Source: Rhodospirillales bacterium
Lineage (GTDB): Bacteria > Pseudomonadota > Alphaproteobacteria > Acetobacterales > Acetobacteraceae
Direction: 5' to 3'
DNA: 35,987 nt
NCBI GenBank assembly: GCA_028869315.1
Contig: JAGWSV010000332.1
Coordinates: 1-35,987 of the forward strand
Shown here: positions 1 to 35,987 of the stretch, piece by piece
How the letters are laid out: each line of letters begins with the position of its first letter
Numbering within the stretch: position 1 is the first letter of the stretch
Made by a program: the position numbers and the translations under genes
Notes under the pieces: model-generated
What the model was told of the DNA's origin: nothing
The model's input: only the letters and a program-made list of their open reading frames with translations
Database searches by the model: none

Positions 1-1
1 G

Positions 2-841
2 GTCGCGATGGATCGGCTGGACGGGACGATGCGCTCGGAAGCCGATGTGACCGAAGCGCTCGGCATCCCCTGCATCGGCCTGCTGCCGCGGCTGCGCCGG
101 GTCCGTCGCCTGCGGCCGCACCAGAGCCTGCTCCACGACGATTACGGGCCCTACGTCGAGGCGGTCCGCTCGATCGCGGCGACCTCGCTGCTGGCCGCCG
201 GCAATCGGCCGCAATTCGTGCTCGTCACCTCGAGCGTGCCGGGCGAGGGCAAGACCACGCTGGCGGTCAGCTTCGCGACCTACGCAGCCAGGCTGGGGAA
301 GCGCACCATCCTGCTGGACCTCGACTTTCGGCATCCGGCCACCGCGCGGGAATTCGGACCGGTGGCGGACACGGCGACCCTGGCGCGCCTGCTGGACAAG
401 CGGCCGGTCCGCGAGACCGTGCAACGCCTTCCCATGCTGCATCTCGATTACGTGCCGATGGGCGGCATCGCGGATCCGTTGCAGCTGTTCGCGAACAACC
501 AGATCGCCGAGCTGCTGGAGACCTTGCGGGAAAGCTACGACTGCATTGTTGCGGATACCGCCCCGCTGCTTGCGGTCACGGAGACGCGGCTGCTTGCGGC
601 GATGGCGGACCAGGTGCTGTTCGCCGTGAAATGGGCAAGCACGGACCGACGGGTTGCGCGCAACGCCCTGGCGCTGCTGCGGTGCGCGGGGGTGCGCACC
701 GATCACGAATTATGTTCTATCGGAACGATCATCACTCAGATGGACCTCAGGAAGCACGCGCGCTCGCGCGACGGCAGCGTCGCGGAAGCGATGGTGCGCT
801 ACGGCAAATACTACGGCCAGGCAGGCAAGGCGGAGGGATGA
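2..841 (+). CDS. Wzc/CpsD-type bacterial tyrosine autokinase, C-terminal part (5' end outside window)
   Basis: This is the cytoplasmic kinase half of an exopolysaccharide co-polymerase, which controls chain length and export by cycles of tyrosine autophosphorylation. The frame is open to the window edge. The first visible residues (around 'ALGIPCIGLLPRL') are typical of the linker between the Wzz membrane part and the kinase, so the true start is upstream and the ATG at 8 is probably internal. A Walker A motif (SVPGEGKTT) lies near residue 80 counted from that ATG, the A' motif (TILLDLDFRHP) about 25 residues later, and Walker B (YDCIVADTAPLL) near residue 180. The C-terminus carries only a small tyrosine cluster (YGKYYG), shorter than in Escherichia coli Wzc. 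Its stop lies 2 bp before the next gene's chosen start, so the two are probably translationally coupled. The family assignment is firm; the polymer is unknown. Confidence 0.9.
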   Translation, partial: VAMDRLDGTMRSEADVTEALGIPCIGLLPRLRRVRRLRPHQSLLHDDYGPYVEAVRSIAATSLLAAGNRPQFVLVTSSVPGEGKTTLAVSFATYAARLGKRTILLDLDFRHPATAREFGPVADTATLARLLDKRPVRETVQRLPMLHLDYVPMGGIADPLQLFANNQIAELLETLRESYDCIVADTAPLLAVTETRLLAAMADQVLFAVKWASTDRRVARNALALLRCAGVRTDHELCSIGTIITQMDLRKHARSRDGSVAEAMVRYGKYYGQAGKAEG

Positions 842-843
842 CC

Positions 844-2385
844 ATGCCGGATGGCGAGCAGACGGTGGCGCTTCGCTCTTCTGTGCAATCGACCGGCTGC
901 GTGTCGTCGCAACCGGCGATGCCGCTGCTGATCGAAGTGCTGCGGTCGTTGCACGAAGCGGAGGTCCGGTGCTGCTACTGGAAGAGCCACCTTCGCCTCG
1001 CAGCCGTGCTGGCGGGGGAGGCCGACCTCGATCTGTTGATTGCCCGCGACGACCAGCATGCCGCTCGCCAGGCGTTCCGTGCGAGCGGGCTCAAGGCATT
1101 TCCCGGCGCCACCTCGCGGGAGCATCCGGCGGTCGAAAGCTTCCTCGGCTATGACCCGTCGAGCGGGCGCATCGTCCATGTCCATGCGCATTTTCGCCTG
1201 GTGCTGGGGTCCCGGCTGCTGAAGTCCTACCGGCTGGCGATCGAGGACCTGCTGCTGGGCCATGCGGTGGCCCACCCCACCATGCCGATACGGCTGCTCG
1301 ATCCGGCCTCGGAGGCCGTGCTTCTGGTCGTTCGCGCCTGCCTGGAGCTGCGGCGCGGCGATCCGGTGACCCTGCGGCACTGGCGCCGGACGACGGCCAA
1401 ATTCGCCGCCGACCGGGCCGCGCTGGCTGCGGTGCTCGCACCCGACGCGGTGCGGGAGCGCGCGGTCGCGCTTCTCGGCGCCGGGTTGGCCGACGCGGTG
1501 GTCGAGGCGATGTTCGCGCCGCGGCCGTTCACGGCTCGGCGTCGGCTGCGCGCGCAGGTCCGGCGCACGCTTGCGCCGCATCGCAGGTTCAACGCCCCCG
1601 AGGCGCTGCTGCGCAGCGTGGGGCGCACGCTCGCATGGATCGGCGGGGGCCTGAACAGGCGCTATGCGTGGTCGCCGCGGCCATGGGGACGGCGGGCTCC
1701 CGGCGGCGGCGTGGTGATCGCCGCGCTTGGTGTGGACGGCAGCGGCAAGACCACGATCACACGCGAAATCCGCACCTGGCTCGGCGCGGAGGTCGACGTC
1801 TTTCCGATCTATTTCGGTACCGGGGATGGCCGTCCCTCGCTCCTGCTTCTGCCGTTCAAGCTTCTGGTTCCTCTCGTTTCCAGGCTCTTTCCGCGGCGGC
1901 CCAGAGGGTCTTCCCACGGCCGGGTCACCGACCGCGCGCCAGGAGCGGTCTATGGCGGCTTGCTGATGGTCTGGGCGGGCATCCTGGCGATGGAGAAGCG
2001 CCGCAAGCTGGTCGCTGCGCACCGCGCCGCCAGCCGGGGCATGGTGGTCGTCGCCGACCGCTTTCCGCAGGATCAGCTTGCCGAGTTCAACGACGGCCCG
2101 TTGCTGCCGCGCCTGCGCTGGGCACCGCGCTGGCTGCGTCGTTACGAAGCCAACGCATACGCGCTTGCCAACCGCCTGCCGCCCGATCTCGTGCTCAAGC
2201 TGGAAGCGCCGGCGGCGACGTTGGCGCAACGCGAACCGGGTATGGAGCCGGGGCTGATCCGCGACCGCGCCGCCAAACTGCGCCGGCTCGAATTTCCCCG
2301 CACCAGGGTGGTGAGCGTGGACGCCGACCTGCCGCTGAACGCTGTCATCCGTGCCGTGAAGGCGGAAGTCTGGCGCTTGCTCTAG
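844..2385 (+). CDS. Exopolysaccharide-cluster protein: nucleotidyltransferase-like N-terminus with thymidylate-kinase-like P-loop C-terminus
   Basis: The protein has about 513 residues and appears to have two domains. Residues about 20-160 hold a pattern seen in nucleotidyltransferase-fold proteins of polysaccharide loci: a tryptophan-lysine-serine motif (CCYWKSH), then an acidic DLDLLIA strand. From about residue 290 there is a P-loop (GVDGSGKTT) and, near 405, an ADRFPQD segment that resembles the DR(Y/F)P motif of thymidylate kinases. The true substrate is unknown and need not be dTMP. The start at 844 is preferred because GGAGG sits 7 bases upstream; ATG 838, which overlaps the upstream stop as ATGA, is the alternative. 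The domain layout is read from the sequence. The role in polymer assembly is inferred from the neighbours. Confidence 0.75.
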   Translation: MPDGEQTVALRSSVQSTGCVSSQPAMPLLIEVLRSLHEAEVRCCYWKSHLRLAAVLAGEADLDLLIARDDQHAARQAFRASGLKAFPGATSREHPAVESFLGYDPSSGRIVHVHAHFRLVLGSRLLKSYRLAIEDLLLGHAVAHPTMPIRLLDPASEAVLLVVRACLELRRGDPVTLRHWRRTTAKFAADRAALAAVLAPDAVRERAVALLGAGLADAVVEAMFAPRPFTARRRLRAQVRRTLAPHRRFNAPEALLRSVGRTLAWIGGGLNRRYAWSPRPWGRRAPGGGVVIAALGVDGSGKTTITREIRTWLGAEVDVFPIYFGTGDGRPSLLLLPFKLLVPLVSRLFPRRPRGSSHGRVTDRAPGAVYGGLLMVWAGILAMEKRRKLVAAHRAASRGMVVVADRFPQDQLAEFNDGPLLPRLRWAPRWLRRYEANAYALANRLPPDLVLKLEAPAATLAQREPGMEPGLIRDRAAKLRRLEFPRTRVVSVDADLPLNAVIRAVKAEVWRLL

Positions 2386-2408
2386 GCGTAACAGGAAAGG
2401 GCCAGCGC

Positions 2409-3242
2409 ATGATCGTCGAGCTCTTTGGTCCTCCCGGCGTGGGAAAGACGACCTTCGCCCATGCCCTCGGCGCCCAGCTGCAAGCCGGTGGCCTGCCGGT
2501 CGATTTCCTGTTGAGCCACCGGCCGGCCGAAGCGTCGGACGATCGCCCGCGGGACGCGCGCCACCCGGCCGGGGCGACCGGCGACGTGCTGCGGCGCCTG
2601 AGCCGGCCGGCGATCGAATTTCTCGGCGCCGCCTGCCGGCAGGTCGGCGTCTCATCCGCCGCGGCGCCGGCGGGCAGGTTGCTGGCATTGTTGCCCCCGC
2701 GCGACGTCATGTGGGCGATCCGGCTGCGGCAGTATCTGGTTCGGCTGGAGCGCGCCTGGCAGCGCGCGGCAGCGGCGGATCGGATCGTGCTGTGCGACCA
2801 GGGCTTCCTGCAGGCGATCGCCTCCTTGATCGTGCTCGGGCCGGACCGCAGCGCCGCTGTGGCGGCGGGTGCCCAGGCCGGAATCGAGACGACGGCCGAT
2901 GGGCGCGCCCCGGCGGGAGCGGATGTCCTGACGCCTGCCCTGGCACTCGTCCCCGCCGCCGACATGCTCGTCCGTCTCGACGCGCCGACGCATGTTCTGG
3001 CCACGCGGCTCGCCCGGCGTCGGTGCGGGCAAGGCCGGCTGGAACGTCTGCTCGAACTCGACGTGGCGGAGAACCTGGCGTTCGTCGCCGTGATTGGTCG
3101 GCTGGACGCGGCGTTGGCGTCGCTGGGGCGTCCGCCGCGCCTGGTCGGCTGCGGCGATCGCGCGGCGCTGGAGGATGGCGCGGATCGGATCGCCCGGGAG
3201 ATCGGCGAGGCTTGGCCCGTATGTCGGACCACCGCGGCATGA
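2409..3242 (+). CDS. P-loop nucleotide kinase-like protein of the exopolysaccharide cluster
   Basis: A protein of 277 residues that opens directly with a P-loop (FGPPGVGKTTFA, residues 6-17), as in small-molecule or nucleoside kinases. Near residue 125-135 is an IVLCDQGFLQ segment that could be the Walker B/DRX region. A later stretch (LVRLDAPTHVLATRLARR) resembles the substrate/lid region of thymidylate kinase-like enzymes, with arginines placed to bind phosphate. It lies 23 bases after the previous gene, which also ends in a kinase-like domain, so two kinase-like proteins stand side by side in one operon. An AGGAAAGG ribosome binding site lies about 9 bases before the ATG. The substrate is not evident. 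A role in modifying a sugar-nucleotide or lipid-linked precursor is only a guess from context. Confidence 0.7.
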   Translation: MIVELFGPPGVGKTTFAHALGAQLQAGGLPVDFLLSHRPAEASDDRPRDARHPAGATGDVLRRLSRPAIEFLGAACRQVGVSSAAAPAGRLLALLPPRDVMWAIRLRQYLVRLERAWQRAAAADRIVLCDQGFLQAIASLIVLGPDRSAAVAAGAQAGIETTADGRAPAGADVLTPALALVPAADMLVRLDAPTHVLATRLARRRCGQGRLERLLELDVAENLAFVAVIGRLDAALASLGRPPRLVGCGDRAALEDGADRIAREIGEAWPVCRTTAA

Positions 3243-4624
3243 CGGGCGCGTCCGCCCAGGTTTCCGAGGCGCCCGAGATCGCGGCAACCTCCGCGAAGCC
3301 GGGCCGGGTGGCCTGGACCAGCATGGCGGCCTTCGCGGTCTATGTCGGCGGTGCGGGGATGACCTACGGCGCCCAGCTTCTGATCGCGCGGCTGATCGGG
3401 CCCGACGGGTACGGCACCTACGCCTACGTCTTCTCCTGGATGACCATTCTCGCCTATGCCGCGGCGCTCGGCTTCGACGTGTCCACCTTGCGGTTTGTTC
3501 CGACCTATCGCTCGCAGGACGCCTGGGCGCTGATGCGGGGCGTCATTCAATACGCCGAGCGGCGGGTGGCGCTGGCCGGCATCGCCATCGTGCTGCTTGG
3601 GGCCGCGCTGATAGGGGCGGGTCCCAGGCCCGGGGCGTCCGTGCTGCGGCTGACGTTCCTGGCGGGCCTGGGACTGGTTCCGGTCTGGGCGCTCCTCTGG
3701 GTGCGTTGCGCGCTGGTGCGCGCCTGCGGCGGGATCGTCGCCGGGCTGGTGCCGGACCGCCTGGTGCGCGACGGCCTGCTGGTGCTGCTGCTCGCCATCG
3801 CCGCTGCCGTGGTGCGATCGCGCATCGACGCCCCGACCGCCATGCTGGCGACGCTGCTGGGTTCGCTGATCGGGCTGGTCCTGGCCAGCCGCGCTGCGCG
3901 CAAGGTCCGCCCGCGCGCGCTGCGGGGCGTCGCGCCGCACTATGCCGCGTCGGTGTGGCGCCGTACCGCGATCCCCCTGGTCGCCGTCGCGATCGGCGAG
4001 GTGGCGATGAACCGAACCGGGGTGGTCCTGCTCGGCTGGTCAGGCGACACGCGCGCCGCCGGGATTTATGCGCTGGCCTTCAACTTCGCCCTTGTGGTGG
4101 CGCTGCCGCGCACCGCCATCAACGCCTGGCTGGCACCAACGATCTCCGCTCTGCATGCCAGGGGCGACAAGGCGGCGCTGCGCCGGGTTGTCGGCCGCGC
4201 CGCCGGATGGACGCTGATGGGGTCCATCGGTCTCGCGCTGCCGCTCAGCCTGCTGGCGCCGTCGCTGTTGTCCTGGTTCGGTCACGGATTCGGTGCCGGG
4301 CTGGCAACCTTGCAGATTCTGCTGGCCGGGCAGGTGATGGCCGCCGGGGTGGGCTCGCAGATGTTCCTGCTGACCATGACCGGCCACGAGGATGCGGCGG
4401 CGCTGATGCTCGGGTTCGCGGCGGGGGTGAACGCGCTGCTGAGCGCCGCGCTGATCGCCCGGCTGGGGCCGGTCGGAGCCGCGCTGGCTGCCACGGGCTC
4501 GCTGCTCGGATGGAACGCCATGATGGCGCTGTTCATCTGGCGGCGTATCGGATTGCCGCCCGGCCTGCTGGCCGCGCCGCGCTGGTGGGCGCCGGCCGGT
4601 CATACGCAGGACGCGCGGCCGTGA
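3221..4624 (+). CDS. Wzx-type polysaccharide flippase (MOP superfamily membrane protein)
   Basis: A 467-residue integral membrane protein with about 12-14 hydrophobic segments spread evenly along its length. The opening (YGAQLLIARLIGPDGYGTYA) is characteristic of oligosaccharide flippases of the PST/MOP group, which move undecaprenyl-linked repeat units across the inner membrane. The gene overlaps the end of the kinase-like gene. ATG 3221 has a GAGG motif about 10 bases upstream, while ATG 3239 overlaps the upstream stop as ATGA and could be used instead. With the Wzc-type kinase at the start of the window this points to a Wzx/Wzy-dependent exopolysaccharide pathway; the polymerase must lie outside. 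It is the last gene of the cluster and is followed by a hairpin. Confidence 0.87.
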   Translation: MSDHRGMTGASAQVSEAPEIAATSAKPGRVAWTSMAAFAVYVGGAGMTYGAQLLIARLIGPDGYGTYAYVFSWMTILAYAAALGFDVSTLRFVPTYRSQDAWALMRGVIQYAERRVALAGIAIVLLGAALIGAGPRPGASVLRLTFLAGLGLVPVWALLWVRCALVRACGGIVAGLVPDRLVRDGLLVLLLAIAAAVVRSRIDAPTAMLATLLGSLIGLVLASRAARKVRPRALRGVAPHYAASVWRRTAIPLVAVAIGEVAMNRTGVVLLGWSGDTRAAGIYALAFNFALVVALPRTAINAWLAPTISALHARGDKAALRRVVGRAAGWTLMGSIGLALPLSLLAPSLLSWFGHGFGAGLATLQILLAGQVMAAGVGSQMFLLTMTGHEDAAALMLGFAAGVNALLSAALIARLGPVGAALAATGSLLGWNAMMALFIWRRIGLPPGLLAAPRWWAPAGHTQDARP

Positions 4625-4641
4625 CCCGCCGGGCGCGGTGA

Positions 4642-4659
4642 CCGCCCGCAACCGGGCGG
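4642..4659. terminator. GC-rich hairpin between convergent genes
   Basis: CCGCCCG at 4642-4648 and CGGGCGG at 4653-4659 form a perfect 7-bp stem with a CAAC tetraloop, in the 42-base gap between the convergent flippase and LuxR-type genes. There is no T-tract on either strand, so it may be a weak or Rho-assisted terminator serving both directions. Confidence 0.5.
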
Positions 4660-4666
4660 CCCCCGC

Positions 4667-5719
4667 TCAGCAGGCGTGGGCGTCGTCCGGCAGTGCCGCT
4701 TCCCGCAGATCACCGCCCGCGCTTCGCGCCTGGGTCCGCAGCAGCTGCCGGGCGACCAGCGCGACTTCGGTTCGGTTGTGTGCGTTGAGCTTCTTGATGA
4801 TGTTATGCACGTGAACCTTGGCGGTGCTGAGCGAGATGCCAAGCCGATAGGCGATGATCTTGTTCGGCGTCCCGCGGCCGAGCAGTTCGAGCACCGCCGC
4901 CTCCCGCGGCGTCAGTCGATCGATGCTCGCCGCGGAAGACGCCGGGAAAGGCACCGCGGCGTCGTGTTCGGCTTCCGGCGAGGGCGGATCGCCTTTGTCG
5001 TCATGCGGGAGGGCGCGCGGGAAATAGGAACCGCCGGCGACGATCAGGCGGGTTGCCGCAGCCGCAATGCCGACGCTGGTGGAGGCCGGGATGAACCCCT
5101 GGATGCCGAAGTGGCGGGCCAGCGCCTCGACGCGTTCATGATGCGCGTCGTCCGCGATCGCGGCGACCGGCAGCAGCGGACGCAGGCTGCGCAGCCAGCC
5201 GATCTGCTCCTCCAACCAGCCTGCATCGGCCAGCGGAGAGCCGATGCCGATGATAACCGCGGCTGCCTGGTCGACGATGTCCGCGCTGCGCAGGTCCTCG
5301 ACCACGGCGGTCCCGAACTCCTCGCAGAAGCGACCGAGCCAGAGCGAGAGGCAGCCCTGGAAGAAGGCCCGCCGCTCCACACCGATCAGGAGCTGCGGGG
5401 GTTGAGCCGGCGGCTCGGCCCGGCTGGGTTGCGGCAACGCAATCGTCCGGGTGTCGGCGGGTGACAGATCCGGCCGCTGGTGCTTGCGCGGTTCGAGATC
5501 GAGCACCAGACGCCGTCCGGATGCATCGTCCCGGCCGAGGATCCGTGCGCCGGCGCCGGGCCTTGGCGCATCCGATGTTCGCGCACGATCGGGATCGACC
5601 GCGGCGCCTGTCCCAAGGCGACCCATCCCGGCGGTTACGATACCAGGCCGAGGCAGGCCGTACAGCTCATGCGCACCACTTGCGGGCATCTCCGGGTGTG
5701 TCCTTCCTGGTGTGAACAT
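4667..5719 (-). CDS. LuxR/NarL-family transcriptional regulator with degenerate receiver domain
   Basis: A C-terminal LuxR-type helix-turn-helix is clear at residues about 268-322 (LTPREAAVLELLGRG, then STAKVHVHNIIKKL). Residues about 108-235 have the length and hydrophobic pattern of a response-regulator receiver. However, the strand that should carry the phospho-accepting aspartate reads AVIIGIGSPL, and the usual lysine near FIPAS is absent. It is therefore probably a pseudo-receiver that is not switched by ordinary phosphorylation. The first ~100 residues are arginine- and proline-rich with no recognisable domain, so the real start may be internal; ATGs at 5689 and 5626 are in frame. It is convergent with the exopolysaccharide operon and likely controls it or the secreted proteins on its other side; that role is inferred. 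Confidence 0.8.
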   Translation of the reverse strand: MFTPGRTHPEMPASGAHELYGLPRPGIVTAGMGRLGTGAAVDPDRARTSDAPRPGAGARILGRDDASGRRLVLDLEPRKHQRPDLSPADTRTIALPQPSRAEPPAQPPQLLIGVERRAFFQGCLSLWLGRFCEEFGTAVVEDLRSADIVDQAAAVIIGIGSPLADAGWLEEQIGWLRSLRPLLPVAAIADDAHHERVEALARHFGIQGFIPASTSVGIAAAATRLIVAGGSYFPRALPHDDKGDPPSPEAEHDAAVPFPASSAASIDRLTPREAAVLELLGRGTPNKIIAYRLGISLSTAKVHVHNIIKKLNAHNRTEVALVARQLLRTQARSAGGDLREAALPDDAHAC

Positions 5720-5787
5720 GTGTTGCTTGGCTTACATCTGTAACCGGGGGGTTCACCGATCTGACACAATTCTTAAACCTTATGGTG

Positions 5788-5816
5788 CAGGTCTGAAATC
5801 AGAAACTGCAGACCTG
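5788..5816. promoter_or_regulatory. Nested inverted repeat, possible operator upstream of the LuxR-type gene
   Basis: CAGGTCTG at 5788-5795 is perfectly repeated in inverted form as CAGACCTG at 5809-5816, with a second small dyad (TCTGA-AA-TCAGA, 5792-5803) overlapping the left arm. It sits in an AT-richer 227-base gap (5720-5946) between two minus-strand genes, where the promoter of the LuxR-type gene should be. No T-tract follows on either strand, so an operator is more likely than a terminator. Confidence 0.4.
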
Positions 5817-5946
5817 TAAAAATTGACGGGTCTACGAATGTATTGAGATCAGAGAGAATGTCGTGATCGCGCTGGCGCGGGGCGTTTCGATATCGCGCCA
5901 ACGGCCGGAAATATACGTGTCGGACCGGATCGTTCCCGGGCTTCGT

Positions 5947-6948
5947 TCAGCACTGCGGGGCGCTTCCTGCCGCCGGGGGGAGGCGGGCGGGGTCGACCGC
6001 CGGCACCGCCGCGCGGGCGGTTGCGCCCTCCCGGTTGTGGCGGGCGAAAACCATGCGCAGGCCTGGCGAATTCGCGAGCGCGCAGTCCCGCCTCTGCGAT
6101 CCCCAGCTGTAGGCGTAGTCGAACGCCGGATGTGCCGCGAGGGCGCCCCAGCGGGCGAGTATGCGCCGCTCCTGGCGACGGCTCGGCAGCACGTACCTGC
6201 CGCCGCTGCCGTCCATCCATCGGCCGCCGCCGAATGTCTGATAGACCGGAACAATATGGTCGGCGGGGATGCCCGCGGACTTCGCGGCGGCAACATACCG
6301 GTCGATCATGGGATAGAAGCACCGATGCCGCTCCGAGCGGCATGGGTAGGGGTCCACCCCGACGAGATCCACGCGCAGCTCGTTCAGACCTTCGTTGCCG
6401 CCGTAGGAAGGCCGCTCCGGCGAGGCGAGGTTCATCAGGACGATGAACGTGCGAACGTGCGGCATGTGCGCGTGGATCCAGTCCGTCTCCGCGTTGAGGT
6501 GCCCGATCGTGCAGGCGCGCCGGAGCCCGTCCGGCGTCAGCCGAAGGCGCAGGTCCGGATCATCCATCAGGTAGAAGCCGAAGATCCGCGGCCGGCCCAC
6601 ATAGGGGCCGACGGCCTGCAGGAAGTGCGCATCGACCCCGCCGCACCGGCCGACCCAGACCAGCGCCTTGACGCCGGCGGGAAGCAGCGCGAGCTGCGCC
6701 GGGCTGCTCACGTCCGCCAGGTTGAACCCGGCCGCGCCCGGCCGGAACGTCCCGTCTGGCGCGAAGTTCGCGTTCGGAGCGTAGTGCAGCGCGGTGCGGG
6801 GCGCGGTCGGCTGCCGCCGTGCCGCGGCGGCGATCGGGGCGGCCAGGATCAGGCACGCCGCCAGCAGCACGCCGCACCGCCGGCCCGTTCGGCCCGCCGC
6901 CGGCCACAGCCGCGTGCTGCGCCGCGTTTGGCAACCCCGGGGTTCCAT
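5947..6948 (-). CDS. Secreted TIM-barrel-like protein, putative glycoside-hydrolase-like
   Basis: A 333-residue protein with an N-terminal signal peptide: an arginine-rich stretch, then the hydrophobic run VLLAACLILAAPIAAAA near residues 27-43. The mature part contains blocks I associate with a family of extracellular alphaproteobacterial proteins predicted to adopt a sugar-hydrolase-like barrel: GAAGFNLADVSS, LPAGVKALVWVG, FGFYLMDDPD and VDLVGVDPYPC. The acidic DDPD after a hydrophobic strand and the later YAYSWGSQ would sit near a barrel active site, but I cannot assign catalytic residues with confidence. It starts 27 bases after the stop of the beta-helix gene, so the two are co-transcribed. 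A role in trimming or binding the polymer made by the neighbouring cluster is plausible but unproven. Confidence 0.6.
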   Translation of the reverse strand: MEPRGCQTRRSTRLWPAAGRTGRRCGVLLAACLILAAPIAAAARRQPTAPRTALHYAPNANFAPDGTFRPGAAGFNLADVSSPAQLALLPAGVKALVWVGRCGGVDAHFLQAVGPYVGRPRIFGFYLMDDPDLRLRLTPDGLRRACTIGHLNAETDWIHAHMPHVRTFIVLMNLASPERPSYGGNEGLNELRVDLVGVDPYPCRSERHRCFYPMIDRYVAAAKSAGIPADHIVPVYQTFGGGRWMDGSGGRYVLPSRRQERRILARWGALAAHPAFDYAYSWGSQRRDCALANSPGLRMVFARHNREGATARAAVPAVDPARLPPAAGSAPQC

Positions 6949-6975
6949 CGCAGTGCCGCCCGGCCCGCGCGCCGC

Positions 6976-9531
6976 TCACCCGAAGGCGATGGCGGTTCCG
7001 GTCGCGCCGTCGCTGGCGGCGTGGAAGCTGCCGACGCCCAGGCCGGATGGCTTGAACTGCAGGCTCGCAACCTGCGCCGCGCCATTCGCAATCTGCAGCA
7101 GCCCCGTCGTGCCGTCGTAGTTGAGCGACACGCCGCTGAACCCGAACTGCTTCAGGTCGATGCGGTCGTATGAATCGAAGCCCGCGAGCAGGGGGCCAAG
7201 ATAGGACGAGGTGCCGACATTGGTTCCGAACGCGGCGGTATCGTCGATGCTCAGCGTGCTGCCGTCCAGGAACTGCATCTGCGCCCCGCTTCCGGCGATC
7301 GCCGCGACGTCGAGTGAGCCGCCGCCCTCCAGCAGGAACACCCCGGTGCTTCCCGGATCGATCGCCGACGTGACGCCGAGCGCCCCGTTCACCGCGAGGG
7401 TGCCGTCATTGGTCAGCGAGGACACGCGGTTGGGACCATTGAGCGACCAGTCGGATCCGCCGTCGACGACCAGGCTCTGGAAGTTGAAGAACGTCCCGTT
7501 GTTGATGCCCGAGATGCCGCCGGCTCCGCTTGCCAGTTCCAGAGTGTTCGTTCCGGAACCCCCGCCGGCACCCCCCTGGAACACGGCCCCGGGATCGACG
7601 ATCAGCCGGTCGTTGCCGCTCCCCGAGAACTTCACCGCGTAGCTGCCGCCGGTGATCGTGCCGGCATTTGCGATGGTCCCGTCTCCGCCCATCAGGAACA
7701 CGCCGAAAGCGCTGCCCGAAACCGTGGCGTTCGCCAGATTGGCGATCGTTCCGCCCGCCTCGATGTCCAGCCCCGCGGCGCCGGTGGCCGAAATACTGCC
7801 GGCGTTGACGACCGTTGCCGGTCCGCCGGCGGAGAAGACCCCCGATGTGCCGCCGCTGATCGACGCGCCGGCGGCATTGGTGAGCGTGCCTCCCTGCTCC
7901 AGCGCGACGCCGTGGTATCCCTGGATGATGCCGCTGTTGGCTATCGAACCCGGCCTTCCGGTGACGAACACGCCGAAGGCGGAGCCCGAGATGACGGCGC
8001 CCGGCGCGTTGCTGACGCTGCCGCCCAGGCCGAGATCGACGGCAGCGCCACCGGCGCTGGTCGCTGCGATGCTGCCGGCGTTCACCACGGCGCCCGCGGC
8101 GGCGTTCTCGATATAGATGCCGTTGCTGCCGCCCGCGATCAGCGCGTTCGCCGCGTTGGTGATGCTGCCGCCGCGCGCGAGCCCGATGCCGTCGTATTTC
8201 GTCCCGGCGATCCGTCCCTGGTTGTCGACCGTCCCCGCTGCCCCGGTGATGAACACGCCGAAATCTCCGCCGGTGATCGCGGCGGTCGGCAGGTTGGTGA
8301 TGCGCCCGCCATCGGCAAGATCGATCCCGGCGCCGTTCGCCGCGGTCCCGCCGATGCTGCCGGCATTGGTGACGTCCGCGGGCGCGCGGTATTTCGCGTA
8401 GACGCCGTTCGATCCGCCGATCAGCGTGCCGCCGGCGTTGTTGACGATGGTGCCGCCAAGCCCGAGCACGACGCCGTCATAGGTCGCGCCGGAGATCCGC
8501 CCCGCGTTGGTCAAGGTGCTGAACCCGCCTTCGAGGAACACCCCGAATTTGGTCCCGGTGATCGCGCCGCCGGCGCTGTTCGTGACGCTGCCTCCGCTCT
8601 CGGCGTAAACCCCCGAGCCGTTCGGGCCGTTCGAACCGATACTGCCTGCATTGGCGAGCGTGCCGGCGCCCAGTTGAAAGAACACGCCCGAATCGGGACC
8701 GGAGATCAGGCCGCCGGCGGCGTTCGAAATGCTGCCGCCGTCCACGATCAGGACGCCGATATGGTTGGGGCCGGTGATGGTGCCGCTGTTGGCGAGCGTC
8801 CCGGACGTGCCGGTGATGAACACGCCCGCGCCCAGCGTGCCGGTCCCGGAGATCGATCCGCCGACGGCATTGGTGACCGACCCGCCGGCAAAGAGCGCGA
8901 CGCCGTCGTCGACGGACGCGCCGATGCTGCCGGCGTTGATGACGGAGCCGAGCCCGCCTTGGACAATGACGCCGTCTTCCCCGCCGCCGATCAGGCCGAA
9001 ATTCGTGACCGTGCCGCCGCGGGCGAACGCCACCGCGTAGGCGCCTCCCGAGATCGCGCCGCTGTTGGAGACGGTCCCGCTGCCGCCGGTGACGTACACG
9101 CCTGCGCCGGTCCCGAAGCCGGAGCCGATCGTGCCGCTGCCCGAAATCATGCCGCCGGTACGATTGTCGACGTTGCCTCCGGCGGAGAGCTGGATCCCCT
9201 CGGTGCCGGAAATCGACCCGCCATTGACGATGCGTCCCGAGGCGCCGGAGATCAGCACGCCGGCGCTTGCCCCGGCGATCGCGGCGGCGGGGCCGGATGT
9301 CAGGCCGTTCTCGATCGTCCCGCCGTTCAACAGACGGATGCCGACGCCGCCAGTGGAGGCGACGGTGCCGTCGTTGACGATCGTCCAGGCCATGAGGTTG
9401 GAGCCGTCCACGCCATCGGCGCCGGCCCCCGATGAGGCGACGGTGCCGGTCGCCGCGATCGTCAGCGCGTTCTGGGCGGCTTGGTCCAGCAAGACGGGTC
9501 CCGGAACGAAAGCCGTGATGGTCGTGGCCAT
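6976..9531 (-). CDS. Large repetitive beta-helix surface/secreted protein without autotransporter barrel
   Basis: An 851-residue protein that, between about residues 40 and 700, is built of roughly twenty-residue glycine- and asparagine-rich rungs. Two patterns alternate: GGSVTNAAGGLISG-like and GVFLMGGDGTIANAGTITG-like. Such repeats form right-handed parallel beta-helices in adhesins and autotransporter passengers. No Sec signal peptide and no C-terminal beta-barrel are visible. The last ~100 residues are non-repetitive and acidic (YDRIDLKQFGFSGVSLNYDG and onward), like the tails of acetobacterial repeat proteins, and could act as a type I secretion signal. The start at 9531 (MATTITAF) is chosen over longer in-frame starts because it has GGAGG 9 bases upstream and excludes an arginine-rich leader. 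It is the first gene of an operon with the TIM-barrel-like gene. Adhesin or matrix function is inferred. Confidence 0.75.
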   Translation of the reverse strand: MATTITAFVPGPVLLDQAAQNALTIAATGTVASSGAGADGVDGSNLMAWTIVNDGTVASTGGVGIRLLNGGTIENGLTSGPAAAIAGASAGVLISGASGRIVNGGSISGTEGIQLSAGGNVDNRTGGMISGSGTIGSGFGTGAGVYVTGGSGTVSNSGAISGGAYAVAFARGGTVTNFGLIGGGEDGVIVQGGLGSVINAGSIGASVDDGVALFAGGSVTNAVGGSISGTGTLGAGVFITGTSGTLANSGTITGPNHIGVLIVDGGSISNAAGGLISGPDSGVFFQLGAGTLANAGSIGSNGPNGSGVYAESGGSVTNSAGGAITGTKFGVFLEGGFSTLTNAGRISGATYDGVVLGLGGTIVNNAGGTLIGGSNGVYAKYRAPADVTNAGSIGGTAANGAGIDLADGGRITNLPTAAITGGDFGVFITGAAGTVDNQGRIAGTKYDGIGLARGGSITNAANALIAGGSNGIYIENAAAGAVVNAGSIAATSAGGAAVDLGLGGSVSNAPGAVISGSAFGVFVTGRPGSIANSGIIQGYHGVALEQGGTLTNAAGASISGGTSGVFSAGGPATVVNAGSISATGAAGLDIEAGGTIANLANATVSGSAFGVFLMGGDGTIANAGTITGGSYAVKFSGSGNDRLIVDPGAVFQGGAGGGSGTNTLELASGAGGISGINNGTFFNFQSLVVDGGSDWSLNGPNRVSSLTNDGTLAVNGALGVTSAIDPGSTGVFLLEGGGSLDVAAIAGSGAQMQFLDGSTLSIDDTAAFGTNVGTSSYLGPLLAGFDSYDRIDLKQFGFSGVSLNYDGTTGLLQIANGAAQVASLQFKPSGLGVGSFHAASDGATGTAIAFG

Positions 9532-9793
9532 TTTCCTGCGCCTCCGGAGCGCCCATCTCAGGTTCTGCCGATGCGCGCGAGGCGATCGGGAAGGCGGTCC
9601 CTGGCGGGAGGCCCGGTTTCCGCAGCCGTCGCGCGAAGCCCCGATCCCGGGTGGGACGGTGCGCAACCATACCGGGATGCGGGGACCGTTTCAGCGCAAC
9701 CTTCGGGCTAAGCCCTTCGGCCAGAGCGGCATCGCCAGGCGTCAAGCGGCGCGCCAGGCCGGCGGCTGCGACCCCGGCCGCGCCGGAGCGACG

Positions 9794-10219
9794 TCAGGAC
9801 CGCGGCAGCGGAAAGCGGAGGGTCAGGTGGTTGCGGTCGCCGATCCGCTCGTAGCGGATATCGCGGCAATAATGGCGGATCAGCGTGAGCCCGTGACCGC
9901 CGGGCGCGGCATCCGGTCCGCGCCGCGCAAGCGACGTCGCGACGGTCGGGTCGAACGGCCGGCCGGCATCTTCAACCTCCACCGCGGCGGCATCGGGCGA
10001 CGCGCTCAGGCGCACCGCGATCTCACCTGGCTGCTCGGGGCCGAACCCATGCAGGGCAACATTTGCCACCGCCTCCTCGACCGCGACATGCATCCCGTAC
10101 AGCAGGTCGCGCGGCAGGTTGTGCGCCCGGGCGGCGGTTTCCAGCCACGGGTAAAGGCGGGCAAGCTCGGCGGGCGCCGTTCTCAGACGCAGCTCCGACG
10201 CGCGGGCGGCCGCCGGCAT
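9794..10219 (-). CDS. RsbW-like anti-sigma factor / serine-protein kinase (HATPase_c)
   Basis: A protein of 141 residues with the GHKL ATPase fold used by anti-sigma kinases. The N-box (AVEEAVANVALHGF), the G1 box (EVEDAGRPFDP) and the G2 box (PGGHGLTLIRHY) are all present in order. Such kinases phosphorylate a STAS-domain antagonist and bind a sigma factor or other partner. The start at 10219 is taken because it lies 7 bases after the stop of the STAS gene; a longer reading from 10273 would overlap that gene. Together with the STAS gene and the divergent phosphatase it forms a complete partner-switching set. No sigma factor gene is adjacent, so the output target is not known from the window. 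Confidence 0.88.
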   Translation of the reverse strand: MPAAARASELRLRTAPAELARLYPWLETAARAHNLPRDLLYGMHVAVEEAVANVALHGFGPEQPGEIAVRLSASPDAAAVEVEDAGRPFDPTVATSLARRGPDAAPGGHGLTLIRHYCRDIRYERIGDRNHLTLRFPLPRS

Positions 10220-10226
10220 GCCGATG

Positions 10227-10574
10227 TCAGGCGGCGGGCGAGCGGACCGCCGCGATCGCTGCCGGCTCGTCACGGTGGATCGGGATCAACTCGTCGACGC
10301 CGCTGACGGTAATGACCTCCTCCACCGCTGGCTGCGGCGCCAGCAGCACGGCCCGGCCGCCCTTGCCGATCACCGATTTGGCGCAGACGACGAGGCTGCG
10401 CAGCCCCATCGAGGCGATGAATTCGACCGCGGAGAGGTCGATGACCACGGCCCGGGAAGCGCCGGCGACGACGCTCATCGGCATATCGATCTCGCGCGCG
10501 CCGGCAATGTCGATCCGGCCGGAGAGCACGACCTTGGTCACATTGTCGGCAAGCCGCTGGATTTCGATCGGCAT
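10227..10574 (-). CDS. RsbV/SpoIIAA-like anti-sigma factor antagonist (STAS domain)
   Basis: A 115-residue single-domain STAS protein. The phosphorylation loop reads IDLSAVEFIASMGLRSLVV, which keeps the aspartate-x-serine start and the serine before MGL that the partner kinase modifies. Unphosphorylated, such proteins sequester the RsbW-like kinase and release its target. ATG 10574 is chosen over the in-frame ATG at 10745 because GGGG lies about 8 bases upstream and the longer version adds 57 residues with no STAS similarity. It is the first gene of a two-gene minus-strand operon, with the kinase following 7 bases after its stop. It is divergent from the phosphatase expected to dephosphorylate it, across 170 bases. 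Confidence 0.9.
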   Translation of the reverse strand: MPIEIQRLADNVTKVVLSGRIDIAGAREIDMPMSVVAGASRAVVIDLSAVEFIASMGLRSLVVCAKSVIGKGGRAVLLAPQPAVEEVITVSGVDELIPIHRDEPAAIAAVRSPAA

Positions 10575-10744
10575 GGAGGCACCCCTGCATCGCGCCGCCG
10601 GAAACCTGCCCGGCACGGCGCAACCGTAAAAGCGCCGCCACGGCCCGGCAAGCGCGCAGTACGCCGGAATGAGCGGTTGTGCCGAGGATTTCCGTGACGC
10701 TATGGTGACAGCCTTCGCCAGCAGAACGACCTGCAGGACCGGCA

Positions 10745-11872
10745 ATGACGGACGAGGACGACACCGACCCGGCCGAGCGGACGATCACCTTGCGCTTGCC
10801 GGCGACCCGCGCCCCGGCGGTGGAGCTCGGCCATTTCCTCGCCTTCACCGAGGCGGAGACGCTGCGCCGGGTTCCGATCGGCCCGGGCGGGCTCACCGTC
10901 GGGCGGCAGGCCCCCAGCACGCTCGTCATCGCCGTCCCCGACATCTCGCGCCGCCATTGCCGGATCGACCTCGACGGGGATTGGGTGGTGCTCACCGATC
11001 TCGGCTCGACCAACGGCTGTTTCGTGGACGGCGAGCGGGTGGAGCGGCCGACCCGGCTCAGCAACGGCAGCCGGATCCTGCTCGGATCCTTCCCGCTGCG
11101 CTACGAACGGCGCGACCGGCGGGATGTGGCTGAGGAGGCGGACCTCGCCGAGGAGCTTCGGCGGGCGATGGACTATGTCCGCGCGATCCTGCCGGCGCCG
11201 CTGACCGCCGGGCCGGTGCGGACCGAGTGGTGGTTCGTTCCCTCCTCGCAGCTTGGCGGCGACGCGTTCGGCTATCAGTTTCTCGACGACCGCAGCTTCG
11301 CGGGCTTCGTGCTCGACGTCTCGGGCCACGGGATCGGCTCGGCGATGCACGCCGTCAACGTCGCCAACACGCTGCGCCGGCGTGCGCTGCCCGGTGTCGA
11401 CTTCCACGATCCGGCGCAGGTCGCCGCCGGGCTGAACGCGGTGTTCCCGATGGAGGAACACAACGGGTTGATGCTGACCGTGTGGTATTTCGTCTACGAT
11501 ATCCCGACCCGGTGCCTGCGCTTCTGTGCCGCCGGCCACCATCCGTCCTTCCTTCGTGCGCCCGGCGCCGGATCGGCGGAGGCGCTGTGGTGCCGCGGGC
11601 CGGCGATCGGAATGCTGCCCCGGGGCACCTGGGCGGTCGGCACGGCGACCGTCGCGCCCGGCAGCCGGCTGCATGTGTTCAGCGATGGCGCGTTCGAGAT
11701 CGTGCCGGCGAACGGTGGGAACTGGGGGATCGAAGATCTGCGGCGGATCCTGCAGGCGGCCGAGCAGCCCGGGCTGTCCGCGGCGCAGCTTGTCTACCAG
11801 GCGGTCCGTGCCGCCGCCCGCCCGGGACCGCTGGACGACGATTTCTCGGTGCTGACCATCACGTTCGTATAA
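10745..11872 (+). CDS. FHA-domain SpoIIE/RsbU-type PP2C phosphatase
   Basis: A 375-residue cytoplasmic protein combining a phosphothreonine-binding domain with a PP2C-like phosphatase. The FHA domain at about residues 48-115 has the signature GR, SRRH and STNG. After a short helical linker, the SpoIIE domain (about 150-375) shows the metal-binding aspartates in LGGDAFGY, LDVSGHGIGSA, FSDGAFEIV and LDDDFSVLTI. It should dephosphorylate the STAS protein encoded divergently 170 bases away. The FHA domain suggests that recruitment depends on a phosphothreonine protein, so a Ser/Thr kinase elsewhere may feed this switch. An AGGA ribosome binding site lies just before the ATG. A weak promoter candidate is TTGTGC at 10677-10682 with TATGGT at 10701-10706 (18-base spacer). 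Confidence 0.92.
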   Translation: MTDEDDTDPAERTITLRLPATRAPAVELGHFLAFTEAETLRRVPIGPGGLTVGRQAPSTLVIAVPDISRRHCRIDLDGDWVVLTDLGSTNGCFVDGERVERPTRLSNGSRILLGSFPLRYERRDRRDVAEEADLAEELRRAMDYVRAILPAPLTAGPVRTEWWFVPSSQLGGDAFGYQFLDDRSFAGFVLDVSGHGIGSAMHAVNVANTLRRRALPGVDFHDPAQVAAGLNAVFPMEEHNGLMLTVWYFVYDIPTRCLRFCAAGHHPSFLRAPGAGSAEALWCRGPAIGMLPRGTWAVGTATVAPGSRLHVFSDGAFEIVPANGGNWGIEDLRRILQAAEQPGLSAAQLVYQAVRAAARPGPLDDDFSVLTITFV

Positions 11873-12197
11873 CCGGGCGACGCCGCGGGGCGCGAGCCTG
11901 CGGGCCGGCCGCTGGACCATCCGCGGGCTGCGGACGTCGCCCGAAGCTCCTATGGTTCCGGCATGCGGCGGACATTGATCATCGCCAGGCCGGTCCTGCT
12001 GGCGCCCGGTCCTGCCTGGTCCTGGCTCCAGCGGCTGGTCCTTGGTCCTCCCGGGCCCGGGCACCTGCCGGGGGATCGCCGCCTGCGCCGGCTGGGATCG
12101 AGCGTCCCTGCGTCGTCCGGCTCCTGCCGGCTCGTGCCGGTCGTGCCGTCGGCGGCGCTCGGCCTGCTCGTCCGGCTGGTCCGTCGTTGAGCGGGCG
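11873..12197. other. Gene-poor stretch with low-complexity sequence
   Basis: These 325 bases hold no gene I can support. From about 11990 to 12185 the sequence is rich in repeated GGTCCT/CTGCC words and has low complexity. A 75-codon reading frame (11963-12190) crosses it but has arginine-, proline- and leucine-biased content, no recognisable motif and no convincing ribosome binding site. The promoter of the following DUF2784 gene is probably here, but no clear hexamers are visible. Confidence 0.5.
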
Positions 12198-12599
12198 ATG
12201 AACGCCGCGGTGCTCGCCGGGGCCGTGCTGGCGCTCCATCTCGGGGTGATCGGGTTCAACCTGTTCGGCCTGCTGGCAATTCCCCTCGGCGCCTGGTGCG
12301 GCTGGCGGTTCGTGCGGGTGGCGTGGTGGCGGATCCTGCACGTGCTGGCGCTGGCCGCGGTGGCGGGGCAGGCGCTGGCCGGGCGGGCGTGCTTCCTGAC
12401 CCGGTGGCAGGACGCGCTGGAGGGCCGGGCCGGCGCACCGGCGCCGCTGATCATGCGCTTTGTGGACCGGGTGATCTTCTGGCCGCTGCCGCTTTGGGTC
12501 TTCGCGCTGCTCTACCTGTTGGTCTGGCTCTACGTCCTGGCGCTGCTGTGGCTGGTCCCGCCGGCATGGCCGCGCCGGCGGGTCATCCCCAAAGCCTGA
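12198..12599 (+). CDS. DUF2784-family small membrane protein
   Basis: A 133-residue protein with four hydrophobic segments (approximately residues 2-22, 26-50, 54-65 and 90-125). The internal stretch around GWRFVRVAWWRILHVLALAAVAGQ, the cysteine-leucine-threonine region (CFLTRWQDALE) and the hydrophobic end match what I know of the DUF2784 family, a short inner-membrane protein of unknown function. The ATG follows a GCGGGCG stretch rather than a strong ribosome binding site, so the start is moderately certain. It runs toward the SMP-30 gene and ends 35 bases from that gene's stop. Nothing nearby suggests a function. Confidence 0.75.
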   Translation: MNAAVLAGAVLALHLGVIGFNLFGLLAIPLGAWCGWRFVRVAWWRILHVLALAAVAGQALAGRACFLTRWQDALEGRAGAPAPLIMRFVDRVIFWPLPLWVFALLYLLVWLYVLALLWLVPPAWPRRRVIPKA

Positions 12600-12634
12600 T
12601 GCGACCCTCAGCCTGATGCGCCCGGCCCGGTGCG

Positions 12635-13561
12635 CTACCCTTCGTGGGCCAGCTTCAGGCCGGCCTCCGGCCACGCCATGGCCACCAGTTCGCCGCGGCC
12701 GGACAAGGTGACGAACGCGGTCCGCCGCTCCGGTCCGCCGAAGCAGATATTCGTGGTCATCGGATCGCCGGTCGTCACCTGCCGCACGATCCGCCCGTCC
12801 GGCGCGATGGAGGTGATCGCCCCGGTCACCAGGGTCGCGACGCAGACATTGCCGTCCGCGTCCACCGCCAGGCTGTCGAAGCGCTGGAACCCGCCCAGCC
12901 CGGCCACCAGCCGCCCGCCATGCGGCGACGGGAAGGGCTGCTTGCGCGCCACCCCAGGGCCGACAAGGTCGAAGGCCCAGAGCCGCCCGGTCTCGGTTTC
13001 CGCGACATAGATGGTGGCGCCGTCGGGCGACAGCCCGACGCCGTTCGGCGTCAGGATCGGATAGGCCACCTGCATGATCCGCGATCCGTCGGCCAGCGCG
13101 TAGTAGAGCCCGCCATGGTCGCGGTCGCGCGCCCGGCTCTTGCCCAGGTCGCTGAAATAAAACCCGCCATGCCGGTCGAACACGATGTCGTTCGGGCCGC
13201 GCAGCGGATGCCCGTCGCAGGCGTCGTACAGCACCCGTACCGATCCGTTCGCCGGATCGACCCGCTCGATCCGCCCGCCGGTGTAGTCGGACGCCTGCGC
13301 CACCGGTCGGAGGTAGCCGCTCTCCCGCCGCCACGCGAAGCCGCCATTGTTGCAGACGTAGAACGCCCCGTCCGGCCCCAGCGCCAGCCCGTTCGGCCCG
13401 CCGCCGGTGCGCGCCATCACCGCCGTGCGCCCGTCGGGGAACACCCGGGTCACGGTCTGGCGTTCGATCTCCACCAGCACCACCGAGCCGTCCGCCATCG
13501 CCACCGGGCCTTCCGGAAACGACAGCCCGCGCGCGATCACCCGCATCCCGTTGATTCCCAT
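12635..13561 (-). CDS. SMP-30/gluconolactonase family lactone hydrolase
   Basis: A 308-residue six-bladed propeller enzyme of the SMP-30/gluconolactonase/LRE group, which opens sugar or other lactones with a divalent metal. The metal site can be traced: the glutamate in LSFPEGP near residue 17, the asparagine in RGPNDIVFD, the asparagine in LTPNGVGLSPDG, and the aspartate in FDSLAVDADGN. No signal peptide is present, so it is probably cytoplasmic. ATG 13561 is chosen because it follows the stop of the sucD-like gene by only 8 bases; longer readings overlap that gene. As third gene of the sucC-sucD-like operon it suggests a catabolic route in which a lactone is opened and an acid is activated with CoA, though the substrate cannot be read from the sequence. 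Confidence 0.88.
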   Translation of the reverse strand: MGINGMRVIARGLSFPEGPVAMADGSVVLVEIERQTVTRVFPDGRTAVMARTGGGPNGLALGPDGAFYVCNNGGFAWRRESGYLRPVAQASDYTGGRIERVDPANGSVRVLYDACDGHPLRGPNDIVFDRHGGFYFSDLGKSRARDRDHGGLYYALADGSRIMQVAYPILTPNGVGLSPDGATIYVAETETGRLWAFDLVGPGVARKQPFPSPHGGRLVAGLGGFQRFDSLAVDADGNVCVATLVTGAITSIAPDGRIVRQVTTGDPMTTNICFGGPERRTAFVTLSGRGELVAMAWPEAGLKLAHEG

Positions 13562-13569
13562 GTCCTGGC

Positions 13570-14511
13570 TCACCCTCCGGTCTGAACGCCAAAATCCGCC
13601 ACGCAGCGCTGCACCAGCGCCTCGATGGTGGAAAACACGAACGCCCCCGCCGCTTCCAGCCGGCGCGTCTTTTCGGCCAAGGTTCCGCTGGAGCCGTGCA
13701 CCAGCGCCCCGGCGTGACCCATCGCCACGCCTTCCTTCGCTTCCCGCCCGGCGATCAGCGCGAACAGCGGCTTGGCCGCGCCGAGTGCCGCGTAGGCGGC
13801 GGCGCAGTCCTCCTCCTCGGTGCCGCCGATCTCGCCCACCAGCACGATCGCCCGGGTTCGCGCATCGGCGAGGAACGTCGGCAGCAGGTCGGCGAAGCGC
13901 ACGCCTTTCACCGGATCGCCGCCCACGCCGACCCACAGGCTCTGCCCCAGCCCGGCGCGCGCCAGCCGCCAGCCGACTTCGTAGGAGAGGGTGCCGGATT
14001 TCGACATCACGCCGAGCGGCCCCGGCCGCAGCGCCACATCCGGCAGGAAGCCGAGCTTGAGCTCGCCCGGAATCGCGAGGCCCGGCGTGGAGGCGCCCAC
14101 CCAGACCGCGCCCGCCGCGCGCGCCGCCTGGCCGATGCAGAGCGCGTCATGCACCGGCACCCCTTCCGCCACCGTGACGAGCAGCCGGATGCCGGCCGCG
14201 AAGGCGTCGCGGGCCGCCGCCAGGGTTTCCGCCGGCGGGGTGAGCGCGACCGATGCCACGGCGCCGGTCGCGGCTACCGCCGCGGCGCAGTCGGCGAACA
14301 CCGGTATGCCGGCAATCTGTGCCGTGTCGCCGCGCGCTGCTACGCCGGCGACTTCCCCCCGCGCCGCTACGCCGGCGACATCTCCCCGCGCCGCTACGCC
14401 GGCGACGATATTCGTCCCGTAGGCGCGCATCAGCGCCGCATGCGCACGCCCCATTCGCCCGGCGATGCCCTGCACCAGCACCGGCGTGGCGCGGGAAAGC
14501 TGCGCGATCAT
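13570..14511 (-). CDS. Succinyl-CoA-synthetase-like acyl-CoA ligase, alpha subunit
   Basis: A 313-residue homologue of SucD. The CoA-binding Rossmann domain starts at VLVQGIAGRMG, the central GELKLGFLP and MSKSGTLSYE motifs are in place, and the phosphohistidine loop is intact (AMGHAGALVHG). Subunits of this type take phosphate from the ATP-grasp partner and form acyl-CoA from succinate, malate or related acids. It overlaps the stop of the beta-subunit gene by 4 bases (ATGA). An oddity is a 27-base in-frame tandem repeat, three copies, that lengthens the loop after YGTNIVAGV; about 18 residues look extra next to E. coli SucD. No citrate-cycle genes are nearby, so this may be a substrate-specific paralogue rather than the housekeeping enzyme. 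Confidence 0.85.
   Translation of the reverse strand: MIAQLSRATPVLVQGIAGRMGRAHAALMRAYGTNIVAGVAARGDVAGVAARGEVAGVAARGDTAQIAGIPVFADCAAAVAATGAVASVALTPPAETLAAARDAFAAGIRLLVTVAEGVPVHDALCIGQAARAAGAVWVGASTPGLAIPGELKLGFLPDVALRPGPLGVMSKSGTLSYEVGWRLARAGLGQSLWVGVGGDPVKGVRFADLLPTFLADARTRAIVLVGEIGGTEEEDCAAAYAALGAAKPLFALIAGREAKEGVAMGHAGALVHGSSGTLAEKTRRLEAAGAFVFSTIEALVQRCVADFGVQTGG
14320..14400 (-). repeat. 27-bp tandem repeat, three in-frame copies inside the sucD-like gene
   Basis: Three near-identical 27-bp units encode GVAARGDVA, GVAARGEVA and GVAARGDTA (residues 38-64). The DNA word CTACGCCGGCGAC recurs at 14340, 14367 and 14394 with exact 27-base spacing, so this is a nucleotide-level duplication and not only protein-level similarity. 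The copy number is a multiple of a codon and preserves the frame. Confidence 0.95.
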
Positions 14512-15614
14512 GCCGCCACCGCGGCGGCGACGCGGGCGAGGGCGGCGGGCAGGTCGTCCTCCACCGCGACGTCGGGCGCCCGCTCGGCCAGCACCTGCCG
14601 CGCGGCTTCGGCGCCGCGTCCGACCAGCCGGGCGACCACGGGCACGCGCAAGCCGGGCGATTGCGCGATCGCATCGGCGAGCAGCGCGGCGAACTCGCCG
14701 AGGTCGGTGATGCCGGCGAAGATGTTCACCAGCACCACCCGCAGCGACGGCCGCGCGGTCATCCACCGCAGCGCCGCAACGATGCGCGCCGGGCTGCCGC
14801 GCAGCATGGAAGTACGGATATCGCAGAAATTGAGCGGACGTGCCCCGCGCGCCACCAGTTCGTCGATCAGCATCATCGACAGCCCCGCGCCGGTGGTGAG
14901 CAGGCCGATGCTGCCGCCCGGATCGATCTCCACATAGTCGAACCCCGAGGCGAGCTTGCGCGCCGCGTCCGCATAGGCGTCCGGCCGCGCGGCGATCAGC
15001 GCGGCGAGGCGGGGCTGGCGCGGCAGCGCGTTGAGGTCGATCACCACCTTGGCGTCGCCCGCGACGCAGACCTCGGGGCCGACGAACAGCGGATTGATCT
15101 CGGCCAGCGTCAATTCCCGCTCCAGCAGCAGGCGCCCGAGCGCACGGGCGGTCTCGGCCACCATCGGATCGGGGATGGTCGCGGCAATCGCCGCATCGAT
15201 CGCCGCCGGGTCGGGGGCGCAGAGCGTGCCGGCCAGGGTTCCCGCCGCCTCCACATCTACGCCGCCCTGGGGGTGATAGATCAGCCGCACGCCGTAGCTG
15301 GCCGCGTCCGTCATCAGCGCCAAATACTGTTCGGTGCCTGCTGCCGGCTCCTCGATCAGGCAGGCGGCGACCGGATGGCCCTTGTGGGTGGCGCCGAGCA
15401 GGGCGGGTAGGGCGGCGGCGACGTCGCCCTGGGTGGCGCAGCAGCGGACCAGCCCGGCCTTGCCGCGCCCGCCCGCGGGGAGCTGGGCCTTCACGATGAA
15501 CGGCCCGGGGCCGAGGTCAGCCGGCAGCGCCGGTTCCCGGACCAGGCGGCCGACCGGGACACGAATGCCGGCCTCGGCGAACAGGGCCTTGCCGTCGGCC
15601 TCGATCAGCAGCAT
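14508..15614 (-). CDS. Succinyl-CoA-synthetase-like ATP-grasp acyl-CoA ligase, beta subunit
   Basis: A 368-residue homologue of SucC, about 20 residues shorter than the E. coli enzyme. The ATP-grasp part shows FIVKAQLPAGGRGKAGLV near residues 39-56, and the metal-binding LAEINPL lies about midway. The C-terminal CoA-ligase domain has GSIGLLTTGAGLSMM and VVLVNIFAGI. Where canonical SucC has NFLDVGGGA, this protein reads NFCDIRTSMLRG, so the nucleotide/phosphohistidine-facing loop differs. It is first in an operon with the alpha subunit and the SMP-30 lactonase. The acid substrate is not determinable; succinate, malate or another dicarboxylate are possible. Confidence 0.82.
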   Translation of the reverse strand: MLLIEADGKALFAEAGIRVPVGRLVREPALPADLGPGPFIVKAQLPAGGRGKAGLVRCCATQGDVAAALPALLGATHKGHPVAACLIEEPAAGTEQYLALMTDAASYGVRLIYHPQGGVDVEAAGTLAGTLCAPDPAAIDAAIAATIPDPMVAETARALGRLLLERELTLAEINPLFVGPEVCVAGDAKVVIDLNALPRQPRLAALIAARPDAYADAARKLASGFDYVEIDPGGSIGLLTTGAGLSMMLIDELVARGARPLNFCDIRTSMLRGSPARIVAALRWMTARPSLRVVLVNIFAGITDLGEFAALLADAIAQSPGLRVPVVARLVGRGAEAARQVLAERAPDVAVEDDLPAALARVAAAVAA

Positions 15615-16027
15615 GCGTTGGTCCGTTCCGTTCGGTTCGTCCGTGTATGGTGCTCGGGATCGCGCCGCACGTGAAGCCCGCCGGCGCGGCAGGCCGAGTT
15701 GACGCCGCGGCGCCGAGTTCGTTCCCCTCTGATCAAGGTGGTTGGGTGCATGGCGAGGTGGCGCGCGCGCCTTGTTCAGGTGAAAGCCAAAGGTGATGGT
15801 TGGCCGCGCGTCGTCGGCACGAACAGGGTGACCGCACCGTCACAGGGACCGGAGGCTGGTCGGACCATGTTCGTGATCGTATCGACACGACATGCGCTGT
15901 CGGCCCGTGGGGCGGGACGGCGGTACGGGTTGACGATGAGCCATGTCTGCGACCGGCACTGATCTATGCTCGCCACTCCGATGAGATGAGGTTAGAGATC
16001 TGGGTCGCGCGGGAAGGATGGGACGGG
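15615..16027. other. Intergenic stretch between divergent operons
   Basis: These 413 bases separate the sucC-like gene (minus) from the acyltransferase (plus) and should hold both promoters. The right half is visibly lower in GC. A TTGACG hexamer lies at 15930-15935 on the plus strand, but no good -10 follows at the usual distance. Reading frames here (for example 15699-15962) lack motifs and a ribosome binding site. I see no gene. Confidence 0.5.
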
Positions 16028-17179
16028 ATGGGTTCTGCTCGGGCAGGAACGGCTGGGACCGGCCGAGTGTCCGTTGTCAACGGCCTCCGGGGCGTCGCCA
16101 TCCTCGGGGTACTCTTCCAGCATGTCGTGTGGGGCTGGATCAGCCATCATTCCGGAGGGGTGCCGGACGGCTTGCTTGCCCTGGTGTCCAACGGTTGGAC
16201 CGGGGTAAATCTGTTCTTTATACTGTCTGGGTTTGTTCTTTTTCTGCCCTATGCCGCCGGGCTCCGAAGCATGTTGACATGGAAGGATGCAACGAGATTC
16301 TATTGGCATCGCTTGTTCCGGCTGATGCCGCTCTACTACTTCGCCGTGCTGCTGATATTGGCCATTGGCGCCGCGGGCATGAGCCAAGCCGGGTTTGTCG
16401 AGGCGGCACAGCAGCTGTTGTTGTTGAGATTTGTTGTCTCGCGGTACGGGTTCATGCCGCCGATCGATTACCCCTTGTGGTCGATTGGCGTCGAGATCCT
16501 GTTCAGCGTGGCCTTTCCCGTTATGGTCGTTCTTGTCGCCCGGCTGGGCCTGGTGCGGATACTGGCTTTGGCTCTCAGTGCGGCTTTGATCGCTCGGATA
16601 TTCGGACGAATTTGGAATCCAGGCCCGCTTGGACCGAACTTCATCAGCGACAATCTGCCGGGCCGGATCGACGAGTTCGTTCTTGGAATGGCGATCGCGG
16701 AGCTCTATGCACGGGAGCGTGTGCCCATCTGGGCACCTCGCCTGATTGGGCCGGGGCTGTTCCTGATCGCATTGTCATGGGAAGCATTCTTCCAATGTCA
16801 GTACCGCGGTTTGTCGACCGTGATGATGTCTCCCGCGAACAATCTGCTTGACGCCGGATTGTGTTGCGTACTGCTCGGAGCCCTGGCTCGAGAAGGTTCT
16901 GGCCGGTCGGTCCTCGCCTTCGCGCCGCTCCAGGTCATCGGCATGATGTGCTATAGCATCTACATATGGCATGCGCCCGTGATGTCGGCAGTGGTGCCGA
17001 TCGCCGGCGACGTACCGGCGCTTCTGCTGACTCTGGCGGTGGCGGCTTTCACCTATCGTTACATCGAGTTCCGGAAAGAGCCGGATTGGCGGACGCTCTT
17101 CCTCGCAAACGGGATCGGGTGGCGCCGCCGAGCCGCCACTGAGGCGCCCGTGGCCACGTGCGCTTCGCACGGACATTGA
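16028..17179 (+). CDS. Acyltransferase 3 family membrane O-acyltransferase
   Basis: A 383-residue inner-membrane protein of the OatA/ExoZ-like acyltransferase-3 family, which transfers acetyl or other acyl groups to sugars or lipids. The family hallmark near the start is clear: NGLRGVAILGVLFQHVVWG, with the arginine and histidine expected in the active site. FYWHRLFRLMPLYYFAVL (a second family signature) and about ten hydrophobic segments follow, and YPLWSIGVEILFSVAFP holds the usual W-x-(I/L)-x-x-E motif. ATG 16028 is preferred because GGAAGG lies about 10 bases upstream; an upstream ATG at 15986 is possible. Codon use is distinctly less GC-rich than in neighbouring genes (TTG, GTT, ATA and TTT are common), which suggests recent acquisition. 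The target polymer is not known. Confidence 0.88.
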   Translation: MGSARAGTAGTGRVSVVNGLRGVAILGVLFQHVVWGWISHHSGGVPDGLLALVSNGWTGVNLFFILSGFVLFLPYAAGLRSMLTWKDATRFYWHRLFRLMPLYYFAVLLILAIGAAGMSQAGFVEAAQQLLLLRFVVSRYGFMPPIDYPLWSIGVEILFSVAFPVMVVLVARLGLVRILALALSAALIARIFGRIWNPGPLGPNFISDNLPGRIDEFVLGMAIAELYARERVPIWAPRLIGPGLFLIALSWEAFFQCQYRGLSTVMMSPANNLLDAGLCCVLLGALAREGSGRSVLAFAPLQVIGMMCYSIYIWHAPVMSAVVPIAGDVPALLLTLAVAAFTYRYIEFRKEPDWRTLFLANGIGWRRRAATEAPVATCASHGH

Positions 17180-17249
17180 CCATGCAGGCGAGCGACCGCA
17201 CCGCATCGGGACTGCGCCCGTCATCACGTTATGTCCCCGGTACCACGCG

Positions 17250-17909
17250 ATGATCTCGGTTGTCATTCCCGTCCTGAACGCCGCAGGGCGTCTCCCGGCG
17301 ACGCTCGCCGCGCTGGCCGGCGCCACGGCCGAACTGCTGGTGGTGGACGGCGGCAGCACCGACGACACGGCCGCGGTGGCGGAGGCGGCCGGCGCGACGG
17401 TGCTCGATGCTCCCCGTGGCCGCGGCGCCCAGCTTGCCGCCGGCGTCGCAGCGGCGCGCGGTCCCTGGCTGCTCCTGCTGCACGCCGATACCGTGCCCGC
17501 GCCCGACTGGCCGGCCGTCGCCGCCGCGCATATCGCCGCCGGACCCGGCCGCGCCGGCTATTTCCGCTTTGCCCTCGACAGCGCCGATCCGCGCGCGCGC
17601 CGGCTCGAACGGGCGGTCGCCTGGCGCTGCCGGGTGCTCGCCTTGCCCTATGGCGACCAGGGGCTGCTGATCCATCGCGACCTGCTCGCCGCGGTCGGCG
17701 GGATCCGCCCGTTGCCGCTGATGGAGGATGTCGACCTGGTGCGCCGGCTTGGCCGGAACCGGCTCGCGCTGCTGCCGACCGCTGCCGTCACCTCGGCCGC
17801 GCGTTGGGAGCGGGACGGCTGGACCCGCCGCTCGATGCGCAATCTCCTGTGCCTGGCCGCGTGGTTCGCCGGCGTGCCGCCGGCGCGCATCGCCCGGTTC
17901 TATCGATGA
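17250..17909 (+). CDS. TIGR04283-type family 2 glycosyltransferase
   Basis: A 219-residue GT2-fold protein. The first strand (MISVVIPVLNAAGRLPATLAAL), the VVDGGSTDDT nucleotide-binding motif near residue 30 and LLLLHADT at about 75 are the expected donor-site elements. GDQGLLIHRD and PLMEDVDLVRRL complete the acceptor half. This matches the TIGR04283 group, named for a proposed role in arsenosugar synthesis; that name rests on genome context in other species, and no arsenic genes are seen here. Its last bases overlap the next gene as ATGA, so the two are coupled. There is no membrane segment, so it is probably cytoplasmic. Confidence 0.87.
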   Translation: MISVVIPVLNAAGRLPATLAALAGATAELLVVDGGSTDDTAAVAEAAGATVLDAPRGRGAQLAAGVAAARGPWLLLLHADTVPAPDWPAVAAAHIAAGPGRAGYFRFALDSADPRARRLERAVAWRCRVLALPYGDQGLLIHRDLLAAVGGIRPLPLMEDVDLVRRLGRNRLALLPTAAVTSAARWERDGWTRRSMRNLLCLAAWFAGVPPARIARFYR

Positions 17910-18502
17910 GGGATACGGCGATCGTGTTTGCGCGCGCCCCGCGGCTCGGGGTGGGGAAGCGGCGGCTGGCGCGCGACGTGGGCGATCGGGCGGCGCTGCG
18001 GTTCCACATCGCGACCTTGACCCGCCTGCTGCTCGGCCTGGCCGCCGACCGGCGGTTCCGCACCGTCGTGGCGCTCACCCCGGATCGCGCGCGGCTGCGG
18101 CTGCCGGGCGGAGCGGGCCGGCACGCCGCGCGCATCGACCAGGGCCATGGCGACCTCGCGCAGCGGATGGCGCGCGCCCTGCGGCGCTTCCCGCGCGGGC
18201 GGGCCGCGATCATCGGCTGCGACATCCCCGGGGCCGGAGCGGACGACCTTCACGCCGCCTTTCGGGCGCTGGGCAGGGCGCAGGCGGCGTTCGGCCCGGC
18301 GGAGGACGGCGGCTACTGGCTGGTCGCGCTGGGGCCGCGCCGCCCGGCGCATCCGTTCGCCCGCGTGCGCTGGTCCGGCCCGCACGCGCTGGCGGACACC
18401 CGGCGCAATTTCCGCGGCCGGACCGTGGCGCTGTTGCGACGCCTGCGGGACGTGGACAGCGCCGCCGACCTGGAGGCCACGCGCGTCCGGACCCGCGGAT
18501 GA
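17906..18502 (+). CDS. TIGR04282/DUF2064-type nucleotidyltransferase-like glycosyltransferase
   Basis: A 198-residue protein of the DUF2064 group, which has a nucleotide-diphospho-sugar transferase fold. The opening IVFARAPRLGVGKRRLA is the family signature, with the basic loop for phosphate binding. AAIIGCDIPGAGADDLHAAF near residues 100-120 carries the metal-binding aspartate, and AEDGGYWLVAL follows. It is almost always found next to a TIGR04283 glycosyltransferase, as here, with a 4-base overlap. Its stop overlaps an in-frame ATG of the SCO1-like gene (18499), so an operon of three is possible, although a promoter candidate before the SCO1-like gene argues for separate expression too. Confidence 0.85.
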   Translation: MRDTAIVFARAPRLGVGKRRLARDVGDRAALRFHIATLTRLLLGLAADRRFRTVVALTPDRARLRLPGGAGRHAARIDQGHGDLAQRMARALRRFPRGRAAIIGCDIPGAGADDLHAAFRALGRAQAAFGPAEDGGYWLVALGPRRPAHPFARVRWSGPHALADTRRNFRGRTVALLRRLRDVDSAADLEATRVRTRG

Positions 18503-18549
18503 CGACGGCGACGCGACCGGGCGTCGCCCTGCCGGCCGTGCCCGCGGTG

Positions 18550-18576
18550 TTGTCGGGCGGACATGCGCGCTATACT
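18550..18576 (+). promoter_or_regulatory. Possible promoter before the SCO1-like gene
   Basis: TTGTCG at 18550-18555 and TATACT at 18571-18576 resemble -35 and -10 hexamers, but with a short 15-base spacer. They lie in an AT-richer patch, and a start at 18622 or 18649 would fit a transcript starting just downstream. Confidence 0.3.
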
Positions 18577-18621
18577 TGGACATACGGTTTGCATGATCAG
18601 AACGGTACCGGAGCAACCTGG

Positions 18622-19383
18622 ATGCAGCGAGGCGGGGCGGGCTATTTCATGAGGATCCGACACCACAACGACGAAGGCCCCGGCCAGGCAGGAATGGCCG
18701 CGGCGCAACCGGGTGCGCCCGGCTCCGGCACCGAAGCGGGCCAGGCGGCGCCGCCTGCGTTCGTCACCCGGCGCCGGCTGGGCCTGTGGATGGGCGGCGG
18801 CGCCGCGCTGCTGGTGTCGCGGGCGGCGCGGGCCGGGTTCCCGCCCGGATCGGCGATCGACGGCGTGCTCCCCGATCTCGCCTTCCACATGACCCGCACC
18901 TCCGACGGCAAGCCGGTCACGGCGGCGGATTATCGCGGCAAGATCGTGGTGCTCTATTTCGGCTTCACCCGCTGCACCGACACCTGCCCGCTCACGATGT
19001 CCAACATGGCCCTGGTCATGGGCCGGATGGGCCCGCTCGCCGCGCGCATGCGGGTGCTCTTCGTCACCGTGGACCTGGGCTACGACACCGTGCCGCGGCT
19101 GAAGACGTTCCTGGCCCGGTTCGGCACGCCGCCGCAGATCGACGGGCTCTACGGCACGCCGGCGGAACTGGCCGCGCTGGCCCATCGTTGCGACGTGTCC
19201 TACGCGGCCCCGTCCGGCCCAAACTCGCCCGATCCCGTCTCCCGCATCCGGCATACCTCGCTCGTCTACGTGTTCGGTCCGCATGGCCGGTCACGCGACC
19301 TGCTCGCCGATCTCAACACCGGCAAAGCGGATCTGGCGGCGATCGCCGAAGGGTTCGAGGCGATGGCGCGCGCCATCGCCTGA
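18622..19383 (+). CDS. SCO1/SenC/PrrC family copper-thiol protein
   Basis: A 253-residue periplasmic protein of the SCO1 family, thioredoxin-fold proteins that deliver copper to or reduce thiols in cytochrome oxidase subunit II. The CxxxC copper motif is intact (GFTRCTDTCPLTM), and the conserved distal histidine is present (SRIRHTSLVYVFG). Ahead of the domain is a twin-arginine-like signal (TRRRLGLWMGGGAALL), suggesting Tat export. The start is uncertain: 18622 has GGAG about 9 bases upstream, 18649 is an alternative, and 18499 overlaps the previous gene's stop. I chose 18622 because the 18499 version would add a long leader with no signal features. No cytochrome oxidase genes are in the window, so its partner is elsewhere. 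Confidence 0.88.
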   Translation: MQRGGAGYFMRIRHHNDEGPGQAGMAAAQPGAPGSGTEAGQAAPPAFVTRRRLGLWMGGGAALLVSRAARAGFPPGSAIDGVLPDLAFHMTRTSDGKPVTAADYRGKIVVLYFGFTRCTDTCPLTMSNMALVMGRMGPLAARMRVLFVTVDLGYDTVPRLKTFLARFGTPPQIDGLYGTPAELAALAHRCDVSYAAPSGPNSPDPVSRIRHTSLVYVFGPHGRSRDLLADLNTGKADLAAIAEGFEAMARAIA

Positions 19384-19384
19384 T

Positions 19385-19404
19385 CCCGGCCGCGCACGGC
19401 CGGG
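19385..19404. terminator. Strong GC hairpin between convergent SCO1-like and nadC genes
   Basis: CCCGGCCG (19385-19392) and CGGCCGGG (19397-19404) form a perfect 8-bp stem around a CGCA tetraloop, starting 2 bases after the SCO1-like stop. No T-tract follows, but the position between convergent genes suits a bidirectional terminator. Confidence 0.55.
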
Positions 19405-19427
19405 TTCCGCCCGCGCCGCCCGCCCGG

Positions 19428-20279
19428 TCACGCCTGGTGATCGAGCCCGATATCCAGCACCCGCACGCTATGGGTCAGCCAGCCGATCGAGATCAGATCG
19501 ACCCCCGCCGCCGCCACCGCCGGGGCGGTCGCGGGCGTGATCCCGCCCGAGGCTTCGGTGATCGCGCTTCCGTCGACCATGCGCACTGCCTCGGCCAGCG
19601 TCTCCGGTCCCATGTTGTCGAGCAGCACCGCATCGACCCGCAGCGCCAGCGCCTCCCGCAATTGCTCCAGCGTGTCGACCTCCAGCTCGATCTTCACCAT
19701 GTGGCCGACGCCGTTGCGCGCGCGCGCCACCGCTTCGGCCACGCCGCCGGCGATCGCCACATGGTTGTCCTTGATCAGCACCGCGTCATCGAGGCCGAAG
19801 CGGTGGTTCGATCCGCCGCCGACCCGGATCGCGTATTTCTGCGCGATCCGCAGCCCGGGCAGGGTCTTGCGCGTGCACACCACCTGCGCCTTGTGGCCCT
19901 TGATCGCGTCGACGACGCCGGCGGTGGCGGAGGCGATGCCGGACAAGTGCCCGAGGAAGTTCAGCGCCGTGCGTTCCGCGGTCAGGATGCCGCGCGCCGG
20001 GCCGGACACGGTGGCGATCACGTCGCCCGGCGCGATCCGCGTCCCGTCGGGGCGGGTGACCGCGGCGGTGATCGCCGGATCGATCAGCCGGAACGCGGTC
20101 AGCGCGAAATCGAGGCCGGCGACCACGCCGGGCTGGCGCGCGCGCAGCACCGTCGTCGCGCGGGACGCAGCGGGCACGATCGCATCGGTGGTGAGGTCGC
20201 CGGCGCGACCGAGGTCTTCCAGCAGCGCGGCACGCACCGCGGGTTCGATCATCAGCGCCGGCAGCGGGGGAACGGACAT
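19428..20279 (-). CDS. nadC: Nicotinate-nucleotide pyrophosphorylase (quinolinate phosphoribosyltransferase)
   Basis: A 283-residue enzyme that converts quinolinate and PRPP to nicotinate mononucleotide in de novo NAD synthesis. Family landmarks are all present: [16 protein letters not shown] near residues 100-115, [10 protein letters not shown] (substrate arginine and lysine) near 135-145, [20 protein letters not shown] near 155-175, and the C-terminal [18 protein letters not shown]. The start lies 13 bases after the nadA stop, so the genes form an operon under the nadA promoter. Aspartate oxidase (nadB), often between them, is missing here, so the iminoaspartate supplier must be encoded elsewhere. 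Identification is secure. Confidence 0.96.
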
Positions 20280-20292
20280 CGCTCGCGCTCCC

Positions 20293-21282
20293 TTACTTCA
20301 CGGCCAGCATGCGCTCGACCGAAGCGCGGGCGCGGGCGGCCAGCGCCGGTTCGATCGTCACTTCGTGACGCATGTTTTCCAGCGCCGAGCGGATGTTGGG
20401 AAGCGTGATCCGCTTCATGTGCGGGCAGAGGTTGCAGGGGCGGACGAACTCCACCTCCGGGTTGCCCACGGTGATGTTGTCGGCCATCGAGCATTCCGTC
20501 ATCAGCACGACCCGCTTCGGCTTCTCCCGCCCGACATAGGCGGCCATGTCGGCGGTGGAGCCGGCGTAGTCGGCCTCGGCGACGACCTCCGGCGGGCATT
20601 CCGGGTGGGCGAGCACGATCACGCCGGGATGGCCGGCGCGCAGGCTGCGCACGTCGGCGGCGCTGAAGCGCTGGTGCACCTCGCAATGTCCGGCCCAGGC
20701 GATCACCTGCACCTTGGTCTGCTTCGCCACGTTCTGCGCCAGGTATTCGTCCGGCAGCATGATCACCCGCGGCACGCCGAGGGATTCGATGATCTTCTTC
20801 GCGTTCGCCGAGGTGCAGCAGATGTCGGATTCCGCCTTCACCGCCGCCGAGGTGTTCACGTAGGTGACCACCGGCGTGTCCGGATAGCGGGCGCGCATCA
20901 GCCGCACGTCCTCCGGCGTGATCGATTCCGCCAGCGAGCAGCCGGCGCGCAGGTCGGGGATGAGCACCGTCTTCTCGGGGTTGAGCAGCTTCGCCGTCTC
21001 GGCCATGAAATGCACGCCGGCCAGCACGATCACCTTCGCGTCCACCCGCATCGCTTCGCGCGCCAGCGCCAGGCTGTCGCCGGTGATGTCGGCGACGCAG
21101 TGGAAGATTTCCGGCGTCTGGTAGTTGTGCGCCAGGATCACCGCGTCGCGCTCACGCTTGAGGCGCTGGATGGCGGCGATGTCGGGGGCGAACACCGGCC
21201 ATTCCATCGGCGGGATCAGGTGACGCACCCGCGCGTAGAGCGGGTCGAGGCGGGCCGGCGGGGTCAGCAGGGTCGCGGACAT
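20293..21282 (-). CDS. nadA: Quinolinate synthase
   Basis: A 329-residue quinolinate synthase, which condenses iminoaspartate with dihydroxyacetone phosphate using a [4Fe-4S] cluster. Motifs include [22 protein letters not shown] near residue 50 and the three cluster cysteines in [20 protein letters not shown] and [31 protein letters not shown] and [17 protein letters not shown] are also typical. ATG 21282 is supported by AGGTGG about 5 bases upstream. Upstream, a perfect TATAAT on the minus strand overlaps a 17-bp palindrome that recurs 58 bases further out, implying repression by an NAD-responsive regulator. It heads the nadA-nadC operon. Confidence 0.97.
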
Positions 21283-21294
21283 GGTTCCACCTTT

Positions 21295-21311
21295 ATGCTC
21301 AATATGAGCAT
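21295..21311 (-). promoter_or_regulatory. nadA operator, copy 1 (perfect palindrome)
   Basis: ATGCTCA-ATA-TGAGCAT is a perfect 7-3-7 palindrome just downstream of the nadA -10 box, where a bound repressor would block initiation. Alphaproteobacterial nad genes are often controlled by NadQ- or NrtR-type repressors. I believe a site of this form is compatible with NadQ, but that assignment is inference. Confidence 0.75.
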
Positions 21312-21315
21312 TATA
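21310..21315 (-). promoter_or_regulatory. nadA -10 box
   Basis: The minus strand reads TATAAT exactly here, 28 bases before the nadA ATG, and overlaps the edge of operator copy 1. No convincing -35 is seen at 17 bases, where a T-rich run lies instead. Confidence 0.6.
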
Positions 21316-21352
21316 GAGGGGCAAAAAAACCGGCCATCGGCGCCGGCGGGTT

Positions 21353-21369
21353 ATGCTAATCGTGAGTAT
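21353..21369 (-). promoter_or_regulatory. nadA operator, copy 2 (imperfect)
   Basis: ATGCTAATCGTGAGTAT matches copy 1 at the pattern ATGCTnAnnnTGAGnAT and is flanked symmetrically by TT and AA. Its centre is 58 bases from the centre of copy 1, about 5.5 helical turns, which could allow cooperative binding or looping. It also lies upstream of any nadA -35 and just beyond the 3' end of nth. Confidence 0.65.
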
Positions 21370-21416
21370 AAGCCGGTTGTCAAGCCCGGCCCGGGATCGG
21401 CGTCCGCACCGGCCCG

Positions 21417-22070
21417 CTATCCGGTCGCCGCGTCGGGCGCCGGGGCCTTGTCCCGGTAGCCACACCAGGCGGCGGCCACGCAGCGCCAGCATTCCGGCCG
21501 GCGCGCCTTGCACACATACCGCCCATGCAGGATCAGCCAGTGATGCGCGTCGCGCAGCAGCGCGGGCGGAACCCGGCGGAGCAGTGCCTCCTCCACCGCA
21601 AGCGGCGTCTTTCCGGGCGCGATGCCGGTGCGGTTGCCGAGGCGGAAGATATGCGTATCGACCGCCATGGTCGCTTCGCCGAACGCCACGTTCAGCACCA
21701 CGTTGGCGGTCTTGCGCCCCACGCCGGGCAGCGCCTCCAGCGCCGCGCGGTCGGACGGCACCACTCCGCCATGGCGTTCCAGCAGCGCGCGCGACAGGCC
21801 GATGACGTGCCGCGCCTTGCTCTGCCACAGCCCGATCGCGCGGATGTGGCGGGCGACGCCGTCCTCACCCAGCGCCAGCATTGCCGCCGGGCTCGCCGCC
21901 TCCCGGAACAGGGTGGCGGTGGCGCGGTTCACCGAAACGTCGGTGGCCTGCGCCGACAGCACCACGGCGACGATCAGGGTGAACGGGTCGGCGTAGTTCA
22001 GCTCCGTGCGCGGGGCGGGATTGGCCCGCGCCAGCGCTTCGAGGAACTGGCGCACGCCTTCCTTCGACAT
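21417..22070 (-). CDS. nth: Endonuclease III (DNA glycosylase/AP lyase)
   Basis: A 217-residue base-excision-repair enzyme acting on oxidised pyrimidines. The helix-hairpin-helix with catalytic lysine ([17 protein letters not shown]) and the catalytic aspartate ([14 protein letters not shown]) are intact. The [4Fe-4S] ligands follow C-x6-C-x2-C-x5-C (from CKARRPEC through WCGY). Length agrees with the E. coli protein (211). ATG 22070 is used because it aligns with the start of known Nth proteins; ATG 22118 would add 16 residues. It is divergent from the class II aldolase and co-directional with nadA, but the nad operators in between suggest separate control. Confidence 0.95.
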
Positions 22071-22200
22071 CGGACGGGGCGCGGCCGCACGGCGGCCGGC
22101 TTGGCGGTCTGCGAGCATCGCAGCGTTGTGGCGGTCGCAAGGCGTGCCGGCAAGACCGCAGCGCGGGCGCGCACCCACGTTGACGGCCGGCCCGGCCGCG

Positions 22201-22225
22201 TCGGATGCTGGCGGCCTGCATCCGA
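22201..22225. promoter_or_regulatory. Inverted repeat before the class II aldolase gene
   Basis: TCGGATGC (22201-22208) and GCATCCGA (22218-22225) form perfect 8-bp arms around 9 bases. A TTGACG hexamer at 22180-22185 lies just upstream and could be the -35, with the repeat over the -10 and start region. A repressor site or a 5' leader hairpin directly before the ribosome binding site are both possible. Confidence 0.45.
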
Positions 22226-22238
22226 TCGGAGATACCGC

Positions 22239-23015
22239 ATGAACGTCGTGACCTCCCCCGCCGCACGCGCGGGCTATGGCGAAGCCGAGTGGCGCATCCG
22301 CTGTGACCTCGCCGCACTGTACCGGCTGGTCGCGCATCATCGCTGGACCGATTTCATCTACACCCATATCAGCGCGCGCCTGCCGGGGCCGGAGCATCAT
22401 TTCCTGATCAACCGCTACGGCGTGAACTTCCATGAAATGCGCGCCTCCGACCTGGTGAAGATCGACCTCGACGGCAACGTGGTGGAAGCCGGGGACGGCC
22501 AGAGCCGCCGGGTGAACGCCGCCGGCTTCACCATCCATTCCGCCATCCACATGGCGCGGCCCGACCTGCTCTGCGTCGTGCACACCCACACCGCCGCCGG
22601 CATCGCCGTCTCCGCGCATCCCAAGGGACTGCTGCCGATCAGCCAGCACGCGCTGAAGTTCTTCGGCCGGCTCGGCTACCACGGCTACGAAGGCATCGCG
22701 CTCGACCTCGAGGAACGCGCGCGGCTGGTGCGCGACCTCGGCGCGCACAAGGCGATGATCCTGCAGAACCACGGGCTGCTGATGGGCGGCACCTCCATCC
22801 CGGAAGCGTTCCACATGACCTACATGCTGGAACGCGCTTGTGCGGCACAGGTGGCGGCGCTCGCGGGCGGCCAGGACCTGCTCACCCCGCCGGAAGAGGT
22901 GTGCCGCCACACCGCCGAACAGTTCCGCGCCCAGGAGAACGACGAGCACTACGCGATGGTGTGGGACGCCGCGTTGCGGCTGGTCGAAGAAGGCCGACCC
23001 GACTACCGGAGCTGA
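22239..23015 (+). CDS. Class II aldolase/adducin family protein
   Basis: A 258-residue protein of the zinc-dependent class II aldolase/adducin fold (relatives include fuculose-phosphate aldolase and several decarboxylases). Metal-binding histidines appear in VVHTHTAAGIAVSAH near residues 110-125, and a third in MILQNHGLLMGG near 175; the early FIYTHISARLPG segment is also typical. GGAGA lies 7 bases before the ATG. The gene is followed after 7 bases by the molybdopterin oxidoreductase, and the two are probably co-transcribed. The substrate is unknown. Many such proteins in alphaproteobacteria have no assigned reaction. Confidence 0.87.
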   Translation: MNVVTSPAARAGYGEAEWRIRCDLAALYRLVAHHRWTDFIYTHISARLPGPEHHFLINRYGVNFHEMRASDLVKIDLDGNVVEAGDGQSRRVNAAGFTIHSAIHMARPDLLCVVHTHTAAGIAVSAHPKGLLPISQHALKFFGRLGYHGYEGIALDLEERARLVRDLGAHKAMILQNHGLLMGGTSIPEAFHMTYMLERACAAQVAALAGGQDLLTPPEEVCRHTAEQFRAQENDEHYAMVWDAALRLVEEGRPDYRS

Positions 23016-23022
23016 TCCCGCC

Positions 23023-25098
23023 ATGCCGATGCGCGCCTCCGTCTGCCCGCACGACTGTCCCTCCACCTGCGCGCTCGAGGTGGAGGTGGGCGACGGCGGC
23101 CGCATCGGCGCGGTGCGCGGCGCGGCCGACAACGACTACACGCGCGGTGTGATCTGCGCCAAGGTCGCGCGCTATGCGGAACGGATCCATCATCCCGACC
23201 GGCTGACCCGGCCGCTGCTGCGCACCGGGCCGAAAGGCTCCGGCCAGTTCCGGGAGGTATCCTGGGACGAGGCGCTGGACCGCACCGCCGCCGTGCTCGC
23301 CGAAACGGCGGCGCGCCACGGCAGCGAGGCGGTGTGGCCGTTCTACTACGCCGGCACCATGGGCCTGGTGCAGCGCGACGGGATCAACCGGCTGCGCCAC
23401 GCGATGAAATACTCGCGCCAGAAACTGACCATCTGCACCTCGATCTGCGAGGCCGGCTGGTTCGCCGGCGTCGGCGGCTATCGCGGCCCCGACCCGCGGG
23501 AGATGGCGAAGTCGGACCTGATCGTGGTCTGGGGCGGCAACCCGGTCGCCACCCAGGTCAACGTGATGACGCATGTCACCCAGGCGCGGAAGGAGCGCGG
23601 GGCGAAGCTGGTGGTGGTCGATCCGTACCGCTCCGGCACCGCGGCGGTGGCCGACATGCACCTGATGTTACGGCCCGGCACCGATGCGGCGCTGGCCTGC
23701 GCGGTGATGCACATCGCCTTCCGCGACGGCTGGGCCGATCGCGCCTACATGGACCGCTACGCCGATTGCCCGGCGGAACTGGAAGCCCACCTGGCCGAAC
23801 GCGGGCCGGACTGGGCGTCCGCCATCACCGGCCTGCCGGTGGCGGAGATCGAGGCCTTTGCGCGGCTCTACGGCGCGACCAGGCGCAGCTACATCCGGCT
23901 CGGCTACGGGTTCGCCCGTTCCCGCAACGGGGCCGCCAACATGCACGCGGTGACCTCGCTTGCCACCGTGGCCGGCACCTGGCCGCATGAGGGCGGCGGC
24001 GCGTTGTGGAGCAATCGCGGCATCTACCACTGGGACAAGACGCTGATCGAGGGGCTCGACAGGCGCGATCTCTCGATCCGCGCGATGGACATGAGCCGCA
24101 TCGGCGCGGTGTTGACCGGCGACCGGACGGAACTGGGCGACGGTCCGCAGGTGCACGCGCTGTTCATCCAGAACCAGAACCCGCTCGCGGTCTGCCCCAA
24201 CAGTACCCTGGTGCATCGCGGCTTCGCGCGCGAGGATCTGTTCGTCTGCACTCACGAGCAGTTCATGACCGAAACGGCGCGCTGGTCGGACATCGTGCTG
24301 CCGGCGACGATGTTCATGGAGCATGACGACCTCTATCAGGCCGGCGGGCACACCTACCTGCAGATCGGGCCGAAGCTGGTCGAGCCGCTGGGGCAGTGCC
24401 GGTCGAACCACGCCGTGATCAACGCCCTCGCGGCACGGCTGGGCGCGGAGCATCCCGGCTTCCGCATGACCGAGTGGGAGATGATCGACGCCACCCTGCG
24501 CGCCTCCGGCTGGCCGGACGCCGAAACGGTGCGGGCGCGGCGCTGGGTGGACGCGGCACAGCCCTTCGCGGCCGCGCATTTCCACGACGGGTTCCCAGGC
24601 CCGAACGGCAAGTTCCGCTTCGCGCCCGACTGGGCAGGACTGGGCCCGTTCGGCGCCGGCATGCCGAAGCTGCCGGATCATTTCGACATCATCGACGAAC
24701 GCTCCGCCGCGCATCCGTTCCGGCTGGTGACGGCACCGGCGCGGCAGTTCCTCAACACCAGCTTCACCGAGACCCCGGGCTCCCGCCGGCGCGAAAAGCG
24801 GCCGACCGCGCTGATGCACCCGGAGGACGCGGCGCGGCTGGGGCTGGCTGACGGCGCCCGGGTACGGCTCGGCAATGCGCGCGGGGAGGTGGTGCTGCAT
24901 GTCCGCCGGTTCGACGGCGTGCAGGCGGGCGTCCTGGTGGCCGAGAGCGTCTGGCCGAACGAGGCCTATGAGGGCGGCAAGGGGATCAACTTCCTGACCA
25001 GCGACGATCCGGCACCGCCCAACGGGGGCGCGGTGTTCCACGACACCGCGGTCTGGGCCGAAGCGGCGGAGGCGCGCTTGGCGCAAGCGGCGGAGTAG
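23023..25098 (+). CDS. Molybdopterin oxidoreductase (DMSO reductase superfamily) with N-terminal Fe-S cluster
   Basis: A 691-residue bis-MGD enzyme. The N-terminal cluster ligands CPHDCPSTCAL and, about 35 residues on, GVICAK give the C-x3-C-x3-C-xn-C pattern of formate-dehydrogenase-like and polysulfide-reductase-like enzymes. Cofactor-binding elements follow: SDLIVVWGGNPVAT (near 165), KLVVVDPYRSGTA and LFIQNQNPLAVCPN (near 385). The C-terminal MopB domain holds RLVTAPARQFLNTSF and LADGARVRLGNARGEV. The region ICTSICEAGW probably supplies the molybdenum ligand. No Tat signal is seen, so it is likely cytoplasmic. No electron-transfer subunit or maturation genes are nearby. Its partner is the aldolase upstream, 7 bases away; the substrate is unknown. 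Confidence 0.9.
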   Translation: MPMRASVCPHDCPSTCALEVEVGDGGRIGAVRGAADNDYTRGVICAKVARYAERIHHPDRLTRPLLRTGPKGSGQFREVSWDEALDRTAAVLAETAARHGSEAVWPFYYAGTMGLVQRDGINRLRHAMKYSRQKLTICTSICEAGWFAGVGGYRGPDPREMAKSDLIVVWGGNPVATQVNVMTHVTQARKERGAKLVVVDPYRSGTAAVADMHLMLRPGTDAALACAVMHIAFRDGWADRAYMDRYADCPAELEAHLAERGPDWASAITGLPVAEIEAFARLYGATRRSYIRLGYGFARSRNGAANMHAVTSLATVAGTWPHEGGGALWSNRGIYHWDKTLIEGLDRRDLSIRAMDMSRIGAVLTGDRTELGDGPQVHALFIQNQNPLAVCPNSTLVHRGFAREDLFVCTHEQFMTETARWSDIVLPATMFMEHDDLYQAGGHTYLQIGPKLVEPLGQCRSNHAVINALAARLGAEHPGFRMTEWEMIDATLRASGWPDAETVRARRWVDAAQPFAAAHFHDGFPGPNGKFRFAPDWAGLGPFGAGMPKLPDHFDIIDERSAAHPFRLVTAPARQFLNTSFTETPGSRRREKRPTALMHPEDAARLGLADGARVRLGNARGEVVLHVRRFDGVQAGVLVAESVWPNEAYEGGKGINFLTSDDPAPPNGGAVFHDTAVWAEAAEARLAQAAE

Positions 25099-25279
25099 GC
25101 ACCGGCTCGGCCGATCGCGGCGCCGTTTCCGTCGCGCGCTCCCCGAAACGATAGGGCATCCGGCCGGGCCGGATCGTCCGGCGATTTCTTGACCCAGATC
25201 ATGGCGGCCGTCCCGGCTCCGGCGGGACGTATCGCCCTGCGGCGCCTTGCCGCACCGTTGCCTGTCGGGGGCCTGTGCC

Positions 25280-26476
25280 ATGCCGATCTACCGCCTTCGC
25301 ATCTCTCCTGCAGAGATCATTCGCCTGATCCGGGCCGAGGCGGCCGCGTCCGGCGGCCAGCCGGAATTCTACGTCAGCGCGTATCACGACTATGTCATCG
25401 AGGAAGACTACGACCGCGCCGCGTACGGCGTGGGCGGCGATGCCCGGCGCGACCTCGTGACCGCAGAAGCGGTCCTGTCGGTCGAACCCCGGCTCGAACA
25501 GAACTACTGGGTGCTGTCGATCGTTGTCCGCCAGGAACTCGGGCCGCAGGCGATCGACGACGAGAACGCCTTGCTCGGCGTGCCGCTGACCGTGGACGCG
25601 TTTCGCGCCCGCTTCCTCACGCCCGACGCCGGCAAGGTCAGCGTGCGGCTGGCCGTGCGCACCCCGCAGGCGCGCGCGCATTTCGACCGCTGGTGGGCGG
25701 AGCTGAACGCGCGCCACGCGCCGGGCGCGTCCCCCGCGCGCGCCGATCCGGCGCGGGAGACGGCCGCCGCTGCGCCGGCCGCCACCAAGCCTGCCCCCGG
25801 TGGCGTGGCGGCGGATGACGGTCCCGCCGCGCAGGAGGATCGCCCCACCTCCGACCCCTGGACCTATCGCAGCCGCGAGGCCGTCGGCGTCTTCCCCGAT
25901 GCCGATGCGCTGGAAGCCGCGGTGGACCAGCTCGAAATCTCCGGCTTCGACCGGGCGCGGATTTCGGTCCTGGGCACGGCGGGCGCGCGCGCCGGGGCGG
26001 TCGGGGGCTTCTATCGCTCCGTGGCGGAGATCGAGGACAGCGCGAACGCGCCGCGGGCAGCGTTCGTCTCCCGGGGGTCCCGGCTGGAAGGCGAGGCAGC
26101 GGCGGTGGCGGTGCCGTTCTATCTCGGCGGCCTCGCCGGGGCCGCCGCGGTTGCCGCTTCCGGGGGCGCGTTGGCCGTCGCGATCGCCGCGACCATCCTT
26201 GGAAGCGCCGCCGGGGCGGGGCTTGGCGGTCTCGTTGCGCACGCCGTCGCCCGGCGCCACGCCGAACGGATTGCCGAGCAACTCGCGGAGGGCGGCCTCG
26301 TTCTCTGGGTCGGCGTGCCCAGCGAGGCGGCGGAGGCGCAGGCGCTGGCGGCGTTGCGGCAGGCCGGTGCCAGGGACGTCCATGTCCACGAGATCCGCCG
26401 GCGCTGGGGCCCGGCCGACCGGCCGCTGTCGGAGGCCTGGGTGGACCCGTTCCTGCACCACGACCCGCCGGTTTGA
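25280..26476 (+). CDS. Unrecognised two-domain protein with glycine-rich C-terminal membrane-like domain
   Basis: A 398-residue protein. Residues 1-150 form a charged, compact domain (MPIYRLRISPAEIIRLIRAE, then YWVLSIVVRQELGPQ) that I do not recognise. A low-complexity alanine/proline linker covers about 150-200. The C-terminal part begins EAVGVFPDADALEAAVDQLE near residue 208, resembling the fold of general-stress protein 17M. It contains a glycine/alanine-rich hydrophobic hairpin (about 277-325) like glycine-zipper membrane inserts, then VLWVGVPSEAAEAQALAAL, a second ferredoxin-like strand. ATG 25280 is chosen because it excludes a short leader from 25247. It is likely envelope-associated or stress-linked, but function is unassigned. 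Confidence 0.6.
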   Translation: MPIYRLRISPAEIIRLIRAEAAASGGQPEFYVSAYHDYVIEEDYDRAAYGVGGDARRDLVTAEAVLSVEPRLEQNYWVLSIVVRQELGPQAIDDENALLGVPLTVDAFRARFLTPDAGKVSVRLAVRTPQARAHFDRWWAELNARHAPGASPARADPARETAAAAPAATKPAPGGVAADDGPAAQEDRPTSDPWTYRSREAVGVFPDADALEAAVDQLEISGFDRARISVLGTAGARAGAVGGFYRSVAEIEDSANAPRAAFVSRGSRLEGEAAAVAVPFYLGGLAGAAAVAASGGALAVAIAATILGSAAGAGLGGLVAHAVARRHAERIAEQLAEGGLVLWVGVPSEAAEAQALAALRQAGARDVHVHEIRRRWGPADRPLSEAWVDPFLHHDPPV

Positions 26477-26520
26477 ACGGGGTGCGGGCGGACGCCGGCT
26501 GGCTTTTCTAAACCCCGGCG

Positions 26521-27207
26521 CTACCCGCCCGGCACGAACCTGGCATGCTGGTCCGACATCCCGATCAGGACCCTTCCGATCAGCCCCGCCACCAGGCTCA
26601 GCAGGGCCACCGAGCCAAGCTGCCAGACGATCACCATGATGGCCGCGTCCACGGGATGAAAGAGGCGCAGCGCCGCCCCGCCCAGCGCCGCCGCGCCCAG
26701 CCCGCCGCACAGGCAGGCGTTGGTCCTGCGGAACTGGCCGCCACGGCGCAGCATGAGGGTGATCGCGATGGCTGGCACCAGCCCGGCAAGGGCGATCGAC
26801 GGCAGGCACATGGCATCCGCGGTCAGGGTCAATCCTTGGGGACCGTAATGCAGCAGGGTGTCCATGCATTGATGGCCGAGCGTGCCCAGCCACAGCAGCA
26901 TCGGGGCCAGCGGCAGCCACAGCTTCCACCCCGGCTGGTCCGGCAGCCCGGCGCACAGCGCCGCATACGTCCCGACCGTCGCGGTCAGCGCCGCGGCCGC
27001 CACCTCGGTCAGGAAGCCGGGATCGGCCAGGCGCGCCGCCAGGTCCGGCCGCAGGCCCGACACCACGGCAACGACGCCGGCGGCCGGCACCGACGCCAGG
27101 AGCCACCGGCCGAGCCGTGCCTCGGGCGAGGGGAGACGCCGTACCGGTTCCAAACCGGCCGTCAACTGGGCGACGAGTCGTTCGGTCTCCATCTCAGCCC
27201 GATCCAT
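26521..27207 (-). CDS. NrsF-like (DUF1109) membrane anti-sigma factor
   Basis: A 228-residue inner-membrane protein with six hydrophobic segments, matching the DUF1109/NrsF family, which holds its cognate SigF-type ECF sigma factor at the membrane. Several cysteines (AALCAGLPD, LGHQCMDTLLHYG and NACLCGG) may take part in sensing; in Caulobacter NrsF, cysteines are needed for the response to metals, as I recall. The short N-terminus (MDRAEMETERLVAQLTAGL) is cytoplasmic and probably binds the sigma factor. The gene overlaps the end of the sigma gene by 14 bases if ATG 27207 is used; ATG 27192 would remove the overlap. Co-expression with the sigma factor is expected. Confidence 0.9.
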   Translation of the reverse strand: MDRAEMETERLVAQLTAGLEPVRRLPSPEARLGRWLLASVPAAGVVAVVSGLRPDLAARLADPGFLTEVAAAALTATVGTYAALCAGLPDQPGWKLWLPLAPMLLWLGTLGHQCMDTLLHYGPQGLTLTADAMCLPSIALAGLVPAIAITLMLRRGGQFRRTNACLCGGLGAAALGGAALRLFHPVDAAIMVIVWQLGSVALLSLVAGLIGRVLIGMSDQHARFVPGG

Positions 27208-27754
27208 CCAACAGCTTGCGCAAAGCCTTGATCCCCCGGTGGGTGGCGACCTTGAGCGCGACCACGCTCATGCCGCTCGCCGCCGAGGCCTCCTCCAGCG
27301 ACATCTCCTGCAGCTTGGTGAGTTCCAGCGCCTGCCGCTGCCCCGGCGGCAGCTGCGACAGGGCGGCACGCAACGTCACCGCGTCCAGGCCCTCCTCGAC
27401 CTTGCTGTTCGTCGCCAGCGCGCCGGAGGTTTCAGGTACGTCGTCGATATTGGTCTCGCGACCCATGTTGCGGTGGGTCCGGCGCATCACGTCGGCGCCG
27501 CGGAAGCGCAGGATGCCGAACAGGAACGGCATGAACGGTCGTTCCGGGTCGTACAGGTGACGCGAGGCGTGCAGTGCAAGCAGCGTCTCCTGCACGACAT
27601 CCTCGATCTCGGCCGCCCCGGCGCGCGGCCACCGCGCCCGCGCGGCGCGGCGGAGCGGCGGGAGGACGGCCTTCAGCAATGCGGCGTAGCGCGCGCGATC
27701 GCCCGCTTGGGCCGCGCGCATCCACTCCCGCCAGCATGGGTCTTCCACACTCAT
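27194..27754 (-). CDS. ECF RNA polymerase sigma factor, SigF-like
   Basis: A 186-residue ECF sigma factor. Region 2 is recognisable near residues 20-85 (ARYAALLKAVLPPLRR, IEDVVQETLLALHASRHLYD, PFMPFLFGILRFRGADVMRR). Region 4 lies near 130-180 (LSQLPPGQRQALELTKLQEMSLEEASA, MSVVALKVATHRGIKALRKLL). Pairing with a DUF1109/NrsF-type anti-sigma gene places it in the SigF-type ECF group, described in Caulobacter as a response to oxidative and heavy-metal stress. Three copies of the promoter expected for such a sigma factor lie within 5 kb. No such site is seen before its own gene, so autoregulation is not evident. It is divergent from the thioredoxin/ccdA operon. Confidence 0.93.
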   Translation of the reverse strand: MSVEDPCWREWMRAAQAGDRARYAALLKAVLPPLRRAARARWPRAGAAEIEDVVQETLLALHASRHLYDPERPFMPFLFGILRFRGADVMRRTHRNMGRETNIDDVPETSGALATNSKVEEGLDAVTLRAALSQLPPGQRQALELTKLQEMSLEEASAASGMSVVALKVATHRGIKALRKLLDGSG

Positions 27755-27854
27755 TTCGTCAGTCCAGGGTGCGCGAGCCAGGGGTGTAGGCCGGCTGCGT
27801 CCGGCAGGAAAGGGGGGCGTGCGTCATGCGGACGTCGATTGCCGGCCGGGCGGC

Positions 27855-27880
27855 GTAACTTTTGGGGCCTTCGGGGCGAA
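27855..27880 (+). promoter_or_regulatory. SigF-type promoter for the thioredoxin/ccdA operon
   Basis: GTAACT at 27855-27860, exactly 16 bases, then CGAA at 27877-27880. This is the bipartite form I recall for Caulobacter SigF (GTAACC-N16-CGAA). The end of CGAA is 75 bases before the thioredoxin ATG. The same element is found before two other nearby genes. Confidence 0.75.
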
Positions 27881-27954
27881 GGTCCGGCAAGGACGCCGGC
27901 GCGCGCGATCCAGCGCCGCCCGGCGCCGGTATCCAACGGCAAGGACCCTGCCCG

Positions 27955-28398
27955 ATGCGTCATCTTCGCCCCGCTGCCCGCGCCTTTGGCGCGTTCCCCC
28001 GCGCTGCGTTCGCCCGGCTGGCGTTCGCCGTGGCCGCCGCCTGCCTGCCGCTGCTGCCCGCCGCCGCCCGCGCGGCCACGGTGGCGCCGTTCACCGAGGC
28101 GGCATTCAAGGCCGCCGAGGCCCAAGGGCGACCGATTCTGCTCGACATCTTTGCCACCTGGTGCCCGACCTGCGCTGCGCAGAAGCCGATCATCGCGCAT
28201 CTGAGCCAGGCGCCCGAGTTCCACGACCTGCTGATCCTGAGGGTCAATTTCGATACCCAGAAGGCGGTGGTCCGGGCCATGGGGGCGCGGATGCAGAGCA
28301 CCCTGGTGGCGTTCCACGGCGCGACCCTGAAAGGCGTTTCGGTGGGCGAGACCGACCCGGCGGCGATCAAGGCCCTGCTGGTCAAGGCGGAAGGCTGA
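27955..28398 (+). CDS. Periplasmic thioredoxin-fold protein
   Basis: A 147-residue exported thioredoxin-like protein. A signal peptide covers about residues 1-41, with a long basic start and cleavage likely after LLPAAARA. The mature part has the redox motif ATWCPTCAAQKP near residue 69 and the strand LILRVNFDTQKAVVRAMG; the usual cis-proline position appears to be replaced (MQSTLVAFHG). It is probably reduced across the membrane by the CcdA-like protein encoded 7 bases downstream. AAGGA lies 7 bases before ATG 27955. A SigF-type promoter lies 75 bases upstream, suggesting induction under envelope or redox stress. Confidence 0.87.
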   Translation: MRHLRPAARAFGAFPRAAFARLAFAVAAACLPLLPAAARAATVAPFTEAAFKAAEAQGRPILLDIFATWCPTCAAQKPIIAHLSQAPEFHDLLILRVNFDTQKAVVRAMGARMQSTLVAFHGATLKGVSVGETDPAAIKALLVKAEG

Positions 28399-28404
28399 GC
28401 GGCG

Positions 28405-29127
28405 ATGTCGCCCGTTGCGCTGGGCTTCGGCTTCCTGGCCGGGCTGCTCTCGGTGCTGTCGCCCTGCGTGCTGCCGATGCTGCCGCTGGTGTTCGCGCCC
28501 GCGGCCTCGGCGCACCGATGGGGCGCGCTGGCGCTGGTCGCGGGGCTGGTGAGTTCGTTCGTCGGGATCGGGCTGTTCCTCGCCACCGCCGGATTTTCCC
28601 TTGGCCTCGGGGGCGCGGTGTTCCGCGATGCGGCGGCGGTGCTCCTGGGGTTGCTCGGCGTCGTGCTGCTGAGCGGGGCGTTGCAACACCGTTTCGCGCT
28701 GGTCGCGGGCGGGATCGGCTCGGCGGCCGATCGGCTGGCGCGCCGGATCACGCCGTCCGGGCTGGGCGGGCAGTTCGTGGTCGGGCTGCTGCTGGGCGCC
28801 GTGTGGTCGCCTTGCGTGGGGCCGACCCTGGGGGCGGCGTCGGTACTGGCGGCACAGGGACGGGATCTGCCCGGCGTGGCGGCGGTGATGCTGGCCTTCG
28901 GCGCCGGGGCGGCGCTGCCGCTGCTGGCGCTCGGGCGGCTGTCGCGGGCCGGCCTGGCACGCTGGCGGGGGCGCATCATGCAGGCCGGGGCAGGGGGGAA
29001 AATCCTGCTCGGAACGGCCGCGCTGGCGGTCTCTCTGCTGATTCTGAGCGGCCTCGACCGCGCGGCGGAAACCGCGCTGGTGCAGGCCTCTCCCGGCTGG
29101 CTGGTCGCGCTGACGACGCGGTTCTAG
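28405..29127 (+). CDS. CcdA/DsbD-like transmembrane thiol-disulfide transporter
   Basis: A 240-residue inner-membrane protein with about six transmembrane segments. Its two redox cysteines lie in paired motifs, LLSVLSPCVLPMLPLVF near residue 20 and GAVWSPCVGPTLG near residue 136, the hallmark of CcdA/DsbD-type proteins that carry electrons from cytoplasmic thioredoxin to periplasmic partners. The obvious partner is the exported thioredoxin-fold protein encoded immediately upstream. The pair is too small to be a full DsbD, so it acts as a split system. A short hairpin with a T-run 30 bases after the stop closes the operon. Confidence 0.92.
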   Translation: MSPVALGFGFLAGLLSVLSPCVLPMLPLVFAPAASAHRWGALALVAGLVSSFVGIGLFLATAGFSLGLGGAVFRDAAAVLLGLLGVVLLSGALQHRFALVAGGIGSAADRLARRITPSGLGGQFVVGLLLGAVWSPCVGPTLGAASVLAAQGRDLPGVAAVMLAFGAGAALPLLALGRLSRAGLARWRGRIMQAGAGGKILLGTAALAVSLLILSGLDRAAETALVQASPGWLVALTTRF

Positions 29128-29156
29128 CGTCCTGACCCGCAGATAGGTTGCCATGC

Positions 29157-29180
29157 CGCGGGACGCGCTTTTTTTGTTTT
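29157..29180 (+). terminator. Rho-independent terminator after ccdA-like gene
   Basis: A small CGCG-GGA-CGCG hairpin (29157-29167) is followed by seven T residues and, after one G, four more. It lies 30 bases after the ccdA-like stop in plus-strand orientation. The stem is short, so strength is uncertain. Confidence 0.6.
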
Positions 29181-29237
29181 CAGCGGCCTGCTCCTGACCA
29201 ACGCCGCGCCCGCCTGCGGGAGCGGGCTCCGGTGCGG

Positions 29238-30398
29238 TCAGTCGAGCCGCATGGGGCTCGCGGCGCGCAGGTCGCGCAGCACGTCGAACACCCGCACACC
29301 GGTCTGCGGCGGCGCCGGCTCCAGCCAGGGCGCCGCCGCCAGGACCTTGCGGGCGTCGGCGATGCCCTGGAGCCAGCGGCGCTCCATCGTGGCACGGCTG
29401 AACTCGTAGTCCTTCTGCGACCCCTGCAGGCTGTCCGGGCGATAGATCACCTGCGCGATGTCCATCGTGGTCACGCAGGCGATCTCTTTCAGGAACTGCG
29501 CCGCCGGCGTGGCCTTCAGCCCGTCCGGCAGGGCTTCGAGCAGGGTGTTGAGATTGTGCCGGATATCGTGCATCGCACGGAACTGATCGGTGCCCATGCG
29601 GGTGCGGCTGGAGTAGCGGATCTCCTTTTCCCGCTCCAGCACCTCGTCGATCGTGCGCGGCTGCGGGCCGCGCGCCGGGAACAGGTCGACCTGAAACGCC
29701 AGGCGGCTGCGCCGGGGATAGTAGGACAGCACGTATTGCAGCGGCGTGTTGGAGACGAGGCCGCCATCCCAATAGGTTTCGCCGTCGATCTCGACCGCCG
29801 GAAATCCCGGCGGCAGGGCGCAGCTTGCCATGACGTGCTCGGGCCGGATCTCGATTTCCTCGCTGTCGAAATAGGTCATGTTGCCGGTGCGCACGTTCAC
29901 CGCGCCGACGCTGAGGCGGGTGCGCCCGGCGTTGATCCGGTCGAAATCGACCAGCCGCTCCAGGGTCGGCCGCAGCGGCGCGGTGTCGTAATAGCTCGGC
30001 GGAAAGCCGCAGAAATACCAGGCGACGGAATCCCAGCGCTCGAAGAACCCGGGCTGGCCGAAAGCGAGCGCCGACAGCGCCCCGGCGTGACGATTCAATT
30101 CGTCGAACAAGGCGCCTGGAAGCAGCTTCCAGTGCGACGAGGGGGCGGTGATGGTTTCCCAGAAGTCGCGCAACCGGGGCACGCGGTCGTTCGGCTCGTT
30201 GCCGGCGATGATCGCCGCGTTGATGGCGCCGATCGAGATGCCGGCGACCCAGTCGGGCAGGTATCGCGTATCGGCGAGGGCTTCATAGACCCCCGCCTGG
30301 TAACTGCCGAGCGCGCCTCCGCCTTGCAGCACCAAGGCCACCAGCTTGTCGTAGGAGGAGGGAGCGGCGGCGGCGGATCTGGCAGGCTTGACCGGCAT
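29238..30398 (-). CDS. Patatin-like phospholipase
   Basis: A 386-residue patatin-family acyl hydrolase. The oxyanion motif (LVLQGGGALGSYQAG near residues 23-37), the nucleophile elbow (GISIGAINAA near 54-63) and the dyad aspartate in DGG (ETYWDGGLVSNTPL, around 215) are intact, so it should be an active lipase or phospholipase A. A C-terminal extension (REKEIRYSSRTRMGT and onward) resembles the DUF3734 tail common in proteobacterial patatins. There is no signal peptide. ATG 30398 follows GGGAGA. A SigF-type promoter ends 69 bases upstream, so this gene probably belongs to the regulon of the nearby ECF sigma factor and may remodel phospholipids or mobilise fatty acids under stress. Confidence 0.92.
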   Translation of the reverse strand: MPVKPARSAAAAPSSYDKLVALVLQGGGALGSYQAGVYEALADTRYLPDWVAGISIGAINAAIIAGNEPNDRVPRLRDFWETITAPSSHWKLLPGALFDELNRHAGALSALAFGQPGFFERWDSVAWYFCGFPPSYYDTAPLRPTLERLVDFDRINAGRTRLSVGAVNVRTGNMTYFDSEEIEIRPEHVMASCALPPGFPAVEIDGETYWDGGLVSNTPLQYVLSYYPRRSRLAFQVDLFPARGPQPRTIDEVLEREKEIRYSSRTRMGTDQFRAMHDIRHNLNTLLEALPDGLKATPAAQFLKEIACVTTMDIAQVIYRPDSLQGSQKDYEFSRATMERRWLQGIADARKVLAAAPWLEPAPPQTGVRVFDVLRDLRAASPMRLD

Positions 30399-30466
30399 CG
30401 GTGCGTCTCCCTTCCCGTATGAAAGCGAACAGAACGATATCGATCTGCAGCCGTCGTACAAGAAAC

Positions 30467-30492
30467 TTCGTGACGAACACCTGACAAGTTAC
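30467..30492 (-). promoter_or_regulatory. SigF-type promoter for the patatin-like gene
   Basis: On the minus strand GTAACT (30492-30487), exactly 16 bases, then CGAA (30470-30467). The -35 hexamer and the spacing are identical to those at 27855. It lies 69 bases before the patatin start. Confidence 0.75.
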
Positions 30493-30583
30493 ATGACAGG
30501 CGGTTCACGCGCCGGCACCCGTTGGAAACCCGATATGGATGCCGTTGACCGACCCGCCGCTGCTTCCGGCCGCTTCGGCCCGA

Positions 30584-31639
30584 TCAGAACCGACCGGCCA
30601 GCGACAGCATGCCGTAGTTGAACGGCGAACCGTGTTGACCCCGGAAGGAACGGGTCTGTACGACCTGCGTGTAGGAGATGCGGATGCCGTGGTAGATCAC
30701 GGCGATGCCGGCCTCGGCTTCACCCAGGAACCGGTCCCGGGTGACGTGCGGGCCCGAACGGAAGGTGTTGCCGTCAAGGAACAGGTCGTGGCCGACGGCC
30801 TGGCCGTCGATGCCGACGAAGACGTACCAGCCGAACTTGCCGCTGGGGTGGAAGGCCGTGCGCCCGCCGGGACCGGGGGGCAGTTGCGGCACGCCGAAAT
30901 CGGCGCCGAGGTCCCGACCGAGGCGGAATGTTATCCCGCTCTCGCCGTAAATGCGGACGTTGCCGAGGCCGCCCGAGATCGCCGGCAGAACGTCCGCCTC
31001 GATCCCGTTCGATCCCGTCGGCCATACCGGGCCGAGAGGAACCCGCCAGGTGCGCCCGGCGGTGAGTTCGATCGTCGGCTCGGTGCGAAGCTGATAGCCC
31101 CAGCCCCGATTGGTTCCCTGGCTGATCCAGTGATGGAACCCGTTCTGCACCGGCTCGCCGCCGGCGGGCGGGCCGATGACGCCAAGCGTAAGGCCGAGCA
31201 CGCTGAGCGTGTTGTCCTTGACCTGGTCGAGCCCGAGCGAGACGGCGAGATAGCCGGCATACGGCCGGTCGAGCGGGTTGGGGGGTTTCGATTGCGTGTC
31301 GGTCGGCGTGAAGATCTGTTGCATGACCCCGACGCTCAGCCGCTGTTCGCCCGCCCCCCAGACAAGGTGACCCAATCTGGACATCGGGCCGGGTACCTCG
31401 CCCACCGGCGACGTCCAGCCAAGACGGAGCCCGTTCGTATAGTTGCGGTCGGTGGGGCTGCCGCCCGCGATGCTCGAATTGTCCCATTGCAGCGACCAGA
31501 TTCCGCCGCCGGAGGCCGGCGGTGCCGCTTGCGCCGGCGCGGCGCCGGCCAGCATTGTTGCCGCCATCAGCACGATGGCGGACGCGGCCGGCGCATGCGC
31601 GTGGCGCGGCGGGGCGGATTTGCCGATGCCTGCGCTCAT
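30584..31639 (-). CDS. LpxR-like outer-membrane lipid A deacylase (DUF2219)
   Basis: A 351-residue outer-membrane protein. The signal peptide ends near APAQA (about residue 37), followed by WSLQWDNSS and RNYTNGLRLGW, the first strands of the LpxR beta-barrel that include the active-site asparagine-aspartate and threonine region. DRPYAGYLAVSLGL and the histidine-containing FHHWISQGTNRGWGYQL are family signatures, and the protein ends in phenylalanine, as barrels do. Such enzymes remove the 3'-acyloxyacyl chain of lipid A. ATG 31639 is chosen from the signal peptide; ATGs further upstream are in frame. A canonical SigF-type promoter ends 61 bases before the start. Confidence 0.85.
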   Translation of the reverse strand: MSAGIGKSAPPRHAHAPAASAIVLMAATMLAGAAPAQAAPPASGGGIWSLQWDNSSIAGGSPTDRNYTNGLRLGWTSPVGEVPGPMSRLGHLVWGAGEQRLSVGVMQQIFTPTDTQSKPPNPLDRPYAGYLAVSLGLDQVKDNTLSVLGLTLGVIGPPAGGEPVQNGFHHWISQGTNRGWGYQLRTEPTIELTAGRTWRVPLGPVWPTGSNGIEADVLPAISGGLGNVRIYGESGITFRLGRDLGADFGVPQLPPGPGGRTAFHPSGKFGWYVFVGIDGQAVGHDLFLDGNTFRSGPHVTRDRFLGEAEAGIAVIYHGIRISYTQVVQTRSFRGQHGSPFNYGMLSLAGRF

Positions 31640-31699
31640 GCCGGGTCGATCGACGTGTCTGCGGCCATCGCCGGGCATCCTCGTTTGCTGGTGCTGATA

Positions 31700-31725
31700 T
31701 TCGCAGGCAAGGCCCGCGGGGTTAC
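31700..31725 (-). promoter_or_regulatory. SigF-type promoter for the lpxR-like gene
   Basis: On the minus strand GTAACC (31725-31720), exactly 16 bases, then CGAA (31703-31700). This is the full consensus as I recall it for Caulobacter SigF. It lies 61 bases before the lpxR-like start. Confidence 0.75.
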
Positions 31726-31742
31726 ATGCGATCCCGATCCAA

Positions 31743-31776
31743 GGCTTGGCGCATATCCAGGGCTTGGCGCATATCC
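31743..31776. repeat. 18-bp-period direct repeat, two copies
   Basis: GGCTTGGCGCATATCC occurs at 31743-31758 and again at 31761-31776, separated by AG. It lies between the lpxR-like promoter and the cupin gene and could be a regulator binding site for either. Confidence 0.6.
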
Positions 31777-31878
31777 GCGGCGGGGCGAAGCTCGGCAGCC
31801 GCGAATTCGACGCGGCGGCGGGGGATCGGCTATTGCTCGCCCGATCGTCCCGGCCAGGATCTCCCGCGGAGCCCGTCC

Positions 31879-32532
31879 ATGCAGCTGAACGCCGATCTCT
31901 CCCGACCCGCCGAGGTGGACAGCGCGGCGCTTCCCTGGGTCGCCTCGCCCATGGCCGGCGTCGAGCGGCGCATGCTCGAGCGCGATGGCGAGGAGGTCGC
32001 GCGCGCCACCTCGCTGGTGCGCTACGCACCGGGTTCCGCCTTCGCGCCGCACACGCATGGCGCCGGCGAGGAGTTCCTGGTGCTGGAAGGCGTCTTCTCC
32101 GACGAGACCGGAGACTTCCGGGCCGGGTTCTACGTTCGCAATCCTCCCGGGTCGCGCCATCGGCCGTCCAGCGCGCCGGGCGCGGTGATCCTCGTCAAGC
32201 TCCGCCAGATGCCGCCCGAGGAGACGGAGATGGTCCGTCTCGATACCCATGCGGCCGGCCTCTGGCACGACATCGGCCAGGGCGCGCGGGAGGCGCTGTT
32301 GTTCGACGCCCCGTGGGAGCGGGTGGCGATGCTCCGCCTGCCCCCCGGCTACGCCGGCAACCGGGAGACCTGGCCGCGCGGCGCCGAATTCTTCGTCGTC
32401 GAGGGCGAACTCGTGATCGACGACATCCCGCGCCGCGCCGGCACCTGGCTGCGCCTGCCGCCGCAGAGCCACCTGGCCCTCGCGAGCCGGACCGGCGCGC
32501 TGCTCTACCGGAAGACGGGACATCTCGGCTGA
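31879..32532 (+). CDS. Double-cupin ChrR-like protein
   Basis: A 217-residue protein with two cupin barrels in tandem. In the first, the metal-binding pattern is visible as FAPHTHGAGEEFLVLEG (near residues 56-72), followed by PGSRHRP. The second (about 120-217) has GAEFFVVEGELVID but lacks the paired histidines, so it is probably structural. The arrangement resembles the C-terminal cupin of ChrR, the zinc anti-sigma factor, but the N-terminal anti-sigma domain is absent, so it is not called an anti-sigma factor here. GGAG lies 8 bases before the ATG. It may bind metal or detoxify a reactive compound; specific function is unknown. Confidence 0.8.
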   Translation: MQLNADLSRPAEVDSAALPWVASPMAGVERRMLERDGEEVARATSLVRYAPGSAFAPHTHGAGEEFLVLEGVFSDETGDFRAGFYVRNPPGSRHRPSSAPGAVILVKLRQMPPEETEMVRLDTHAAGLWHDIGQGAREALLFDAPWERVAMLRLPPGYAGNRETWPRGAEFFVVEGELVIDDIPRRAGTWLRLPPQSHLALASRTGALLYRKTGHLG

Positions 32533-32656
32533 CGCGCCGATCGGCGGCGAAGCCGGGTCGGGCGGGCGGAGAGCGGCGGCACGCCGACCCGGCACCACAG
32601 CCCCGTGACGCGCCCCGCCGATGCGTGCAGACTACGAGAAACCACGGAGACGACGC

Positions 32657-33514
32657 ATGGCACTCGAAATCGTCAGTCGCGCACGCTGCTTCGGCGGCTC
32701 CCAGTTCGTCTACCGCCATGCGTCGACCGCCACCGGCACCAGCATGCGGTTCTCTGCCTTCGTCCCGCCGCAGGCGGAGCGCGCCAAGGTCCCGGTCGTG
32801 TGGTTCCTCTCCGGGCTGACCTGCACCGAGGAGAATTTCACCGTCAAAGCCGGCGCCCAGCGGATGGCTGCCGAGCTCGGCCTCATGGTGATTGCGCCCG
32901 ATACCAGTCCGCGTGGCGACGGGGTGCCCGACGACCCTGAAGGGGCCTATGATTTCGGCCTCGGGGCGGGCTTCTATCTGGACGCCACGCTGGACCCATG
33001 GGCGCGCCACTACCGCATGCGTGCGTATATCGAGCAGGAGTTGCCCGCCCTCGTCGCCGCGACGCTGCCGGCCGATGCCGGCCGGCAAAGCATCATGGGC
33101 CACTCGATGGGCGGACATGGGGCCATCACCATCGCCTTGCGCAATCCTGGCCGCTTCGCCTCGGTCTCGGCTTTCGCGCCGATCTGCGCGCCGACCCGCT
33201 GCCCCTGGGGCAAGAAAGCGTTGCTCGGCTATCTCGGCGCCGACCGCGCCCTGTGGCGGCAATACGACTCCTGCGCGTTGATCGAGGATGGCAAACGGCT
33301 GCCCGGCCTGCTCGTGGACCAGGGGACCGCGGACAGCTTCCTGAACGAACAGTTGCATCCCGAGCTGCTGGAGGCGGCCTGCGCCGCCGCGGGCATCCCG
33401 CTCACCCTGCGGCGCCAGGAAGGCTACGACCATTCGTATTTCTTTATCGAAACATTCATGGAAGACCACCTGCGCCACCACGCTGCGGCGCTCGGCGCGC
33501 CCGTCCGCGGCTGA
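32657..33514 (+). CDS. fghA: S-formylglutathione hydrolase
   Basis: A 285-residue alpha/beta hydrolase (esterase D family) that hydrolyses S-formylglutathione in glutathione-dependent formaldehyde oxidation. The fold and catalytic triad are clear: WFLSGLTCTEENF near residues 54-66, the nucleophile in IMGHSMGGHGA near 150, the aspartate in LLVDQGTADSFL near 225, and the histidine in GYDHSYFFIETFM near 258. Length matches the E. coli and human enzymes. GGAGA lies before ATG 32657; the longer reading from 32621 is not needed. The glutathione-dependent formaldehyde dehydrogenase that usually accompanies it is not in the window. Confidence 0.95.
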   Translation: MALEIVSRARCFGGSQFVYRHASTATGTSMRFSAFVPPQAERAKVPVVWFLSGLTCTEENFTVKAGAQRMAAELGLMVIAPDTSPRGDGVPDDPEGAYDFGLGAGFYLDATLDPWARHYRMRAYIEQELPALVAATLPADAGRQSIMGHSMGGHGAITIALRNPGRFASVSAFAPICAPTRCPWGKKALLGYLGADRALWRQYDSCALIEDGKRLPGLLVDQGTADSFLNEQLHPELLEAACAAAGIPLTLRRQEGYDHSYFFIETFMEDHLRHHAAALGAPVRG

Positions 33515-33792
33515 GACCGGCCACCATCCCGGGATTCGGGGCATCCGGAACGAACCCGGTCGCCGCGGCGGTCCCGGGCAGGACATGGGCAGGGGAAGGC
33601 TTCGGCGCCGGTCCTGACGTCATCGCGGAGCGGCGGCAACCGGGTGCGACGATAACGGAATATTAAGGCGCCGTTTCCATTTTCCCGACGATGATCCGAT
33701 TCCGCATGCGGTCGCAGCGACAGCAGGGCCCTCGCGCCAGTCGGCCGGGTCCGGGAGCGGCCCATGATCGCCCTGCCGCGCGCGAGCACGGA

Positions 33793-35772
33793 ATGAGCCG
33801 GTCCTGGTGGTCCGGGACGGTCGCGGCGTTCCGCGCCTCCGGGACGGAGGACATCGTGGCGCGCCTCGCGCTGCGTCTGGTCGAAGTCCATCCGCTGAAC
33901 CGGGAGGAGCAGGTGCGCGCCTGGCGCGGGCAGGTGGCTGTCCTCGCCGCCGCTCTCGCCGGCGCGCCGGCCGGGTGGCGGGTCCTGCTGGAATATCCGC
34001 TGATCCGCCTCGGCCGGCGGATCGATGCGGTGATCCTCGCCGGACGCGCCATCCTGGTGCTGGAATTCAAGGCAGGCGCGCAGGGGTTCACGCCGGAGGC
34101 GCGGCGGCAGGTCGACGACGACGCGCTCGACCTGCGTGATTTCCATGCCGGCAGCCGCCACCATCCGATCGTGCCGGTGCTGGTGGCGTCGCGCGGCACG
34201 CCGGGGCCCGTCGTCTGGCCGCTGTTCTGGCACGCCGTGGTACCGGTGCTCGATGCCTCCGCCGCCACCTTGCCCGCCTTGCTGGCCGAACTGGCGGTTC
34301 GTCTGCCGGCGCCCGACCATCCGCTGGATGGCGACGCCTGGGACGCCGCGCCGTATCGGCCGGTTCCAACCATCGTGGAAGCGGCGCGCATGCTCTACGC
34401 GCGTCACGGGGTTGCCGAGCTTGCCGCCGCGCGGGCGGATGCGGCGAACCTGACCCGCACCGCCGCGGCGATCCGCGCCGCGATCGCGGACGCGGGTGCG
34501 GCGGGGCGGCATGTCGTGGTGTTCGTCACCGGCATTCCCGGCGCCGGCAAGACGTTGTGCGGCCTCAACGTGGTGTTCGGCGCCGAAAGCGGGGCGGCGT
34601 TCCTCACCGGCAACCTGCCGCTGGTGCACGTGATGCGCGCGGCGCTGGCGCGCGACGCACGGGCGCAAGGCCGCGGCCCGCGCCAGCCGTGGCGGGAGAC
34701 CGAAAGCGCGATCCAGCCGGTCAACGGCTTCCTGCGCGACAACCAGGCGCGGGCCGCGCCGCCGCACGAGCACGTGGTCGTGTTCGATGAAGCCCAGCGG
34801 GCGTGGGACGCGGCGTTCGGCCGCCGCAAGTTCGGCCATGACGGCAGCGAGGCGGCGCTGATCCTCGATATTTTGGCACGCCATCGCGACTGGGCGGTGG
34901 TGGTGGCGCTGGTCGGCGGCGGGCAGGAGATCAACACCGGGGAGGCCGGCCTCGCCGAATGGGGTGCGGCGCTGGCCGCCCGTCCGCGCTGGCGCGCTCT
35001 GGCGGCGCCGGGGGCCGTGGGCGCCGCCGACCCACGCCAATGCCTGGTCGCGGTGCAGCCGCCCTGGCTGGAGGTCGACCCGGCGCTGCATCTGGATGTA
35101 CCGGTGCGCGCGATCCGCTCCGCCGCCGCCGCGCCCTGGGTGGAGGCGGTGCTGGCCGGCCGGCAGGCGGAAGCGGCGGCGATCGCGGCGGAGCGCGGGG
35201 TGCCGTTTCGCCTCACCCGCTCGCTGCCGGCGCTGCGGGCGGGATTGCGGGCGCGGGCGCGCGGGCTGCGCCGCGCCGGCCTTGTCTGCAGCGCCGGCGC
35301 GCGGCGGCTGGTGGCCGACGGGCTGTGGCCGGCGTTTCCGCATCTGGACGCGGACGCGGTGGCACATTGGTTCCTCGATCGCTGGCCGGACGTGCGCGCG
35401 TCGGACGCGCTCGAGTTGCCGGCCACCCAGTTCGCCTGCCAGGGGCTGGAGCTGGATTTCGTCGGACTCGCCTGGGGCAACGACCTGATCCGCCGCGCCG
35501 GTGCCTGGCTGCCGCGCCGCTTCACCGGAACCCGTTGGCACGTGAGCCGGGACGGCGCCCGGGTCGCCTATGGGATCAACACCTATCGCGTGCTGCTGAC
35601 CCGCGCGCGGTACGAGACGCTGATCTACGTGCCGCAGGGCGATCTGGAGGATGCGACCCGGCCACCGGGCGAGTTCGACGCCATCGCCTCGTTCCTGGCC
35701 GAATGCGGCGTCGCGCTGCTGCAGACGGAGCCGGAGCCGGCGCGTCCCGATCCGGTGGCCGCGTTGCTGTAG
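33793..35772 (+). CDS. DUF2075 P-loop protein with N-terminal PD-(D/E)xK-like nuclease domain
   Basis: A 659-residue protein. Near residues 75-93, RIDAVILAG and VLEFKAG give the D...ExK pattern of restriction-endonuclease-like nucleases. The DUF2075 ATPase/helicase domain follows: Walker A in VTGIPGAGKTL near 247-254, Walker B in VVVFDEAQRAWD near 330, then QFACQGLELDFVGLAWG and YRVLLTRARYETLIYVP near the end, as in superfamily 1 helicases. Combined nuclease and helicase domains suggest DNA processing or defence, but no partner genes are present. ATG 33793 is preferred over 33691, whose extra residues are arginine-rich and featureless. It stands alone between fghA and the repeat array. Confidence 0.82.
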   Translation: MSRSWWSGTVAAFRASGTEDIVARLALRLVEVHPLNREEQVRAWRGQVAVLAAALAGAPAGWRVLLEYPLIRLGRRIDAVILAGRAILVLEFKAGAQGFTPEARRQVDDDALDLRDFHAGSRHHPIVPVLVASRGTPGPVVWPLFWHAVVPVLDASAATLPALLAELAVRLPAPDHPLDGDAWDAAPYRPVPTIVEAARMLYARHGVAELAAARADAANLTRTAAAIRAAIADAGAAGRHVVVFVTGIPGAGKTLCGLNVVFGAESGAAFLTGNLPLVHVMRAALARDARAQGRGPRQPWRETESAIQPVNGFLRDNQARAAPPHEHVVVFDEAQRAWDAAFGRRKFGHDGSEAALILDILARHRDWAVVVALVGGGQEINTGEAGLAEWGAALAARPRWRALAAPGAVGAADPRQCLVAVQPPWLEVDPALHLDVPVRAIRSAAAAPWVEAVLAGRQAEAAAIAAERGVPFRLTRSLPALRAGLRARARGLRRAGLVCSAGARRLVADGLWPAFPHLDADAVAHWFLDRWPDVRASDALELPATQFACQGLELDFVGLAWGNDLIRRAGAWLPRRFTGTRWHVSRDGARVAYGINTYRVLLTRARYETLIYVPQGDLEDATRPPGEFDAIASFLAECGVALLQTEPEPARPDPVAALL

Positions 35773-35780
35773 CCCCGGGT

Positions 35781-35846
35781 CTTAGGGCCCGTTCGACAAC
35801 CATCGAATCGATCAGCGATGTCGAACGGGCCCTAAGGTTTTGTTTT
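35781..35846 (+). terminator. Strong hairpin with T-rich tail after the DUF2075 gene
   Basis: CTTAGGGCCCGTTCGACA (35781-35798) and its exact reverse complement at 35819-35836 form an 18-bp stem around 20 bases, followed by GTTTTGTTTT. It begins 9 bases after the DUF2075 stop and would act as a terminator. Its form (GGGCCCGTTCGACA ends) also suggests abutted insertion-sequence termini. Confidence 0.55.
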
Positions 35847-35987
35847 GATCGGCATCCTTGTCGGCGTGCAGACGCACTTTTTTGCCGACGATGCCTCAGG
35901 GCCCGTTCGACAACCATCGAATCGATCAGCGATGTCGAACGGGCCCTAAGGTTTTGTTTTGATCGGCATCTTTGTCGGCGTGCAGAC
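35784..35987. repeat. 114-bp tandem direct repeat, second copy cut by the window edge
   Basis: The sequence from 35784 recurs from 35898, an exact 114-base period. The 90 bases visible of copy 2 differ from copy 1 at a single position (CATCCTTG versus CATCTTTG). Each unit contains the same hairpin; in copy 2 the arms are 35898-35912 and 35933-35947. The array may continue past the edge. Confidence 0.95.
35812..35895 (-). pseudogene. Possible IS5-family transposase remnant
   Basis: On the minus strand a 27-codon open stretch reads GIVGKKVRLHADKDADQ and ends in TGA within the hairpin. VRLHADK resembles a conserved DDE-transposase segment of IS5-family elements (often VRLHADKGYD). The second repeat unit begins the same phrase at the window edge. 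Too short to be certain. Confidence 0.3.

Follow-up and report, generated by a model that had tools for sequence, protein, structure and literature searches.

ECF16 sigma factors are best known for their control of methionine sulfoxide reductase and bufferin genes. In Caulobacter, SigF recognises GTAACC-N16-CGAA, a motif backed by 5'RACE and fusions, and its targets comprise two bufferin-type operons and a YedY/MsrP-type gene (PMC3511200). The motif of Brucella BcrS, (T/C)GTAAC-N17-CGAA, was also mapped by 5'RACE (PMC8315932), and further members have been described in Sinorhizobium (RpoE7, PMC6180224) and Bradyrhizobium (EcfF, PMC3420878). The Bradyrhizobium anti-sigma factor OsrA has only two cysteines, C129, required for sigma binding, and C179, required for the response to H2O2 (PMC3420878).

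We analysed a window of 35,987 nucleotides, contig C274 of a 3.95 Mb MAG of 360 contigs. As the first-pass annotation had claimed, the window holds a neighbouring SigF/NrsF-type pair. The ECF sigma factor is predicted to be of SigF type (ECF16; 27194-27754, minus strand); it has 186 aa and contains only regions 2 and 4 (Sigma70_r2, r4_2). The anti-sigma factor NrsF (26521-27207, minus strand; PF06532, 5.6e-25) has six helices in the structure model and a variant Cys/His pattern in the alignment columns. On the plus strand, the gene of an exported thioredoxin-like protein (trx, 27955-28398; PF00085, 3.6e-9) with a WCPTC motif and an N-terminal signal-like stretch is followed six bases downstream by that of a CcdA/DsbD-type membrane electron carrier (28405-29127; PF02683, 1e-11, and PF13386). 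The minus strand then encodes a patatin-like phospholipase with DUF3734 (29238-30398; PF01734, 3.2e-33; PF12536, 7.6e-32), whose catalytic motifs are intact (GISIG and DGG), and an LpxR-family outer-membrane protein (30584-31639; PF09982, 1.3e-91), in which residue comparison gives DNS in place of the END motif. NCBIfam returned no match for NrsF or LpxR. The BufA precursor and the MNIO maturase are absent beside the sigF-nrsF pair of the window and present on contigs C167 and C315 and in relatives. The module is adjoined by a gene for a ChrR cupin-like protein (PF12973; 31882-32532, plus strand), which has no SigF-type site ahead. Cupins of the ChrR type serve as anti-sigma components elsewhere among ECF systems.

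The first-pass annotation had placed three promoters in this module, and all are exact matches at 27855-27880 (plus strand, before trx-ccdA), 30467-30492 (minus strand, before the patatin gene) and 31700-31725 (minus strand, before lpxR). Their -35 hexamers are GTAACT, GTAACT and GTAACC, respectively, and the claimed spacer of exactly 16 bases between hexamer and CGAA was found in 3/3 sites. The sites are intergenic and lie at similar distances from the start codons: CGAA is separated from the ATG by 74 bases for trx (ATG at 27955), 68 for the patatin gene (30398) and 60 for lpxR (31639), in line with the previous estimate of 61-75 bases. A pattern scan with GTAACY-N16-CGAA, or with GTAAC-N17-CGAA, found exactly these three matches in the whole window, where 0.04 are expected, and none of 100 shuffles of the window sequence reached three. 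This agrees with the claim that the few other GTAAC and GTTAC occurrences checked in the window lack CGAA at that spacing. The family promoter named in the first-pass annotation, GTAACC-N16-CGAA, equals the Caulobacter SigF motif (PMC3511200). Because ccdA begins six bases after trx, one promoter probably serves both genes. There is no SigF-type site upstream of the window sigF itself.

A second module on contig C167 has the same order: sigF-nrsF, a divergent trx-ccdA, then patatin and lpxR. Its proteins are 79% (SigF), 70% (NrsF), 83% (Trx), 83% (CcdA), 80% (patatin) and 68% (LpxR) identical to those of the window, and a site precedes each homologue of the three target genes trx, patatin and lpxR. 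We compared the three pairs of promoters. Their -35 and -10 letters (ten per site) are identical at 29 of 30 positions, while only 8, 4 and 8 of the 16 spacer bases agree and the flanks of 60 bases on each side show 17-38% identity (ungapped, anchored on the site). The promoter letters have been retained while the nearby DNA drifted towards chance, and no other result argues as strongly for functional sites. The composition of C167 (mean correlation 0.71, within the 0.68-0.81 of the other contigs in the bin) neither excludes nor suggests that the second module stems from a binning error, and the footprint argument stands either way. At L042 (12136-12312 and 12532-12730), a remnant of the nrsF 3' end is followed by an exact site and an uncharacterised 97-aa ORF, and immediately downstream of nrsF another exact site precedes a 41-aa ORF with a signal peptide. 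This arrangement bears signs of a tandem duplication of the nrsF-promoter junction.

The first-pass annotation spoke of a local regulon and proposed a genome-wide scan for the motif and a comparison with related genomes. The scan found 19 matches of GTAAC-N17-CGAA against 6 with a reversed control pattern, and 13 matches of the GTAACY version against 3. A narrower pattern, GTAACYT-N15-CGWA, has 11 exact matches in the genome, all on C83, C92, C167, C274 and C315. Its one-mismatch matches are about as frequent as in the control, and we did not add members from such scans because they are at background level. 'Local' is too narrow, since the genome contains at least 13 exact sites, 10 of them outside the window; the regulon is predicted to span the genome, with about a dozen sites. 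Of the 13 GTAACY sites, the window has three and C167 has six, and the other four are single sites on C83, C92, C315 and C3. On C83 the site lies upstream of a third patatin gene, from which a short ORF separates it; on C92 it precedes a solitary bufA, on C315 bufABC-doxX and on C3 a gene for a VTT-domain protein. Most of the 13, and most of the 10 outside the window, are associated with a bufferin (copper-metallophore) operon or with a trx-ccdA, patatin, lpxR or VTT gene, and the genes behind C167:12136 and C167:12705 are short and match no family. We regard all 13 as predicted promoters.

The comparison with related genomes found sites before bufferin, trx and patatin genes. Close relatives (L059, L060 and G004/L048) carry sigF-nrsF-bufABC-doxX, with a divergent trx-ccdA in two of them, and L061/L184 has patatin and VTT genes beside the sigF-nrsF locus. 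A site with at most one mismatch and a spacing of 16 occurs before bufA in all close loci checked, before trx in L059 and L060, and before patatin in L061, the patatin site of L061/L184 being a CGTA variant. In a wider set, we counted exact sites ending in CGAA or CGTA no more than 450 bp from the aligned start, and the reversed sequence used as control gave none. Such sites precede trx in 6/9 cases, bufA in 11/17, patatin in 3/4 and lpxR in 2/2. Twenty NrsF loci of the family together have 36 sites, against 4 on the reversed sequence. The link between lpxR and the site is so far confined to the two copies in this genome: upstream of stand-alone LpxR genes, which served as negative controls, there was no exact site (30 genes of other family members) and one GTAACG near-match (G001). 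Stand-alone patatin control genes are almost devoid of sites (one exact, in L095).

Two further arrangements were observed in other genomes. In another family of the class (L147:6715-8754, G027:C8), an exact site stands upstream of an operon, opposite bufABC-doxX, that encodes a Cys/His-rich exported peptide, a membrane protein and trx-ccdA. This peptide is perhaps a further metal-binding product. Two other genera have a SigF-type site within the sigF coding sequence, ahead of nrsF (L186:1391-1416, L188:2329-2354, L189:6380-6405, L192:6811-6836, L194:6591-6616, L195:5358-5383, L196:6423-6448, L197:6882-6907 and L198:7593-7618). Its -35 element is formed by the codons GTA ACC in 9/9 genes; GTA accounts for 14 of the 96 Val codons in these genes, and 9 of the 14 fall there. 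This concentration suggests that the DNA itself may be selected, perhaps as an internal promoter letting SigF raise its own anti-sigma factor. The counterpart in the window (27408-27433, minus strand) has one mismatch, GAAACC.

We conclude, with a probability of roughly 90%, that the three sites are promoters for RNA polymerase carrying an ECF16 (SigF-type) factor, that NrsF releases this factor under metal or oxidant stress, and that the targets are those proposed here, within a genome-wide regulon. The identity of the sites as promoters is close to certain, and the ECF16 (SigF/NrsF-type) attribution, drawn from partner and promoter, is strongly supported. Direct observation covers the sites, how well they are conserved and the genes around them. 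By analogy with Caulobacter, Bradyrhizobium and Brucella, the membrane protein NrsF would hold SigF in the unstressed cell and let it go upon metal or oxidant stress in the envelope. Freed SigF would then act at the identically spaced sites, raising the exported thioredoxin and its electron donor CcdA, the patatin-like phospholipase and the LpxR-family protein. It would also turn on bufferin metallophore operons, the VTT-domain membrane protein and additional copies at other loci of the genome. The genes in the window would provide reducing power in the periplasm and remodel lipids, with other loci producing the bufferin metallophores.

Either of two SigF proteins may act at these sites. The first-pass annotation had attributed control to the adjacent sigma factor. 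Motif, spacing, NrsF partner and conservation uphold the part of this claim that concerns the class of promoter, but control by the adjacent SigF would look the same here as control by its paralogue. The host has two SigF-NrsF pairs and an orphan NrsF, and the same motif is found at both loci. It is conceivable, if rather unlikely, that the sites are real ECF16 promoters read mainly by the C167 paralogue, with other or overlapping targets for the SigF of the window. However, the three sites lie beside the window's own sigF. Moreover, at the identity given above and with very similar C-terminal (region 4) halves, cross-recognition by the two SigF proteins is likelier than a division of labour. 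We infer binding, transcription, trigger and acting SigF, and our preferred reading is that one regulon is probably common to both pairs. The orphan anti-sigma factor is the third NrsF gene (L047:461-1144, G000:C237); it is 65% identical and has no adjoining sigma gene on its contig.

The lipid enzymes raise a different question. Salmonella LpxR, a lipid A 3'-O-deacylase (3FID), shares its Pfam family with the window protein along almost the entire length, and its catalytic His122 aligns with H169. Simulations of the Salmonella enzyme indicate that D10 is essential to hold the Ca ion (PMC6260217). In both SigF-linked copies, Ser replaces the Asp expected to bind Ca, the second residue of the ND pair; this register to 3FID was set by motif, as phmmer did not align that end. 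The two copies read DNS or ENS, whereas 32 of the 33 other homologues that span the motif read END or DND, among them the third copy of this genome (C80), which bears END. The Asp is lost in the window protein (30584-31639), in L042:16949-18058 and in one congener (L124, G001). We call the window protein a member of the LpxR family and at most a putative deacylase. The substitution agrees with patatin and LpxR being passengers of a duplicated module, whose promoters fire while the enzymes no longer perform the ancestral reaction, a reading that we consider possible but doubtful. The two LpxR copies are 68% identical, and each retains its site, an intact reading frame and the catalytic His; patatin keeps its catalytic motifs and has a site near another sigF too. 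That the three matches are mere coincidences of chance or coding is highly improbable: six GTAACG matches elsewhere in the genome do resemble background, but the window sites exceed expectation, are intergenic at like start distances and are kept in the paralogous module amid drifted DNA.

Within the favoured account of ECF16 promoters released from NrsF control, the signal may be particular to this lineage. The NrsF model has six long helices (residues 28-49, 63-86, 100-121, 134-156, 161-183 and 189-223; mean pLDDT 80), and a structural comparison gave a best Z of 5.4, nothing beyond the common helical-bundle level. Cys134, the equivalent of C129/C131, is kept in 37/37 distinct aligned NrsF. 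The position of C179/C181 is occupied by His184 in the window protein and by His in 30 of the 37, with Cys in six and Glu in one. Four extra cysteines (Cys85, 114, 165 and 167) are common to 18 of these proteins, from close relatives and two further genera. The model brings C134 and H184 to the same face of the membrane, places C114 roughly two turns inward and sets C85, C165 and C167 at the opposite face. Since characterised members have a different set of sensor residues, the trigger may also be a different one, and a Cys/His metal site is one hypothesis. We tentatively suggest that SigF/NrsF is here a sensor of metal, perhaps copper, with a Cys/His site replacing the two-thiol one, coupling bufferins to periplasmic thiol reduction and to membrane-lipid remodelling by patatin and a changed LpxR. 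If the promoters work, this variant, with His for the H2O2-sensing Cys and four extra Cys, offers a direct, mutable handle on how ECF16 anti-sigma factors discriminate metals from oxidants.

The class of mechanism is already known, since motif and partner equal those of the Caulobacter and Brucella systems, and the targets are apparently new. In the main texts of the open-access literature we found no report of trx-ccdA, patatin or lpxR as ECF16 targets, and a literature search found nothing relevant tying LpxR or patatin to ECF sigma factors. If the sites work, the ECF16 response also reaches the outer membrane and the phospholipids. The footprint between the paralogous copies also yields a clean consensus from which regulons of this kind can be predicted elsewhere. 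The paralogous module and the relatives correspond to the bufferin (Buf1) clusters with a sigma factor and NrsF (PMC12452194). Unlike these, the window copy is without a bufferin gene and keeps trx-ccdA, patatin and lpxR, which go unmentioned in the text of that survey. EcfF-OsrA of Bradyrhizobium and BcrS-AbcS of Brucella share with the window the group 16 sigma factor, the six-helix DUF1109/NrsF protein and the motif, with C129 kept as C134 (PMC3420878, PMC8315932). However, OsrA has C179 where the window protein has His, and the targets of these systems include methionine sulfoxide reductases, not the genes of the window. The ECF16 prototype, SigF-NrsF of Caulobacter crescentus (PMC3511200), resembles the present system in its promoter, its sigF-nrsF operon and its small regulon, with bufferin-type operons (DUF2282, DUF692, DUF2063, DoxX) under the motif, here elsewhere in the genome. 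It differs in that Caulobacter sigF has its own site and the window sigF has none, and in that the window NrsF has His for C181 and the four extra Cys; moreover, trx-ccdA, patatin, lpxR and VTT genes are added here to the predicted targets.
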